A stretch of DNA of 64,000 nt from Natronogracilivirga saccharolytica. Its GTDB lineage: Bacteria > Bacteroidota > Rhodothermia > Balneolales > Natronogracilivirgulaceae. The notes below the pieces were generated by a model, which worked only from the letters and a program-made list of their open reading frames with translations, made no database searches and was not told the DNA's origin. Position numbers and translations under genes: made by a program. Each line of letters begins with the position of its first letter. Positions within the stretch are counted from its first letter, which is position 1. The stretch lies in NCBI RefSeq assembly GCF_017921895.1, contig NZ_JAFIDN010000009.1, positions 1-64,000 on the forward strand, read 5' to 3'. Shown here piece after piece: positions 1-64,000 of the stretch.

Positions 1-2
1 GT

Positions 3-125
3 CAAGGCCAAGGGTATTTGTTAGTGCAGGTTATTGAGCTGGTAGGCAGGTTTTACCAGACTCATCCATGGTTACAAGCCTTTCCTAATGAACAGGAAGG
101 GATTAGTATGAACTCCGAAAGTTGA
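3..125 (+). CDS. C-terminal fragment of an unidentified protein
   Basis: Reading frame 3 is open from the window edge for 40 codons and stops with TGA at 123-125. The visible end reads ...LVGRFYQTHPWLQAFPN.... The other two forward frames stop early, which mildly favours this one. The family is not recognisable from so short a tail; a transposase end is one possibility but nothing here shows it. The 5' part lies outside the window. Confidence 0.4.
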   Translation, partial: QGQGYLLVQVIELVGRFYQTHPWLQAFPNEQEGISMNSES

Positions 126-400
126 GTTACATAAAAAAAAGCGAATTAGTGTAACACGAATGCTCTCTGGCGAAAAGTCTCAAAGTAATGGCTTGATATT
201 TAAACTACAGGCGTCCCGATTATCTGCATTTATGGACTATGGACGATTTAAACAGGTGTTATTGTCAAACCTGAGCCAACGACACACGCTCGATTTGCAT
301 TTACACATGATCCATCCAGAGCCGATAATTCGGACACACAGGTGCATGATTAAGCACATGGATGCTCCATGTGACATTGTGAATAAGAAAATTTAAATAG
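126..400. other. 275-bp spacer without a convincing gene
   Basis: This stretch holds a TTACATAAA motif at 127-135 that recurs at 7540 and 7561. A 78-codon open frame from 160 has no recognisable domain, no ribosome-binding site and low complexity around its end, so it is not called. The sequence just before the AraC gene at 401 is AT-rich, which fits the weak Shine-Dalgarno use of this phylum. Confidence 0.5.
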
Positions 401-961
401 ATGAAACTGTATATCAAGTACATGGTTAGCTTGCGTTGTAAGATGCTGGTAAAGGAGGAGTTGAAAAAACTTGGCCTGGACTGCATTTCTGTGGAACTTG
501 GTATGGCTGAAATGCAGGAAGATATCACAGATGAGTTGCGTGAGGCGTTCAGAATAAATCTGGAAAAGGCGGGTCTGGAGCTTCTGGACAGCAAAAAAGA
601 CATTCTGGTTGAGAAAATAAAGAATGTGATTATCGAAATGGTTCATCACGCTGAGGATATACCCGATGTGAATGATTCCGATTATATCAGTGAGAAATTA
701 GGCTACGACTACACGTACCTCTCTAACACATTTTCTGAAGTCAAAGGAATGACAATTCAGAAGTTCATCATTTTGCATAAAATTGAAAAAGCGAAAGAAA
801 TGCTGCTCTATGATGAAGATAACCTGACTGAAATCGCTTTTAAATTAAATTACAGCAGTGTCGCCCATCTTTCCAATCAATTTAAAAAGGTTACCGGTTT
901 TACTCCCAGTTTCTTCAAAGAGATGAAATTCAAGAGGGAGAAAAATCTCGAAAACCTGTAA
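401..961 (+). CDS. AraC-family regulator with HMA-like N-terminal domain (copy 1)
   Basis: A 186-residue DNA-binding regulator. Residues about 85-186 form the double helix-turn-helix of the AraC family: a first HTH around YISEKLGYDYTYLS and a second around LTEIAFKLNYSSVAHLSNQF, followed by the usual TGFTPSFFKE end. Residues 1-75 resemble the small ferredoxin-like fold of heavy-metal-associated domains. The place where a metal-binding pair MVCxxC is expected reads MVSLRC, so the first Cys is Ser10 and only Cys13 remains. The start at 401 is chosen because it sits directly before the conserved KLYIKYM strand; no clear ribosome-binding site is seen. It is followed by a paralogue at 1192. The target genes are unknown; the M48 protease gene downstream is one candidate. 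The family call is firm, the ligand is inference. Confidence 0.85.
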   Translation: MKLYIKYMVSLRCKMLVKEELKKLGLDCISVELGMAEMQEDITDELREAFRINLEKAGLELLDSKKDILVEKIKNVIIEMVHHAEDIPDVNDSDYISEKLGYDYTYLSNTFSEVKGMTIQKFIILHKIEKAKEMLLYDEDNLTEIAFKLNYSSVAHLSNQFKKVTGFTPSFFKEMKFKREKNLENL

Positions 962-1191
962 AATGTATAAACCTTGATCGTAATCATATAATTAGATGAT
1001 CCAATTATGATATTACATTTATGCAATTTACTGCAAAAGGGTACAGCCAGGGTAATGGCATACTGAATCATGTGTCCCCTTTTTATGGGTGGTCGTCTCA
1101 GACGCTTCTCTGCCGGGGAACCTGGAGCGACCATAGCTGATATTCAACAAACCATTGTATTGAATAGAAACGAATTAAAACATTTTTAGCG

Positions 1192-1818
1192 ATGATTGCA
1201 TTAAAAGCCAATACGCAACGGGAAGCAACGAAGGCAAAAAAGAAGCTATATGTAAAATATATGCTGAGTCTTCGATGTGAGAAGAATGCGAAATCGGAAT
1301 TAATTAATCTGGGCTTAAGACATATTATTTCAGATAACGCAATTATATTGCTTGGGAATGTCACAGAAGATCAACTGGATGCCCTGAAAGAAAATCTCAA
1401 AATGGCAGGGCTGGAACTTCTTGATGAGCCCGACAGCATGCTGATCGACAGGATTATTACTTCAATCCATGAGATAGTACACGATTCGGATCAGCTGCCC
1501 AATATTACGTATGAAGAGATCATCAATAAAAAAATTGTTCTGGGAAGCGAACATATCCTGAAAATATTTTCTGAAGTCAAAGGCCTTTCCATACTGCATT
1601 ACATTGTCCTGCAAAAAATTGAAAAAGTGAAAGAGTTGTTACTGTACAGTGATCTTTCACTGCCTGAAATTGCCGGTCGGCTTCACTACAAAAATAAACA
1701 TTCTTTAACAGCACAGTTAAGAAAATTTACCGGACTTACCCCTGACTATTTTAGAAAAATTAAACGGAAACGGGAACGGAATCTGAATCGGAATCAGGAA
1801 ACCAGTAACAGGAATTAG
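1192..1818 (+). CDS. AraC-family regulator with HMA-like N-terminal domain (copy 2)
   Basis: A 208-residue paralogue of the gene at 401, with the same layout: N-terminal HMA-like domain (about residues 18-90) and C-terminal AraC double HTH (about 105-200), ending TGLTPDYFRKIKRKRER. Like its neighbour it reads MLSLRC at the metal-site position, with Ser26 for the first Cys and Cys29 kept. The ATG at 1192 gives about 17 basic residues before the conserved KLYVKYM strand, an extension copy 1 does not have; no alternative ATG lies between. The last 15 residues are rich in Arg and Asn. The 230-bp spacer between the two copies suggests separate promoters. The two probably arose by tandem duplication and have diverged considerably. 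Confidence 0.83.
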   Translation: MIALKANTQREATKAKKKLYVKYMLSLRCEKNAKSELINLGLRHIISDNAIILLGNVTEDQLDALKENLKMAGLELLDEPDSMLIDRIITSIHEIVHDSDQLPNITYEEIINKKIVLGSEHILKIFSEVKGLSILHYIVLQKIEKVKELLLYSDLSLPEIAGRLHYKNKHSLTAQLRKFTGLTPDYFRKIKRKRERNLNRNQETSNRN

Positions 1819-1859
1819 AGAAGCTTGCATTAGTCAACGTTATGGTATCGCTGTAAACT

Positions 1860-1882
1860 ATGTAACCATTCAGCGGTTACAT
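1860..1882. promoter_or_regulatory. Inverted repeat (possible operator) upstream of M48 protease
   Basis: Perfect 8-bp arms ATGTAACC (1860-1867) and GGTTACAT (1875-1882) are separated by 7 bp. It lies 92 bp before the M48 protease start and just after the second AraC gene. The size suits a dimeric regulator binding site; a weak hairpin is the alternative. Confidence 0.5.
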
Positions 1883-1973
1883 GTAAGGATTTTTAATCGA
1901 AATCTGACAATATTATCTGTGAACAGTGTGAATTCAGGATCTTGAATTTTGTACATGCAAAAGGGATCAATAG

Positions 1974-3467
1974 ATGAAACTACTTAAGCACTATATATTA
2001 TTGTCTTTCTTTGCCGCCTTTCTGGCAGCAGGATGTTCGATACAGAAAAATCCGGTAACCGGAACGACCCGGGCATTCGGCTATTCATGGAGTCAGGAGG
2101 TGCAGATTGGAAAAGAAGTGGATCCGGAAATCGTTGCTCAGTTTGGATTGTACAATGACGATAACGTGGCAAATTATGTAGTGGAAATTGGAGAGACGGT
2201 ACTCGAACAGAGCCATTTGAGAAGACCGGAAACAGAAAGCCACTTCAGAGAAACAGAATTCACATTCCGGATACTCGACAGTCCCGTCATCAATGCATTT
2301 GCTCTTCCGGGAGGCTATATTTACTTCACAAGAGGGATGATGGTCCACCTGAGCAATGAAGCCCAGTTTGCTGTTGTTATGGGTCATGAGATCGGGCACG
2401 TAGCAGCCAGACATTCCTCTCAGCGGGCCCTGAGGCAAACAATTGGTCAGATCGCTGTAATCGGCGGGGCCGTGATGGGACAGGAAATTTTCGGCCTGCC
2501 GGGCCAGACAATTTTGGATTTAAGCAGCACGGCGGCACAGTTAATTTTTCTCAGCTACAGCAGAGAGAATGAACGGGAGTCAGACAATCTCGGTGTGGAA
2601 TATGCCGCCATGAGTGACTATGATGCTTCGGAAGGAGCGGCTCTTTTTACCAGTCTGAAAAGGATTTCAGAGATGCATGATCAGAATATTCCGAATTTTG
2701 TTTCTACGCACCCGGATCCCGGTGAAAGGGAGCGTGCCATCCCGGAGGAAGCAAGTAATTGGAAAGATCAGGGATATGAACAGTCGACGAGAAATGAGGA
2801 ACGGTATATGGAGCTTATCGACGGGATGGTATACGGTGAGGACCCGCGGCAGGGTTTTGCGGAGGATGGATTCTTCTATCATCCGGACCTCGCTTTTCAA
2901 TTTGAGATTCCGGTGGGCTGGTCACTGATCAATCAACCGTCACAAGTGGTATTGCTGAGTCCGGATGAAGATGCCGTATCCGTTTTCCGGATTGATTCAG
3001 AGTCCGGAACTCCGCAACAATCGGTCCGTTCTGTGACATCACAGGATGGCATCACGGTTGTGAATGAAAGTGAGGCACTGAGCAGCGGATCCTGGGGTGC
3101 CTGGGTTGCAAAAGCTCATGCAGCGCTTGAGGATGGAACCCCGTTGACCCTTCAGGTATATGCCGTTGATTTTGACAACAACATCTACCGGTTTCTGAGT
3201 TACACGGTACGTGACAACTATGATTCCATGGAACCGGGTTTCAATACTGCCACGGAATCATTCGATCGGCTTACAGATTCCGGGAAACTGAATATTGAGC
3301 CGGTCAGAGTACGTGCATTCCGGGCGGAGCGAAGTGGTTCGTTTGAATCGTTTTTACCGGACCCGCTCCCGGGAGCAAGGGACGCTCTTGAAATCGCAAT
3401 AATAAATCAGGTTGAACTTGATGAACAGATTGAACAGGGCCGCTGGTTGAAAATACCGGTTCAATAA
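1974..3467 (+). CDS. M48-family zinc metalloprotease, lipoprotein
   Basis: A 497-residue exported protease, probably acting in the periplasm on misfolded or outer-membrane proteins, as BepA/LoiP-type M48 proteins do. The N-terminus is a lipoprotein signal with lipobox ending LAAGC (Cys21). The zinc motif HEIGH lies near residues 138-142, followed by VAARH, and the third ligand is in NERESDNLG near residue 201. After the protease domain (about 40-270) comes a roughly 200-residue C-terminal region unlike the TPR domain of BepA; its function is unknown. The start ATG at 1974 has AAGGG about 9 bp upstream. An inverted repeat at 1860-1882 may control it. Confidence 0.9.
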   Translation: MKLLKHYILLSFFAAFLAAGCSIQKNPVTGTTRAFGYSWSQEVQIGKEVDPEIVAQFGLYNDDNVANYVVEIGETVLEQSHLRRPETESHFRETEFTFRILDSPVINAFALPGGYIYFTRGMMVHLSNEAQFAVVMGHEIGHVAARHSSQRALRQTIGQIAVIGGAVMGQEIFGLPGQTILDLSSTAAQLIFLSYSRENERESDNLGVEYAAMSDYDASEGAALFTSLKRISEMHDQNIPNFVSTHPDPGERERAIPEEASNWKDQGYEQSTRNEERYMELIDGMVYGEDPRQGFAEDGFFYHPDLAFQFEIPVGWSLINQPSQVVLLSPDEDAVSVFRIDSESGTPQQSVRSVTSQDGITVVNESEALSSGSWGAWVAKAHAALEDGTPLTLQVYAVDFDNNIYRFLSYTVRDNYDSMEPGFNTATESFDRLTDSGKLNIEPVRVRAFRAERSGSFESFLPDPLPGARDALEIAIINQVELDEQIEQGRWLKIPVQ

Positions 3468-3572
3468 AATGTCAGGGCGTATTCCCTGCACTATAAAGGC
3501 CTGTAAATGCACAAATGATCCGTTAAAACTACGGCATATATTATATACCATTTATTCTATGTACCTTCGAAC

Positions 3573-4049
3573 ATGAAAAACAATAATGAATATCAACCCA
3601 TCAACCGCAAGTTAAAAATACTCCTTGCCGAGGATGACAATGCCGATTGCCTTCTTTTTGAGGAAGTAATAGCGGAATTACCGGTATCAGTGAATTTATT
3701 TACGGTTACAAATGGTGAAGAACTCCTTGGCTGGCTCAATAAAAAAGGGAATAAACTTCCGGATGTGCTTTTCCTCGATCTCAACATGCCTCGTAAAAAT
3801 GGTTTCGCAGCTTTGGGGGAAATCAAACGTAGTTCCAAATTGCAGGATCTTCCGGTCATTATTTTTACGACGGCTAATGATAAAGAAAGGATCAAGCAGG
3901 TTTACAAAGACGCAGCACACTACTATATCCGCAAACCCAACAAATTTTCGGATCTCAAAAAACTGGTCTATAAAATACTTGTATTAATATCGGAGAATAA
4001 TATTTCACTCCCGGATAAAGAGCATTTTATTTTAAAGGTCGACTCTTAA
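3573..4049 (+). CDS. Stand-alone response regulator receiver (Rcp1/CheY-like)
   Basis: A 158-residue single receiver domain with no output domain. The acidic pair Asp21-Asp22, the phospho-acceptor Asp69 in FLDLNMP, the switch Thr100 in IIFTT and the conserved Lys121 in IRKP are all present. The architecture matches receivers of the phytochrome-partner Rcp1 class. It ends 11 bp before the TTG start of the CheB-CheR-kinase gene, so the two are almost certainly one operon and likely kinase and partner. What it acts on is unknown; no flagellar or gliding gene is nearby. Confidence 0.9.
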   Translation: MKNNNEYQPINRKLKILLAEDDNADCLLFEEVIAELPVSVNLFTVTNGEELLGWLNKKGNKLPDVLFLDLNMPRKNGFAALGEIKRSSKLQDLPVIIFTTANDKERIKQVYKDAAHYYIRKPNKFSDLKKLVYKILVLISENNISLPDKEHFILKVDS

Positions 4050-4060
4050 ATCAATTTTCT

Positions 4061-7000
4061 TTGAAAGCAAAGAAGCCATCAAATAAACGTCTGAAGACAG
4101 CAACTAAATCAGACCAACCATTTCCAATAGTATGTATCGGTGCTTCTGCAGGCGGGCTGGAGGCCTTTAAATTGCTGATCAAAGCGACATCCGAAGATTC
4201 CGGGATGGCGTACATTCTTGTTCAGCATTTGGATCCCAGCCACGATAGTCTGTTGCCCGAATTACTTGAAAAAGTAACAAAGATTCCCGTTTCGGAAATT
4301 TCGGAGACAACAGATTTGGCACCTGATCATATCTACGTGATGCCCAGTAACAAAATCATGGTGACCGAAGGTGGCCATTTAAAGCTGGTTCCACGTCCTC
4401 CAAAAAGTAAAACAGAGCGTAATCTGCCCATAGACACCATCTTTACCTCGCTGGCGGAAGTGTATCATGAGCATGCAATTGGAGTGGTATTGTCAGGAAC
4501 AGCTACGGATGGCACGCTTGGGTTGAAAGCTATCAAAGAGCTGGGAGGCATCACTTTTGCACAGGACTCACTGTCAGCAAAGTTTGAAAACATGCCGAAT
4601 AATGCCGTGGAAGCAGGTGTGGTGGATTTCATACTTTCGCCAGAAAAAATTCCGGAGAAGTTGCTGGAAGTAACGAGCTTTATCAATGCTCCCGCTGAGG
4701 GTAAAAAAGATCCGCATTTGGAAGATGAGGACATTTACAGAAAAATTATTTCTGTGCTTCGCATCCGCAAGGGAACAGATTTTACATACTATAAGCAGAC
4801 CACGATTCGGAGAAGAATCCTCCGAAGGATGCTGATTACTCAAAAAACCAAACCTGCTGAATACCTCGCCACTTTAAGAGAAGACAAGGATGAGCAGGAT
4901 GCACTATACCAGGACTTTTTAATTCCGGTTACTTTTTTTTTCCGTGATCCGGAGGCTTTTGACAATCTATATAAAAAGGTCGTACCACAAATTGTAAATA
5001 ACAAAGTCGCCGGTGAACCCATCCGGGTTTGGGTAGCAGGGTGCAGTACCGGTGAAGAAGCCTACTCCATAGCTATTTGCCTGCAGGAGTATCTGGACAA
5101 AAACTCTTTGAAGGGTTCGGAATATAAAGTGCAGATCTTCGCCTCCGATATCAGTGAGCCTGCCATCAAACAGGCCCGGACCGGTATGTACTCAAAACTG
5201 GAGACAAGCGGTGTTTCAGAAAAACGCCTGAGTGAGTTTTTTACAAAAACAGATGGCCATTTTCAGGTAAACAGACGGATAAGGGATATGTGTGTATTCG
5301 CTTGTCATGATTTTTTAAAAGATCCGCCGTTCGGAAAAATGGATCTCATAAGTTGCCGGAATGTGCTTATCTATATGGAACTCTATCTGCAGAAGAAAGC
5401 GCTTGTCACTTTTCATTATGCATTGAACTCCAATGGATTCCTGTTTCTCGGCAAATCTGAAGCTACCGGCGGGGCACCTGAGCTTTTTGAGTTGATCATC
5501 AATAAAGACAAAATTTATACGCGCAAAGATGCACCAGGCAAGTTTATGCATGTAGTCAGTCCTGGATCCGAACGGAATCTCAATCAATCTGAAAACAAAG
5601 AAAGTTCCGAAAAGATGCATTCCGATTTTCAAAAAACGGCGGATGATATCATGCTCAACCGATATATGCCTGCCGGTGTAGTAGTAGATGAAGCAATGGA
5701 TATTGTGCAGTTTCGTGGCAGTACCAGCAGCTATCTGGAACAAACGTCGGGAAAACCAAGTCATAATTTGATGGTCATGGCAAAACATGGTCTGGCATTT
5801 GAACTGCGGAACGTATTGCACAAAGTAAAAAAGGAAAAAGGAACGGTTAAGAAAGAAAATATTCCCGTTAAAAAAGGTGGAGAATTGCACAATGTAACCA
5901 TCGAAGGCATTCCATTGCCCAACACCATAGAACCGTATTATCTGGTTTTGTTCCATGAAAACGTCTCAAGTGAAAAACAACAACCTGCCGGTACCGGGAC
6001 AAAGAAGGGAGCGAAAACAAAAACGGACACCGAGGACTTGCGTGTAAAGCAATTGGAGCGGGAACTTGTTGAAACCCGGGAAGATATGCGCAGTATTACC
6101 GAGGATCAGGAAGCGGTTAATGAAGAGCTTCAAAGTGCCAATGAAGAACTGTTGAGCGGTAGTGAAGAGCTGCAGAGTTTAAACGAAGAACTGGAAACCA
6201 GTAAAGAAGAGCTTGAAAGCACCAATGAAGAACTGGTTGTGGTCAATAATGAAATGACAAGCTTGAACAAGCAGCTGGAGGCAGAAAAAAACTATTCCGA
6301 AGCTATTGTTTCAAACATACGTGAGCCCCTCCTGGTATTGGATAAACATTTGCGGGTAAGAACGGCTAATAACGCCTTTTATAAACTGTTCAAGATGAGT
6401 GAAGAGGAGACAGAAGGTGTTATTGTTTATGAGCTTGCCGACAAACATTTTGATATTCCGAAATTGCGAACCCTGCTCGAGAAAAGCATCCCGGAAAAAT
6501 CAAAGATCAATAATTTTGAAATAACGCATACTTTTCCAAACACGGGAAAACTGATTCTGCTTGTTAACGCCCGCGTGGTAACACGTGAAAGCAAGACAGA
6601 AGAATTAATTTTGCTGTCCATCGAAGATATTACAAAACAGGAAACGGAAAGAAGAAAAAGACACGATATTCAGAAGCAGCACACCAAAGATCTGGAACAA
6701 AAAATCAAACAACGCACGGCTGAATTGAGTGATGTCAATAAAAGACTGGTGCTGCAAAATGAAGAACTGCTAAAGATGAACAAAGAACTGGAAGCGTTCG
6801 CTTATGTATCCAGTCACGACTTGCAGGAGCCGTTGCGGAAAATTCAAATCTTTGTGGACCGGATCCTTGATAAAGAACACAAGAACTTATCCACCAAGGG
6901 AATATCGTACTTCAATTTTATTCAGGATGCGGCGCACCGGATGCAGAAACTGATTGAAGATTTACTGACTTTTTCCAGATTGGCCAAAGCTGAAAAAAAG

Positions 7001-7504
7001 TTTAAACCCACAGACCTGAATACCGTTGTCGATAAGGCAAAAGCTGACTTTAGAGACATCCTTGAAGAAAAAAATGCAACCATTGAAACAGACGAACTTT
7101 GCGAGGTCAATGTTGTTGAATTTCAATTCCAACAGCTCATAAACAACCTCGTAAGCAATGCATTGAAATTTGCAAGACCCGGCACTCCGCCGGTAATAAA
7201 AATTACCAGCAACATTTCTCTGGGCAGTACATTGAAGCAGAAAAACCTGGTTCCGGATAAAAAGTACTGCCATATTACTTTTTCGGACAATGGTATCGGT
7301 TTTGAGAAAAAATTCGGTGAGATAATTTTTGAAGTTTTTAAAAAACTGCACAGCAAGGATGAATTTCCGGGAACGGGAATCGGATTGGCAACTGTGAAAA
7401 AAGTCGTAGACAATCACAACGGTATAATTACAGCCACAAGCAAGCTGGACAAAGGTACTACTTTTGAAATCTATATACCTGTTGAAAGTAATATTCTGAA
7501 GTAG
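4061..7504 (+). CDS. CheB-CheR-PAS-histidine kinase fusion
   Basis: A 1147-residue multi-domain signalling protein. In order: CheB methylesterase (about 20-205, GASAGG nucleophile near 27, DG of GTATDG near 146); CheR methyltransferase (about 225-490, AGCSTGEEAYS SAM motif near 325, SCRNVLIYM); a PAS-like segment (about 525-640); a long Glu-rich coiled coil of repeated ELQSANEEL-type heptads (about 660-745); a second PAS (about 750-860); HisKA with the phospho-His in SSHDLQEPL (near 918); and HATPase_c with N box NNLVSNALKF and G boxes DNGIGF and GTGIGL. No transmembrane segment is visible, so it is cytoplasmic. The start is TTG at 4061; no ATG lies before the GASAGG motif, and the 11-bp gap to the receiver gene supports it. 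Confidence 0.93.
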   Translation: MKAKKPSNKRLKTATKSDQPFPIVCIGASAGGLEAFKLLIKATSEDSGMAYILVQHLDPSHDSLLPELLEKVTKIPVSEISETTDLAPDHIYVMPSNKIMVTEGGHLKLVPRPPKSKTERNLPIDTIFTSLAEVYHEHAIGVVLSGTATDGTLGLKAIKELGGITFAQDSLSAKFENMPNNAVEAGVVDFILSPEKIPEKLLEVTSFINAPAEGKKDPHLEDEDIYRKIISVLRIRKGTDFTYYKQTTIRRRILRRMLITQKTKPAEYLATLREDKDEQDALYQDFLIPVTFFFRDPEAFDNLYKKVVPQIVNNKVAGEPIRVWVAGCSTGEEAYSIAICLQEYLDKNSLKGSEYKVQIFASDISEPAIKQARTGMYSKLETSGVSEKRLSEFFTKTDGHFQVNRRIRDMCVFACHDFLKDPPFGKMDLISCRNVLIYMELYLQKKALVTFHYALNSNGFLFLGKSEATGGAPELFELIINKDKIYTRKDAPGKFMHVVSPGSERNLNQSENKESSEKMHSDFQKTADDIMLNRYMPAGVVVDEAMDIVQFRGSTSSYLEQTSGKPSHNLMVMAKHGLAFELRNVLHKVKKEKGTVKKENIPVKKGGELHNVTIEGIPLPNTIEPYYLVLFHENVSSEKQQPAGTGTKKGAKTKTDTEDLRVKQLERELVETREDMRSITEDQEAVNEELQSANEELLSGSEELQSLNEELETSKEELESTNEELVVVNNEMTSLNKQLEAEKNYSEAIVSNIREPLLVLDKHLRVRTANNAFYKLFKMSEEETEGVIVYELADKHFDIPKLRTLLEKSIPEKSKINNFEITHTFPNTGKLILLVNARVVTRESKTEELILLSIEDITKQETERRKRHDIQKQHTKDLEQKIKQRTAELSDVNKRLVLQNEELLKMNKELEAFAYVSSHDLQEPLRKIQIFVDRILDKEHKNLSTKGISYFNFIQDAAHRMQKLIEDLLTFSRLAKAEKKFKPTDLNTVVDKAKADFRDILEEKNATIETDELCEVNVVEFQFQQLINNLVSNALKFARPGTPPVIKITSNISLGSTLKQKNLVPDKKYCHITFSDNGIGFEKKFGEIIFEVFKKLHSKDEFPGTGIGLATVKKVVDNHNGIITATSKLDKGTTFEIYIPVESNILK

Positions 7505-7869
7505 AGAAATAGGTCTGTAATTAGTACATCAGGGGAATCTTACATAAATCCGTCTGAGAGTTACATAAATCATGTAAACTTTCAATCAGTGTTTTATATA
7601 AATAATAATTGCTTAACTGTAATAGTTGCAATCTGATATTATTGCATATTGATACTGGGAGCTTAGAAAAAGAAGAATTTTTCAAGATCAAGTTTAGAAG
7701 GATTTTTAAACCAAAGCATGTGAATAATTAATTTAACGATTTAAAAAACCGGCAACAACGAGATTAGTTAACAAGACCGCTTTTGATTTGACTTCTAATA
7801 ACAAATCGCATGTCAAAACTTCTGCACAAATAACAATTAGGTTAATTCAATAAAACCAGGGAGTTCACT
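7505..7869. other. 365-bp spacer with phased direct repeat
   Basis: No gene is seen. TTACATAAAT occurs twice, at 7540-7549 and 7561-7570, exactly 21 bp (two helical turns) apart, which could be a regulator site for the downstream lipoprotein operon. The rest is AT-rich. The GGGAG before the ATG at 7870 is a clear ribosome-binding site. Confidence 0.4.
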
Positions 7870-8271
7870 ATGAAACAATACCGAACATCTTTCACACAGA
7901 TATGTGGCTTAGGATTGTTGATGGTATTTTCTGGTCTTCTCGCAGCCTGCGGGAGCACCAGTCCGCCCACACAGCAACTCACAGAAACACAGATGGTTAT
8001 CCAACAAGCCGAGCAGGCGGGAGCCAATGATTTTGCCCCTCTTGAAATCCGTGATGCGAGGAAAAAACTGGAGATGGCCCAAAAGGCTGTGGAAGAGAAA
8101 GAGTATGAACGCGCTCTTCGTCTACTTGAACATGCCAGAGTCGATGCTGAGCTGGCCCAGGTGAAAACGCTATCCGGTCAGTCTCAAAAAATAGTAGCTG
8201 AACTAAGAGAAAACATCCGGACCCTGCGGGAAGAAATCGGAAGTAAAAGTGGAAACAACAATAAAAACTGA
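7870..8271 (+). CDS. DUF4398-type lipoprotein
   Basis: A 133-residue lipoprotein with lipobox LLAAC (Cys27), a short Thr/Pro/Gln linker, then an all-helical DUF4398-like segment (about 45-105, motif FAPLEIRDARKKLEMAQKA) and a coiled-coil end. DUF4398 proteins are envelope helical repeats that often accompany OmpA-like lipoproteins, as here: the next gene begins 10 bp after this stop and repeats the same helical pattern. The pair probably links outer membrane and peptidoglycan. The exact function is not known. Confidence 0.82.
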   Translation: MKQYRTSFTQICGLGLLMVFSGLLAACGSTSPPTQQLTETQMVIQQAEQAGANDFAPLEIRDARKKLEMAQKAVEEKEYERALRLLEHARVDAELAQVKTLSGQSQKIVAELRENIRTLREEIGSKSGNNNKN

Positions 8272-8281
8272 GGAAACTCAT

Positions 8282-9208
8282 ATGAAATACAACTATTATC
8301 CATTCTATTTGGTGTTACCCTTGTTTCTGTTCTTCGCAAGCTGTGGTGGTCCACCTGCACAAAATCCGATTTTAGAAGATGCGAGCACCGCTTATGAGGC
8401 TGCCGAACAAGATGAAGACATTGTGCGGTTTGCTCCAGTTGCCCTCAAAGAAGCCGAAGAAACACTTGAAATGAGCCGCAGACTCTGGGAAGCAAAAGCA
8501 GACAAGGTAGATGTTGAACATCATGCCTATCTGGCAAAACAAAGAACGCTTATTGCCCGGGAGACAGCTATGTTAAATGCTGCAGAAAACGAAATTGGAA
8601 GGGCGGAAACAGAACGACAGCAAGTTTTGCTGGAAGTGCGTCGTAGTGAAGCGATGAATGCTGAAGCACGGGCAGGACGGGCTGAAGAAGAAATGCGGCG
8701 GGAACGAACATCATCAGAAGAAAGAGCGCTACGTGCCACGGAAGAAATGCAGCGGGAACGAGCATCATCAGAAGAAGCCAGGAAAAGAGCTGAAAAACTT
8801 GCAACAAGGGTTGAAGAACTCGAAGCTCTTCAAACGGAACGCGGTCTGGTCCTCACTTTAGGTGATGTAACCTTTGATTTTAATAAGGCAACTTTGAAGT
8901 CTGGTGGGTTACGAACGATCAGAAATCTGGGCAATTTTCTGGAAGAATATCCCGAGCGTAATATTCTGGTTGAAGGACATACCGATAGTATAGGATCAGA
9001 CGAATACAATCTCGGTCTTTCTGAACGAAGAGCAAATGCTGTGAGACAAGCATTGATCGGCCTTGGGGTTTCAGGCCAGCGTATCAGGATTCAAGGAGTT
9101 GGGAAAATGCAACCTGTAGCCAGTAATGCCACCGAAATCGGGCGGCAGCAAAATCGACGTGTGGAAGTGATTATATCCGATGAAAATGGGGTTATTTCGG
9201 AACGTTGA
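8282..9208 (+). CDS. OmpA-family peptidoglycan-binding lipoprotein
   Basis: A 308-residue lipoprotein (lipobox FFASC, Cys21). Residues 30-100 resemble DUF4398 (motif FAPVALKEAEETLEMS), 105-185 form a charged coiled coil, and about 190-300 are an OmpA C-terminal domain (DFNKATLKSGG, VEGHTDSIGSDEYN, LSERRANAVRQAL, NRRVEVII) that binds the meso-diaminopimelate peptide of peptidoglycan. The start at 8282 is chosen over an in-frame ATG at 8249 because it begins the signal peptide and is preceded by GAGGAAA. It forms an operon with the DUF4398 lipoprotein upstream. The coiled coil contains a 36-bp near-duplicate (8687-8722 and 8741-8776). A Pal-like tether of outer membrane to cell wall is the likely role. 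Confidence 0.9.
   Translation: MKYNYYPFYLVLPLFLFFASCGGPPAQNPILEDASTAYEAAEQDEDIVRFAPVALKEAEETLEMSRRLWEAKADKVDVEHHAYLAKQRTLIARETAMLNAAENEIGRAETERQQVLLEVRRSEAMNAEARAGRAEEEMRRERTSSEERALRATEEMQRERASSEEARKRAEKLATRVEELEALQTERGLVLTLGDVTFDFNKATLKSGGLRTIRNLGNFLEEYPERNILVEGHTDSIGSDEYNLGLSERRANAVRQALIGLGVSGQRIRIQGVGKMQPVASNATEIGRQQNRRVEVIISDENGVISER
8687..8776 (+). repeat. 36-bp tandem near-duplicate within the coiled coil
   Basis: The 36-bp blocks at 8687-8722 and 8741-8776 differ at only three positions and encode EEMRRERTSSEE and EEMQRERASSEE. They have a 54-bp period, so the reading frame and the helical phase are kept. Confidence 0.75.
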
Positions 9209-9250
9209 AACTCCAATAGTTTACATGGCGGCTCCCTATAGACATTACAA

Positions 9251-9306
9251 ACGCTCCCTCTCATAATCCCGTACATCTATTCATAAGGCAAACGGAGTGG
9301 GAGCGT
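9251..9306. terminator. Long-loop inverted repeat between convergent genes
   Basis: ACGCTCCC (9251-9258) pairs with GGGAGCGT (9299-9306), and after one mismatch CTC pairs with GAG. The loop is about 32 nt. It sits between the convergent OmpA lipoprotein and the gene at 9375-10217. There is no T tract, so it is a possible transcript-end or stability structure rather than a classic terminator. Confidence 0.35.
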
Positions 9307-9374
9307 AGTCCAGGCAAGTGAGGCCGATGGTGTAATGCTGCTGCGGAGTTGGCCCGGCAACACAGGAGTGCTGC

Positions 9375-10217
9375 TCAGTTGATTACCAGTTCTGTCACTT
9401 CCACTCGCATGTCTTCAATGTCCCCACTTTCAAGGATCAGTTTGTATTGTTCCAGTTGGTCACCGAATTGTTGTTTGATCATTTCACGCTGTGCATCAGG
9501 CATCGCATCGAGGCGTTCCTCCATCATTTGCAAAGCTTGTCGTGCTTCAGCCAACTCCTCTTCGGTAAACATATCGCCAAGTCCCTCAAAAGCAATTTCC
9601 GTAACCATCGGAACCGGTAGACCGGAATGCCACTGATAATCAGAAAGGGTGTAATGGATCTGAAGCGACCCCTTGTAATCAAATGTACCATGATGCATCA
9701 CCAGGTCCTCTCTGTCCAGAAAGAAGGTAAATGACTCGACTGAAACAGGTTGCCCGCTTGGTTCCATGTTATCATCCATCAGCTCATCGATGGTAGCCAT
9801 GCTACTTAGAAACTCCTGATCGTCCACGTACACGCGGTATACCGGATGTCCTTCATAGGTGTCATGTTCCACCGAACGGGCATGCCTGATCACATCATCG
9901 TATATGCCGTGAGAGAAGCCACCGGTTTCACTTGTCTCCAGAAATCCATCGGTTTCTACGGCAATGAGATCATAGCGGCCGTTGTGCTCTTTTTTCTCCA
10001 GAACATTTGTAGTTTCCTGACCCTCAAAAACTCCGGAAACAATCGTGTTTGTAAGCGTAAGCCGGTCGATATGCTGTATTCTTTCCTGTGTAACCTCCAC
10101 AACGCGCCCGGCAAGTTCTTCGGGTGTTGGTTGTGCCGATACCAGGTTGCCGCTTATTGATAAAACCATAATTACCGGCAAACAGATAATATATTCTCGG
10201 ATTTTCTCTTTACTCAT
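9375..10217 (-). CDS. Exported protein of unknown function
   Basis: A 280-residue protein with an N-terminal signal peptide (hydrophobic IICLPVIMVLSISGNLVSA, cleavage likely after SA-Q). The body is mixed beta with motifs such as VEVTQERIQHIDRLTLTN and HPVYRVYVDDQEF. The order of segments recalls LolA/LolB-like lipoprotein-carrier folds or 'outer membrane lipoprotein sorting' relatives, but no diagnostic residue proves this. The C-terminal third is a helical, Glu/Met-rich region (EEELAEARQALQMMEERLDA). The start ATG at 10217 has a strong GGAGG nine bases upstream. It stands alone between a convergent OmpA gene and the BspA-like gene. Confidence 0.7.
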   Translation of the reverse strand: MSKEKIREYIICLPVIMVLSISGNLVSAQPTPEELAGRVVEVTQERIQHIDRLTLTNTIVSGVFEGQETTNVLEKKEHNGRYDLIAVETDGFLETSETGGFSHGIYDDVIRHARSVEHDTYEGHPVYRVYVDDQEFLSSMATIDELMDDNMEPSGQPVSVESFTFFLDREDLVMHHGTFDYKGSLQIHYTLSDYQWHSGLPVPMVTEIAFEGLGDMFTEEELAEARQALQMMEERLDAMPDAQREMIKQQFGDQLEQYKLILESGDIEDMRVEVTELVIN

Positions 10218-10406
10218 AATGGTCCCTCCGTGTTGTAATGATCAGATGACACATTCGCATATTGGCAAACCCCTGTTTTTCACAATAATATGCCCTTCAA
10301 TGCACAGATACGTTTGGATATGTCTGCGCACACTCATTCAATGTATAGGTTTTTATATCGTTTCTCAAACAGGCAGATCCGGAACAACTATCCATAGCAT
10401 GTCATG

Positions 10407-11702
10407 CTACCTTATCAGAGTAAATTTTTTGGATTCCACATATCCACCTGCTTGCAGCCGGTATATATAAACTCCACTTGACAATCCGGCAGCCTCAAAT
10501 ATCACCTCATGCCATCCAGCAGACCTTTTCCCCGCATCAAGGAAAGCCACCTGTTGGCCGGAAAGTGTATAAATGCAGAGATGAACTTCGGATGGTACCG
10601 GTAATTGAAACCGGATTATGGTAACAGGATTGAACGGATTGGGAAAGTTCTGGTTCATAATGAAACTCGTGACATTGCCATGCAGCTGTTCGGTGGCTGT
10701 ACCTGATGGACAACTACCCCATACGGGTTTGTTTTCTTCACTTAAGGGACAGCTAAAGGAAAAGTTTGCAGGTTCGGCAGTGATCTTTTCAACGCACCAG
10801 CTGCTCAGGTCCTGATTGAAAGAAGCGGCACCAGCAAACATGGTTTCCATATCGGTCACGTTACGCACATCCCAACCGCCAATATCTTGATTAAAGGCAC
10901 GTGCATCGGCAAACATGGCATTCATGTGCATGACGTTACTTACATCCCATCGGCCAATATCCTGATTGAAAGAATGGGCAGCATAGAACATCAGCCCCAT
11001 GTGGGTTACATTACCGGTATCCCAATTACCGAGATCCTGATTAAAAGAAACGGCACCACTGAACATGGAAAACATGTTGATCACACCGGCAACATCCCAG
11101 TTACCGATATCACGGTTAAATGAGATGGTACCTGAGAACATCATCACCATGTGGATGACATTGCCTACATTCCATTCACTGATATCCTGGTTAAATGACA
11201 CTGCTCTACCGAACATTTCATTCATATCATTAACCTGGCTTACATTCCATTCACCGATATCCTGGTTAAAAGCTGCGGCATCAGAGAACATCCAGCCCAT
11301 GGTGATCACATTACCGGTATCCCATTTGCTTATGTCCCTGTTGAAAGAAGCGGCACCACTGAACATGTATCTCATGTTTGTGACGTTGCTGACATCCCAG
11401 GAGCCGATATCCTCATTGAAGAAAAATTTTTCTTCAAATAATGCTTCCATGCTGGTAACCGGTGAGGTGCAAAGACGAGACAGGTCTGATTCATTCCGGA
11501 TATGTAGTCTCAGTAAATCATTATCTGCAGCTTCATATTCGATGCCCTGAACAGTTCCCTTACTGCCCGAAGCAACTCCCGGACATTTTACTGTAATACC
11601 GTTATCATCGAGGAAAAAGGTACCTTGACTGACCGAACGTCCGGGGATAATCAGAAGGCAAAGCAGCACAACTATTCCGGGGAAAAATAGTGTTGTTTTC
11701 AT
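10407..11702 (-). CDS. BspA/DUF285 repeat surface protein with T9SS tail
   Basis: A protein of about 431 residues. After a signal peptide (LFFPGIVVLLCLLIIPG) come eight complete 25-residue repeats and a partial ninth of the DUF285 'FNQDIGxWDVSNVTxMxxMF' type, known from BspA-like and Mycoplasma surface lipoproteins, where they make a right-handed solenoid used in adhesion. The C-terminal 75 residues are a complete T9SS type A sorting domain (NFPNPFNPVT ... SSGVYIYRLQAGG ... FTLIR). The ATG at 11702 is preferred to one at 11759 because it starts the signal peptide. The protein is therefore probably carried across the outer membrane by T9SS and displayed or released. Two inverted repeats lie about 200-255 bp upstream. 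Confidence 0.88.
   Translation of the reverse strand: MKTTLFFPGIVVLLCLLIIPGRSVSQGTFFLDDNGITVKCPGVASGSKGTVQGIEYEAADNDLLRLHIRNESDLSRLCTSPVTSMEALFEEKFFFNEDIGSWDVSNVTNMRYMFSGAASFNRDISKWDTGNVITMGWMFSDAAAFNQDIGEWNVSQVNDMNEMFGRAVSFNQDISEWNVGNVIHMVMMFSGTISFNRDIGNWDVAGVINMFSMFSGAVSFNQDLGNWDTGNVTHMGLMFYAAHSFNQDIGRWDVSNVMHMNAMFADARAFNQDIGGWDVRNVTDMETMFAGAASFNQDLSSWCVEKITAEPANFSFSCPLSEENKPVWGSCPSGTATEQLHGNVTSFIMNQNFPNPFNPVTIIRFQLPVPSEVHLCIYTLSGQQVAFLDAGKRSAGWHEVIFEAAGLSSGVYIYRLQAGGYVESKKFTLIR
10788..11420 (-). repeat. 75-bp tandem coding repeats (DUF285 units)
   Basis: Eight full units and a partial ninth, each 75 bp (25 residues), have strongly conserved blocks encoding FNQDIG.W and MF.GA.SF. The variation is mostly in the middle of each unit. 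The regular spacing might suggest a CRISPR, but the repeat stays in frame and is entirely coding. Confidence 0.85.
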
Positions 11703-11900
11703 GTGTTTATAATTTATGATTCTGACGTCACATGTAGTACCCATGTTGGCTATAATCATGCTTCTGTGTGGCGATAAGCCGCCATGGGTATTTCATTGAA
11801 ACTCCCCGTGCTTTTATAGAGGTTTATAGACGTACTTATGCAAGAGTCCCGGTAAACAGCCGGTAAAGAGATGCCTGCCGCTCAGCAATGTGCGGCCAAT

Positions 11901-11926
11901 GTAAAATGACCTTAATGCCATTTTAC
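11901..11926. promoter_or_regulatory. Inverted repeat, 8-bp arms
   Basis: GTAAAATG (11901-11908) and CATTTTAC (11919-11926) are perfectly complementary with a 10-bp spacer. It lies about 200 bp upstream of the BspA-like gene and could be a regulator site. Confidence 0.45.
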
Positions 11927-11930
11927 GATT

Positions 11931-11955
11931 CAGTTGTCGGTTGCCATGACAACTG
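11931..11955. promoter_or_regulatory. Second inverted repeat, 8-bp arms
   Basis: CAGTTGTC (11931-11938) and GACAACTG (11948-11955) are perfectly complementary with a 9-bp spacer. Its centre lies about 30 bp from that of the preceding dyad, close to three helical turns. Confidence 0.45.
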
Positions 11956-12321
11956 TACCAAATCCCTGATTTATTTCAGAAAAACTACAAGTACAGACCA
12001 GAATTTTCTCAAATGCTCCGACAAAAACATATGGTATTATTGCTGAACAGAAGCGGTATTATGAAAATGCCTGGAAGTCTTTTTCAGATCTGCACATATT
12101 TCATAATCTACTTGCAATTCCCGATGAAAGCAACTGAAAGGGTAAAAATCAATTATATACACAAAATAAAGGGGCGCAATCGCAATAGGGATACAGGTTG
12201 AAGGCGGCAGAGAGGTATCTGCGTTAGGGAAAAGCAAGCTGTGGTTTCAGGATGAAGGGCAACGGAAACCAGTGAAACGGAAATTAGTGATACAGAAAGC
12301 TCTGGAATGAAACATCCGGAT

Positions 12322-12360
12322 AAAATAAAAGCCTGCAGAACCGGGTCCGCAGGCCTTTGG
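12322..12360 (-). terminator. Rho-independent terminator of the gene at 12383-13108
   Basis: Read on the minus strand, GCCTGC pairs with GCAGGC around a 12-nt loop and is followed by TTTTATTTTA. It lies just past the minus-strand stop codon at 12383. Confidence 0.75.
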
Positions 12361-12382
12361 ATGATACTGTTTGACCAGAGAA

Positions 12383-13108
12383 TTATTTGACCAGCGTCAT
12401 TGTCCGGGTCAGTTCCATTCCGGCGGCATTAAGCCGGTAGATATATGTACCGCTGGTGAGTCCTGCGGCATCAAAGTCTACCGTATGTGTGCCTGCTCCA
12501 AGCTGTTCATTTACCAATTCAGCTACTTCCTGTCCGAGTGTGTTGTATACCGTCAGGGTAACCTGACCGGCATTTTCCGGTACCCGGAAGGAAATCTGGG
12601 TGGTTGGGTTGAACGGATTGGGATAGTTCTGATTCAAAGTGACATCTTCCGGGCGATCAGCCAGAATCTCATCAGCAGATGTTTCTCCGGGCTGTACCCC
12701 GAATATATCTTCAACTACTTTGTCATCTGTTACGGAAATTGACCTGTCCGGATCTCCGGGCCACTCATCATTATCCCAGGTGGGTTCGTCTTCTACAAGA
12801 AAATACTTGTATTCGTAGTCGTCCGCCTCCAGTTCCAGCGTGATGGTATAGATGTCAGAATCATCGGCATGCGGCTCCATTGCAAAATCCGGATTTTCTC
12901 CGGGTTCGGTCCAGTCAACCATGGATCCGGTGATGAAAACATCGTAGACATCCGGATCAAAATCAGCATCGGACATGTCGACATTGAATGTGACATCAAA
13001 GACTTCTTCTTCCTGCACGGTTCCTTCTGCTGCAGCCCGGGCTGCAGAAAATGTGAGGCCCGCAGCAAGAAAGAGAACAATTGTATTTCGTATCATTTTA
13101 GTAATCAT
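12383..13108 (-). CDS. Secreted starch-binding-like protein with T9SS tail
   Basis: A protein of about 241 residues: signal peptide (IRNTIVLFLAAGLTFSAARAAA), then a beta-sandwich segment (FDVTFNVDMSDADFD ... VFITGSMVDWTEPG ... DYEYKYFLVED) that resembles the CBM20/CBM48 or 'starch-binding outer membrane' modules often found in Bacteroidota exported proteins, then a complete T9SS sorting domain ([10 protein letters not shown] ... SGTYIYRLNAAG ... MTLVK). The protein is strongly acidic. The ATG at 13108 is chosen because GGAA lies just upstream; an in-frame ATG at 13096 is the alternative. A perfect LacI-type palindrome 112-125 bp upstream suggests carbohydrate control. The binding partner is inference. 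Confidence 0.82.
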   Translation of the reverse strand: MITKMIRNTIVLFLAAGLTFSAARAAAEGTVQEEEVFDVTFNVDMSDADFDPDVYDVFITGSMVDWTEPGENPDFAMEPHADDSDIYTITLELEADDYEYKYFLVEDEPTWDNDEWPGDPDRSISVTDDKVVEDIFGVQPGETSADEILADRPEDVTLNQNYPNPFNPTTQISFRVPENAGQVTLTVYNTLGQEVAELVNEQLGAGTHTVDFDAAGLTSGTYIYRLNAAGMELTRTMTLVK

Positions 13109-13219
13109 AGTTCCATTGTGTTGGTTTAAAATTAACCGGCCGGACAAAGAACATTGCCGACAGTTGCCGGATAACCTTGTATTGGCAATGTTTTGCTAAT
13201 GAATACAGCCGGCACGATT

Positions 13220-13233
13220 TGTAAGCGCTTACA
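13220..13233. promoter_or_regulatory. Perfect LacI-family operator palindrome
   Basis: TGTAAGCGCTTACA is a 14-bp perfect palindrome with the central CG and flanking TGTAA/TTACA typical of LacI/GalR/CcpA-type operators. It lies between the divergent starch-binding-like gene (-) and the transporter gene (+), so it could control either or both. No LacI-type regulator gene is in the window. Confidence 0.7.
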
Positions 13234-13463
13234 TCAAACATATTTAAAACTAAAAAACGCATATTACGATCACAAATAACGGAACCTCTTTTTTCATTTG
13301 TAAAATCCTTGAAAAGAGTTCATCAACCTTGGTATTTTTTCATATTTTAGATGTCATCTGCACTCCGCATCGGGTAAACTCATTAAGTATTTGCAGGGGA
13401 TAACATTGTACCGGGACATCCGGTAGTCATTACAATATTTATTTCGCCAACAATCATTACAGT

Positions 13464-15002
13464 ATGGAATTTGCAAGCGATCATTTTGCCATAGTCCACA
13501 TCCTCAACCAGTACTGGCTCACCCTTCTTCTGGTGATTTCCATGGTACTGATATCCCGCACGTTTGTCGCCGGGACCCGCTACTCACCGATTCTGATTAT
13601 CGTCGTTTTTGGTCTGATTATGGGATACATCATGGTCGGAACAGGACTTGCCACTCCCGGGCTGCCCGAATTTCCCATAGTAGAACTTACCAGCAGGGTG
13701 ACCATAACAGCGCTGATGGCTTCTTTTTTTGTAGGCGGGCAGGAGATCAGAAAGCTCTTTGCCAATCAGAAAATCGATCCGGAGGACATGGTCGTACCTT
13801 CTTCCCAGGAGCTGTTTCTGGGTACTAAAGCCACCCAGTTCATGTTTCTGATCCGCGGTTTTTTTATTCTGACCGGCATCGAGGCTCTGCGACGGATGGT
13901 TACCGGTTACACCACAGGGGAGCCGCTCGACCAATTTTATCCGCTTTTGGGTTACATCGGCCTGGTTGCTTCCATCATTCTCATTGATCATCGCGCAAAG
14001 ATCACCAACAAGGCCGTCTATATCCGCAAGGGAATTTACGAAACAGCTGTAATCATACTGGTCCTTACAGCTGCATTTCATATAGCCTCCTGGATTCGTC
14101 CGTTCATTGCCCTTCCCGAGATCTTCTTTGCGATGATAATTTCGGTGGGACTGGGTATGTTCATGGTGCGATGGCAGTTTGGTCCGACTATCAAGTCACT
14201 GTTGTTTGCAGGTATTCCTATAGTGCTTGCGGCCAACTTCATGGTAGGCGGATCGCGTATTGCCGAGGCGTTCGCGCTGACGGGCATGACGTCGGTGCTC
14301 TCATTCGGGTTTTTCGGGCAACTATTGTGGATGTTCGGCGGACTGGCAATCCTTATTCTGCTTGGTAACGCCAATCACATCCGCAACCTCGCTCCCGGTA
14401 TGGCCGGTTCCTTGTCCCATTCGGGACTGACGGGCGCCTGTACTGCCGGTGATTTGGGGCCGCAGGCCGCCATCCGGGCCCCGATTATGATCAATATTCC
14501 GTTTATTGGGCACATTTTTGTGTTTTCCATACTTGCAGCAAGCGCTACCGCAGGAAAACTGCTGATCCCGTACACTCTGGCGGTGGTGATGGCCGGGTTG
14601 GTCCTTACCTTTTTTGCCCTTAAAATACTGCGCGGGGGAGTCGGTGAAGAACAATCCGAAATTCGCGGACTGATGATTTTCTCACTCGGATGGCAGCTGG
14701 TGGCCGTATTCGGCGGGTTGTTTCTTCTGGATATATCAGGCATGCCGCTGGCGGATGCTGTAATGGCCAATGCCTCGGCGATATCACACTTCGGTCTCTT
14801 TGCCGCCATTCAGGAGGGCATGTTCGGGGCTGAAGCAGCGGGAATGATCGCTTTCGTATTTGCCATGCCGTTTCTGGTCCATCCGCTGGTCTTCGGAATA
14901 TTCGGAAAGGCAGCGGAAAATGACGGGATCATGCCGGCAAAAACGGTCTACTTTCTGGCGCTCCTTGGTGTAGTTGGCGTACTTTATTCGATGTTCTTCT
15001 AA
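13464..15002 (+). CDS. Multi-pass membrane protein, probable transporter of unknown substrate
   Basis: A 512-residue integral membrane protein with roughly 12-13 hydrophobic segments and no signal peptide. The first half has ILIIVVFGLIMGYIMVG and ITALMASFFVGGQEIRKLF; the second half has a polar stretch SLSHSGLTGACTAGDLGPQ between two hydrophobic spans, of the kind seen in re-entrant loops of secondary carriers. The layout recalls anion:Na+ or glutamate:Na+ symporters and cation:proton antiporters, but I do not recognise a specific family. The convergent neighbour 118 bp downstream is a PII-like protein, a common partner of transporters (as SbtB is of SbtA). The start ATG at 13464 is the first in frame. 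A LacI-type operator lies upstream. Confidence 0.7.
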   Translation: MEFASDHFAIVHILNQYWLTLLLVISMVLISRTFVAGTRYSPILIIVVFGLIMGYIMVGTGLATPGLPEFPIVELTSRVTITALMASFFVGGQEIRKLFANQKIDPEDMVVPSSQELFLGTKATQFMFLIRGFFILTGIEALRRMVTGYTTGEPLDQFYPLLGYIGLVASIILIDHRAKITNKAVYIRKGIYETAVIILVLTAAFHIASWIRPFIALPEIFFAMIISVGLGMFMVRWQFGPTIKSLLFAGIPIVLAANFMVGGSRIAEAFALTGMTSVLSFGFFGQLLWMFGGLAILILLGNANHIRNLAPGMAGSLSHSGLTGACTAGDLGPQAAIRAPIMINIPFIGHIFVFSILAASATAGKLLIPYTLAVVMAGLVLTFFALKILRGGVGEEQSEIRGLMIFSLGWQLVAVFGGLFLLDISGMPLADAVMANASAISHFGLFAAIQEGMFGAEAAGMIAFVFAMPFLVHPLVFGIFGKAAENDGIMPAKTVYFLALLGVVGVLYSMFF

Positions 15003-15023
15003 TCGGACGAAATCTGCAGCTTA

Positions 15024-15114
15024 AGCGCTTGCCGCATTAGTAAGAGTTTGTCGGAACCTTGAGCGGTTCCCGCGTTCTTAAGCGCATGCAAAATTTTTTA
15101 GCGCTTGCCACATT
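15024..15114. repeat. Repeated AGCGCTTGCC motif between convergent genes
   Basis: AGCGCTTGCC(G/A)CATT occurs at 15024-15038 and 15100-15114 (14 of 15 bases identical), with a related CTTAAGCGCATGCA at 15077-15090 between them. The core AGCGCT is also the core of the LacI-type palindrome at 13220. Confidence 0.55.
15053..15070. terminator. Small hairpin between convergent transporter and PII-like genes
   Basis: GGAACC (15053-15058) pairs with GGTTCC (15065-15070) around a 6-nt loop. It has no T tract; it may be a transcript-end structure for the convergent pair. Confidence 0.3.
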
Positions 15115-15119
15115 GCGGG

Positions 15120-15455
15120 TTACTTTGTTTTGATTTGATCCAATAATGATGAAAAGCCGCCCAGCTCCTTTACATCAAGGACAAGCAGTATGCCGTTTTC
15201 GGGATCATCAAGGTTGGCGTCCGAAATGATCTGATCCTTCACTTTTTTGGTTTTTGACTCGGGTGTCAATATAAAGATGATCTCTTTGGGTGGTTCAACT
15301 TGAACAGAAAGCAGTTTAAAACTTTTCTTTCCAACGCTTCCCTTTGTATTGAAAGCAGTGTAAACAGGAGCTTTCGATTTTTCACATGATTCGATAACGA
15401 TGTCGTGCTGATCGGTATCAATGATTACCATTATGAGGTCGTATTTTTCTTCCAT
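15120..15455 (-). CDS. PII-like signalling protein
   Basis: A 111-residue protein with the size and beta-alpha-beta order of the PII (GlnB) superfamily: a first strand KYDLIMVIID, a helix with two Cys-flanked positions (VIESCEKSK), a short T-loop-like region (FNTKGSVGKKSF), a strand KEIIFILT, a helix KVKDQIISDANL, and the ending DPENGILLVLDVKELGG, which is where PII proteins have GDGKIFVFDV. PII-like proteins form trimers that sense nucleotides and bind transporters or enzymes. The uridylylated Tyr of classical GlnB is absent from the shortened T-loop. Its only close partner is the convergent transporter at 13464-15002, so control of that transporter is the best guess. The family call rests on pattern, not on a search. 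Confidence 0.68.
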   Translation of the reverse strand: MEEKYDLIMVIIDTDQHDIVIESCEKSKAPVYTAFNTKGSVGKKSFKLLSVQVEPPKEIIFILTPESKTKKVKDQIISDANLDDPENGILLVLDVKELGGFSSLLDQIKTK

Positions 15456-15788
15456 GTGATCACACTCTGATGTTTTTTGGCAATCCGGTCAATTTTCCAA
15501 TCGGGCACCGGTGTTAAAAAAAAGTTTATGAAAATCATCTGTGCATTTTTCATCAGACAAGATAAATAATTTGTCATTTGTTTTAATATCGCATGATACC
15601 GGAGGATGATGAACGTGTCGTCTCTGCCGTTTATCGTGATAACAACATGAAGCATCCCGGGCCTTAGATAAAGGGTGGACTTGTACGGTGGTTATTAATC
15701 CGTGCTTCCCGGAAAAAATTGATTGTTATTTTTACTTTATGTAACATTCTAAAACAGCAGGCTTAATGCGAACATCACCAACCCGGGC
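15456..15788. other. 333-bp divergent promoter region
   Basis: It separates the PII-like gene (-) and the lipoprotein gene (+). The only structure noted is TTTATGTAA at 15736-15744, the reverse complement of the TTACATAAA motif seen at 127, 7540 and 7561. No gene is seen. Confidence 0.35.
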
Positions 15789-16679
15789 ATGTCCGGCAAC
15801 ACTCATATATCCCGACTGATGCGGTTTTGGTTACCCGGTTCCCGCAAAGGATCTGCAGCCATACCGGTCATGCTGATAACAACAGCATTGATCTTTTCCG
15901 CCTGCAATCCTTTTTCAGCCTCTGAAAAGTCCGGTTCCGGAATTGCAGAAGACGGGCTGGAAATATTTTTTTCCGAGCATGTCGAAAGAGAGCGAAGCGA
16001 AACAACTCCTGCTGAACTGAAGCTCCTCATGAGAATGAGCACAAAAAAGATCATGCCCTGCATGAATTACCAGATTTCTTTCCGCCTTTCGGATTATGGC
16101 AGGAAACCGAGAGTAAGAGATATCCGGCTGCTGAGCTATGGATTGCCGGGTCAGATGTGTCTCACTGCTCTTGGGCCCGCCATCGGGAAGGTGGATTTTG
16201 ACCGGCATAAGGGGTCGTACCGCCTGCTGATCAGAGACGGCGACCTGAAAGACAGTTTCGACCTTGAAATAACAGATGAATATGTCCGGGTTGTACCCGA
16301 TGCAGCCACATTCACCAGGGCAACGCACGATGTTTATTATCGAAGGCCGGAGAATTCGTTTTACTTCGTCTGTGGTACTACAAACGACATGGGCCATCTG
16401 TGCGATGATTTTCATCACAAAATGAAGGGCGAACTCACCGTTTCGGAGTTTACTTTCCCTGATGACGGCTGGATACCATATCCTGAAAAATCAAGTGGCA
16501 ATCATTACAATCATCCCACGAGGTATTACACGTATGACAACGTGGAGCAGTTTCATCGTGCCGGAGAGCTTCTGGAGCAATTTACACATGATGAGATAGG
16601 CGACAAACAGGGAATATCACTGTCTATTATGAACTGGATAGATGAGGGATACCGGTCATGGCAAATGCAAAGCCGGTGA
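15789..16679 (+). CDS. Orphan lipoprotein of unknown function
   Basis: A 296-residue protein with a long basic n-region and the lipobox LIFSAC (Cys39). The mature part has four Cys (in MPCMNYQIS, GQMCLTAL, YFVCGTTND and GHLCDD), which could form two disulfides, and an His/Asp-rich stretch (HLCDDFHHKM) that could bind metal. No family is recognised. An in-frame ATG at 15819 (MRFWLPG) would shorten the n-region; the start is not certain. It sits alone between the PII-like gene and typA, with its own 330-bp upstream region. Confidence 0.65.
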   Translation: MSGNTHISRLMRFWLPGSRKGSAAIPVMLITTALIFSACNPFSASEKSGSGIAEDGLEIFFSEHVERERSETTPAELKLLMRMSTKKIMPCMNYQISFRLSDYGRKPRVRDIRLLSYGLPGQMCLTALGPAIGKVDFDRHKGSYRLLIRDGDLKDSFDLEITDEYVRVVPDAATFTRATHDVYYRRPENSFYFVCGTTNDMGHLCDDFHHKMKGELTVSEFTFPDDGWIPYPEKSSGNHYNHPTRYYTYDNVEQFHRAGELLEQFTHDEIGDKQGISLSIMNWIDEGYRSWQMQSR

Positions 16680-16932
16680 TATTTTCGTTGCGCAGAGAGA
16701 CGGATTAAAACAAGTGGTGAATTTGGAGGTTGCTCGATTTTTAAAAGTAAAATCCGTAAATTACGAAACTGTGGCAAAAACGCTGTTTTTGCTGATTGCC
16801 TGTAGCTGTGTCGGATAATTGTCCGACATGCACTACCTCAAAATATACTCCAATCATGGGACTGAATGACCGGTACGAAGTACCCGTGTTATGATCCGCC
16901 CGACCCCATTTTCCCAGCTTATCTCACATCAG

Positions 16933-18735
16933 ATGCAACAACCCATTCGCAATATTGCCATCATCGCACACGTCGACCACGGGAAAACCACTCTGGTTGA
17001 CCATATGCTCCGTCAAAGCGGTACTTTCCGCGAAAACCAGGAGGTCGCCGAACGCGTCATGGATTCCAATGCCCTGGAGCGGGAACGCGGAATTACGATC
17101 ATGGCCAAAAATACCGCCGTGAAATGGCACGGTACAAAAATCAACATCGTTGATACCCCGGGTCACGCCGATTTCGGCGGTGAGGTAGAGCGTATTCTGA
17201 AAATGGTCAACGGTGTCATATTGCTGGTGGATGCCGCCGAAGGCCCGCTGCCCCAAACCCGGTTTGTGCTGCGTAAGTCATTGGCCCTGGGATACCGGCC
17301 CATTGTGGTCATCAACAAAATCGATCGCCATGATGCCCGCCCGGACGAGGTGGTCAACGAGGTGTTCGACCTGTTTGTCAGTCTGGAAGCCACTGATGAG
17401 CAGCTCGATTTCCCCGTATTATATGCCGTTGGCCTGCAGGGCTTTGCCAGGGAGGAACTTTCGGATGCCAACGAAGATCTGTCCCCGCTTTTTGACGTGA
17501 TTATCCGTCATGTGCCGGAACCGGAGCGTCCGGTTGAAAAACCGTTCAAAATGCTGGTTTCCAACATCGAGTGGAACGACTATGTGGGCCGGATTGCCAT
17601 CGGACGGGTAGAACAGGGAACCATCGAAAAGAATCAGCCGATCATCCTGCTGGACCGGAACGGTCAGGTCAAGGAGAAGTCCCGCATCACGAAACTGTAT
17701 ACCTATGCCGGACTCGAGAAAGTACCTGTGGACAAGGGCGAAGCCGGGGATGTTATCGCTCTGGCTGGCTATGAAAACACCAACATCGGCGATTCACTGA
17801 CATCCGAAGAAGATCCGACTCCGGTCGCCTATTATGACATCGACAAGCCGACCATTGCGATGTATTTCCGGGTAAATGACTCGCCGTTTGCGGGACGCGA
17901 GGGCAAATATGTGACATCCAACATGCTCAAAGACCGCCTGATGCGGGAAATCCGGACGAATGTGTCCCTGAAGGTCGAGCCGACCGAAAATCCCGACATA
18001 TTCAAGGTGTCGGGGCGCGGAGAGCTGCAGCTCTCCATTCTCATCGAAACCATGCGCCGCGAGGGGTATGAATTTGCCGTTTCTCGTCCGGAAGTACTCA
18101 TGCAGGAGATCGACGGGGTGCTTCAGGAACCGGTGGAAGAGGTGATCATTACCGTAGAAGAAGAGTACAGCAGCCGGGTCATCGAGATATTGATGAACCG
18201 TAAAGGCACCATGACCAGCATGTCGGGAGAGCTTGACATGACGCGTCTGGAGTTTCGTGTGCCGTCACGCGGACTGATCGGATTCCGGAGCGATGTTATG
18301 ACCGAGACCCGCGGGACGGCCATGATCCATCAGCAGTTTGACGGATACGAACCATTCAAGGGGGATATCACCGGCCGGAACAACGGAGTGCTTATTGCAC
18401 TTGAACACGGCAGTGTCACCCATTATGCACTCGAAGGGCTGCAGGACCGCGGGCAGTTCATCATCGAACCCGGAGATTCCGTTTACATGGGACAGGTGGT
18501 CGGTTTGAACAACCGCTCGGATGACATGATCGTCAACGTGGTCAAAAAGAAAAACCTGACCAATCACCGGGCCTCGCAAAGTTCGGATGCGGTTAAATTG
18601 TCAACGGCAAAAAAACTGAGCCTCGAACAGTTCATCGAGACCATTGAAGATGACGAGCTCATCGAAGTCACACCTCACAGTCTCCGGATCCGGAAAAAAT
18701 ATCTTGACCCGCACGAGCGTAAAAGAAATAGTTAG
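16933..18735 (+). CDS. typA: Ribosome-associated GTPase TypA/BipA
   Basis: A 600-residue translational GTPase of the EF-G class that binds the 70S ribosome and helps assembly and growth under stress. The GTPase motifs are clear: G1 [10 protein letters not shown] (residues 12-21), G2 RGITI, G3 DTPGH, G4 NKID. EF-G-like domains III and V follow ([40 protein letters not shown]) and the BipA-specific C-terminal domain ([27 protein letters not shown]). The ATG at 16933 is chosen over 16891 because family members begin only about ten residues before G1. It stands alone, as is usual. Length matches the family. Confidence 0.96.
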
Positions 18736-18839
18736 CAGAATTTGGTAAATAATTTCTGTAAAGCTATCATACAATAATGATGCATTTTTTACCGGATGCA
18801 GCTAATTTTATCTAAAACGGGAACATTTATTTTCCAGTT

Positions 18840-20417
18840 ATGCCGCGTAACGTTACAAAAATAATTGCAGATATTTTCAGGGCACTCACCTTTTCAGCAC
18901 TGTTGCTGGCCGGATCCGGCTTGTATATGAATGTGCATGGCGATGAGGGCGGACCGCTTGCCAACCGGTCTGTATTTGCCGGTGAAAAGGTTCTTATCCA
19001 TCACTGGAATTTCAACGATATTCCGAATAATGTCAATTTTGACATATCTGAGCCGGAACTGATGCATGTATCAAGCCGGCTTTACGGAGCATCTCTTACT
19101 TATGAAGGTACCCGATGGGACCGCGTCAACCATCCCACGACGATCAATGCACGGGAGCTTCCATATGAGGAGAACGATGACCGGGCGCTCCGGCTTCGCA
19201 ATCCGGCAGGGGACTTCACCATCAGCCTGCCAACAGACGGCTATCGTGATCCTGTATTCCGCTACGCCGTGACACGGACGCCGAACGGTGCTCATTATCA
19301 GAGAATAACCTATTCCACCGATGGCGGCGAGACCTTCTGGACAGAAGGGCTGGATGAAAACCTTTTCTCGGTCGATGAAGGAAGTTACAAGCTTGTTGAG
19401 CTTGACCTGTCGGATGTACCCGATGCCGATGACAACCCCGATTTCATGATCAGAATCGAAATGGCGGGAGAGGGATCGGAGCCGGACAATAATGACGGTA
19501 ATCACCGCATCAATAACATCACCCTGGACGGATATGTTATGGAGGATGCGTACGATCGTCAGCTCATCCACTACTGGCAGTTTGACAATATTCCCAATGA
19601 CGTTGATTTTCCCCTCGAGGTTGAGATCAGCTCCGGCGGAATCACAGGTGGTCAGAGCTCGCTTGACGGGGCGTGGATTCGTTATGACGGTGCCAGATGG
19701 GATCGTGTTAATGCTCCCACTCCGTTCAATGCGCGCGCCATTCCTTACGAAGAAGATGATGACCGGGCGCTGAGATTGCGCAATCCGACCGGCGATTTCT
19801 TGCTTGGCCTTCCCACAACCGACCATGAAAACGTCGTGGTTTCCTATGCTGTCAAACGCACCTCAAACGGAGCGGCCAAACAGGAGATAGCATATTCGCT
19901 TGACGGAGAACAATTTGAAACCGAAGGCCTGAAGCACAGCAGCGTGGAAGTCGGGGAGAACTATATTCTTCATGTCCTTGATTTTACAGATATGGGAGAG
20001 GTAAATGACAATCCGGATTTCACGCTCAGGATCAGGGCTGCCGGTGAGGGTGCAGAGCCGGAGAACGACGACGGTAATCAACGCTTCAACCATATAAGCG
20101 TGGATGCCACTCCGACATTTACCTCTGCCGATGAATACTCATCGGAACGTCCTTCCCGGATCAGGCTGGAGCAGAACTATCCGAATCCGTTCAACCCGGC
20201 AACTACCATCCGTTTTACACTGCCGGAGCAAAAGCAGGTAACATTGGAGGTATTTGATGTTACCGGGCGCCATGTGGAGACACTGGTTGATGAATCACTT
20301 TCTGCCGGAGAGCACAGCCGGACATTCAATGCCGAAAATCTCTCCAGCGGTATATATCTGTACCGGCTGCAGGCCGGCGGAGAGTCATTTACCCGCCGGA
20401 TGATGTTCGTGAAATAG
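18840..20417 (+). CDS. Secreted protein with duplicated beta domain and T9SS tail
   Basis: A 525-residue exported protein. After the signal peptide there are two homologous domains of about 190 residues (near 50-235 and 241-425). Each begins LIHxWxFxxIPNxVxF, passes RALRLRNPxGDFxxxLPT, and ends ADxNPDFxxRIxxAGEGxEPxNxDGN. They look like beta-sandwich 'lamin-tail/choice-of-anchor' modules of surface proteins. The last 75 residues are a complete T9SS sorting domain ([10 protein letters not shown] ... SSGIYLYRLQAGG ... MMFVK). It converges on the sucrose-phosphate synthase gene with only 30 bp between. The function is unknown; adhesion or binding is likely. Confidence 0.83.
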   Translation: MPRNVTKIIADIFRALTFSALLLAGSGLYMNVHGDEGGPLANRSVFAGEKVLIHHWNFNDIPNNVNFDISEPELMHVSSRLYGASLTYEGTRWDRVNHPTTINARELPYEENDDRALRLRNPAGDFTISLPTDGYRDPVFRYAVTRTPNGAHYQRITYSTDGGETFWTEGLDENLFSVDEGSYKLVELDLSDVPDADDNPDFMIRIEMAGEGSEPDNNDGNHRINNITLDGYVMEDAYDRQLIHYWQFDNIPNDVDFPLEVEISSGGITGGQSSLDGAWIRYDGARWDRVNAPTPFNARAIPYEEDDDRALRLRNPTGDFLLGLPTTDHENVVVSYAVKRTSNGAAKQEIAYSLDGEQFETEGLKHSSVEVGENYILHVLDFTDMGEVNDNPDFTLRIRAAGEGAEPENDDGNQRFNHISVDATPTFTSADEYSSERPSRIRLEQNYPNPFNPATTIRFTLPEQKQVTLEVFDVTGRHVETLVDESLSAGEHSRTFNAENLSSGIYLYRLQAGGESFTRRMMFVK

Positions 20418-20447
20418 ACTCCGGCCCCGGACCAAGTTAATCCGGAT

Positions 20448-22685
20448 TCAGACATCCATGAACCGGTAGTATTTCACTCCTTCAATAATGCCTGCAGCAT
20501 AGTTGCTGTCGGCAAAGTAGACGCGTCTGTTTCCGCGTAGCCGCTCGATCTCGGGACTGTGATTTCCCACGACGACAGCAAGCCGCTTGCCGTAGAGCAT
20601 CTCATAATCATTTCCGGAGTCACCGGAAACAAGCGTGTTTTCCGGTTTGATGTCCCACTTGTTACCGAGGTACTGAATGGCCCGTCCTTTTGATGCCCGT
20701 TGGGGAAGAATATCCAGATAGGCATCATGAGAATAGATCAGCTGATACCTCAGCTTGTTCTCGGTCAGGCGCTGGTGAATCTTGGCCAGGTGATCATCAT
20801 TGGAATCCATGTTGTAACTGATCTTGAAGTCCCGCTCACCATCACGGTCCTGAGGCTCCAGGAAATCAAAATCGGAAAGTACCTCTTTGATCCGGTCCGG
20901 CTTCCACTGATATGAAATGTGGGACCGCCATCCGGAATCCATGCTCAGGTTATTCATGTCCGGACCGTAGTAAATTTCTGTACCGACAGAGGAAATGATG
21001 ACATCAGGAACGGGTATGTTTTTCTCCTTGAGAATTTCGTCTACGAGCTCGAGGCTTCTGCCGGTTGCCACTCCAAATCCAACCTCATTACGGTTTTTTT
21101 CCATGATTTCAATGAACTCCTCAAGAGACTCATCATCACCTACCAGCGTGTCGTCAATATCGGTGATCAGCATTTTGTCAAGATCGGCAAACCGCCAACC
21201 CGGTGCCTGAGTGACTCCGTGAGTGCCGGTGGTTTTCTGGTAATCGCCTATGACGCCATCCACAGAGTCGAGGAAAGTTTCGGCATGGGCGGTCCAGGAG
21301 TAGTGCTTTCGCACACCATTGACACCACTGTTTGAGTACTCCCTCCATTTCTCCTGATCGATCAGAATATTCTTTATGGCTTCGCCGAGTGCTTTGGAAT
21401 CGGTGGTATCGACCAGGATGCCGTTTTTACAGTTCTTGACGATGTCCTGGGGACCGCCGTCATCCGGCCCGACAATGGGAACCCCGGCCGAGGCCGCTTC
21501 AATAAGGGTGATTCCAAATGGTTCGGAAAATGCGGAGTTGACGAAAACGCCCTGCCGGTCGGCTGCCATCCGAAACAGCTCGGGAACTTCATTGGTGGGA
21601 TCGTGCTTTTTCGGCAGTGCCATTTTTCCGTACAAGTCATACTTGTCCATCAAAAGCAGCATTTCGGTAAGCACTTCCTTCTCATTTTCATCCAGGTTGT
21701 CGATGTCTTTGCGGATGCCTGCAAATACGGCAAGGTTTGCAATGGCCTGAAGCTCCTTGTTTTCACCGAATGCGGTGATAAGCCCCTGGATATTCTTGCG
21801 CCTGTCCGGCCGGCAGATCGTCAGGATAAGTGGTTTGTCACTGTTATAGAAAAATCGCTCAAATTCCCGGTTCATTTTGTCACGCGCCTGAATGTAAGGC
21901 TCGGGCTTGGTAAAATTCTCATCGTGATCGTAATAGTAAGGGTAGAACTTGTCGACATCGATACCTGGCGGAATCACGGTGAAAGCAGCCCTTTCGCAGT
22001 TATCGTAGAGCTTGTATTGCTTTTGAATTTCATGGTTGGTACTGACAATGACGTGGGCTGCAGTTCGCAGGACATCTTCCTCGGCCTGGATACGCTCATT
22101 GATGTTGAACTTCTCCACCATCTGCTTTTCGGTCATGCCCTTATTGGCAAGGGAGTTCTTTTTGGAGCGTCCGAGAGAGTGTCCGGTAAATACATAAGGG
22201 ATACCGAGAAGCTTGGACAGTTGCCGCGCTACATATCCGGCATCGGCATAATGTCCGTGCAGCAAATCCGGAGTAATATTCTCCTTTTTGTTGAACCGGA
22301 CCACATTGTCGACAAATTCAGACAGGTGAGGCCATAACAACTCTTTTCTCATGTACCGTTTTCCGCCGCAACGGATTCTGACGATACGGGCACTTTCACT
22401 GATCTCCTCGACCTGTTGCTTATAGTCTGAACTGACTCTTTTGTCATCCACAAGTCTGGTAAACAGGTCGACCTGTTTGACTCTCGGCAATTCACCAAGT
22501 GCCCTGGCCAGTTCAACGACATATTTGGTCTGGCCGCCGGTGTCTGCATCGCGGCCAAGCTCCAGATTTTGCCCTCTTATAAGTCCGTGAATACTGAATA
22601 GTTGGAGATGGAGCTGCTCTTTTTGATTATTGTTTTTGTCACTCTTTGATTGAGCTTTTTTTTGATTTTTTTCTGTGTTCTTCAA
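20448..22685 (-). CDS. Sucrose-phosphate synthase fused to sucrose-phosphatase-like domain
   Basis: A 745-residue bifunctional enzyme. Residues about 27-480 are a GT4 sucrose-phosphate synthase (UDP-glucose + fructose-6-P to sucrose-6-P), with HGLIRGQNLELGRDADTGGQ at the donor/acceptor site, GHSLGRSKK, CRPDRRKN, and EPFGITLIEAASAGVPIV. Residues about 500-745 are a HAD-IIB phosphatase (nucleophile DIDDTL near 505, VSGDSGNDYEML near 688), which would release sucrose. Sucrose is a compatible solute, which suits a salt-stressed host. The start is TTG at 22685; no ATG or GTG lies before the conserved HLQLFSIHG strand. The TTG sits inside a small inverted repeat. The first 25 residues are Lys/Asn-rich and disordered. 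Confidence 0.92.
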   Translation of the reverse strand: MKNTEKNQKKAQSKSDKNNNQKEQLHLQLFSIHGLIRGQNLELGRDADTGGQTKYVVELARALGELPRVKQVDLFTRLVDDKRVSSDYKQQVEEISESARIVRIRCGGKRYMRKELLWPHLSEFVDNVVRFNKKENITPDLLHGHYADAGYVARQLSKLLGIPYVFTGHSLGRSKKNSLANKGMTEKQMVEKFNINERIQAEEDVLRTAAHVIVSTNHEIQKQYKLYDNCERAAFTVIPPGIDVDKFYPYYYDHDENFTKPEPYIQARDKMNREFERFFYNSDKPLILTICRPDRRKNIQGLITAFGENKELQAIANLAVFAGIRKDIDNLDENEKEVLTEMLLLMDKYDLYGKMALPKKHDPTNEVPELFRMAADRQGVFVNSAFSEPFGITLIEAASAGVPIVGPDDGGPQDIVKNCKNGILVDTTDSKALGEAIKNILIDQEKWREYSNSGVNGVRKHYSWTAHAETFLDSVDGVIGDYQKTTGTHGVTQAPGWRFADLDKMLITDIDDTLVGDDESLEEFIEIMEKNRNEVGFGVATGRSLELVDEILKEKNIPVPDVIISSVGTEIYYGPDMNNLSMDSGWRSHISYQWKPDRIKEVLSDFDFLEPQDRDGERDFKISYNMDSNDDHLAKIHQRLTENKLRYQLIYSHDAYLDILPQRASKGRAIQYLGNKWDIKPENTLVSGDSGNDYEMLYGKRLAVVVGNHSPEIERLRGNRRVYFADSNYAAGIIEGVKYYRFMDV

Positions 22686-22700
22686 AACAATAGTGTTTTG
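22683..22700 (-). promoter_or_regulatory. Inverted repeat overlapping the SPS start codon
   Basis: On the minus strand CAAAACA, a 4-nt loop CTAT, and TGTTTTG form a perfect 7-bp dyad; the final TTG of the second arm is the start codon of the sucrose-phosphate synthase. It could be an operator or a weak hairpin over the start. Confidence 0.5.
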
Positions 22701-22909
22701 GTTGGAATTGATAAAAAAACTCCGGTCGTATCAAGGCTGTGCCTAATATATTACAAACAAGATAAAGTTACCTCAGTAAATTTTCCAGATTGGGGTTGTT
22801 GATGAATGCGAAAACCGCCGTCAGTGCAGCAGGTGCAATTGGTTGATTCAAATCTCTGCTTCAGTCTTTGCAACACATCTGAAGCCTGTTTTGTTCAGGA
22901 ATGTCAGCT

Positions 22910-23857
22910 TCAGCCACCTCCGTAGGCATCTTCGTCGGGGCTGTCGGCATACCATTTTGTGATAATGGCATGGCTTGCCGGACGAATTCTCGCACCGTAT
23001 CTCATGGTATAGACATAGGTGAATTCGGCACCCAGGAAAAACACCATCGCATTGTAGTACACCCAGATCAGAAACACCACAAATGATCCGGCGGCACCGT
23101 AGGTGGATGTTGTGGCAACTCCCATGTAAATCCCGATGAGATAGCGTCCAAGCAGGAAAAGCAAAGCGGTAATGACAGCACCAACGGCTACGTCTGACCA
23201 CCTGATGCGAATATCAGGCAGCATTTTGAAAATGATACTGAACAGAAATACAAGCACCAGGAATGAGACGATATTGTTGACCGTGGACCAGATTCCGATA
23301 CCGCCCGGCATAATTGGATCGAGAAAGGACTCCAGGCCTTTCATGACAAATTCCATCATCATCGTCAAGACAAAAAGACTGGCAAAAATCAGGATCAGCC
23401 CGAGGGCAACAATCCGGTCGATCAAAAAACGCTTGAATCCGCTGGCCTCTTTTTTTGTGGTGACATTCCAGATGTTATTGAGTGCGTTTTTCAGCTGTGT
23501 AATGATTGTGGTTGCCATGAACAGGATGATACCCAAACTGATGACAGTAGCTATGATTCCGGAAGTCGGTTCGTAGGCATCGAGGACAAAATTCTGTATC
23601 GTCCGGGCCAGGTCGGCACCCATCAGCTGGGACATGTATTCCTCAAGCTGGCCGGTAGCGGCCGATTCTCCGAAAATAAAACCCACTACAGCCACCATAA
23701 TAAGCAGCAGCGGGGCTATGGAAAAAATGGTATAAAAGGCCAGTGCGGCACCATATGTCGGGATATTGTCATCAAGCCAGTCCCTGATGGTGTCGCGAAT
23801 GACAATCCATATCTCGGTTCCTGCCAGTTTTATTTTTTCCCAGATTACATTTTTCAT
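22910..23857 (-). CDS. YihY/BrkB-family inner-membrane protein
   Basis: A 315-residue membrane protein of the YihY/virulence factor BrkB family (once misnamed ribonuclease BN). It has about six transmembrane segments, the family motif YGAALAFYTIFSIAPLL near residue 35, and the conserved WVYYNAMVFFLGAEFTYVY near residue 270. Its role is not settled; lipid or anion transport has been proposed for relatives. It lies 224 bp downstream of the SPS start region on the same strand and 98 bp from the aminotransferase gene; co-transcription is possible but not shown. Confidence 0.92.
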   Translation of the reverse strand: MKNVIWEKIKLAGTEIWIVIRDTIRDWLDDNIPTYGAALAFYTIFSIAPLLLIMVAVVGFIFGESAATGQLEEYMSQLMGADLARTIQNFVLDAYEPTSGIIATVISLGIILFMATTIITQLKNALNNIWNVTTKKEASGFKRFLIDRIVALGLILIFASLFVLTMMMEFVMKGLESFLDPIMPGGIGIWSTVNNIVSFLVLVFLFSIIFKMLPDIRIRWSDVAVGAVITALLFLLGRYLIGIYMGVATTSTYGAAGSFVVFLIWVYYNAMVFFLGAEFTYVYTMRYGARIRPASHAIITKWYADSPDEDAYGGG

Positions 23858-23955
23858 CTTTTAAATGTCTGGATTTATATGGTCGGATGTAATGTAATGA
23901 CAGTTTCGTTCATATGCCTGTTTGTCTGTGTATCTGCTCTGTCATGGACAATACA

Positions 23956-25143
23956 TCAGCTTGTTGTGCTTTTGCCGCGTGCAAGCATTGCCGCAGTAGT
24001 TTCGATAACATGTTCGATTTCATCCGGAGTATTATAACCATGTGGCGAGATCCGCAGTTTGCCGTCACGTATGGAAAGGTAAATATTTTCTTTCCGGTAC
24101 ATTTGCTCAGTGTCGTCATTAGCAAGGTTATCGGGCAATGTAAAGGTTACGATCCCCGATTCATGATCACGATGGTCTGATCCGTACAGCTTTAGTCCAT
24201 ATTCTTCCATTCTATTGCGCAGCAGCCGGTTGCATGTTGTGATCCGACTGAAAACGGCATCGATACCCGTGTCCAGAAGCAGACCAAGCGATGCATTCAG
24301 TCCGTAAATTCCCGGAATGTTGGTTACGCCGCCTTCATAACGGCCGGCATCGGTGCGCAGCGGCTGATGGTAGTTTAACAGGTCCCACGGCTCTTCCACC
24401 GATAACCAGCCCGGATCGGGCGTATTCATTTCTTCGCACAAACGCGGTGACAGATACAGAAATCCGATACCCATGGGTGCCATCAGCCATTTCAGTCCGC
24501 CGGCGGCAAAGGCATCCACACCCCATTTCTGCACATCCACAGGAACCACCCCTGCGGCCTGAATGCCATCCACAACAAAGAGGATACCGTGCTTCCGGCA
24601 CAGCGCTCCGACAGCCTCCATGTCGGACCGGTAACCGCTCAGAAACTGTACTGCGCTCAGGGCGACCATTCGGGTTTTCGGAGTGATGGCTTTTTCGATT
24701 CGCTCAACGGGGACCGTGCCGTCACCGGCATCGACAAAAATACACCGGACACCTATCGACTCCAGTTTGCGATAGGGCAGTACATTGGACGGAAACTCGA
24801 TGCTGTTGAGAATAATCTCGTCACCTTCATTCCAGTCCAGGCCGGATGTTACTTTGTTCAGACCTTCGGAGGTGTTCCCGATGAACGCAATCTGGCGGGC
24901 ATCGCCGGCATTTACAAGTCTGCGGATGCGCTCCCGGCATTCAGCGATGACCTCCATATCCATCGGGTAGGTCATCATCATGCCGTCATGCCGCTCTTCG
25001 AGATGCCGGTTTATGGCATCCACCGTTAACCCGGCCAGCGGTGACTGGGCCGCATGGTTCATGTAACAGATACCACGAATCGTATGTGGAAATTGCTCCC
25101 TGAATCTGTGTAATTTGAAATCGGTTTCTGTTTCGGGATGCAT
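23956..25143 (-). CDS. Class V aminotransferase (PLP enzyme)
   Basis: A 395-residue fold-type I PLP enzyme of the class V/IscS-like superfamily. Seen: the N-terminal YMNHAAQSPL, FIGNTSEGLNKV (phosphate cup), a VALSAVQFLSGY strand, VVDGIQAAGVVPVDV (the Asp that binds the pyridine N), and the Schiff-base Lys in AAGGLKWLMAP near residue 215. The pattern is closest to isopenicillin-N-epimerase-like or selenocysteine-lyase-like members rather than to IscS, since the flexible Cys loop is absent. The substrate is not known. It is divergent from the SGNH hydrolase gene, with a dyad in the 96-bp gap. Confidence 0.9.
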   Translation of the reverse strand: MHPETETDFKLHRFREQFPHTIRGICYMNHAAQSPLAGLTVDAINRHLEERHDGMMMTYPMDMEVIAECRERIRRLVNAGDARQIAFIGNTSEGLNKVTSGLDWNEGDEIILNSIEFPSNVLPYRKLESIGVRCIFVDAGDGTVPVERIEKAITPKTRMVALSAVQFLSGYRSDMEAVGALCRKHGILFVVDGIQAAGVVPVDVQKWGVDAFAAGGLKWLMAPMGIGFLYLSPRLCEEMNTPDPGWLSVEEPWDLLNYHQPLRTDAGRYEGGVTNIPGIYGLNASLGLLLDTGIDAVFSRITTCNRLLRNRMEEYGLKLYGSDHRDHESGIVTFTLPDNLANDDTEQMYRKENIYLSIRDGKLRISPHGYNTPDEIEHVIETTAAMLARGKSTTS

Positions 25144-25162
25144 CTTCGAATGATCGGTTTGA

Positions 25163-25178
25163 CAGGTGCTGACACCTG
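25163..25178. promoter_or_regulatory. Perfect dyad in divergent promoter gap
   Basis: CAGGTG (25163-25168) and CACCTG (25173-25178) with a 4-bp centre form a perfect dyad overlapping a TTGACA hexamer (25159-25164). It could be an operator shared by the aminotransferase (-) and SGNH hydrolase (+) genes. Confidence 0.45.
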
Positions 25179-25239
25179 ATTATGCTGCTGAGTGTGCCGG
25201 TGTCCGGAAACCTTGCAGCTTTGTACTATATTAATCAAA

Positions 25240-27162
25240 ATGTCCTACTGGAAAAACATTCTTTTCACATTTGCGGCGGTGATGCTGCCGTTTGCGGTTC
25301 TCGCACTGGCGGAAGGAGTGCTGCGGGTGACGGGTCTGGAAAGCGAGCGCCAGGAGCTTTTTATACCGGCTGGAGATGATGACACGATGGTCGTGATCAA
25401 CCCTGCGTTCGCCGGCCGGTACTTTTCCGGCTTTACTCCGGACACAGCCCCGCAACCATTCCGGAAAGACAAACCGGAAGGTACCCGGCGATTTTTTGTT
25501 CTGGGCGGATCCTCGGCTGCCGGTTTTCCATACAACTTTTACTACGGCTTTCCTGCCAAACTTGAGGAAATGCTGCAAAAGGTGCATCCGGGAGAGCATG
25601 TGGAAGTGATCAACCTGGCAATGACCGCGGTTAACAGTTACACCTTGCGTGATTTTCATCGCAGGCTGGCGGAATTTGATCCGGATGGTATCCTGATCTA
25701 TGCCGGACATAATGAATATTACGGGGCGTATGGTGCCGGAGTGGTACCCGGATGGATGCGTCCGCGATGGGTCAGAAGATCGGTGCTGAGCCTGCAGGAT
25801 CTCCATCTGGTATCACTGGTCACGAGGCTTTTCCGGGATACAGGGGATACTGATGCAGCCTGGAGTCCGGATGCCGGTGACCGGGGTGCCGGTGGGACCG
25901 GAGACGGTTTCCGGAGATCTGATGATGGTCATGACGAGCCCGCCGCCCGTACGCTGATGGCACGAATGGCTGCCGACCGCCTGGTCCGTCATGACGAGCC
26001 GCGATTCAGGGAAGGCATCCGGCATTTTGAAAACAATATTTCAGATATTCTGTCGACTTTCCAGGACGGGGAGGTGCCGGTTTATCTGTCCACGGTGGTA
26101 TCCAACAAGGCCGGCCAGCGGCCTCTTGGCGATGATGCCACGGCCGACAGCTTGTTTGCGAAAGCAAAGACCTTCAACCCGGAGCAGGAGCCCGACTCTG
26201 TCCGGAAATATTTCTCCGCTGCCAGGGATCAGGATCCGCTTCGGTTTCGCGCACCGGAGGACGTCAACCAGACCATTCGCGAACTGTCCCGGAAGGATGG
26301 AGTCTATCTGGTTGATGCCCACGAAATTTCCGCATCCGGCGGTCTGCTGCCGTTCGCCCCTTCATACTTCACCGATCATCTCCATCTTGATTACCGTGGC
26401 TATGCACTGGTTGCGGAAGCATTCGGCCGCACCATCCGGGAGCATGGCGGTTTTCGTTTTAAAAAGACCGCTCATAATGATTCCGGACCGGTGACAGCGC
26501 AGCCTGATCCGCTTGAGGAACAGATTGTCGATTACACATTGGGGCTGCTCAAAAGCGATTTCCCATTTGTCAGGGATCCCGAAGAGCAGAAACCTCAAAA
26601 ATGGGCACGGCAACGACTGGAGGAGCTGCGCGCCTCCGCCGATCCTGCATCACAGGCTGCCCTGGCCTATATCACCGGCCAGGTGACGCTGGCCGATGCA
26701 CATGCGCGGCTCGCAGGTACTTACCGCTCCGCAGATCAGCATGTCAGCGCCTTACGGTCACTTCGCGCTTTGCAATACCTTCAACCCCTGAACCCGGACC
26801 TGGACCGGATGATCCTGGATTACATAGCCGAAATTGCGGACATGCCCGATGCGGGTTCCGGTGAAGAGATGCCGGCTTCTGAAGACGAACCCACCACCGT
26901 CCGCGCCACGATATGGCAGGAGTCATTCCCGTTGCTGGTCCGGTTGAAAGCACAGTCTTTTGATGAGCGCGCCTGGCCGCTGATTGTTGACAATCTGATC
27001 CGGTCTGAACAGTTTGAAACGGCCCGCTACTGGCTGGAATCCTGGGAGACCCTCCAGCCCGATGCCCTGCTGTACTGGTACTTTGCACAATGGCATATCC
27101 GGCAGGGGCAATCAGGAGAAGCACAACCCTATTTCCGTGAATATTACAGGCGTGTGCGGTAG
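25240..27162 (+). CDS. Membrane-anchored SGNH/GDSL hydrolase with TPR-like C-terminus
   Basis: A 640-residue protein. Residues 5-26 are a transmembrane anchor or signal. The SGNH hydrolase fold follows: nucleophile block FVLGGSSAAG (Ser near 91), a Gly/Asn block INLAMTAVNSYT, the GHNEYYG block, and the Asp-His pair in TDHLHLDYRGY near residue 378. A helical region after about 430 (ALAYITGQVTLADAHARLAGTY, ALRSLRALQYLQPLNPDLD) looks like TPR repeats. Relatives include exported esterases and O-acetyl-handling enzymes. The ATG at 25240 is preferred to one at 25192 because it directly precedes the anchor. The region near residues 215-230 is a Gly/Asp-rich loop. Confidence 0.83.
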   Translation: MSYWKNILFTFAAVMLPFAVLALAEGVLRVTGLESERQELFIPAGDDDTMVVINPAFAGRYFSGFTPDTAPQPFRKDKPEGTRRFFVLGGSSAAGFPYNFYYGFPAKLEEMLQKVHPGEHVEVINLAMTAVNSYTLRDFHRRLAEFDPDGILIYAGHNEYYGAYGAGVVPGWMRPRWVRRSVLSLQDLHLVSLVTRLFRDTGDTDAAWSPDAGDRGAGGTGDGFRRSDDGHDEPAARTLMARMAADRLVRHDEPRFREGIRHFENNISDILSTFQDGEVPVYLSTVVSNKAGQRPLGDDATADSLFAKAKTFNPEQEPDSVRKYFSAARDQDPLRFRAPEDVNQTIRELSRKDGVYLVDAHEISASGGLLPFAPSYFTDHLHLDYRGYALVAEAFGRTIREHGGFRFKKTAHNDSGPVTAQPDPLEEQIVDYTLGLLKSDFPFVRDPEEQKPQKWARQRLEELRASADPASQAALAYITGQVTLADAHARLAGTYRSADQHVSALRSLRALQYLQPLNPDLDRMILDYIAEIADMPDAGSGEEMPASEDEPTTVRATIWQESFPLLVRLKAQSFDERAWPLIVDNLIRSEQFETARYWLESWETLQPDALLYWYFAQWHIRQGQSGEAQPYFREYYRRVR

Positions 27163-27311
27163 CCCGTCCAGAATTGTCCTGCAAACAGATGCAACGGATA
27201 AATTGTCATTTATTCAGAGATTGCAGCGCTTTCAGAGTCAAAAACAATTGCAAAAAGCAGTGTTTTTATTATTTTGTTTAGGTAAATAATCTATGGAATT
27301 AAACCTGCGCC

Positions 27312-27953
27312 ATGATAGTGTACAGAATTGTTACAGGGACATTTCTTGCCTTATTGATTATTGCCGGATGCGGTAATGACAACGGCGAACAGCCTCCTGT
27401 AGATGAACAGGAACAAATCGATGCTGAAGCTATTGAAAACGATGTGGACGCTCCGGAGGCGGACGACCAGGAAGTGATAGATCAGCAGCGTGAAGAACTC
27501 CCCGAAGAGGAAAATGCACTTCCTGAGGAGACGGATGAACCCGGTCCGGCCGGTCATGAACCGCAGGAAGATGCCGATGATCCCCGGGACCAGTACGCAG
27601 AAGCGGAAGACGGAACTGATGAGTCCTCGGATGAGCAGGCCGACAGGGACGCAGTCACGATTTCGCGGGACGTCATTAACCCGGATTATGAAAACCTGCT
27701 TAACGAAGACGATGAGCTGGTTGTATCCGGCCGGACAGTCGAGGAACTTCTGGATTTGATTGGCGAGCCGCCGCATCTGCTGCGCCAGGGACACCGGGGC
27801 TCCGGATGGCACAAAGAGATCTGGATTCTTCCGATTTATCAGGAAGACTCCACAGGACTCTATATTTACATTGAAGACGGCGAAGTCGCCGACTGGCGGC
27901 TGGATACGTTCATGGGAATTGGAAGTCACGAACAGTTGCTTGACTGGTTCTGA
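27312..27953 (+). CDS. Acidic lipoprotein with small C-terminal domain
   Basis: A 213-residue lipoprotein (lipobox LIIAGC, Cys20). Residues about 24-115 are an extremely acidic, disordered linker (Glu, Asp, Pro, Gln). The C-terminal 70 residues form a compact domain (VEELLDLIGEPPHLLRQG ... EIWILPIYQEDSTGLYIYIEDGEVADWRLD) whose alpha-alpha-beta-beta order recalls the SmpA/BamE fold. The linker would let it reach across the periplasm. It lies between the SGNH hydrolase and the first PGRP amidase gene, 39 bp upstream of the latter, and may share its transcript. The function is not known. Confidence 0.72.
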   Translation: MIVYRIVTGTFLALLIIAGCGNDNGEQPPVDEQEQIDAEAIENDVDAPEADDQEVIDQQREELPEEENALPEETDEPGPAGHEPQEDADDPRDQYAEAEDGTDESSDEQADRDAVTISRDVINPDYENLLNEDDELVVSGRTVEELLDLIGEPPHLLRQGHRGSGWHKEIWILPIYQEDSTGLYIYIEDGEVADWRLDTFMGIGSHEQLLDWF

Positions 27954-27992
27954 TGCAACCGGTCGATCAAAAAACTCATATACAGGGACATC

Positions 27993-30494
27993 ATGAAGTT
28001 CAATACAATGAAACATCATAATAAAAGTGTGTTTTTTACACTCCTCATAGCCGGTTTGCTAACATCATTTCCGGCATTGCTTTTTGCTTCCGCTTCGGAC
28101 GGCAGCACCGCGAATTCCAAATCGCAAAACATCATTCAGAAACACGACCTGACAGAAGCATCGCAGGTGCGTTCCAAAACCGCCGGAGAAGCCGCATCCG
28201 GAGGATTCGAAATTTTATCCGGCGAACAGGAAGCGGTTTTAATATCCGATCCGGTGGCCGTACCCATTGACCGGCCTGATCCGTTTCTTGCCACTGCCGG
28301 AAGCTGGCAGGCCACAGCCGACATTCCCGGTCAGGTCCATTTTGAACTGCGTTTTTCGGAGGATGGCGAAAAGTGGAACGGATGGGAGGATGCCGGTCTC
28401 GACCCCGATGCGCTTATCGAGGACGGACTCCACCATGGTACACTCATTTTTGCTGATGAAGACACCCGTTATATCCAGTACCGGCTCCGAATAAAACGGG
28501 ATGAGGATGGGGTGTCGCCGCAAATCACCGAACTCAAACTCCATTTTATCAGTCCGGGATCTTCTTCACCGGAACTGAAGCAAACCGTCAATGATAAATC
28601 CTATGCCAACCGCAGCCGGGATATCTCTTCAACCCGGCAGGAAAAACGAAAAGATGCAGGGTCCAATGAGATCATGGATGATGAGACCTTCCCGCTACCC
28701 GACTATGTGGACAGGGAAACCTGGGGAGCGCAGGAAGATCTTAATAATAAAGAAGACCGGAGATTAGAAGATGTAACCCATCTGGTGGTACATCATTCAG
28801 GTGGCAACACCACAGCATCCGACTTTGCCGCGGTAGTCCGCAGCTATTGGGATTTCCACACCCATGGCCGCGGCTGGGGTGATATCGGATACAACTGGCT
28901 GGTCGATCCCGATGGTGTGGTCTATCAGGGCCGGGCGTTCAATCTTGACGGAAACAAAGATGTCCGCGGAACCCACGCCGGCGGTTTTAACAGCAACAGT
29001 ATGGGAGTTTGTATCATTGGTGACTACTCCCAAAACCGGCCTGCAAGAGAAGCTGTCAGCTCCATGAACGAAGTTCTGGCATGGAAAGCGGACGAGCGCG
29101 GCCTCGATCCGATGGGTTCGTCCGTTCATGCGGCAACAGGAAATGACCTGCCTACCATCCAGGGGCACCGCGACGTAACGGCCACATCCTGTCCGGGTGC
29201 TGCTTTTTACGCCATGCTGCCTGAGATACGCAGAGATGTCGGACTGCTTGTAGAAGCCTGGTTTGATCCCGACGATGTTTTTGTTGAGGAAAACTGGAAC
29301 CGTTCATTCGATGATGAAACGGCGTTCGGCTGGATGGGATCCGGCAGCAGCGAAACCGAACTGAGTCTGGACTACCACGATGGCGTCGTTTATGTTGCCA
29401 GCAGCAGTGACGGGTCACGCATCTACAAGATTGATGCCGACGACGGATCGGAGATCGGTTACATCGATTTCGAACAGGCATTTCCTGATCTTGAAGATTT
29501 TACCATTGCAACCGTCCGTGCAACGGATGACGGTTTTCTGGTGGCTTCCAACCGAACAGCAAATGCCGCAACCAATCCGTTCCGTATTGTGGTCCTGGAA
29601 CCCTCCTTCGACAATATCACCCGCGAAATCGTATTCGATGAGACCGACTACCGGGTCGGAAATCAGTTGACGGTAAGTGGTTCCGTCGGAAATCTGGATA
29701 TTTATGCGCCTGTCTCCAATGAAAACAAGGTTATAAGATGGCAAGGCTTTCAGGGATATGAGGCTGATGCCGAATCAGATATGGAGACTGCCGGTGACAG
29801 CTATGCACATATCCGGGATATTTTAGAAGTGCCTGAAATGGATGACTGGGGCCGGCAGGCGGCACTGGCTGTCAAAGAACGCGCTGCCACAGACGGATTC
29901 TTTGTCGGCGGTCTCCGGTCGGATGTAATCCGTGAGTATGACACGGACTGGGCGTCTGTCGGACGACTTTCGTTTGCCGATGGTGACACCGAGCTAAGCG
30001 GACTTCGCCACAGCGCCTATCAGGGCCGGGAATATCTCTTTGCCTACCATCCGGATGACCGGAAGGTGCGATGGCATTCCCTGTTTGGCGAACCGGGAGA
30101 TGCCGATACCGACCGCTCCGCATATCAGCTGTATCTGAGCGATGCCCTGGGTTCCACAGATAACCGCACCACCATCAACATCGGTGACCTCACCGTACGT
30201 AACAATCTGAACGGATCATTTGATGTGTTTGTGCTGGCACCAAATAACGGAATCTGGTCCTTTAATTTCCAAGGGCCGGAATACGAAGGACCGGTTGCGG
30301 CAGAAGATGACCCCCGGTCCCGGCCGGACAGCTACCGTCTCGCCCAGAACTATCCGAACCCCTTTAATCCGGTGACACAGATCCGTTATGAAATTCCGGA
30401 GTCGGCTGATGTGCGAATTGAGATTTACAACTCCATGGGACAGCGGGTGACAACCCTGGTCAACGAGCATCAGCAGGCAGATGACATTTATTAA
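27993..30494 (+). CDS. PGRP-type amidase with truncated T9SS tail
   Basis: An 833-residue exported N-acetylmuramoyl-L-alanine amidase that would cut peptidoglycan between MurNAc and the peptide. After the signal peptide come a 130-residue beta domain (ending LHFISPG), an amidase_2/PGRP domain (about 230-410) with zinc ligands in LVVHHSGG, IQGHRD and SCPG, and a propeller-like region. The T9SS sorting domain starts ([11 protein letters not shown] ... TLVNEHQQA) but then breaks off after DDIY. The lost end, MTFIK and a stop, is still visible one frame over at 30481-30498, so a small deletion has removed about 30 codons and shifted the frame. Secretion by T9SS is therefore probably impaired. It is a tandem paralogue of the next gene. 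Confidence 0.9.
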   Translation: MKFNTMKHHNKSVFFTLLIAGLLTSFPALLFASASDGSTANSKSQNIIQKHDLTEASQVRSKTAGEAASGGFEILSGEQEAVLISDPVAVPIDRPDPFLATAGSWQATADIPGQVHFELRFSEDGEKWNGWEDAGLDPDALIEDGLHHGTLIFADEDTRYIQYRLRIKRDEDGVSPQITELKLHFISPGSSSPELKQTVNDKSYANRSRDISSTRQEKRKDAGSNEIMDDETFPLPDYVDRETWGAQEDLNNKEDRRLEDVTHLVVHHSGGNTTASDFAAVVRSYWDFHTHGRGWGDIGYNWLVDPDGVVYQGRAFNLDGNKDVRGTHAGGFNSNSMGVCIIGDYSQNRPAREAVSSMNEVLAWKADERGLDPMGSSVHAATGNDLPTIQGHRDVTATSCPGAAFYAMLPEIRRDVGLLVEAWFDPDDVFVEENWNRSFDDETAFGWMGSGSSETELSLDYHDGVVYVASSSDGSRIYKIDADDGSEIGYIDFEQAFPDLEDFTIATVRATDDGFLVASNRTANAATNPFRIVVLEPSFDNITREIVFDETDYRVGNQLTVSGSVGNLDIYAPVSNENKVIRWQGFQGYEADAESDMETAGDSYAHIRDILEVPEMDDWGRQAALAVKERAATDGFFVGGLRSDVIREYDTDWASVGRLSFADGDTELSGLRHSAYQGREYLFAYHPDDRKVRWHSLFGEPGDADTDRSAYQLYLSDALGSTDNRTTINIGDLTVRNNLNGSFDVFVLAPNNGIWSFNFQGPEYEGPVAAEDDPRSRPDSYRLAQNYPNPFNPVTQIRYEIPESADVRIEIYNSMGQRVTTLVNEHQQADDIY

Positions 30495-30498
30495 GTGA
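30481..30498 (+). pseudogene. Out-of-frame remnant of the T9SS tail end
   Basis: ATGACATTTATTAAGTGA encodes MTFIK-stop, matching the ends MTFVK and MTLIK of complete tails in this window. It lies in the +1 frame relative to the amidase gene that it once closed. Confidence 0.75.
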
Positions 30499-30539
30499 TC
30501 ATAAAACCATCAGGAACCTGATCTAAACGGGTAAGAGCT

Positions 30540-33500
30540 ATGTTTTCATTAAGCAGTTGTCGCAGAGCGCTGTTATATACCATCACCACTTTTGTATTGG
30601 CTGGGTTTTCCGGATTGACCGGCACCCAGCCGGTAAAGGCCGGAGAACAGGATGCTGATCGCGGATCCGCATTCAATGAGCGTATCACCATCTCGCTTGC
30701 TGACCAGCCCATGCCGTCGGATCAGCACGAAATGCAGATGCTGCAGGAGGGTTTCGCAATAGAATCCGGTGCCGACCATGCCGAATGGGTTTCGGAGGCG
30801 ATCGCAGTCCCGGCCGAAGGTGCCGAACCGTTCCTGGCACTCGCCGGAAGCTGGGATGCCGATACCCCGGACCCGCATCTGATCGACATCCACTTTCGAA
30901 CATCCGAAGATGGTGACATATGGGATGACTGGATCGAAGCCGGTTATGATCCCCATACCGAAGAAGATTCAGAACTCTATCACAGCAACCTGGTTTTTGC
31001 CGACAAGGAAACACGGTATATCCAGTACAGGATCGTTCTCCACAGGCACGAGGAAGAGCAGAACCCGCTTGTGCGTGAGGTTAAGCTGCACTTCATCAGT
31101 CCGGGCGCAACTTCAGATCCGGTAGAGCAGGAACTGTTCCGGCTGCGTCCCGAAAACCGCCGCACCGCTTCGGTTCCGCCCTCTGAGGATGGCGGGCAGG
31201 GATTCATGGAAAGCAGCGAAGCCGAAGACGGGCAGCCCGCCTCGCTGAGTGATATGGCCGCCGCATCACAAGATGATCTGGTCACCTATCCGCTCCCGGA
31301 GTATGTCGACCGCGAAACCTGGGGAGAAGAGCACGACCTGTCCAACACGGCAAACCGTACGGTTACCGATGTTTCCCATCTGATTGTGCATCACTCTGCA
31401 GGTGAAACAAATGCCGACGACTTTGCTGCTGTTGTGCGTTCTTACTGGGATTTTCATACTCATGGCCGCAACTGGGGCGACATCGGTTACAACTGGCTTG
31501 TGGACGGCAACGGTGTCATATACCAGGGGCGTGCCTTCGACCTGGACGGCAGCAAGGATGTCCGCGGTGCCCACTTCAGCGGGTTCAACAGCTATACCAT
31601 GGGTATTTGTGTTATCGGAAACTATAATCAGCAAATGCCGACCGGCGATGCCCTGTTCAGCCTGAAAGAGATGCTGGCCTGGAAATCATCGGAACTGGAG
31701 ATCGATCCGCTCGCAGAAGCCTATCACTATGGTCCGGACGAGGAGATCTACCATATTTCCGGACATCGTGACAGCGGCGTTTATACCGACTGTCCCGGAC
31801 ATCAGATGTACGACTATCTGCCTGATCTGCGTCTGGCCGTAGACGATCTGCTCGACGAGTTCTTTACCCCCGTCGATTACTTCATTCCGCAGGGCGATCA
31901 TGATGCCGGATTTGCTTCCCTCAGCGAGGCTGTCGACTGGATCAATGACCTTGACACGCTGGAGACAAACATCCGCTTTTTTATTACGGATGATCTCGAT
32001 GAAACGGGCGAAGAGATTGCTCTTATGCGAGCTTTCCGTCAGTATACCCAGCTTCAGATACTTCCCTATGATGACGCCAGTCCGGTAATAACCCTTGACC
32101 ATCCGTTAACCATATCCTCTTCTTATGTCACGATAGACGGTGACGGCGGCAATGGAAATCAGAATCTCGGTATCCGGTACAAGGGCGAGGACTCGGCTGC
32201 AATCCACATCGCCTCCGGCTCCGGGAATATCCGGCTCACCAATCTGGAATTTACCAGGGATGATGAAGCCGAAGGATCGGCATATGCGGTTGCTACGGGT
32301 TCAGATACCGGTGAGCAGGGGCCGAACGGTGTTGTTTTCAGCGGCAACACGGCGGGAAACGCTGATCATCCGTTTACAAAAGGTTTCTTCGTAAGCGCCG
32401 GGTATCCAAGCGACCTTGATATCACGGTTAATGACATTTTTGCCTCAAAAAGAGCCGTCAGTTTTGGCGCTCAGGGGTTCGATGTAACCATATCCGGCAA
32501 CAGGCTTCATACCACATCGGCCGGGGCATTGGAAAGCAGCGGTCTGCACCTTGACGGTGGCGGCTTTACGGTTGAAAATAATATCATCCGGACCAGGGTT
32601 GCGCCGGGAGCACAATCCGCTGAAGGAATCCGCATCGCACGTGTATGGGACGATATGCTTTTCGCCAATAACATGGTGACCCTGGAGGCTGATGCACCAT
32701 GGATTGCTGACGGGACTCAGTCCGGTGACAATGCCGGAGGCGACGGCCTGGCCGGCAGCACATCCGCAACCGGTATCGGCCTGATGACGGACTACGCCGA
32801 TGGCGATGGCGAAGTGCGTATCTATCACAATTCCCTGCTGATTGACCTGCCGGATTCCGACGGCACATCCCGGTCACTGGCTGCATCGGGTGAGAACGGA
32901 TCTGCCGTTGCGCTTGATGTCCGCAACAATCTGTTTGTAAACCAGCATGAGACGACCGGTGCCGGGCTGGACGGTGCTGTCGGACTGATGCTTGACACCG
33001 ACATCGAATGGCATACCGAGGCCAACAACTGGTATGTTCCGGAGAATGCGCTGCAGGGTTACTTTCAGGGAGAGGAGGCTGATAACCCGGAAGCATTCAG
33101 GTCGCTTTCCGGTGACGATAAGGCTGTCAGCACGCCGGTAGCCTTTACACTGGATGCAGATGAAAACCTGCTGCTTGATGATCCGTCCAAAGGCGACACC
33201 GATCTGACCGGAGTAAGTCTGGCTGATGTCGTACCGCTTGATTTCACAGGAAAAGAGCGCCATCCCGTCTTTCCTTACATGGGTGTCCATGAGCCAGAAC
33301 CCTCACTCTCACCCATGCTCACAGGTGAATACCACATCCCGCAGGGTGATTACGAAAATGGGTTCAGCAGCCTCGGGGAGGCATTGGCAACACTGAATGC
33401 GAACGGGGCGGAAGGTCACTTCCGGTTTATCATCCATGAGGATCAGGATGAAACGGATGCACAGCTGCTGCTGGAGCGTGATGATCTGTCCAGCAGCACA

Positions 33501-35024
33501 CGAATGGAGATGGTGCCGGGCGGTGCTGATATTACGATATATCTGGCCGACCCGTTTCTCATCAAAAACACCTCGCATGTGACCATTGACGGTGGTGAAG
33601 AGCGTGATTTTGACTTCCGGATGGAAGATGAGGGCGCGGTTCAGGCAATCTGGATTGCAGGCAGTAATCGTAATGTGAGCCTCAAGAATCTTTCATTCAG
33701 CCATGAGTTTGGTACCGGGGCAAACGTTGCTGCCGTTCAGGTTCGCCGCGATGATGATGCAACGGCGGTTCCCCAGGCGATAACCCTTGAGGGACTTCAT
33801 ATAGGCAGCCTTGAGCATCCGTTCAAAGACGGGATCAGGCTTTGGGGTACAGGCGACCCTGTGCTTCGGGTGCGTGCTGATGTGCGCGGCAGCCACATTT
33901 ATGCATCGCACCGTGGAATTACCACTTTCTACGTCGAAAACAGTGCTTTCCGGGGAAATGAAATAGATATTACCGGTACCTATGCCGACCAAAGCTGGTA
34001 CGCAGGTATCTATCTGGCCGGTACAAGAAGCATGAACACCCGGGAAAACCAGATCAGAATGCACGGCGTCAACACCGCATCGCCCGGCTATGTTTCAGGG
34101 ATCAACATCAACCTGAATGAAGGCCAGCTAACCTTCATTAACAACATGATCAGTGTTGCGGACGAGCTTGAGTCACACGGCGACAGCGACGATAACCGGA
34201 CCTACGGAATTGCGGTCAACCGGGAAGGGCAGGGCGAACGGTACAACATGTTCCACAACACCGTTTATGTCGGTGATACCGGTCAGACCGGACGGTCGGC
34301 GGCATTCGGATGGGAAATCAGTGAAGAGCAGGACGATCCGGCTGATTTCATGCTTATGAACAACCTGTTCAGTAACCGGCATGATCATGACAACGCCTAT
34401 GCCTACTACTGGTATATCGGCAATTTCATGAACGTACAGTACAATAATCTGGATGTGGCTGGTGATGCATACATTGGCAGTTACAAAGGGGAAACAGCCG
34501 AAAGCGTGAGTGACTGGAGTGACATTACCGGCGTGGATGAAAATTCCACTGATGTGTATGTTCACTACCGATCACCGGCTGATTTGCGCCTGACCGGTGA
34601 CTCGGAAGGTGATCAGGCTCTGGCAGGAAGTTATATGGCAGCTGTAACCACCGATATCTTCGGCAATGAACGAAATGACAGAGCTCCCTACAAAGGGGCA
34701 TGGGAATCACTGGATGCGGTGCTTACGGATGCCGAAGACGAGAGACTGGCTGATGCACCTGCGGAGTTTCAGCTGAAGCAGAATTATCCAAACCCGTTCA
34801 ATCCGGATACGCAGATTCGTTTTGACCTGCCTGAGGATGCTGATGTCCGACTGGTGGTTTATGACGTTACCGGCCAGCGGATAACGACCCTGGTCAACGA
34901 ACAGATGTCGGCCGGAAGCCATACGGTCCGGTTTGATGCCTCCGGCCTGGCAAGCGGTGTATATATATACCGTATCGTTGCCGGAGACTTTGTGCAAAGC
35001 CGGCAGATGACGTTCGTCAAATAA
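30540..35024 (+). CDS. Giant PGRP amidase with beta-helix repeats and T9SS tail
   Basis: A 1494-residue secreted protein. In order: signal peptide (to about 35), a beta domain of about 130 residues shared with the upstream paralogue, an amidase_2/PGRP domain (about 250-440; zinc ligands in LIVHHSAG, ISGHRD, DCPG), then two right-handed parallel beta-helix units, each opened by a YxIPQGDxxxGFxSL block (near residues 447 and 927), and a complete T9SS sorting domain ([11 protein letters not shown] ... SGVYIYRIVAGD ... MTFVK). The amidase would cleave peptidoglycan stems; the beta-helices may bind or hold the wall polymer. Together with the upstream gene it suggests extracellular attack on foreign peptidoglycan. 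The ATG at 30540 starts the signal peptide, and AAGAG lies near it. Confidence 0.92.
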   Translation: MFSLSSCRRALLYTITTFVLAGFSGLTGTQPVKAGEQDADRGSAFNERITISLADQPMPSDQHEMQMLQEGFAIESGADHAEWVSEAIAVPAEGAEPFLALAGSWDADTPDPHLIDIHFRTSEDGDIWDDWIEAGYDPHTEEDSELYHSNLVFADKETRYIQYRIVLHRHEEEQNPLVREVKLHFISPGATSDPVEQELFRLRPENRRTASVPPSEDGGQGFMESSEAEDGQPASLSDMAAASQDDLVTYPLPEYVDRETWGEEHDLSNTANRTVTDVSHLIVHHSAGETNADDFAAVVRSYWDFHTHGRNWGDIGYNWLVDGNGVIYQGRAFDLDGSKDVRGAHFSGFNSYTMGICVIGNYNQQMPTGDALFSLKEMLAWKSSELEIDPLAEAYHYGPDEEIYHISGHRDSGVYTDCPGHQMYDYLPDLRLAVDDLLDEFFTPVDYFIPQGDHDAGFASLSEAVDWINDLDTLETNIRFFITDDLDETGEEIALMRAFRQYTQLQILPYDDASPVITLDHPLTISSSYVTIDGDGGNGNQNLGIRYKGEDSAAIHIASGSGNIRLTNLEFTRDDEAEGSAYAVATGSDTGEQGPNGVVFSGNTAGNADHPFTKGFFVSAGYPSDLDITVNDIFASKRAVSFGAQGFDVTISGNRLHTTSAGALESSGLHLDGGGFTVENNIIRTRVAPGAQSAEGIRIARVWDDMLFANNMVTLEADAPWIADGTQSGDNAGGDGLAGSTSATGIGLMTDYADGDGEVRIYHNSLLIDLPDSDGTSRSLAASGENGSAVALDVRNNLFVNQHETTGAGLDGAVGLMLDTDIEWHTEANNWYVPENALQGYFQGEEADNPEAFRSLSGDDKAVSTPVAFTLDADENLLLDDPSKGDTDLTGVSLADVVPLDFTGKERHPVFPYMGVHEPEPSLSPMLTGEYHIPQGDYENGFSSLGEALATLNANGAEGHFRFIIHEDQDETDAQLLLERDDLSSSTRMEMVPGGADITIYLADPFLIKNTSHVTIDGGEERDFDFRMEDEGAVQAIWIAGSNRNVSLKNLSFSHEFGTGANVAAVQVRRDDDATAVPQAITLEGLHIGSLEHPFKDGIRLWGTGDPVLRVRADVRGSHIYASHRGITTFYVENSAFRGNEIDITGTYADQSWYAGIYLAGTRSMNTRENQIRMHGVNTASPGYVSGININLNEGQLTFINNMISVADELESHGDSDDNRTYGIAVNREGQGERYNMFHNTVYVGDTGQTGRSAAFGWEISEEQDDPADFMLMNNLFSNRHDHDNAYAYYWYIGNFMNVQYNNLDVAGDAYIGSYKGETAESVSDWSDITGVDENSTDVYVHYRSPADLRLTGDSEGDQALAGSYMAAVTTDIFGNERNDRAPYKGAWESLDAVLTDAEDERLADAPAEFQLKQNYPNPFNPDTQIRFDLPEDADVRLVVYDVTGQRITTLVNEQMSAGSHTVRFDASGLASGVYIYRIVAGDFVQSRQMTFVK

Positions 35025-35113
35025 TCCCGGAGTCCATCATGTAATCCGGTCAGTAACGGCAGGCAACATGCGGTTTCAGAATCAATGTCACGATCATAAA
35101 ACCGCACGCTGCT

Positions 35114-35158
35114 TCATCAGGTGACTAATTTGCAATTTGTTGATTAATCACCTGATGA
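35114..35158. terminator. Strong stem-loop between convergent genes
   Basis: TCATCAGGTGA (35114-35124) pairs perfectly with TCACCTGATGA (35148-35158); after one mismatch TAAT pairs with ATTA. It overlaps the stop codon of the minus-strand phosphoesterase. There is no T tract on either side, so it is probably a bidirectional transcript end or stability element. Confidence 0.6.
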
Positions 35159-37078
35159 TATTTCCAGCAGCGCCGCCGTACCTGCTGCCATATGAAGCCC
35201 GTCGGTGCTGATCACCCGGTGGTACAATCGGTACTTCCCGCCGTTTTTTTGATCAGTGTGAGAAGAATCCATTCCGGACAATATTTCTTCAGCGTTCAGC
35301 TCAATCCGGTTCTCATATCTGGCATGTTTCTGAAAAAGAATATCATCAAAAGTGTCATCTCTGCTGATTTGATAGACAAATCCCACAGGAAAGCCATCGG
35401 GGTGAAGCACATCGTCCCAGGTCACTTCAAAATCAAAATTTTTACTGTTTTCCGGGGCATGATCGCCCGTGGTTTCATTTGAATAGTTCCCGCTTTCACT
35501 GCCTCCGTTTCGTTTCCGGTCTGTGCTTTGCTCATCCGGGCTGATGACCGTATCGGTTAATGCAACAGCCGGCGGCTCCGTCGTTCCTTCGGGCAAAAGC
35601 TGGCCGCGAATGCCGCCATCGGGATGATCCAGTGTCCGGATGGCAATGTGAACCATACCGGCAGCAGTCATTTCCTTCTGATGGGAAGTCAGCCGCACAC
35701 GGCCTTCAAAACAACCGGCAATATCCGTTTCGGCAAAGGTCTCCCGCAAGGTCTCGGGAAAAGAATCATTATTCCCGAAAGCATCGGGCAACCGATCCTG
35801 CATATCGGTTTCATCAGGGTGGACCGGAAACAGCGTTGCGATGGTTTCGCCCTCAATCTGCTGCGGACCGAAGCGCAGTGCGACGGCTGCTTCCGGGCCC
35901 TGAAGAAGCGTGCTTCCAGGATCCGTAAAGCACCCCTCAATCATCAGTGAATCGCCTTCAAGCCGGGCCGAAGCTGCTGAGACCGGAGTCAGTGATTCCG
36001 GCTCGTGAAGAAGCGCGGTATAGGATTGCGCCGGCTTCTGGTCATCCCTGACAAGGTATCCCTGAATGCCGTGCAAGTGCACAGGCAGCTCCCGGTGCGT
36101 AATGCGCTCATCATTGACGGGGTTTCGGGTGGTATTTCGGATGTCTCCGCTGTCCCAGTCGAAATCGAGTACCGTGTAGGCTTTCCGGGGCGGATGAGGA
36201 CTGCCCAAAATCTGACGCGGCCCCTGTCCAACGGCACCGGCTGACAGGAGCCTGATGTCATCCCGCTTGCCGGGGTAATAAGCATGATGGTGTCCGCTCA
36301 CATACATGTCCACACCATGCTTGCGGAACAGCTCAAGGTAGCGGTCGGGCTTATTCAGAACCTCTCCCGGTCGGTTGCGCCCATATGCAAGAGGATAAAG
36401 AGGGAGATGTCCCAGAACAATACGGTATCTGGCGTTTTGAGCCTCTTCAGATGTGAGCTGCTCCCTGAGCCATGAAATATTTTCTTCGAAAATCCTGGCC
36501 GATGATGCATCCCATGTAGCGAAGAATATGTCGCCGTGTTTGTAGCTGAACCAATAGGGATAGTGCTCTTTGGACAAGAAGTTGAGGCCGGGGTCGCTTT
36601 CCGGCCGGTTCCAGTACTCGGCGGCAACGTCACGCTCATGATCAAAACTGCCGGATGATGATCCGTCGTGATTGCCGAGTGTAAAACCAAATGGAATCCC
36701 GGCATCGCGCATTGGTGCAGCGATACGTTCATCAAACGCATCCCACATGGCCCAAAGATCATCCTCGTCGAGACGGAGATGCTGCCCCGCGATCATGTCG
36801 CCGGGAATGATGACGATATCGGGATCGTATCCGGGCAGGCGGGCCACGACGCTGTCCACTTCCGGATCATAATCTGTAGAGCCATAACTGCTGTTAAGGT
36901 CACTGATGATGACAATACGGGTATCACCGCGTTCTGGTGGAGATTCGGGCTGGTTGGCTGAGGCCCCGGTAGCTATTGTTGTATTGAAATGTAGCAGGCC
37001 GGTCAGGAAGAAAGCAAAAAAAAATAAAGAAGTGGCGATAAAAGTGCGATTTACCGGAGGGTGTAACAAGGTGAACAT
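35144..37078 (-). CDS. Exported metallophosphoesterase with CHRD domain
   Basis: A 644-residue exported calcineurin-like phosphoesterase. The metal motifs are DLNSSYG (replacing DxH), IIPGDMIAG, GNHDG, LGHLP and SGHHHAYY. After the catalytic domain (about 50-310) comes a CHRD domain (about 345-505; ending HPDGGIRGQLLPEG), a module also found in chordin and in bacterial surface proteins, then a Ser/Asp-rich linker and a C-terminal FN3-like segment (FEVTWDDVLHPDGFPVGFVYQIS). It has no T9SS tail. The first motif lacks the usual His, as in some purple-acid-phosphatase relatives. It is likely secreted or surface-held and hydrolyses an organic phosphate; the substrate is unknown. Confidence 0.86.
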   Translation of the reverse strand: MFTLLHPPVNRTFIATSLFFFAFFLTGLLHFNTTIATGASANQPESPPERGDTRIVIISDLNSSYGSTDYDPEVDSVVARLPGYDPDIVIIPGDMIAGQHLRLDEDDLWAMWDAFDERIAAPMRDAGIPFGFTLGNHDGSSSGSFDHERDVAAEYWNRPESDPGLNFLSKEHYPYWFSYKHGDIFFATWDASSARIFEENISWLREQLTSEEAQNARYRIVLGHLPLYPLAYGRNRPGEVLNKPDRYLELFRKHGVDMYVSGHHHAYYPGKRDDIRLLSAGAVGQGPRQILGSPHPPRKAYTVLDFDWDSGDIRNTTRNPVNDERITHRELPVHLHGIQGYLVRDDQKPAQSYTALLHEPESLTPVSAASARLEGDSLMIEGCFTDPGSTLLQGPEAAVALRFGPQQIEGETIATLFPVHPDETDMQDRLPDAFGNNDSFPETLRETFAETDIAGCFEGRVRLTSHQKEMTAAGMVHIAIRTLDHPDGGIRGQLLPEGTTEPPAVALTDTVISPDEQSTDRKRNGGSESGNYSNETTGDHAPENSKNFDFEVTWDDVLHPDGFPVGFVYQISRDDTFDDILFQKHARYENRIELNAEEILSGMDSSHTDQKNGGKYRLYHRVISTDGLHMAAGTAALLEISSGD

Positions 37079-37494
37079 GGCAAATGATCCTGGAGCTAAT
37101 AACGAATATTTTTGGTGTGTGAAACAGATAAAGGATGACTCCTGATAAACAGGTTATATACAAGATAAGAAATGCTGCCGGCAATTGTGGGTTTACATCA
37201 CTGTAAGGGTGAGAACCTGCGTACGATATTTCATAAAAGATGTTAATAGATATTGCAAAAAGCGATAAAATTAAGTAGGTTTGTAAAGCTGTGTAAACCA
37301 GGTTTCCCGGTCGGGAAGCGCTGCCAGCACTTGTAGATGCAATTGCTGCAAATACAGGAAAAGGACGTAACAGGGACGAGCATTCGACAGAAGGTTCATT
37401 GCATCACAAAGTGATTCCGGATGTAAGCTGTTGGATGTGACCGGTCCTTTTATGGTTTATGAAACATTCAGGAACATTAAATAATGGAGAAACT
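37079..37494. promoter_or_regulatory. Divergent promoter region of the first giant paralogue
   Basis: A 416-bp gap. It holds TTACA-4-TGTAA (37194-37207), a LacI-like core GGGAAGCGCTGCC (37314-37326) and an AACAGGGACG block (37369-37378). GGAGAAAC just before 37495 is a clear ribosome-binding site. No gene is seen; an in-frame ATG at 37459 lacks a signal peptide and ribosome-binding site. Confidence 0.45.
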
Positions 37495-40400
37495 ATGAAT
37501 CGACTATTACAACGGCTGTTGTTGAGTGTCGCACTGGTTGGACTACTGTCTGTCAGCGCTACTAAACAGGCCGAAGCGCAAGCTTTGCTTGATACCCCCA
37601 ACTGGGAAGTTGTGGCAGACAGTGTGGACTGGCTTTCCGATTCCGGCAACCAGACCCGGGGAGTTGCCGCAAATCCGGTGACAGGAAACATTATTGTCGC
37701 AACCCGCGCAGATGGAACCGAGGTGAAGGTTTTGGATCCTGCGGATGGCTCTGTAGTCAAAAACCTTGAAATCGGTGCTGTCAGCGGTGGTTTTTTTCCG
37801 GTAAACCGAATATCCGTAACAGATGATGGCCAGATTTTTGTAACCAATTTTTCACTCAATGGCCCTGAACATCGTATTTACTGGTGGGCTGATGAAGATG
37901 CCGATGCCAAGATGGTATGGGATGGCGATCCTTATGGCGACCGGGTAGGTGACGGATTTGGCGTAACCGGTACCGGAGATGATATCAAAGTTTACGTATC
38001 CGGAACATTTCAGACCCAGCTTGCCGAGTTTACATGGGATCCGTCTGAAGAAATGCTGGATGGGCCAAGGCTGATCAGTTTGCCGAATGAAGACAATGCC
38101 AATGCCAGTATTGTTAAAGCACCCGATGAGGAAGCACTATGGATTAACGGACGGGATGCTCCGATTGTCAAAATCGACATGGACGGTAATGTGCTCAATC
38201 AGATTCCGGAAAGTGTTGTTGCCAATGGAAATGGAGAGCTTGATATCATGACAATAGATGGCAACACATTCCTGTTGACCGGTGTACGTGCACCTGATGA
38301 CAACGTATTTTCCATTATCGATATCTCTGATGAAAATGCTCCCTATGTTATCGCTGAAACCAAGGATCTCACCATACATCCCAATGATTTCCGTGTAGCC
38401 GATGTGGCATTCGATCAGCCGACATCAACGCTTACCGTACTGGTAACCAACAGCGGTCTCTTTAATTTCACGATAGATGCAGATGAAATTGTGACAGAAG
38501 AACTTTTGGGCGAATATTACATCCCCCAGGGTGATTTTCCCAGAGGCTTCGAATCACTAAAGCAGGCTTTTGATTCACTGGGTTCCGCAGGATCAAATGG
38601 TCCGGTGACCTTCTTCATAGCTGAAGACCTTGATGAATCTTACAACGAGTTGGTGCTGGAAAGTAAAAATATTAGCGAGCGTAATTCACTGCGCATCAAG
38701 CCGGCTGCAGGTGCGACACCGACGATCACGGTTGCTGATACTGTTGGTGTGGAAGGCGGTAGTGCAGGTATTACCGTGTTTAATACAGATTGGGTTACCA
38801 TCGATGGTTCCAACACGGTCGGCGGTACGTCTCGCGACCTTACGATTCTGGAGACCGAGGGAGTCACCAACCGATTGATTTCGGTTCTTTCCGGATCGGA
38901 AAATGTCACAATTAAAAACACCGTCCTGCTTGCTGAGGGTGGCGGTTCGACCGGTATTCGTGCGCGACGTGATGATGCCGATACTGCAGTTCCTGTAAAC
39001 TTGATGATTCAAAATAATCAGATCGGCAGCCAGGATAATCCTTTTGCTGACGGCATGACGCTCTGGGGAACCGCTGATCGTCCTATCAATGTCCATGTGC
39101 ATGGTAATAACATTTATACTGCCGGCCGGGGTGTTGCAACATTTCACAACATCGACAATACATTTGTAGGAAACACTATAGAACAGCACAATGTTGGTGT
39201 AGACCGGTCATGGAATGCAGGTATCTATTTTGTTCTTATGAAAGGAGAGACTGTTGTCCGTGAAAATAATATCACCCGACTTGCGGTGAATGCTACAGAT
39301 GAAAGTGCGTATGCGGCTTCCATTGTAACCAACTTCAATGAGGGCACCATGACCATAGCCAATAACCTGTTTGGCGGTATGCCTGTTAACGAAGGACCGG
39401 TAGCCGATAACAACTTCTACGGCATTGCCATTAATAATGCCGGTAGTGTTGCAAGCATGGATGTCTACCACAACACGTTCCGTTTCCTTGATGGAGAAGA
39501 GGCGGGTAGAACCGCAGGCGTTGGATTTGAAGGTGTGGAAGCTACGGGTGAAAGCTATGATTTCCGTAACAATATCATCCACAACGAGACCGGCAATGAT
39601 GCTGCACTTGCTATTCACTGGCTTGGTTCCGCAGGTCAATTCAACAGCAACTATAATAACTACGTGGTTGCCAATGAAGATGCGAACCTTATGCAACTCG
39701 GCGATGAAACGTTTGCAACGCTATCAGAATGGGTCATGGAAACTCAGCGTGATCAGCGTTCTTCGAGCGTTCCGGTGGAGTTTGAAGCCGCTGACAACTG
39801 GCGTCTTGCCGGTGAATCCATTGGTGATCTGAATCTTGCCGGTACACCGATTGCGGCAGTAAATACTGACTTCGAAGGCAACATGCGTGATTCCGATAAT
39901 CCTTACATGGGTGCTTTTGAGGGTGATGCCGTTCTTATAGTTGAGCCTGATATCCGTCCGTTTGCACTTCTTCAACCGGCTGATGGTGCTGATGTTGATC
40001 TTGGCGAACTGGAAGAAAATGTAGAGATCAGCTGGGAGTTCCCGCAGTCAACTGTAGCATGGGCGCGGTATAACGGTCAACTTCTCGACGATCAGTTTGC
40101 CCATGTCGGTGAAGGTGAAAGCGGTGACGGCCGTTACATCGGCACCCAAAACGACGTGGATGCCTGGCTGCAAACCCCGCTTCTCCAGAATCCGGATACA
40201 TTGAGCTTCTGGGCTTCCACATTCAGCAACGCAACAGTCCTGGATATGGTAATCGAGATTTCTGAAGACGGCCAGGATTGGGAAGAACTGGAAACGCTGG
40301 TAGCTGAAGATGGCGGAACCGGTGACATCAACGTTGACTGGTCCTATCATCAGGTTCCTGTCGAGCGCGAAGGTGAATTCTATATTCGGTTCAGCCAGAC

Positions 40401-41052
40401 CGGCAATGTGGCCGGATCATTCTACCTTGACGATGTAACCGTTAATTCCTATACGTTTACCGGTGAAATCGTTATCGATGAAGACTTCGAAGTGTGGGAG
40501 TCTTTCCGCAGTATCCAGTATACCTGGCATCTTGATGTAGCCGGAAGTGACTTCAGCAGCCCTGCTCTGAGCCTGGCATCAGATCGAAGTGGTGAAGCAA
40601 CTTCGTTGACACTGACACCGGGACAAGTTGATGCCGCACTGGAAAACATTGATGTTGATCCGGGCGCAACTTTCACCGGAAGCTGGACAGTAACAGCAGA
40701 GATTGCCGATTGGGTTGAGTTTGCTGAACAGCCGTTTGGCATCAGTCTGACACGACGCGTTCCAACCGGAACGGAAGTGGATCTGGCTTACGAATTCAAT
40801 GTTCGCCAAAACTATCCTAACCCGTTCAATCCAACAACACGAATCGAGTTTACACTGCCTTCCACCATGGACGTAAAGCTGGATGTGTATTCGGTAACCG
40901 GTCAACGTGTAGCTACACTCGTTAACGAGCAGCGACAGGCTGGTGTCCATACCGTTGAATTTGATGCCACCAGACTGGCAAGCGGTATCTATCTCTATAG
41001 AGTTACTGCCGGAGATTTTGTACAAACCCGTCAGATGACTCTGATCAAATAA
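37495..41052 (+). CDS. Giant secreted beta-helix/adhesin-like protein with T9SS tail (copy 1)
   Basis: A 1185-residue exported protein. After the signal peptide ([15 protein letters not shown]) comes a propeller-like region (about 25-335; repeated [29 protein letters not shown]), a right-handed beta-helix (about 340-790) opened by [16 protein letters not shown], a jelly-roll 'cleaved adhesin/choice-of-anchor J'-like domain (about 810-1000; [47 protein letters not shown]), and a complete T9SS sorting domain ([10 protein letters not shown] ... [14 protein letters not shown] ... MTLIK). The ATG at 37495 follows GGAGAAAC and begins the signal peptide. It is a tandem paralogue of the next gene, with a matching terminator. 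Binding or adhesion is the likely role; no catalytic motif is seen. Confidence 0.88.
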
Positions 41053-41132
41053 TAACTCCACGCTGTAGATGAGTCGGTCTTAATTGGTGCAGATTGCCGC
41101 ATAAGACCTGATCTCTGAAAAAATAAGCATGT

Positions 41133-41176
41133 AACAACAAGCCCGGCTTCCGAATGGAGGTCGGGCTTGTTGTTTT
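41133..41176 (+). terminator. Rho-independent terminator of giant paralogue 1
   Basis: A perfect 13-bp stem (41133-41145 with 41162-41174) carries GCCCGGCTTCC...GGAGG inside and is followed by TTTT. Its core matches the terminator of the next gene at 45213. Confidence 0.9.
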
Positions 41177-41531
41177 TATACAGACAATTCAAAAAATGGA
41201 GCAAACTCTCGTTGTTCAGATTAGATGAGTCTGCGGGTGCAGTATACTGTAAACACTTGCAAAAGACAGTAAACAGTAGTAAACAAAACAGGTCTTTATT
41301 GCATATGCAGTCAGAATTAAGTACGTTTTTTTTGCACTTTCAATAACAAACATGCTTGTACCTGGAAGCGCTTCATGCTGACATGCAAATTATAGCGTCT
41401 AACGCAACAATACAGGGACGTACTTACAGGGATTTTCTTCTCAATCATGCCGGTGGATATTACCGTTGGATACCTTGTAATGTGTCGCTAATTATTTCTA
41501 ATCAACAAATAATGACTGAAAAGGAGAAGCT
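41177..41531. promoter_or_regulatory. Upstream region of giant paralogue 2 with LacI-like sites
   Basis: Two operator-like sites: TGTAAACACTTGCA at 41248-41261 and TGGAAGCGCTTCAT at 41363-41376 (GAAGCGCTTC is a perfect 10-bp palindrome). A TACAGGGACG block lies at 41411-41420, about 112-121 bp before the ATG, much as in copy 1. AAGGAGAAG at 41521-41529 is a strong ribosome-binding site. Confidence 0.55.
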
Positions 41532-44500
41532 ATGAATCGAATAATACAGAAGCTCTTGTTATTTGGTATCGTTTTTGGACTGTTGTCCATTGCGGGACTG
41601 AACAGGGCGGGTGCCCAGTCTGTGCTGGACGGGCCCAACTGGCAAACTATTGAAGAAGAGGTAGACTGGTTGTCAGATTCCGCAAATGAAACCCGGGGTA
41701 TCGCAGTTAACCCCGAAACCGGACACGTTCTGGTAGCCACCCGGGCCGACGGTGACCAGATTGTGGTTCTGGACTCTGAGGACGGATCCGAGGTCGGAGA
41801 ACTGGATCTGACCGGAGTAGAAGGAGGCATGTTTGCCATTAACCGCATAGATGTTTCCGATGACGGACAGATTTTCGTCGGCAACTTTTCCCTGAATGGT
41901 CCGGAATACCGGATTTACAGATGGGAAGATGAAGAAGCCGAACCTGCCATGGTATTTGATGGCAATCCGATCGGAGACAGAGTCGGCGACGGTTTTGGTG
42001 TTATCGGAACGGGCGATGATGTAAGAGTCTATGCCTCCGGAACATTTTCCGACCAGCTTGCCGAATTTACATGGAATGCAGATGAAGGCGAGCTTGATGA
42101 CCCGGAAGTCATCACAATGCCCTACGAGGATAATGCCAATGCATCCGTTATTGATGCCCCCGGCGAAGATGCCATCTGGATCAACGGACGTGACGCTCCC
42201 ATCGTCAAGATGGACCGCGATGGCAACGTACTCGCAGAAATCGGTGATGATGTTATTGCTGAAGGAAACGGCGAGCTTGAACTAATAGAAAACGGTGATG
42301 AACAATTTCTGGTCACCGGTATCCGTGCTCCGGAAGATAATGTCTTCTCAGTGATCGATATTTCCGACCTGAATGCTCCGCTTGTTGTTGCCGTAACGGA
42401 AGACCTGACCGTCAATCCCAATGACTTCCGTGTTGCTGACGTTGGTTTTGATCCGGCGACCTCGACCCTGACCTTCCTGGTCACCAACAGCGGCCTGTTC
42501 AACTTCACATTTGACGCCGATGATATTTTAACCGATGAACTGCTCGGCAGCTACCATATCCCGCAGGGTGATGAGCCCCGTGGATTTGAGTCGCTTCAGG
42601 AAGCTTTCGATACGCTCAATGCTGTGGGGACAAACGGTCCGGTGACATTCTATATCACCGATGACCTGGATGAGTCCTATAACGAACTCGCTCTGGTTGA
42701 TGCCGACGTGACAGAAAACAGCCCGCTGCTGATAACCCCGGCTCCGGGTGCGTACCCCACGATTACCGTTGCCGACACCGTTGGTGTGGAAGGCGGAGGT
42801 GCCGGAATCACTCTGTTCAATACCGGATATGTTACCATTGACGGTTCCGGGAACAATGATGTCAACAACAATGACAATAATAATAACGGGAACAATGACA
42901 ATGCGAACAACCGCAACCTGACCATACTTGAACAGGACGGAGTAACAGAACGCATGATTTCGGTGCTGGGCGGTTCACCTGAAGTAACTATTGAAAATGT
43001 GATTTTCGAATCCGCCACAGGTGACGTTCATACCGGTATCCGGTCACGGCGAAATGACGCTGACTCTGCTGTACCGACCGATCTATTGGTTCGCAATAAC
43101 CTGTTCGGCAGCCCTGACTATCCGTTTGCCGAGGGTGTGCAGCTTCTGGGAAGTGCTGACAACCTTAACCATGGTCTGGTATATCACAACGAAATCTATG
43201 CCAGCGCCCGGGCGATTACCACATTCTACAACATTGACAACGAATATGTGGGCAACCACATCGAATTGCACAATGTGGCTGAAGATCGCGCTTATAACAC
43301 CGGGATTTACATGGTATTGATGGACGGTGAAACGGTGGTTCGTGAGAACAACATCGCACGCCTTGCGGTAAATGCGTCAGATACTACCGCTTATGCCGGT
43401 TCTATTGTGACCAACTTCAATTCTGGTACCATTACTGTCGCCAATAACCTGTTCGGCGGCGAGCTCGTCAATGAAGGTGATCTGCAGGACAATAACTTCT
43501 ATGGTATCGTCATAAACAACGCCGGAAGTGTTGCCGATATGAATGTATACCATAACACGTTCCGGTTTACCGGAAACCCGGATGTAAATATCTCGGCAGC
43601 TGTAGGCTTTGATGCCGGAATTGAAGCTTCCGGTGAAAGCTATGACTTCCGCAACAACATCGTGCACAACGAGATAGAAAACGACCGGGCACTTGCCATT
43701 GAGTGGCTTGCAGGCGCCGGACAGTTCTCATCCAACTACAACAATCTTGTTGTTGCTGATGAAGACGCCCATGTTGCGCAACTCGGTGAAGAACGGTTTG
43801 AGACGCTCGCTGACTGGGCTATGGAAACGGGCAATGACCAGCGCTCGGCAAGTGTCGTGGTTGAATTTGAGGATATCGACAACTGGCGCCTCGCCGGTGA
43901 ATCGGTTGGCGATGTCAATCTGGCCGGTACTCCCATAGAGGATGTGACGACCGACTTTGACGGCAACCCGCGTGATGAAGCCAATCCCTACATGGGTGCA
44001 TTTGAAGGCGATATCATTCTGGTTCCCGAGCCCGATATCCGCGCTTTTGCATTGCTCGAGCCGGAAGATGGCACCGGAATCAATCTCGAAGACATTGACG
44101 GTGACATCGAAATAAGCTGGGAGTTCCCGCAGTCAACAATTGCATGGTCCCGCTACAACGGTGAACTGCTCGATGACCAGTTTGCCCATATCGGAGACGG
44201 TGAAAGCGGCGACGGACGCTACATCGGCACAGAAAATGACGTGGACGCATGGCTGCAGACACCGCTTCTGGAGAACCCCGATACGCTCAGCTTCTGGGCT
44301 TCCACATTCAGCAACGCCACGGTACTCGATATGGTAATCGAGATATCCGATGACGGACATGAGTGGGAAGAGCTCAAAACGCTTGAGGCCGAAGACGGTG
44401 GCACCGGTGACATCAACGTGGACTGGTCCTTCCATCAGATCGCCATTGAGCGCGAAGGCGAGTACTATGTTCGGTTCAGCCAGGAAGGAGACGTTGAAGG

Positions 44501-45137
44501 TTCCTTCTACCTGGATGATGTCATGGTCAACTCCTACACCTTCACAGGCGAAGTAGTTGTGGATGAAGACTTTGAGGCATGGGATTCATTCCGCAGCATG
44601 GACTTCACCTGGCATCTCGATATTGCCGGTAGCGACTTCGACGATCCTGAGCTGAGCCTGCCTGCCGATCGTGGCGGCGAAGCAAATTCACTCACGCTTA
44701 CCGCCGGACAGGTGGATGGCGCTCTGGAAGATCTCGGAGTGGATGGCGGCGAAACATTCAGCGGAAGCTGGACCGTTACAGCGGAACTTGCTGACTGGAC
44801 GGAAAGAGCCGAAGAGCCGTTTGCACTGGATATCACCCGGATGGTGCCGACAGACTCCGAAGTGGACCGTGCCTACGATTTCGCTCTGAACCAGAACTAC
44901 CCCAATCCGTTCAACCCGACGACAAATATCGAGTTCACTATCCCCGAAACCATGGATGTGCGCCTTGATGTTTATTCAGTCACCGGAGAGCGGGTTGCGA
45001 CACTGGTCAATGAGCAGCGCGAGGCAGGAGTTCATACCGTTGAATTTGATGCCACCAGACTGGCCAGCGGTATCTACCTGTACAGAGTCACTGCCGGTGA
45101 ATTTGTTAAGACCCGTCAGATGACCCTGATCAAATAA
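41532..45137 (+). CDS. Giant secreted beta-helix/adhesin-like protein with T9SS tail (copy 2)
   Basis: A 1201-residue paralogue of the gene at 37495, similar over its whole length: signal peptide, propeller-like N-terminal half, beta-helix opened by SYHIPQGDEPRGFESL, choice-of-anchor J-like domain, and complete T9SS tail ([10 protein letters not shown] ... MTLIK). It differs by an Asn/Asp-rich insertion of about 14 residues at about residues 440-460 (42850-42912), built from AAC/AAT/GAC triplets. The two copies are separated by 479 bp that holds a terminator and possible LacI-type operators, so each is probably its own transcript. The protein is very acidic. Synonymous divergence seems substantial, so the duplication is not recent. 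Confidence 0.9.
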   Translation: MNRIIQKLLLFGIVFGLLSIAGLNRAGAQSVLDGPNWQTIEEEVDWLSDSANETRGIAVNPETGHVLVATRADGDQIVVLDSEDGSEVGELDLTGVEGGMFAINRIDVSDDGQIFVGNFSLNGPEYRIYRWEDEEAEPAMVFDGNPIGDRVGDGFGVIGTGDDVRVYASGTFSDQLAEFTWNADEGELDDPEVITMPYEDNANASVIDAPGEDAIWINGRDAPIVKMDRDGNVLAEIGDDVIAEGNGELELIENGDEQFLVTGIRAPEDNVFSVIDISDLNAPLVVAVTEDLTVNPNDFRVADVGFDPATSTLTFLVTNSGLFNFTFDADDILTDELLGSYHIPQGDEPRGFESLQEAFDTLNAVGTNGPVTFYITDDLDESYNELALVDADVTENSPLLITPAPGAYPTITVADTVGVEGGGAGITLFNTGYVTIDGSGNNDVNNNDNNNNGNNDNANNRNLTILEQDGVTERMISVLGGSPEVTIENVIFESATGDVHTGIRSRRNDADSAVPTDLLVRNNLFGSPDYPFAEGVQLLGSADNLNHGLVYHNEIYASARAITTFYNIDNEYVGNHIELHNVAEDRAYNTGIYMVLMDGETVVRENNIARLAVNASDTTAYAGSIVTNFNSGTITVANNLFGGELVNEGDLQDNNFYGIVINNAGSVADMNVYHNTFRFTGNPDVNISAAVGFDAGIEASGESYDFRNNIVHNEIENDRALAIEWLAGAGQFSSNYNNLVVADEDAHVAQLGEERFETLADWAMETGNDQRSASVVVEFEDIDNWRLAGESVGDVNLAGTPIEDVTTDFDGNPRDEANPYMGAFEGDIILVPEPDIRAFALLEPEDGTGINLEDIDGDIEISWEFPQSTIAWSRYNGELLDDQFAHIGDGESGDGRYIGTENDVDAWLQTPLLENPDTLSFWASTFSNATVLDMVIEISDDGHEWEELKTLEAEDGGTGDINVDWSFHQIAIEREGEYYVRFSQEGDVEGSFYLDDVMVNSYTFTGEVVVDEDFEAWDSFRSMDFTWHLDIAGSDFDDPELSLPADRGGEANSLTLTAGQVDGALEDLGVDGGETFSGSWTVTAELADWTERAEEPFALDITRMVPTDSEVDRAYDFALNQNYPNPFNPTTNIEFTIPETMDVRLDVYSVTGERVATLVNEQREAGVHTVEFDATRLASGIYLYRVTAGEFVKTRQMTLIK
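42850..42912 (+). repeat. Asn/Asp triplet low-complexity insertion
   Basis: AAC, AAT and GAC codons run almost without break and encode mostly Asn and Asp. The matching position of the paralogue has only a short Gly/Thr-rich turn. It lies in a beta-helix loop. Confidence 0.8.
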
Positions 45138-45212
45138 TGGATGCTTCGGTTTTTCGGAAGACCCGGTAGTCAGCCGGTGAGTCCGAAGAAACGCAAACGA
45201 TCATTACCATAA

Positions 45213-45254
45213 AAAAATGCCCGGCTTCCATCAGGAGGCCGGGCATTTTTGTTT
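45213..45254. terminator. Bidirectional terminator between convergent genes
   Basis: A perfect 13-bp stem (45213-45225 with 45238-45250; AAAAATGCCCGGC/GCCGGGCATTTTT) gives a T run on both strands. It serves the plus-strand giant paralogue and probably the minus-strand NagX-like operon ending at 45362. Confidence 0.9.
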
Positions 45255-45361
45255 AGTGGCTGCTCATTAATGAATGGCGGATCGCCAAGTACGCATCATT
45301 ATATCATTCTGTTCATCACCATTACATCCCGGCGCAACTCACAATGACATCAAGGAGCTCA

Positions 45362-46534
45362 TCACACCTTGACGATGATGTTTTTGCGATACATGTAGCT
45401 CAGGATGAAGTACCAGATAACAATCCATGTGATCGCGTACATCAGTGAAGCGTTGATCTCCGAGGCAAACGGCAGAAATACATTGGAGAAAATAACCCGC
45501 TGCAGGCTGATGTATTCACCGGCAACCGGAATCTGTATCAGGTTGAGAGTGCGGGCCACAATACCGCTCATAAAGAAGACGGTAAGCGCATTGACACCAT
45601 ACACAACGAAGGGACGGGTCAGGCGCTGGTATCCTTTGACGTCAATCAGCCAGTAGCAGATGCCGAACAGCTGCATACCAACACCGGCCGTGAATATAGC
45701 GTACGAGCTGGTCCAGATCGGTTTGTTGATCGGGAAAAACCAGTCCCACACATAACCGATAGCGGCAAAAAAGAAGCCCCAGAGAAGGAACCGGGCCGTC
45801 TTTTCAATCGGGTCACGGTCCGACATCAGAATGATACCTGTCATCACACCCAGAAGGGTAGTACCAATTGCCGGAATGGTGCTGAATAGTCCTTCGGGAT
45901 CGTAGGGCCCGTTGCGATACAGGTGCACATCCGCAAAAATCAGCTGGTCGATGTAGGCAGCCAGGTTGGTATGCGGCTCGTCAATCATGCCCGCACCGTG
46001 TCCCGGCACCGGAACCAGCATCATCAATGCCCAGTATCCGACCAGAATACCGGCAATGCTGTAGACAATGGTACGCGGCTTCAGGTAGATGAACATTACC
46101 GATGCCACCAGATAGCATATGGCAATGCGCTGAAGAACACCCATGATCCTGATTTCAGACAGGTTCTGATGTATCCCGAAGGAAGGATCAAAAGTGAAGT
46201 AGGGATATCCGGCCATCAGAAGGCCCAGGCCAAAGATGATGAGCGACCGGGTAAAGGTTTTGCGCACAAGTACATTGTCCTCTGCACCTTTAGCCAGCGC
46301 TTTGGTAAAGGCAAGCACGACCGATACACCGACAATGAAGAGGAAGAACGGAAAAATTAGATCAGTGACCGTCCAGCCATGCCACTCGGCGTGACGCAGC
46401 GGCGGATAGATGGCACCCCAGGTGCCGGGGTTGTTGACCAGAATCATGGAGGCAATGGTCGCACCGCGGAATACATCCAGCGAGACCAGCCGCTTCCCGG
46501 CACGGAGCGCCTCCAGAGAGTCATTTTTTGTCAT
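45362..46534 (-). CDS. NagX/HGSNAT-like membrane acyltransferase (DUF5009 type)
   Basis: A 390-residue membrane protein with about 10-11 transmembrane segments. Its N-terminus, SLDVFRGATIASMILVNNPGTWGAIYPPLRHAEWHGWTVTD (given in parts: SLDVFRG, NNPGTW, RHAEWHGWT), is the signature of the heparan-alpha-glucosaminide N-acetyltransferase/NagX family, whose members move or acetylate amino sugars across the inner membrane. The conserved His of AEWHGW is present. It is the last gene of the minus-strand group and starts 36 bp after the end of the GH84 gene, whose product releases N-acetylglucosamine, so uptake or modification of amino sugars is the likely role. It ends 100 bp before a bidirectional terminator. 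Confidence 0.9.
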   Translation of the reverse strand: MTKNDSLEALRAGKRLVSLDVFRGATIASMILVNNPGTWGAIYPPLRHAEWHGWTVTDLIFPFFLFIVGVSVVLAFTKALAKGAEDNVLVRKTFTRSLIIFGLGLLMAGYPYFTFDPSFGIHQNLSEIRIMGVLQRIAICYLVASVMFIYLKPRTIVYSIAGILVGYWALMMLVPVPGHGAGMIDEPHTNLAAYIDQLIFADVHLYRNGPYDPEGLFSTIPAIGTTLLGVMTGIILMSDRDPIEKTARFLLWGFFFAAIGYVWDWFFPINKPIWTSSYAIFTAGVGMQLFGICYWLIDVKGYQRLTRPFVVYGVNALTVFFMSGIVARTLNLIQIPVAGEYISLQRVIFSNVFLPFASEINASLMYAITWIVIWYFILSYMYRKNIIVKV

Positions 46535-46569
46535 AACAGATAATATTATAAGTGTGAAACATTAACATA

Positions 46570-48888
46570 TTACTTCTCCATGCCCGTCAGACGGATAAGC
46601 GGAAAAGTGTAGGTATTTCCAAGGTAGGGGCGTGCGGATAAGAGAAACCGGTGCGAATCCCGTCCGTCGTCCGTTTCGGATGTCATCAGTCCGGCAATGG
46701 TGGCTCTCATTTCGGATTTGCCGCCATGCGGTACCGCAATCACGGCACTGTAGCCGTAATCCGTCTCCTTCCATCCGAATGAAACCTCCTCGGCGAACGT
46801 TTTGGTCAGGCTGCGGAAAGGGTTGGTAACCTGATGATAGAAGAAACCGGTCAGCGTGTACAGGTGAATGTCCGAAATACCCCGTTGTGTAAAAGGCGTC
46901 AGGTCCATCACGCGGACTTTATAACCGGGCTCCTGCCATTCGATTTCTTCGTCGGCAAGCCGCTGAGCGGATGCACCTGCTGCCACATCAGAGGTGACCT
47001 CCTCCTCATTGTTATTTCCGGAATCATCAGCATCGTTATCGTTGCCATCTTCATCATCAGTGTCGGGCTCCGGTCTCATTACAATGACCGGATCCTGTGG
47101 TTTGATCCAGGTCACCGGATCATCGGGATCCGTGTCCACAATCAGCATGATATGATCACCCTGAAAAAACGGTTCCCCGGGTGCAAGCCGGCCTTCCCGG
47201 TAAAACCGCATCCCGAAATAGAGATGAGTATCGTCATGGACGACAGCGGTTTCAGGCGGTCGTCCGGTCGTGTTGCCGGCCACCGGGATGGAGTAGAATC
47301 CTTCGTATTCCCACTCGCTGAGATCGCCGGACATGTCCACATCGAATGGCGCTTCCCGGGCGGTAAGGGTCTGACGGCCGACCCGGTATTGCAGCTTGCC
47401 GCGGCGGTCGACATAATAAGCCGGATCGGCTACCATCGCTTCAAAATCATCGCGGGTGTCTTCCAGAAACGGAATCAGTTCGGAGACCAGTCCCCGGACA
47501 CGCCGGGTTTGCCGGTCATCATCTGCGGATCCGGTGGCGGTATCTTCGTCATATTCTGATGAGCCGTCATTGTCCGGGGAGTCCCCGTTTGTCTCATTAT
47601 CGTCATCGAACGGTTCATAACCCAGCGAAATGAGCGATTCGATGGCACCCTGGAACCGGCCAAGACCTTCGGCAATGGTTGCCACGTGAAAGGGTTTGCC
47701 GGGGGTGTAGATCGGTGTGAAAACATTGTCATCCCATCCGTGCTCTCTGTAAAGGGCAATCAGCTCACGGATGTGCGGAATTGCGTCATCCGGGAACAGT
47801 TCGTTCAGCGCCCTGTCAAGAGCCGGCTCAGGCTCATAGTTGTACGGATCCAGTGCGTAGTAGGCCACAGTCGCCATCGGGATCATGGAAGCATAGGGCT
47901 GGTTCATGGGATTGGAGACAATTCCGGTGGTGGTCTTCGCCAGATCGGGGTCACGTCCTTCAAGCGGACCGAGAAAAACGCGCCAGGAGTCGAAGTCATT
48001 GACCGGAAAGTTGTCCCAGATCAGCGGCTTGCGCTGCATCTTTTCGCCCCAGTTCCGGGCCTCTTCCGCCGTGATGTGAGAAATGGCAACGTCCGTGCCT
48101 GTCCAGAAAAGAGGAACCTCCTCCGGCACCCCTTCGCCAAGTGTATAGACATATTCCCGGTTACCCCAGGCATCGGTGTAGGTGGTCGGGCAGACCACAA
48201 GCTCGGTTCCGCGTTCCTTGAGGTCTTCGTACAAACGGTTGATCACATGGACATGGGCTTCCCCCAGATTATCGAACTCTTCCATGTCCTCTTCGTGATT
48301 CAATGTCTCCGGAACATCATCCAGGAACAAAGCCACGTGGGTAATGCCAAGATCGATCATGGCCTCCATTTTGTCCAGCAGCGCCTGATAGTCATCCTCG
48401 CTGGAGTAGACCATGTCAAGACCCGGGCTGATGGCATAATAAATGATCACATCGTTTTTTTCGGCCTTCACCAGGAGTTCTTCGAAAATCTCAAGCTGCT
48501 CCCCGGCATAAGGCTCGCGCCAGCGTGAGCGGTGGTAGGGATCATCCTTCGGGGCATAGAAGTAGGACTGGAGGCCGACCTCGCCCATGAAGCGGATGAC
48601 GTCAAGGCGTTCCTCCGGGGTCCAGTGGCTGCCGTAAAATCCTTCCACAACACCATGGATGGGGAAGGGGGAGATGTCTGCTGAAACCGAAGAACCTGCT
48701 GTAGCGGAAGCCGGCAGCTGACAGGTTAATCCCAGCATCAGCAATGCAAGAAACCCCTTGAGGCAATGCATAACCGGATTTGATGTCCGTTTGAACGATG
48801 CACGGTTCCGGCCGGCAACGGATCCGGCATTTTCAGGCAATGATTCAATATCTGAAGGATTCATTTTAATCAAATTCTCATGTTGCAT
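46570..48888 (-). CDS. GH84 beta-N-acetylglucosaminidase (NagJ-like)
   Basis: A 772-residue exported glycoside hydrolase family 84 enzyme, using substrate-assisted catalysis to remove terminal N-acetylglucosamine. The family block HGVVEGFYG (78-86) and the catalytic pair Asp190-Asp191 in LFLDDVPE are present, with YAPKDDPYHR and WTGTDV as expected. A roughly 30-residue acidic linker (near 430-460) leads to a C-terminal beta domain (about 510-760) like CBM9/DOMON modules (VDMSGDLSEWEYEGFY), itself split by a second Asp/Asn/Glu-rich insert. Two starts are possible: ATG 48888, just after the stop of the upstream gene, or ATG 48771, directly before the signal peptide (MHCLKGFLALLMLGL). Operon spacing favours 48888. 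Confidence 0.92.
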   Translation of the reverse strand: MQHENLIKMNPSDIESLPENAGSVAGRNRASFKRTSNPVMHCLKGFLALLMLGLTCQLPASATAGSSVSADISPFPIHGVVEGFYGSHWTPEERLDVIRFMGEVGLQSYFYAPKDDPYHRSRWREPYAGEQLEIFEELLVKAEKNDVIIYYAISPGLDMVYSSEDDYQALLDKMEAMIDLGITHVALFLDDVPETLNHEEDMEEFDNLGEAHVHVINRLYEDLKERGTELVVCPTTYTDAWGNREYVYTLGEGVPEEVPLFWTGTDVAISHITAEEARNWGEKMQRKPLIWDNFPVNDFDSWRVFLGPLEGRDPDLAKTTTGIVSNPMNQPYASMIPMATVAYYALDPYNYEPEPALDRALNELFPDDAIPHIRELIALYREHGWDDNVFTPIYTPGKPFHVATIAEGLGRFQGAIESLISLGYEPFDDDNETNGDSPDNDGSSEYDEDTATGSADDDRQTRRVRGLVSELIPFLEDTRDDFEAMVADPAYYVDRRGKLQYRVGRQTLTAREAPFDVDMSGDLSEWEYEGFYSIPVAGNTTGRPPETAVVHDDTHLYFGMRFYREGRLAPGEPFFQGDHIMLIVDTDPDDPVTWIKPQDPVIVMRPEPDTDDEDGNDNDADDSGNNNEEEVTSDVAAGASAQRLADEEIEWQEPGYKVRVMDLTPFTQRGISDIHLYTLTGFFYHQVTNPFRSLTKTFAEEVSFGWKETDYGYSAVIAVPHGGKSEMRATIAGLMTSETDDGRDSHRFLLSARPYLGNTYTFPLIRLTGMEK

Positions 48889-48894
48889 GTCTTG

Positions 48895-50067
48895 TTATTC
48901 ACTTTTTTCTGCAGCTTTGGCCAGCTCCTTGCGCCTCAGATATTCCTGCTCTTCTTCAAAGGCCTCCTGTTCGGCAATACGCTCGCGCTCGAGGTCATCT
49001 TCTTCCTCAAGATGGTGTTCCCACTCAAATGTGCGGCGATGCCAGGTCAGTTTGTCCTCGTTGACATCGAACACGTTGTATCCCGGCTTGAAACCGATCC
49101 AGTTTCCGCCCCACCAGGCAGCGCTGACGGACTGACTGGTGACGTACCAGATGTCGTTATACTTGAAGTCTTCGTTGATGTGGGTGTGTCCCTGCAGTAA
49201 TGCCCTGACATTTCCGTGACGCTCAAGCACCCAGCGCAGATCCCGGGTATTCTGGATGACACGTCCGTGCATGGAGGGCATGTCGGGATCCTGATTGATC
49301 TGACCCAGATGAGAAAATGCGGCGATATGCGTGATGGCAACAACCGGCATATTCGCGTGCGCGGCAAGATCAAAACGGAGCCAGTCGAGCTGTTCCTCAC
49401 CGATTTTGGCGATGTAGGAAGGGCCGTGATCGGCATCAACTTCATGAATACAGTCAAGAACAACAAAATGCCAGCCAAACTTATTGAAGCTGAAGTAGCT
49501 TTTGTCCATGCCAAGCTTGTTCATGATCATGGTTTTGCCAATATCCGGATCATCTACGGGGACTTTTCTTCGCGAATTCCATCCAAGTACATCGTGGTTG
49601 CCCATGCAGTGATACCATGGCATGCCAAGATCATCGGAGATGGATTTATAGAGGTCTATCTGATCGTCAAATTCGTCTTTTTCGGTATAGAGACCGTCAA
49701 ACGGACCGTCTCCGCCCATCAGTGCGAAGTCCGGTTTGGGACTGAGCGCCTTCACATGCTCCACACAGCGCATATATCCTTCATCGCCTTTGCGCCCGCG
49801 GCGGACGTGGGAGTCGGTCAGATGGACAAAACGGAAATTGCCGCTTCGTTTGGGCTGAACAGCCCAGGATTTTTCGATACCGGTCTGAGTGAACAGGCCC
49901 AGTCCGGCACCCCCAAGGGCCAGTTTTTTGACAAAATCGCGCCGGTTGCATCCCGTTGTCAGGCTGCCTGAGTGAGTGTCATTACTATGATCCGGGTTGC
50001 TATCCTTCCCGGAAAGCTTCTTTTTTTTGCTGTGATCTTTTTCAATGTGTCTTTTTTCCTGTGACAT
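48895..50067 (-). CDS. Tat-exported calcineurin-like phosphoesterase
   Basis: A 390-residue metallophosphoesterase with a twin-arginine signal: Arg42-Arg43 in CNRRDFVKKLALGG, after a long charged n-region, so it is folded and metal-loaded before export. Metal motifs: DSH (85-87), ALMGGDG (near 120), GNHD (156-159), VAITH and LQGHTH. The C-terminal 50 residues are a highly charged Glu/Lys helix (LEEEDDLERERIAEQEAF), perhaps for surface or partner contact. It lies directly upstream of the GH84 gene (6 bp), so the two are translationally linked. Such enzymes strip phosphate from sugar-phosphates or phosphodiesters; here a role in amino-sugar or teichoic-acid-like substrates is inference. Confidence 0.9.
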   Translation of the reverse strand: MSQEKRHIEKDHSKKKKLSGKDSNPDHSNDTHSGSLTTGCNRRDFVKKLALGGAGLGLFTQTGIEKSWAVQPKRSGNFRFVHLTDSHVRRGRKGDEGYMRCVEHVKALSPKPDFALMGGDGPFDGLYTEKDEFDDQIDLYKSISDDLGMPWYHCMGNHDVLGWNSRRKVPVDDPDIGKTMIMNKLGMDKSYFSFNKFGWHFVVLDCIHEVDADHGPSYIAKIGEEQLDWLRFDLAAHANMPVVAITHIAAFSHLGQINQDPDMPSMHGRVIQNTRDLRWVLERHGNVRALLQGHTHINEDFKYNDIWYVTSQSVSAAWWGGNWIGFKPGYNVFDVNEDKLTWHRRTFEWEHHLEEEDDLERERIAEQEAFEEEQEYLRRKELAKAAEKSE

Positions 50068-50146
50068 GTCCCTGAGGTTTTTAGAAGTTTATCGTTCTCT
50101 TAAAATCATTTGTAATGTCTGGCTGCAAGATAACAGGCCGGACACA

Positions 50147-50214
50147 AAAAAGAACCGGAACAGTCAGCACGGGTTCGGAAATCATACCCGCCGGACGGTC
50201 CCGATTCTTTTATT
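50147..50214 (-). terminator. Imperfect hairpin downstream of amidase_3 gene
   Basis: On the minus strand AAAAGAATCGGGAC (near 50212) can pair imperfectly with GTTCCGGTTCTTTT (near 50148), giving a T-rich end. It would partly separate the amidase gene from the phosphoesterase gene 208 bp further on. The two mismatches and long loop make it uncertain. Confidence 0.35.
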
Positions 50215-50275
50215 CGATCCGGTTCGTAATACTACAATGTAATAACTAACGAAAAAAAATGCGGATGCCGGCTGC

Positions 50276-52816
50276 TTACTTGACCAGGGTCATTTTCCTG
50301 GTCAGTGTCTGACTGCCGGCCTGCAGCTTGTAAATATATACGCCGCTGGATACCTGAGTGGCATCCCATTCCGTTTCGTGCTGACCGGCCTCCATATGCT
50401 GGTCAACAAGCACGGTTACTCTGCGGCCAAGCATGTCGAACACCTCCAGTGTGACATCCTTTGCACTCGGCAAATCGTACCGGATAACGGTTGTCGGATT
50501 GAAGGGGTTCGGGTAGTTCTGGGCCAGACTGAGTTCATCGGGGACATCAGCCAGATGATCGCTGCCCGATGTGGGCTCCCTTTCGTAATATTCCACGATA
50601 CGGTAATCATCTATATAGATGGTACCCGTTGTGGCGGCATCTTCTTCCCAGGTAAGCTGGAAGCTGTCGGTATAGAGCTGGCCGTTGAGCTGACCATTGC
50701 CGTTCACCCAGGGCACAACCGGATCGTTGCTCAAATCCCAGGCTACCCGTTTCCATCCTTTCCAGTCGATGTCATACCACTCGCTTCCTTCCAGCTCATT
50801 GTTGCCGTCACGAAGCATGAAACGGAACCGGTTTCCTGATCCGTCACCGAATACATACGCTTCAAGGACATAGGAATCATCAAACCGCAGGTTCTGATCT
50901 GCACCCGGAGCAAGATACTGGCGAATCAGATGTGTTGAGGCATCCGTCTCCCATCCGTAACTCAACCGCATGGATCCGCTGCTTCCTGATGCAGCGTTGA
51001 CAATCCGGGTTTCAGGCTCCCGTTCGGTCAGATCGGTGATGATACCGCTTGTGCTTCCGCTCTGCTGGGGAACCCACCAGTCGGAAATTCCGTCGTTGAA
51101 ATCATCTATAACCTGCATATCGACAATTTCAGGGATTTCGGCGACAAAATGGAACTCCTTGACATCGGTTGTGTTGCCGAACCGGTCGGCCAGTCCGGCC
51201 GCTATGGTTACGGTATACTCGGCGCCATCCTCCAGATCAGAGGACGGGAAAAAGTGGAGGATGCTCCTCCTGTTCACCGTATTGAGCTGCGTTGAGCCCC
51301 TGATGGTACCTCCGGGTCCTTCGAGGTTGACGGCATCCCTGCTGACGGAGCCAAGCTCAATGGGTTCGTCAAATTCCATCCGGATGACCGGACGCTGTTC
51401 CTGTGCCGGACTGTCTGCAGATGGATAATATTCTACCAAAGCCGGTGGATCCGTGTCGGGCTCGGAAGTGGTGATTGTCAGCACATAGTCGCCTCCCGGC
51501 TCTCCGTCACCATCCCCGTCCAGGGCATTCCCGTTGAATTTGTCGACCACAATGTCACGGATCGTCAGGGTATATTCCTGCTCAAAATCAAGTGAGTCGG
51601 TGGTAATTATCAGAGTAAAGTCATCTTCCCATTCCAGCGTAAAGTCGGCTTCGGGATCAAAACTCACGGCATCCTCGAAAGAATCCGGGTCGGGGATGCG
51701 GCTGAAGGTGAGTTCAAGCTCATCGCCAGGTGTCAGTGCGTCAACCGGCGTATAGGCATGTACGTTAATAATGCGCGGAGCCTCGCTTGATTCCAGCTCG
51801 ACATCCAGAAACGTGAAATCGTGCGTTTCCAGAACAGCGGTAACTGTTTTTTCATAATGGTTGGGCGAATCGACAGTCACCTCAACGGTATCACCGGGAA
51901 TCAGGCCATCTATATAGTAAAATCCGTTGCTGAGCTCATCGGGGTCATTGGAATATTGGTGGAACAGCGATTCGTACGTGTCGGTGGTATAGGTGTGTTC
52001 GCCGATGGTTACCGTAGCTCCGTTGATCGTTTCGCCGCTTTGGGAGTCGGAAATGAAGCCGGTGGCAATACCGACTTCCGGCCGCTCAAGGTCATGATAC
52101 TCAAGGATGGTCCAGAATGCAGCCTTGGCTTCAAGCCGGCGCCACTCTTCATTGAGATTGCGCATCTGCTGGGTCGGATTGGTGTGAAAACCGGCTTCGC
52201 TCAGCAGCGAGGCCATAACCGTTTCCCTGTTCACATGCAGATAAGGCCATTTGTTGTCGTGATTTTCCGGAAATCCCTGATAGAACGTCCGGTCGGCATA
52301 GTTTCCGCGGCGGTCAATACGCATGGATTCGGTCAGAATCACATCCATGATGTCCCCGAAATCTTTTCCGCCTTTGGGAGTTTTTTCGACCGTTTCCCCG
52401 TTTTCTCTCCATCCCCCGTACAGCATAAGCGTTGAGTTGGCAGAAGGAGACCCCGCGTCACTGTGCACGGAGTAGTAGAAGTCTGCTCCTGTGGCATTGG
52501 CATCGCTAGTTCTTTCGGCAAGGCTCACCTGCTGCTCATGGTTGGTGCGGGCCATAAAGACTTCTTCAATATCGGTCTGCTCCTCCAGCATCTCGCGCAG
52601 GATAAGCGATACTTCCAGAACCTTTTCGGCCTCGGAGTAATTGAAAAGTCCCATGTTTTCGGTCCGGCTGTGTCCGGGATCGATGTAAATCGACCAGTCG
52701 CTGAGTCCGGTTACCTCCTGTGATTCGGCATCAGGCGGGGTCGATATAAGCAGTGCAAGTAAAACAGGCAGCAGGACCGCTGCTTTTATGTTTGTCCCTG
52801 TAAAAAAATGACTCAT
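50276..52816 (-). CDS. Amidase_3 N-acetylmuramoyl-L-alanine amidase with T9SS tail
   Basis: An 846-residue secreted zinc amidase. After the signal peptide, the amidase_3 domain (about 38-245) has the ligands His49 in IDPGHSR, Glu62 or Glu64 in NYSEAEKV and His118 in YYSVHSDAG. A carboxypeptidase-regulatory-like sandwich (about 250-340), two SbsA-type Ig domains (about 345-550; LELTFSRIPDPDSFEDAV, IRMEFDEPIELGSVSRDAV), a carbohydrate-binding-like jelly roll (about 560-755; FNDGISDWWVPQ), and a complete T9SS tail ([10 protein letters not shown] ... SSGVYIYKLQAGS ... MTLVK) follow. It would cleave peptidoglycan outside the cell. It is the third type of amidase in the window, with the two PGRP proteins. 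A TGACGTAATCA motif lies about 35 bp upstream. Confidence 0.93.
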   Translation of the reverse strand: MSHFFTGTNIKAAVLLPVLLALLISTPPDAESQEVTGLSDWSIYIDPGHSRTENMGLFNYSEAEKVLEVSLILREMLEEQTDIEEVFMARTNHEQQVSLAERTSDANATGADFYYSVHSDAGSPSANSTLMLYGGWRENGETVEKTPKGGKDFGDIMDVILTESMRIDRRGNYADRTFYQGFPENHDNKWPYLHVNRETVMASLLSEAGFHTNPTQQMRNLNEEWRRLEAKAAFWTILEYHDLERPEVGIATGFISDSQSGETINGATVTIGEHTYTTDTYESLFHQYSNDPDELSNGFYYIDGLIPGDTVEVTVDSPNHYEKTVTAVLETHDFTFLDVELESSEAPRIINVHAYTPVDALTPGDELELTFSRIPDPDSFEDAVSFDPEADFTLEWEDDFTLIITTDSLDFEQEYTLTIRDIVVDKFNGNALDGDGDGEPGGDYVLTITTSEPDTDPPALVEYYPSADSPAQEQRPVIRMEFDEPIELGSVSRDAVNLEGPGGTIRGSTQLNTVNRRSILHFFPSSDLEDGAEYTVTIAAGLADRFGNTTDVKEFHFVAEIPEIVDMQVIDDFNDGISDWWVPQQSGSTSGIITDLTEREPETRIVNAASGSSGSMRLSYGWETDASTHLIRQYLAPGADQNLRFDDSYVLEAYVFGDGSGNRFRFMLRDGNNELEGSEWYDIDWKGWKRVAWDLSNDPVVPWVNGNGQLNGQLYTDSFQLTWEEDAATTGTIYIDDYRIVEYYEREPTSGSDHLADVPDELSLAQNYPNPFNPTTVIRYDLPSAKDVTLEVFDMLGRRVTVLVDQHMEAGQHETEWDATQVSSGVYIYKLQAGSQTLTRKMTLVK

Positions 52817-52850
52817 TTTTTTGAAATTTTGGAATGAATACGTGATGATG

Positions 52851-52861
52851 TGATTACGTCA
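52851..52861 (-). promoter_or_regulatory. TGACGTAATCA motif upstream of the amidase_3 gene
   Basis: On the minus strand, TGACGTAATCA ends 35 bp before the amidase start. A copy with one change, TGACGTAATTA, lies at 53993-54003, upstream of the propeller gene of the same cluster. Confidence 0.45.
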
Positions 52862-52941
52862 GTGCAACAGGATGTGCACCGGGAGTGCCGGCATTAATAT
52901 GGACTCCATGGTACAGAGGCTGAAGTAATTCACGGGGTTGC

Positions 52942-53931
52942 CTACCGTATGGGCATGGCGTAAATGTTTCCGGATTCGTTGTCGGTGAATGCTATTCGCG
53001 TGCCGTCAGGTGAGACGGAAGGATGAAGCGCAATCATATCGGTGCCGGAGGTGAGGTGATGACGTTCACCGGTATCGATGTCAATGGCATAAATTTCCGA
53101 ACCGGTGATATGATGACCGTCATCTTCCGTAATCACCGCTATAACATATTTACCGTCAGGTGTCCAGGCCGGATCTTCTCCTCTGCCGAGTTCACACAGA
53201 TCGCTTCCGTCGGCATCGATCAGAAACAGTCCTTCCCCAATGACCTGAAAGGCAATCACACTGCCGTCCGGCGAGGGAGTGATATTGAGAATTCTCCGGT
53301 CTTCGAGTTCCACAACGACTTCGGGTTGCTCATCAGCTACCGGTGTTTTTTCAATCCGGTTATCGCGTGAGACCAGAACCGCTTCATCAAGAAGCCGCTT
53401 TTGCCTGTCGGCCGGTTGGATACCCGATTCCACCATTTCGATCGACTCACGCATGGGGACGGCTATCCGCTGATCCATATCGGTCCACTGTGGAACTCCG
53501 GTGCGTTCCCGGGAGTAGTCCCTGATCACGTGTTCGGTTTTGGTTTCAACATCAAAGCGCTTGACGGCATGCAGGCGGTGACGGTCTTCATAACTTGCCG
53601 TGCGGCTGAGGATAGATGAGCCGTCAGAAGACCAGCTGAAACCGTAGCCGGCAGACTCGTCCTGGCTCAGCTGCTCGATTTCGCTGCCGTCGGCCGATGC
53701 CGTCCACAGACCGCGGTACTCTGCGGATGTAAAGGCAATTCTGGAGCCGTCCGGCGACCATTTCGGACTCATAAAGTAGCGGGATTCGCTTTCAATGAGT
53801 ATTTCGGGAGTGCCGGGAGAAAACGGTTGCGCTTGCATGTTCTGGAAGCCCAGCAGTAAAACAAAGAAAAGCGCTACCGGAACCGGCAGCAGGTAGTTTT
53901 GTATTCCGTTGTTCATAAGAATTTTACACAT
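52942..53931 (-). CDS. TolB-like PD40 beta-propeller protein
   Basis: A 329-residue exported protein: a signal peptide (LLPVPVALFFVLLLGF), then six-bladed-propeller-like PD40 repeats with the SPDGSRIAF motif (KWSPDGSRIAFTSA, WSSDGSSILSRTA, TPSPDGSVIAFQV, AWTPDGKYVIAV, SVSPDGTRIAFTDNE). The family includes TolB and the N-terminal part of peptidase family S9; no protease domain is attached here. It leads the minus-strand group and probably senses or binds a ligand or scaffolds the secreted enzymes. ATG 53931 and ATG 53916 are both possible starts; no ribosome-binding site decides. Confidence 0.85.
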   Translation of the reverse strand: MCKILMNNGIQNYLLPVPVALFFVLLLGFQNMQAQPFSPGTPEILIESESRYFMSPKWSPDGSRIAFTSAEYRGLWTASADGSEIEQLSQDESAGYGFSWSSDGSSILSRTASYEDRHRLHAVKRFDVETKTEHVIRDYSRERTGVPQWTDMDQRIAVPMRESIEMVESGIQPADRQKRLLDEAVLVSRDNRIEKTPVADEQPEVVVELEDRRILNITPSPDGSVIAFQVIGEGLFLIDADGSDLCELGRGEDPAWTPDGKYVIAVITEDDGHHITGSEIYAIDIDTGERHHLTSGTDMIALHPSVSPDGTRIAFTDNESGNIYAMPIR

Positions 53932-54501
53932 TTCGATTTTTGATGGAGGGATGAATGATCAGGGAATACGGTGTGGAAGGGCGCTTTTGAAGTAATTACG
54001 TCAATCCGGTGAAATATTGGCGTGCTTTAATTGGTGACGTTACCCCATTGCATCCTTAAAATTGTATGTCCCTGACTTGTGTATTCCATAATAATGAGAA
54101 ATAATTAATATTTCATGATTTTTTGTTGGGTGGCAGCTTCTTGTCTTCTGTCCGGATTCAGGGATCATTTCCCGAATACTTACCCGGAAACCCTCACGGT
54201 TGTTTACATCAGAATACATTATCTTTTCAGGGTGTTTTGATATCCGGCAGGATGTTAATAATTGTTTAAAATTTTTCTTGACAAACTACAGGAAATTGAG
54301 AATATTTGATCATTGAAAGATCAGTGATCCAGGGACATTATGATCAAGCACAGCAGCCACACCTCCCTAATTAGTACAGAAACCAGCCTCAAGGCATTGT
54401 ATGTATGATTCTACTGCCGGAAAAGACTGACGTGCCTACCTGCAAAGCAGGGCTTTAATTTTTTTTACGTAAATAAACAACATGTCTACAACGCGATAAT
54501 T
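53932..54501. promoter_or_regulatory. 570-bp divergent control region of the amino-sugar locus
   Basis: It separates the minus-strand enzyme group from the plus-strand receptor group. It holds TGACGTAATTA (minus, 53993-54003), TGACGTTA (54035-54042), CAGGGACATA on the minus strand (54064-54073), a TTGACA hexamer at 54278-54283 with AATATT 17 bp on (54301), a GATCA-type hairpin at 54308-54329, and CAGGGACAT (54330-54338). No gene is seen. Confidence 0.5.
54278..54306 (+). promoter_or_regulatory. Candidate promoter of the TonB receptor operon
   Basis: TTGACA (54278-54283) and AATATT (54301-54306) are 17 bp apart. The second box is a weak -10; read as Bacteroidota -7 it is AATATTTG. It implies a leader of about 190 nt before the ATG at 54502. 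Confidence 0.4.
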
Positions 54502-57500
54502 ATGTCAGGAAAGAATACACCAACCTTCTCTCGAATCGCTTCCAGGCGTTTTACGGGGTTATTTTTTGCGCTGCTTTTTTTAAGCAGCAGTGTCATTGCG
54601 CAAACCGGCCGGATATCAGGCGATGTGACCGTCGCCGGGACAGACGAAACCCTTCCGGGTGTAAACGTCATCATTGACGGACTGCAAATCGGTGCAGCAA
54701 CCAATCTGGACGGATACTATTCCATTGTAAATGTTCCACCCGGAACCTATACGCTTCGTGCCAGTGCCGTCGGCTTTGCCACGGTAGTCATGGAAGACGT
54801 CCGGGTAAACATCGATCAGACCACTATTGTTGACTTCCAGCTTCGTGAGCAGGAGTTTGTCGGGGATGAAGTTGTGCTGATTGCCGAAAGGCCTGTGGTT
54901 GAGCGGGATGTTTCTTCAAGCCGGGCAAATATCAGCTCCGAACAGATCGAAAGTATGCCGGTAACCAACATTCAAAGCGTGGTTAATCTTCAGGCCGGTA
55001 TTCAGGGCGGATCCATCCGCGGTCTTGGGGAAGAGTACAGCCAGTGGACACTGAGCGGGGTAAGTCTGCGTGACGAGCGGGACAACACACCCTACCAGGC
55101 GGTCAGCCTGACATCTATATCCGAAGTACAGGTCCAGACCGGCGGATTTAACGCCGAACATGGAAACGTACAGTCCGGTATAGTAAATATTGTGACCAGG
55201 GAAGGAAGCCGTGACAGATACAATGCGGATGTTATCTTCCGGTATCGCCCGCCGGGCAAGAAAAATTACGGCATTTCCCCGAATGACCCGAATTCGTACT
55301 TCATGCGTCCTTTTCTTGATGATGAGGTCGCCTGGACCGGTACCCAGAATGGTGCCTGGGACCGCTATACACAGCGCCAATATCCAGAGTTTGAAGGATG
55401 GATATCTGTATCCGAAAATAACATGGATCCGGAAAGTCCATACTACGGCCTTTCTCCCGCTGCTGCCCAGCAGGTATTCCTGTGGCAAAAGCGCAAGGAT
55501 TTTGCTATTACCGATCCGGATTACGATTTGGATATTGGTTTTGGAGGCCCCATGCCCATCATAGGTAACTCACTTGGAAATCTTCGTTTCTGGGCATCTC
55601 ACCGCCGAACCCAGGAAATGTATCTGTATGCTCTTTCCAGGGATCGTTATGAAGATCACAGTACGCATATCAAGCTTACTTCTGATTTGCTGCCGGGAAG
55701 GGGTATGAAGCTGAGTATTGAAACCTTGTTTGGAACACAAACCGGTACCAACGATAATAATTCAGGTAATCCGGGTATTTTCCGTGGTGCCAGTGATATT
55801 GCTGCCGCACCCAGTATGCATTCCTATCAGGACGGAGTGGTCTTTTCTTCCGATTATTTTGCACCCACAAGCGTGGATCGGTTTGTCCTTGGTGCCAAAT
55901 TTACCCACTCGATCAGTTCGGATACGTTTTATGAACTGCAGGTCAGCAACTTTCACTCAAGCTATGACACCAATCCTTCGCCTCTCCGGAGTGATGAGAC
56001 ATTGCGGGTCTTTGGCAACGGATATGAAGCCAACGAAGCTCCGTTTGGTTTCATGCCGGAACCGTCCGACGGTATCGGTGACGGTATGCGGATGGGCGTT
56101 GGCATGAGCAACTCCCGCGACAGCAGTGAAGTCAGTTATTTGACGGTCGATTTCGACATTACCAGTCAGCTGAACCGCTACCTGCAGGTGAAGTCAGGCC
56201 TGGAGTTTGTCCGCACACACAGCAAAGTGAACTATGCCCGGTTTGACGAATTCCTTCCAAGCCAGAACACGGTATCGCGTTGGGACAGAAAACCGCTTAG
56301 GGGTGGCGCATATGCCCAAACCCGTCTTGAGTTTGAGGGTATGGTTGCCAATCTTGGTCTGCGCCTTGATTACTCCTATGCCAATACAGATTGGTTTGAA
56401 TTCGATCCTTTCAATCCGGCACTGGGAAGTGGCAATATTGATAATCTGGAGGAATTGCTCCAGACTAGCGACACGGATCATCAATTTTATCTAAGTCCGA
56501 GAATCGGGGTATCGTTTCCAATTACAGTGGAGAGCAAGCTCTATTTTAACTACGGTCACTTCCGTTCCATGCCGACTCCCGAAAACCTGTACATGGTCAG
56601 GGAAAGCATGCTGAATGACCGGGTGGCACGTATCGCTAATCCGAATATGCCGCTTCCGCAAACCGTATCCTATGAGCTGGGGTATGAGCACAACATCTTC
56701 CAGAACTATTTGATACGTGTAGCCGGTTTCTATTCGGATATCTCCAATCATGCCGAACTGGTAAGTTATCTTAGCTCCGACCGCCAGGTTTCTTATACCA
56801 TCAGTCAGCCCAACCGTTATCGTGATCACCGGGGGATTGAAGCCACACTGGAACGCCGTGGAGGCCGGTTTTTCCGGGGATTTGTAAACTATACCTATAC
56901 GGTAACATCAACAGGACGGTTTGATTTTGCTACTCAGTATGAAAACCCGGCACAACAACGACAATACGAACGGACAACAACCGCCAATGATCAGCTGCGT
57001 CCGGTAGCACGTCCTTATGCAAGATTCAGTCTGGACTTCTTCACACCGGCAGGTTTCGGGCCGGACTGGGGTGTATTAAATCCACTCGAAAACTGGCGGG
57101 TGAACTTTCTGGGTTCCTGGCAGGCCGGCAGGTACTTCACCTGGGCCGGTGGCGGTGCCGCTCCCCGCGGAATTGTGAACAATGTGCAGTGGCGTGACTA
57201 CTACAATCTTAATATGCGTGTAAGCCGCGAATTTGAGGTGACCGGAACCCGCATTCAGTTGTTCATGGATATGAACAACGTATTTAATACACGCCGCATG
57301 TCTCAGTGGGCCAGCTACGGTTATTCGGATGGTGAAGATTACAACCGGTACATGAGATCGCTGCATCTGCCCCGGGAGGTTCTTGACGAGCTCGACTATG
57401 CAGCGGTTCCCGGCAGTGACCGGCCCGGTGACTACCGGGAATCCGGTGTCGAATTTGTGCCTATCGAGCCGATCGTCAATCTTGATAATGTCGAGCGTCC

Positions 57501-57696
57501 GAATGAGCGTGCACTCTATTTTGATACTCGTGATGAGCAGTACTATCAGTACCGGGACGGAGTGTTCATCGAGGCGGATCAGAACCATGTAGATCAGGTT
57601 CTTGATGACAAGGCTTACATCGAAATGCCCAACCATACTTTCTTCACCTTCCTGAACCCGAGAAATGTATTCTGGGGAATCCGGGTACGGTTTTAA
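54502..57696 (+). CDS. TonB-dependent receptor with carboxypeptidase-regulatory domain
   Basis: A 1064-residue outer-membrane receptor. After the signal peptide (LFFALLFLSSSVIAQ) comes a CarboxypepD_reg-like domain (about 35-125; GRISGDVTVAGTDETLPGVN, GYYSIVNVPPGTYTLRAS), a TonB plug (about 130-240; SSEQIESMPVTNIQSVV, GFNAEHGNVQSGIVNIV) and a long beta-barrel ending in an aromatic residue (GIRVRF). It is a relative of SusC-type receptors, though no SusD follows. It starts an operon of five plus-strand genes (spacings 42, 39, 17 and 143 bp) opposite the amidase/GH84 group, so uptake of wall-derived sugars or peptides is the likely job. The plug lacks any unusual insert. Confidence 0.92.
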   Translation: MSGKNTPTFSRIASRRFTGLFFALLFLSSSVIAQTGRISGDVTVAGTDETLPGVNVIIDGLQIGAATNLDGYYSIVNVPPGTYTLRASAVGFATVVMEDVRVNIDQTTIVDFQLREQEFVGDEVVLIAERPVVERDVSSSRANISSEQIESMPVTNIQSVVNLQAGIQGGSIRGLGEEYSQWTLSGVSLRDERDNTPYQAVSLTSISEVQVQTGGFNAEHGNVQSGIVNIVTREGSRDRYNADVIFRYRPPGKKNYGISPNDPNSYFMRPFLDDEVAWTGTQNGAWDRYTQRQYPEFEGWISVSENNMDPESPYYGLSPAAAQQVFLWQKRKDFAITDPDYDLDIGFGGPMPIIGNSLGNLRFWASHRRTQEMYLYALSRDRYEDHSTHIKLTSDLLPGRGMKLSIETLFGTQTGTNDNNSGNPGIFRGASDIAAAPSMHSYQDGVVFSSDYFAPTSVDRFVLGAKFTHSISSDTFYELQVSNFHSSYDTNPSPLRSDETLRVFGNGYEANEAPFGFMPEPSDGIGDGMRMGVGMSNSRDSSEVSYLTVDFDITSQLNRYLQVKSGLEFVRTHSKVNYARFDEFLPSQNTVSRWDRKPLRGGAYAQTRLEFEGMVANLGLRLDYSYANTDWFEFDPFNPALGSGNIDNLEELLQTSDTDHQFYLSPRIGVSFPITVESKLYFNYGHFRSMPTPENLYMVRESMLNDRVARIANPNMPLPQTVSYELGYEHNIFQNYLIRVAGFYSDISNHAELVSYLSSDRQVSYTISQPNRYRDHRGIEATLERRGGRFFRGFVNYTYTVTSTGRFDFATQYENPAQQRQYERTTTANDQLRPVARPYARFSLDFFTPAGFGPDWGVLNPLENWRVNFLGSWQAGRYFTWAGGGAAPRGIVNNVQWRDYYNLNMRVSREFEVTGTRIQLFMDMNNVFNTRRMSQWASYGYSDGEDYNRYMRSLHLPREVLDELDYAAVPGSDRPGDYRESGVEFVPIEPIVNLDNVERPNERALYFDTRDEQYYQYRDGVFIEADQNHVDQVLDDKAYIEMPNHTFFTFLNPRNVFWGIRVRF

Positions 57697-57738
57697 TCCA
57701 AATAGACTTAATCATTATTGTAATCAGAGAACGTATCT

Positions 57739-59862
57739 ATGAGAAATCATTTCATCTCAATATGCAAGACCGCATTATGTGTCTGGGTGGCCTTTTTCTG
57801 GCTGCTCAGCGGTCAGACTTCTGCCCAGGATGCCACCTGGCTGAATGTAGGATCTCTTCATAACTGGTATTCAGAAATCGGCAATGAACGGGAGCACGGG
57901 CTGGTAACCTCTCAGCAATACGGTTTGCGCTGGCCTGCCATTTTTGAATTCCAGGACGCCCAGGCAACCAAAGCCTTTTGGATCGGTTCACGCGGCTTTG
58001 ATGATGGGGTCAATGCACCGTTCGACTACAAGGTAATTCACACAGGACCGAGAGTACTGGGAGCGGATCATTTTTTTCCACAGGAGTTTACCCTCTATTC
58101 CCGCTTTGATGCACCGGAAGTGTTTGTCGATGGTGTTCCTACCTTCTTTGAACAGGTGATACCCGATGAAATCGATCCCGATTTGCCCTCTGACAGAATG
58201 CTGCGGAATACAGTCCGGACTTCCATGGGTGTGACTTTCACCAGGGAAATCCATCAGTTCAGTCAGGAGCACCATGATAACTACCATATCATGGATTATA
58301 CCATAACTAATGAAACAGGCCAGTACAACGATATTCCTGAACAGACACTGGAAGACCTGCTTTTCTACTTTCAATTTCGCTATTCACCGGTCAGAAAGTC
58401 GCGGTACCTCGTGGCAAACCACACCGGATGGGGCCGAAATACCATGAATGACAGGTGGGGTGATGGCCTGCGGGGTCAGGAGCGTGGCGAACCGTTTTCA
58501 GACGGTGGCCCGCCCATGCGCGCCTCCTATGCCTGGCATGGATACGAGCCGGAACGCAGAATTGACTACAACAATATTGGAGCACCGCAAATTGATCCGG
58601 TCACCCAGTTTATGAGCCTTGCTGATACACTGGGGCATCTGCTGGCGCATCATTTTGTCGGTCATGCCACTATCCATGCTGATGCCGGACCGGGTGATCC
58701 CTCCAACGACATGAATCAGCCGTATACGCTTGGCCACATCAACTCTGATGACGATCTGAAGTCTTCAAATGATCCGTTCAATCGCGCAAGAATGCAGCGT
58801 GAGTACAATATCATGAACAGAGGGGTAATGTCACGCCACGCTTATCAGGTGCATAGCGCTTCGGAGTTTATTGATTTTGCGGATCAGGAAAGTGATCCGA
58901 GGCTGGGTACGTCCGGAGGCATGTCTGCCATGAAAGCATACGGACCTTATACACTGGCACCCGGAGAGTCGGTGCGCATTGTCTGGGTGGAAGGGGTATC
59001 CGGCTTGAGTGTGGAAATGGCCCGCGAAATAGGAGAAAAGTACAAGGCTTATGTTGAGGACAGGACATCTGATGCCCAGGGGCCAAGGATAGATGGCTCC
59101 ACGGGGATCATTGATGATAGAGCCAAAAACGAGTGGGTAATGACTGGGCGGGATTCCCTTCTGCAGACATTCGAGCGGGCTATTCTGAACTATAACAACG
59201 ACTTTGCCATTCCGCAGCCGCCGGAACCACCGAGTATTTTTCAGGTTAACTCCGGAGGTGATGGAATTTTCCTGGATTGGCAGTATGATGGGGATCAGGG
59301 GCAGCTTGAAGCTTTTGAAATCTACCGTGCACAGCAACGCTATGACAGTACAGCGCACCTGGTTCATGTTGCCGATGCCTCGGAACGATCTTTTGTGGAT
59401 GAAACGGCTATTCGAGGAAGGGATTATTACTACTACATCTCTGCAGTGGGGCCGGATCAAACCGGAGATCCTGCAACGGGTACACCGGCAGGAGCGCTGA
59501 GAAGCAGCAGGTACTACACACAGACGTTTGACCCGGCACGACTTCAGCGTCAGGCTGGTGAAGCCATGTCGCAAATTGCCATCGCACCCAATCCCTATGT
59601 GCGGACTGACGATGACAATCTCCGCTTCACCACACGCGATGAGGTTGCCTTCTTTGATGTTCCCGGCGAAGCTGATATAAGTATATACACGGAGCTTGGA
59701 GAGTTGGTGCAGACCATCGAGCACCGTGACGGCAGCGGAGATGCCAGCTGGGATCTGAGAACAAGATCCAGGCAGCTGGTTGTCAGCGGTATTTACATCG
59801 TTGTATTTGATAATCTGGAAACCGGCGAGCGGACGACCCGCAAGCTCGTAGTGGTCATGTAA
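57739..59862 (+). CDS. Large exported protein, TonB-receptor partner, with T9SS-like end
   Basis: A 707-residue exported protein (signal peptide near residues 8-30). The main body (about 35-480) has no named family I can be sure of, with motifs such as FWIGSRGFDDGVNAPFDYK and GVTFTREIHQFSQEHHDNYH; similar proteins occur directly after receptors of this class in related genomes. An FN3 domain follows (about 490-600; LDWQYDGDQGQLEAFEIYR), then a divergent sorting-like end (IAPNPYVRTDDD ... ISIYTELGELVQTIEH ... TTRKLVVVM). It has His-rich segments (HQFSQEHHDNYH; LAHHFVGHATIHAD), a possible metal site. It could act as the ligand-binding partner of the receptor in place of SusD; this is inference. 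Confidence 0.75.
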   Translation: MRNHFISICKTALCVWVAFFWLLSGQTSAQDATWLNVGSLHNWYSEIGNEREHGLVTSQQYGLRWPAIFEFQDAQATKAFWIGSRGFDDGVNAPFDYKVIHTGPRVLGADHFFPQEFTLYSRFDAPEVFVDGVPTFFEQVIPDEIDPDLPSDRMLRNTVRTSMGVTFTREIHQFSQEHHDNYHIMDYTITNETGQYNDIPEQTLEDLLFYFQFRYSPVRKSRYLVANHTGWGRNTMNDRWGDGLRGQERGEPFSDGGPPMRASYAWHGYEPERRIDYNNIGAPQIDPVTQFMSLADTLGHLLAHHFVGHATIHADAGPGDPSNDMNQPYTLGHINSDDDLKSSNDPFNRARMQREYNIMNRGVMSRHAYQVHSASEFIDFADQESDPRLGTSGGMSAMKAYGPYTLAPGESVRIVWVEGVSGLSVEMAREIGEKYKAYVEDRTSDAQGPRIDGSTGIIDDRAKNEWVMTGRDSLLQTFERAILNYNNDFAIPQPPEPPSIFQVNSGGDGIFLDWQYDGDQGQLEAFEIYRAQQRYDSTAHLVHVADASERSFVDETAIRGRDYYYYISAVGPDQTGDPATGTPAGALRSSRYYTQTFDPARLQRQAGEAMSQIAIAPNPYVRTDDDNLRFTTRDEVAFFDVPGEADISIYTELGELVQTIEHRDGSGDASWDLRTRSRQLVVSGIYIVVFDNLETGERTTRKLVVVM

Positions 59863-59901
59863 CAACACGAAATTCATTTAACAACTCAACAAGGTTTGAT
59901 C

Positions 59902-60924
59902 GTGAAACGAAAGCAATTATTTATATCCTCCGTCCTGCTGCTCCTTTGCTGTCTATTGGTTAGTGATACCATTGCACAGGAGCGTGAAAAGCGTGCTCAG
60001 ACAACCATGAAGTTTCTGAGTGTATCCACCAATGCAAGAGCTTCCGGAATGGGAACGGCCATGACTTCTGTAGAAGCCAATTCGGCCTATTCCATGCTCT
60101 ACAATCCTGCTTCTTTATCACGACTGCCACAAAATGTGGATATGTCGTTCGGTATGGTGAACTGGATTGACGGCATCGACTATAACATGGGTGCGGTTGC
60201 TTACCGGCCGGGCGACGGTCGCTATGGGGTATTCGGACTCAACTTCGTCATGGTGGATTATGGTGATATCGATGAGACGATTGTAGGTCCTGGTGAAAAG
60301 GGGTACTACAGGCTGGGAACCTTCCGGCCGCATGCCTATACAGTAGGCTTCAGTTACTCACGGGCGCTGACCGGCCGGTTTTCCGTTGGCGGTAATCTTA
60401 AGTACATCGCCATGGATCTGGGATCTGCGACCCGCTCACTTACCTCGGGGGGCGGTCTGGTTCGTGACGATTTCAGAGAAGAAACTATCGGCTTTGATTT
60501 CGGTGTGCTCTATCTGACCGGGTTTGAAAGCCTGAAGCTGGGGATGTCTGTCCGCAACTTTTCCAGTGATGTTTCTTTCAATGAAACCGACAGCGAGCTG
60601 CCCTTAACCTTTCGGATCGGTGTTTCCATGGATGTCATGGACCTGTTTGATGTCGACAGAGATATGCACTCATTTCTCGTCAGCATTGATGCCAACCGGC
60701 CAAGGGACTTCGATGAACAACTTATCCTGGGAGGGGAATACACCTTCTTGCAGCGGGTAGCCGTTCGTGCCGGATACGGATATCCGACAGACACCCAGCA
60801 AATTTCAGCGGGATTTGGAATCCGGCAGCCAATCGGATCCATTAATCTTGCTATCGATTACTCCTACACAAACTTTGACGTGTTCAGCAACGTAAACACC
60901 TTTTCCGTTCAATTCGGATTCTAA
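59902..60924 (+). CDS. PorV/PorQ-family outer-membrane protein
   Basis: A 340-residue beta-barrel of the PorV/PorQ (UPF0164) family. PorV shuttles T9SS cargo to the attachment complex. Seen: the signal peptide (LFISSVLLLLCCLLVSDTIAQ), the family start TTMKFLSVSTNARASGMGTAMT, SAYSMLYNPASLSRL, and the aromatic end SVQFGF. The GTG at 59902 is chosen as start: AAGG lies seven bases upstream, while the in-frame TTG at 59896 would overlap that site. It lies third in the plus-strand group, next to several T9SS cargo genes, so it may serve the local cargo rather than being the general PorV. Confidence 0.88.
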   Translation: MKRKQLFISSVLLLLCCLLVSDTIAQEREKRAQTTMKFLSVSTNARASGMGTAMTSVEANSAYSMLYNPASLSRLPQNVDMSFGMVNWIDGIDYNMGAVAYRPGDGRYGVFGLNFVMVDYGDIDETIVGPGEKGYYRLGTFRPHAYTVGFSYSRALTGRFSVGGNLKYIAMDLGSATRSLTSGGGLVRDDFREETIGFDFGVLYLTGFESLKLGMSVRNFSSDVSFNETDSELPLTFRIGVSMDVMDLFDVDRDMHSFLVSIDANRPRDFDEQLILGGEYTFLQRVAVRAGYGYPTDTQQISAGFGIRQPIGSINLAIDYSYTNFDVFSNVNTFSVQFGF

Positions 60925-60941
60925 AATATTGGATCAAACGA

Positions 60942-62234
60942 ATGTTTATTAATAGAAATACCATAAATCAAATCTGCCTGTTGGCAGGTGCTTTTCTGAT
61001 GACAGCTACCCTGCAAGCCTGCACTGAAGACAGCAATGTTATTTTTGATCCGGAATGGCAGGGGGATCCCGACCCGGTCATATCAGAAACATTTCCCGAA
61101 AATACGGCCTATGCCGGAATCGGATCTATCACTCCGGACGGCCTGGAACCCGTAGTGATTATGGGTGAAGATTTCGGTGCCAATCCGGATGACGTCATCG
61201 TCTATTTCGGTACCAGCAGGGCAACCATCCTGGAATTACAAAGCGACAGAATACTTGTAACTCCTCCCGATGATCCCGGTAATGAACGGCGGATCAGGGT
61301 TGTCAGGATTGGATCCGAACAATACTCGGAAACAGATTATAGTCTCAGATCTGTATTTACCGCATTTCCGGGATTTGAAAGTGCCGACGAGCCACGAAGT
61401 ATTACGACCGATTTCAATGGAGAACTCATAGCGGTAAACATCCTGAGTGATCGTTTTGACGGAATGTTGCGCATGGATCGGGATGGAGAGCGCGAAAACC
61501 TTGTTGATGGCGAAGACTGGACCTATTACAAGGTTCAGCATGGCCCCGACGGAGCTCTTTACAGTGTACGTGGAGCAACGGTTCCCATTATTTACAAAGC
61601 AGAGCCAGGGCAAACTGTACCGGAGATCTTTCTTGGGCCTCAACCTGATTTGGGAGGCAACCGTACACGAATGCAGGATTTGGAGTTTGACCAGAATGGT
61701 TTCATGTGGAGTGGCGGACGAAATGGCGACGGTCCCAATGCCGATCTTGTTCGAATTGACCTGGATTCCTATGACCCCGATGATATACCTGCCAGCGTAG
61801 AGCGCTTCCGGTTTGAAGGTGACATCAATGCAATCAGGGTGCACGACGGCTATCTTTATGCAGCTGCTATACGCGAAACGGATGACGTTGAATCTTCAAA
61901 CATTTACCGCTTTGAAATTTTGGCTGATAATACGCTCGGAAACGAAGAATTGTATCTACAACTCCCGGGCCCGGAATATCTGATCAGAGACATGGTATTC
62001 ACCGTTGATGGTGACATGGTGCTTGCCACTGATACCGAAGAATCTGTCCTGGTTTACAGGAACAATCAGCTTGAAGAGCTGTATCCGGGAATTGTGCCGG
62101 CTGGTGCCAGAGATTTTGCCGTCTCTTCGATTGATCCGACCCAACTGCTCGTCAATATCGTGAGCTCAGAGATGACAGAAATAATTATCCTCGAAATGGA
62201 GCAGGAAATGGCGCAGATTTATGGTACCTTTTGA
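60942..62234 (+). CDS. IPT/TIG-domain lipoprotein with propeller-like body
   Basis: A 430-residue lipoprotein (lipobox TLQAC, Cys27). An IPT/TIG Ig-like domain (about 45-130; SITPDGLEPVVIMGEDFGANPDDVIVYFG) is followed by an NHL/SMP-30-like propeller region (about 140-430; HGPDGALYSVRG, MQDLEFDQNGFMWSGG, INAIRVHDGYLYAAAIRE). IPT/TIG lipoproteins are the usual SusE/SusF-like surface glycan-binding members of receptor operons, and this gene lies in such a place, 17 bp after the PorV-like gene. It would hold substrate on the cell surface near the receptor. The ligand is not known. Confidence 0.86.
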   Translation: MFINRNTINQICLLAGAFLMTATLQACTEDSNVIFDPEWQGDPDPVISETFPENTAYAGIGSITPDGLEPVVIMGEDFGANPDDVIVYFGTSRATILELQSDRILVTPPDDPGNERRIRVVRIGSEQYSETDYSLRSVFTAFPGFESADEPRSITTDFNGELIAVNILSDRFDGMLRMDRDGERENLVDGEDWTYYKVQHGPDGALYSVRGATVPIIYKAEPGQTVPEIFLGPQPDLGGNRTRMQDLEFDQNGFMWSGGRNGDGPNADLVRIDLDSYDPDDIPASVERFRFEGDINAIRVHDGYLYAAAIRETDDVESSNIYRFEILADNTLGNEELYLQLPGPEYLIRDMVFTVDGDMVLATDTEESVLVYRNNQLEELYPGIVPAGARDFAVSSIDPTQLLVNIVSSEMTEIIILEMEQEMAQIYGTF

Positions 62235-62241
62235 TATTTTT

Positions 62242-62253
62242 TTACATATGTAA
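62242..62253. promoter_or_regulatory. Perfect 12-bp palindrome TTACATATGTAA
   Basis: It lies 8 bp past the lipoprotein stop and 125 bp before the next start. It could be an operator for the last gene of the group. Confidence 0.4.
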
Positions 62254-62377
62254 TGTTTGTTGTTGCCAAGTTTGAATAATCAGTATATTATCAGAATATA
62301 TATTGCCTGCGAAGCAATAGTTGAGTGTTGGCATTAAGCCTGCAAATAACATCACAAACAAATAACAGGAGACAACT

Positions 62378-63751
62378 ATGAAAAAGGTGTTACAAATACT
62401 GGCAATTGCTATGCTTTTGCCAGTGTACGCAATAGCTCAGAGTTCCGACTGGGAGTTTCAAACGGTAATCCCGCCTGATACTTCCATCGACAACTCACAC
62501 GGAGCGGCATTTGATGCTGCCGGAAATCTCTGGACAGCTCCGTATTACTCAAGTGCAACCGATGACGGGCCAAGAAACTTCGTTTACTGCTACGATACGG
62601 AAGGCCAGCCTTGCGAGGACGTACCTTACGTTCACAGTGTAGCTGCCGGAGATTCAACTTTCTACTTTGCCCCCATAACCGGTCTGGCTGCTGATGAGAA
62701 CGGTGATATCGTGATTTCTTCACACCGGTACCGCAATGCTGCCGGTGACTGGGTAGGTGAAGTAAGTGCCTATATCCTCAAAATTGATCATACCAATGGT
62801 GAACTGCTTGACTACTATGAAGTCACCAGTGGCCAGGCACAACATATTGCAATCGATGGACAAGGGTATCTTTTCCATTCTGCTGTTTTCCCCGGCCATC
62901 CTATTGGAATACTTGATCCTGATATGAATGAGCTTGCTGTAGTAACCGACAACAGATCAGGCTTTGCCAGAAATATTGTCGTTAACCGGGAGGGTACCCG
63001 CGTGTATCAACCCACCGATTTTTCCACTGAATTTGTTGACGGTGACGATACCACTACGGTCAGCGGAAGAGTCGAAGTGTATGAAGGTGACGTTTTCAGC
63101 GGGTATGCACTCATTGATACCATGAGATTCATCGGTATGGATCCCGGTGCAAGTGCTGTCTGTCCGCAGACTGGCGTTGTTTATTTTGCTGCTTCCGGTA
63201 CCGGAGGAGCGCCTTTGACGGATCCCGACAGATGGGACGCACTGACCGTTTATGGGTTTGCACCGGACGATCAGGGTGAATACCAGGTAGTTGATGAGGT
63301 AATGTGGCATTTTGGAGATGCAGATCCCTACAATCCGGTTTACAGAACAATGGCTATATCATCTGACGGATTTGGAATGGTATTGGGTGCTTTTGACCGG
63401 GGTGGTCTTCCCGGAATCCAGTACTTTGAACGGGATGAACTGCTTGTGATTGACACCAGTGTGGACGAAGTCCTTTCTGAAGTACCTGCTGGTTATGACC
63501 TTGGACAAAACTATCCGAATCCGTTCAACCCTGCAACTCAAATCAATTTTGAGATCGGGCAGTCCGGAATGGTTACTCTAAAAGTATATGATGTGCTTGG
63601 CCGTGAAGTTGCAACACTTGTAAATGACAACCTGCAGGCCGGAAGCCATACTGCTTCTTTTGATGCAACCAGTCTTTCCTCGGGTACCTATATATATACC
63701 CTTGAAGCCAACGACATCAGAATGTCACGCAAAATGATGCTGGTAAAATAA
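62378..63751 (+). CDS. Secreted propeller-like protein with T9SS tail
   Basis: A 457-residue exported protein: signal peptide (VLQILAIAMLLPVYAIAQ), then a propeller-like region (about 25-370; NSHGAAFDAAGNLWTAPYY, ITGLAADENGDIVIS, QHIAIDGQGYLFHSA) similar in layout to the body of the lipoprotein upstream, and a complete T9SS sorting domain ([10 protein letters not shown] ... LSSGTYIYTLEAND ... MMLVK). It has no clear catalytic residues. AGGAGAC before the ATG at 62378 is a strong ribosome-binding site. It closes the plus-strand group and has its own terminator; the 143-bp gap with a palindrome suggests it may also have its own promoter. Confidence 0.86.
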   Translation: MKKVLQILAIAMLLPVYAIAQSSDWEFQTVIPPDTSIDNSHGAAFDAAGNLWTAPYYSSATDDGPRNFVYCYDTEGQPCEDVPYVHSVAAGDSTFYFAPITGLAADENGDIVISSHRYRNAAGDWVGEVSAYILKIDHTNGELLDYYEVTSGQAQHIAIDGQGYLFHSAVFPGHPIGILDPDMNELAVVTDNRSGFARNIVVNREGTRVYQPTDFSTEFVDGDDTTTVSGRVEVYEGDVFSGYALIDTMRFIGMDPGASAVCPQTGVVYFAASGTGGAPLTDPDRWDALTVYGFAPDDQGEYQVVDEVMWHFGDADPYNPVYRTMAISSDGFGMVLGAFDRGGLPGIQYFERDELLVIDTSVDEVLSEVPAGYDLGQNYPNPFNPATQINFEIGQSGMVTLKVYDVLGREVATLVNDNLQAGSHTASFDATSLSSGTYIYTLEANDIRMSRKMMLVK

Positions 63752-63792
63752 GGTGATTCTGCAAGGTTAGATCAATCCTGGCATCCTGATTT

Positions 63793-63834
63793 AAAGGGGG
63801 ATCCTGTTTTGAAACGGGGTGCCCCTTTTTTTAT
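63793..63834 (+). terminator. Rho-independent terminator after the last T9SS gene
   Basis: AAAGGGG (63793-63799) pairs with CCCCTTT (63822-63828); a T tract runs on from 63826. The loop is about 22 nt and can form a smaller inner stem. Confidence 0.75.
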
Positions 63835-63972
63835 ATTTTTTTATGTCAAGATTTTACTTTTTTTTAAATCAGATTCTCTTATACTGTCAATTGGTAGCCC
63901 TTCCAGATTGCATGACAAAAGCTACAGGGACTTCCTGAAGGGTATCTCATACCTTTCAGAACTAATAATAAA

Positions 63973-64000
63973 ATGAAGCAATTCCATTCAGAAAAGTTGT
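63973..64000 (+). CDS. Possible start of a further gene (cut by the window edge)
   Basis: ATG at 63973 begins MKQFHSEKL and runs off the window. It is AT-rich upstream, and a TACAGGGACTT block, seen in several other leaders here, lies about 40 bp before it. Too short to identify. Confidence 0.3.

Follow-up and report, generated by a model that had tools for sequence, protein, structure and literature searches.

The carrier gene and the PII-like gene that adjoin each other in Natronogracilivirga saccharolytica appear to be neighbours without a dedicated partnership. On the reading that we prefer, with a probability of about two in three, a solo carrier enriched in haloalkaliphiles happens to lie next to a PII-like gene of the class found with antiporters, while the LacI-type operator in front of the carrier serves a starch gene. 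The analysis covered a stretch of 64,000 nucleotides, referred to here as the window, in which the following features are of concern:

12383-13147, minus strand: secreted protein with a T9SS tail and a starch/glycogen-binding-like domain, likely start near 13108 (domain and tail matches)
13220-13233, no strand: predicted LacI-type operator TGTAAGCGCTTACA of the divergent starch-binding gene (exact match, genomic copies and conservation in genome G199)
13464-15002, plus strand: carrier, a 512-residue polytopic membrane protein of unassigned family (ORF; 80 relatives)
15020-15114, plus strand: intergenic direct repeats containing AGCGCT, not LacI-type, no role found (sequence)
15120-15455, minus strand: PII-like protein of 111 residues (P-II profile E 6.9e-5; orthologue above the cut-off; clade profile finds PII structures)
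15789-16679, plus strand: 296-residue protein, third gene of an extra block (no family found in Pfam and NCBIfam searches)
16891-18735, plus strand: typA/bipA, the syntenic anchor (BipA_C domain; 84% identity to the G199 typA)

The carrier and PII-like ORFs were located where the sequence-only reading had placed them, in the convergent order that it described, and their ends are 117 bp apart. The typA gene of G199 directly adjoins, divergently, an orthologue of the starch-binding gene. As typA starts only at 16891 in the window, the carrier, the PII-like gene and the gene for the 296-residue protein occupy the gap, and these three genes are an extra block relative to G199, through gain here or loss there. 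Elsewhere in the window (10407-11759, minus strand) lies a gene for a 450-residue protein with stretches of DUF285 repeats (E 4e-95) and a weak type IX secretion tail; the DUF285 family was first described in mycoplasmas.

The two genes had been proposed to form a new transport pair under PII control, a proposal that the distribution of their relatives does not bear out. Carrier relatives occur in at least 116 places in a species-level genome collection, of which 80 loci were kept for analysis (57-88% identity, near-constant length). In none of the 80 was a PII gene adjacent to the carrier, with ~870 kb of flanking sequence searched, and none was found in further loci checked beyond the 80; the one nearby case among the 80 is L016, where a DUF1538/PII cluster lies 6.2 kb from the carrier. 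PII-like genes of the window type (at least 70% identity) are rare, with three in the 245 genomes of the class including that of N. saccharolytica, so that their neighbour habits are poorly sampled. The carrier is present in two of these three genomes. The third, G207 (90% complete), has the PII orthologue and no carrier, and in G211 the carrier and the PII orthologue are on different contigs, the latter at a CPA1 gene. In carrier-bearing Bacteroidales no such PII was found. Co-occurrence of the two genes as neighbours elsewhere, the lack of which the sequence-only reading had itself named as evidence against the pair, was looked for and not found, and a dedicated PII-controlled pair is therefore not supported.

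The 111-residue protein is, on its profile matches, PII-like and a predicted member of the PII superfamily (PF00543). It scored 23.6 bits against the Pfam P-II profile (E 6.9e-5) and so narrowly missed the cut-off of 25, which its G207 orthologue (77% identity) exceeds with 28.7 bits, and a profile of the clade retrieved PII structures from the PDB (best E 2e-6). The earlier description of a PII-like protein with a short T-loop was thus confirmed, as was the profile match of 15120-15455 to PII by which it was to be checked. Two motifs retained in its relatives, GGT and GRG, are absent from the protein, and so is their NEPGxGIAF loop: the window-type trio has PVYTAFNTKG and DDPENGILL at the places where the relatives have GGTIIxGRG and NEPGxGIAF. 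With these nucleotide-site motifs lost, the ligand of the window protein may differ. Its C-terminus is GGFSSLLDQIKTK and its sole cysteine is at position 24.

The genes that adjoin the clade are informative as to its usual partners. The next-nearest PII relatives have ~30-36% identity to the window protein, and in each of the 28 distinct loci tested (L094-L120 and L123; further hits from the same genomes were set aside) their immediate neighbours are DUF1538 genes. One DUF1538 pair, UmpAB, has been shown to work as an antiporter of Na+(Li+,K+)/H+ (PMC5484666). The PII paralogue of N. saccharolytica itself is fused in tandem and adjoins a DUF1538 pair on a contig other than that of the window (L133:4521-6673). 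Within the literature collection searched, no paper joined DUF1538 with PII-like proteins, an absence which is not proof. Solo genes of the clade are found with a second class of antiporter. The G211 orthologue (70% identity) comes after a co-directional CPA1 (Na_H_Exchanger/TrkA_C) gene (L130:3791-5698), and genes for PEP carboxylase and carbonic anhydrase (L130:2-3427) lie next to this CPA1/PII-like pair, which may hint at a link to bicarbonate. The G207 orthologue is located instead behind a gene for a WYL regulator. Of six solo PII-like genes from one family of Bacilli, five immediately precede a CPA1 gene of the same orientation, and one of these CPA1 genes is truncated. Besides L130, the loci recorded with a solo PII-like gene and a co-directional CPA1/TrkA_C gene are L181:2208-4215, L184, L185, L187, L188 and L189. 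Solo genes with such a CPA1 link occur in both Bacteroidota and Bacillota. In Salipaludibacillus aurantiacus (L180:4022-4945) the CPA1 gene by the PII-like gene is cut to a C-terminal part of 158 amino acids; the gene is whole in the related locus L181. The neighbours of the PII-like clade thus come from two Na+/H+ antiporter families that are unrelated to each other, and the association spans two phyla. The notion that PII-like proteins are tied to neighbouring carriers holds for the clade, the carriers being known Na+/H+ antiporters of the DUF1538 and CPA1 families.

No CPA1 partner for the window PII was found in the N. saccharolytica genome, so that the adjacent carrier may stand in for one, and it could be argued that the two are a true pair after all, the PII-like trimer binding and gating the carrier in place of a CPA1 antiporter. 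The antiporter linkage of the clade would agree with this, as would the weak likeness of the carrier to CPA antiporters and CitS described below. Carrier and antiporter-linked PII also co-occur in the genomes of the order, where all 15 carrier genomes have such a PII against 36 of 98 overall (p 3e-8, or 1.3e-4 by genus, in a statistic that ignores kinship); shared saline-alkaline habitat readily explains this co-occurrence. We consider a true pair unlikely, as the adjacency is confined to one genome and the two genes are convergent and form no operon, whereas a PII gene linked to an antiporter runs in the same direction as its partner. Moreover, G211 has both genes and keeps its PII with CPA1 and its carrier elsewhere, and no such PII was found in the carrier-bearing Bacteroidales.

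The membrane protein had been described as belonging to no recognised family, and sequence searches of Pfam, NCBIfam and the PDB were indeed empty. The carrier sequence reached no Pfam or NCBIfam family up to E 1, and the carrier together with its 43-member alignment gave no credible match in Pfam, NCBIfam or the PDB. Among the families considered as relatives there was no sequence match to SbtA (Pfam, NCBIfam), to the CPA cation/proton antiporters (PF00999) or to DUF1538 (UmpAB). The carrier is nevertheless widely distributed in saline and alkaline settings. By sample code, 46 of the 80 carrier loci come from soda-lake metagenome series, and a further 10 belong to named haloalkaliphilic genera. 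We take the GEM and DLM sample codes to be of soda-lake origin and the listed genera to be haloalkaliphilic. The CSSed and B1Sed codes were traced to a soda-lake series (PMC6146748). Plasmid and phage records held the carrier in one Photobacterium replicon (56% identity, unannotated there) and in no phage; the link to haloalkaline habitats is strong, and the Photobacterium copy indicates that it is not strict. One copy (L088) is in the Coriobacteriia bin Lab288P1bin96, a code that presumably denotes a strongly alkaline termite gut compartment (Labiotermes P1) and would fit the habitat pattern. The gene order around the carrier in L073, a contig labelled Desulfobacterales, is the same as in the Bacteroidales contigs L019, L021, L025 and L071, and L073 is thus probably misbinned. 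No recurrent neighbours hinting at a substrate were found around the carrier, where synteny is lineage-local and sugar genes do not recur. The family is without a Pfam or NCBIfam model and is strongly conserved in soda-lake bacteria of several phyla.

An AlphaFold2 model of the carrier was confident (pLDDT 87.6). Foldseek searches with the full model and with its C half gave no hit with E < 0.001; SbtA structures were absent from the Foldseek matches listed, an absence that excludes nothing. In VIA-align the upper matches of the carrier model were all CPA antiporters or CitS. The best was SOS1 (Z 9.5, 4.5 A over 262 residues), which is below the level of trust for helical models. For the C half on its own, CitS was the nearest structure (Z 8.0, 5.0 A over 187 residues), with a score that chance can give in such models. 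Z values at this level in helical models may merely reflect a common arrangement. The model resembles elevator carriers such as NhaP/SOS1 and CitS only weakly. Most of the C half is covered by an internal direct repeat, of which the two copies are:

14292-14564, plus strand: internal direct repeat, copy 1 (residues ~277-367, SHSGLTGACTAGD region)
14667-14933, plus strand: internal direct repeat, copy 2 (residues ~402-490, SHFGLFAAIQEGM region)

The copies were aligned by hhalign of two parts of alignment A1 (E 2.2e-8, 29% identity). When the profiles of the two carrier halves were compared, no similarity was found between N half and C half, and the repeat is confined to the C half. From habitat together with the weak resemblance in fold we infer an ion-coupled carrier of the elevator type, and an elevator-type, Na+-linked carrier is favoured but unproven.

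The likeness of the C half to the Na+/citrate symporter CitS raises the possibility that the carrier is a Na+-coupled symporter of bicarbonate, a carboxylate or another anion in the manner of SbtA, on which the PII-like protein would report carbon state as SbtB does. The PEP carboxylase and carbonic anhydrase genes near the G211 orthologue point the same way. This is quite unlikely, however, given that the carrier has no sequence match to any carrier family and that the PII-like protein is without the C-terminal cysteine loop of SbtB; high-affinity uptake would also be less needed in carbonate-rich soda lakes.

The palindrome TGTAAGCGCTTACA, reported as a perfect LacI-type site upstream of the carrier, is present as an exact and single copy in the window at 13220-13233, although it is nearer to the divergent gene and is conserved with that gene. 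The site is upstream of both genes, 111 bp from the probable start of the starch-binding gene on one side and 230 bp from the carrier on the other. G199 has AGTAAGCGCTTACA 112 bp upstream of its starch-gene orthologue and no carrier near. The protein encoded at 12383-13147 matches AMPK1_CBM/X25 weakly and a T9SS tail strongly, and its G199 orthologue has AMPK1_CBM and CBM_20 above cut-off. The 3.75-Mb genome contains three exact copies of TGTAAGCGCTTACA, and as expected of a LacI-family starch operator they accompany alpha-glucan genes, and one of the loci also has a LacI regulator: the second copy is located between a SusC gene and the gene for a secreted GH13 alpha-amylase, beside which is a LacI-family regulator gene, and the third before a secreted GH57 gene. 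The loci of this starch regulon (L166:3686-11352 and L168:2023-4767) comprise SusC, GH13 with CBM48, the LacI regulator (L166:10318-11352) and GH57. Upstream of other carriers the palindrome was found at background level only. Conservation in G199, the copies at starch genes and the missing site at other carriers identify TGTAAGCGCTTACA as the predicted operator of the divergent starch-binding gene and not of the carrier. With the operator placed in the starch regulon, there is no support for LacI control of the carrier. An import of starch products by a LacI-regulated carrier, in one regulon with the divergent gene, would draw on the position of the operator in the shared intergenic region; it is very improbable, since in G199 the site accompanies the starch gene with no carrier in the vicinity, other carriers lack the site, and sugar genes do not recur as neighbours of carriers elsewhere.

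The AGCGCT-containing repeats between the carrier and PII-like genes are likewise present, at 15020-15114, as three partial direct repeats, two of which are the 15-mer AGCGCTTGCC(G/A)CATT. Their LacI-type character did not hold up. As candidate LacI operators they were rejected, with no match to the palindrome within 3 mismatches, and LacI-type sites at both ends of the locus can no longer be claimed. A structured RNA or terminator was also rejected, as folding was no better than that of shuffles on both strands (z -0.74 and -0.22).

On the preferred reading the carrier and the PII-like gene would be neighbours in the N. saccharolytica lineage and no dedicated pair. The carrier would probably be an elevator-type secondary carrier that either exchanges Na+ or K+ for H+ or cotransports Na+ and an anion. 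Genes of the PII-like clade normally sit with UmpAB/DUF1538 or with CPA1 with TrkA_C, and the PII-like trimer would most likely dock on a membrane protein of the Na+/H+ antiporter type, gating it in response to a small ligand. The LacI-type operator would serve the divergent gene for the secreted starch-binding protein. If PII-like proteins do gate antiporters, sodium and pH homeostasis would be tied to an intracellular signal. It is a more speculative and improbable suggestion that the carrier family is a further, so far unrecognised Na+(K+)/H+ antiporter type of haloalkaliphiles, controlled in this genome by a PII-like regulator of the antiporter class whose ligand site has changed. In that case PII-like proteins would as a general class regulate sodium and pH homeostasis, acting on three unrelated antiporter families.

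Several known systems can be compared with the locus. The PII-like proteins beside UmpAB/DUF1538 are homologous to the window protein (~25-36% identity) and share its short T-loop, whereas the window protein is solo, has another membrane protein adjacent and has lost GGT and GRG. The cyanobacterial bicarbonate carrier SbtA and its PII-like regulator SbtB likewise place a PII-like gene next to a carrier gene, but the window genes are convergent, their linkage is not conserved and the carrier is without a sequence match. At its C-terminus SbtB has a redox loop that contains two paired cysteines (PMC10991534), and the window PII-like protein does not have this loop. The CPA1/CPA2 antiporters (NhaP, SOS1, NHA2) are weakly similar in arrangement to the predicted carrier model (Z up to 9.5) and share the saline-alkaline habitat; the carrier differs in its lack of sequence match and in the direct repeat across most of its C half. 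CitS and the other 2-hydroxycarboxylate Na+ symporters are nearest to the C half of the carrier, with a score in the range of chance (Z 8.0), and again have no sequence match to it. To the LacI-family operators of starch-utilisation genes the site in the window conforms without notable difference, as a perfect palindrome with copies at SusC/GH13/LacI and at GH57.
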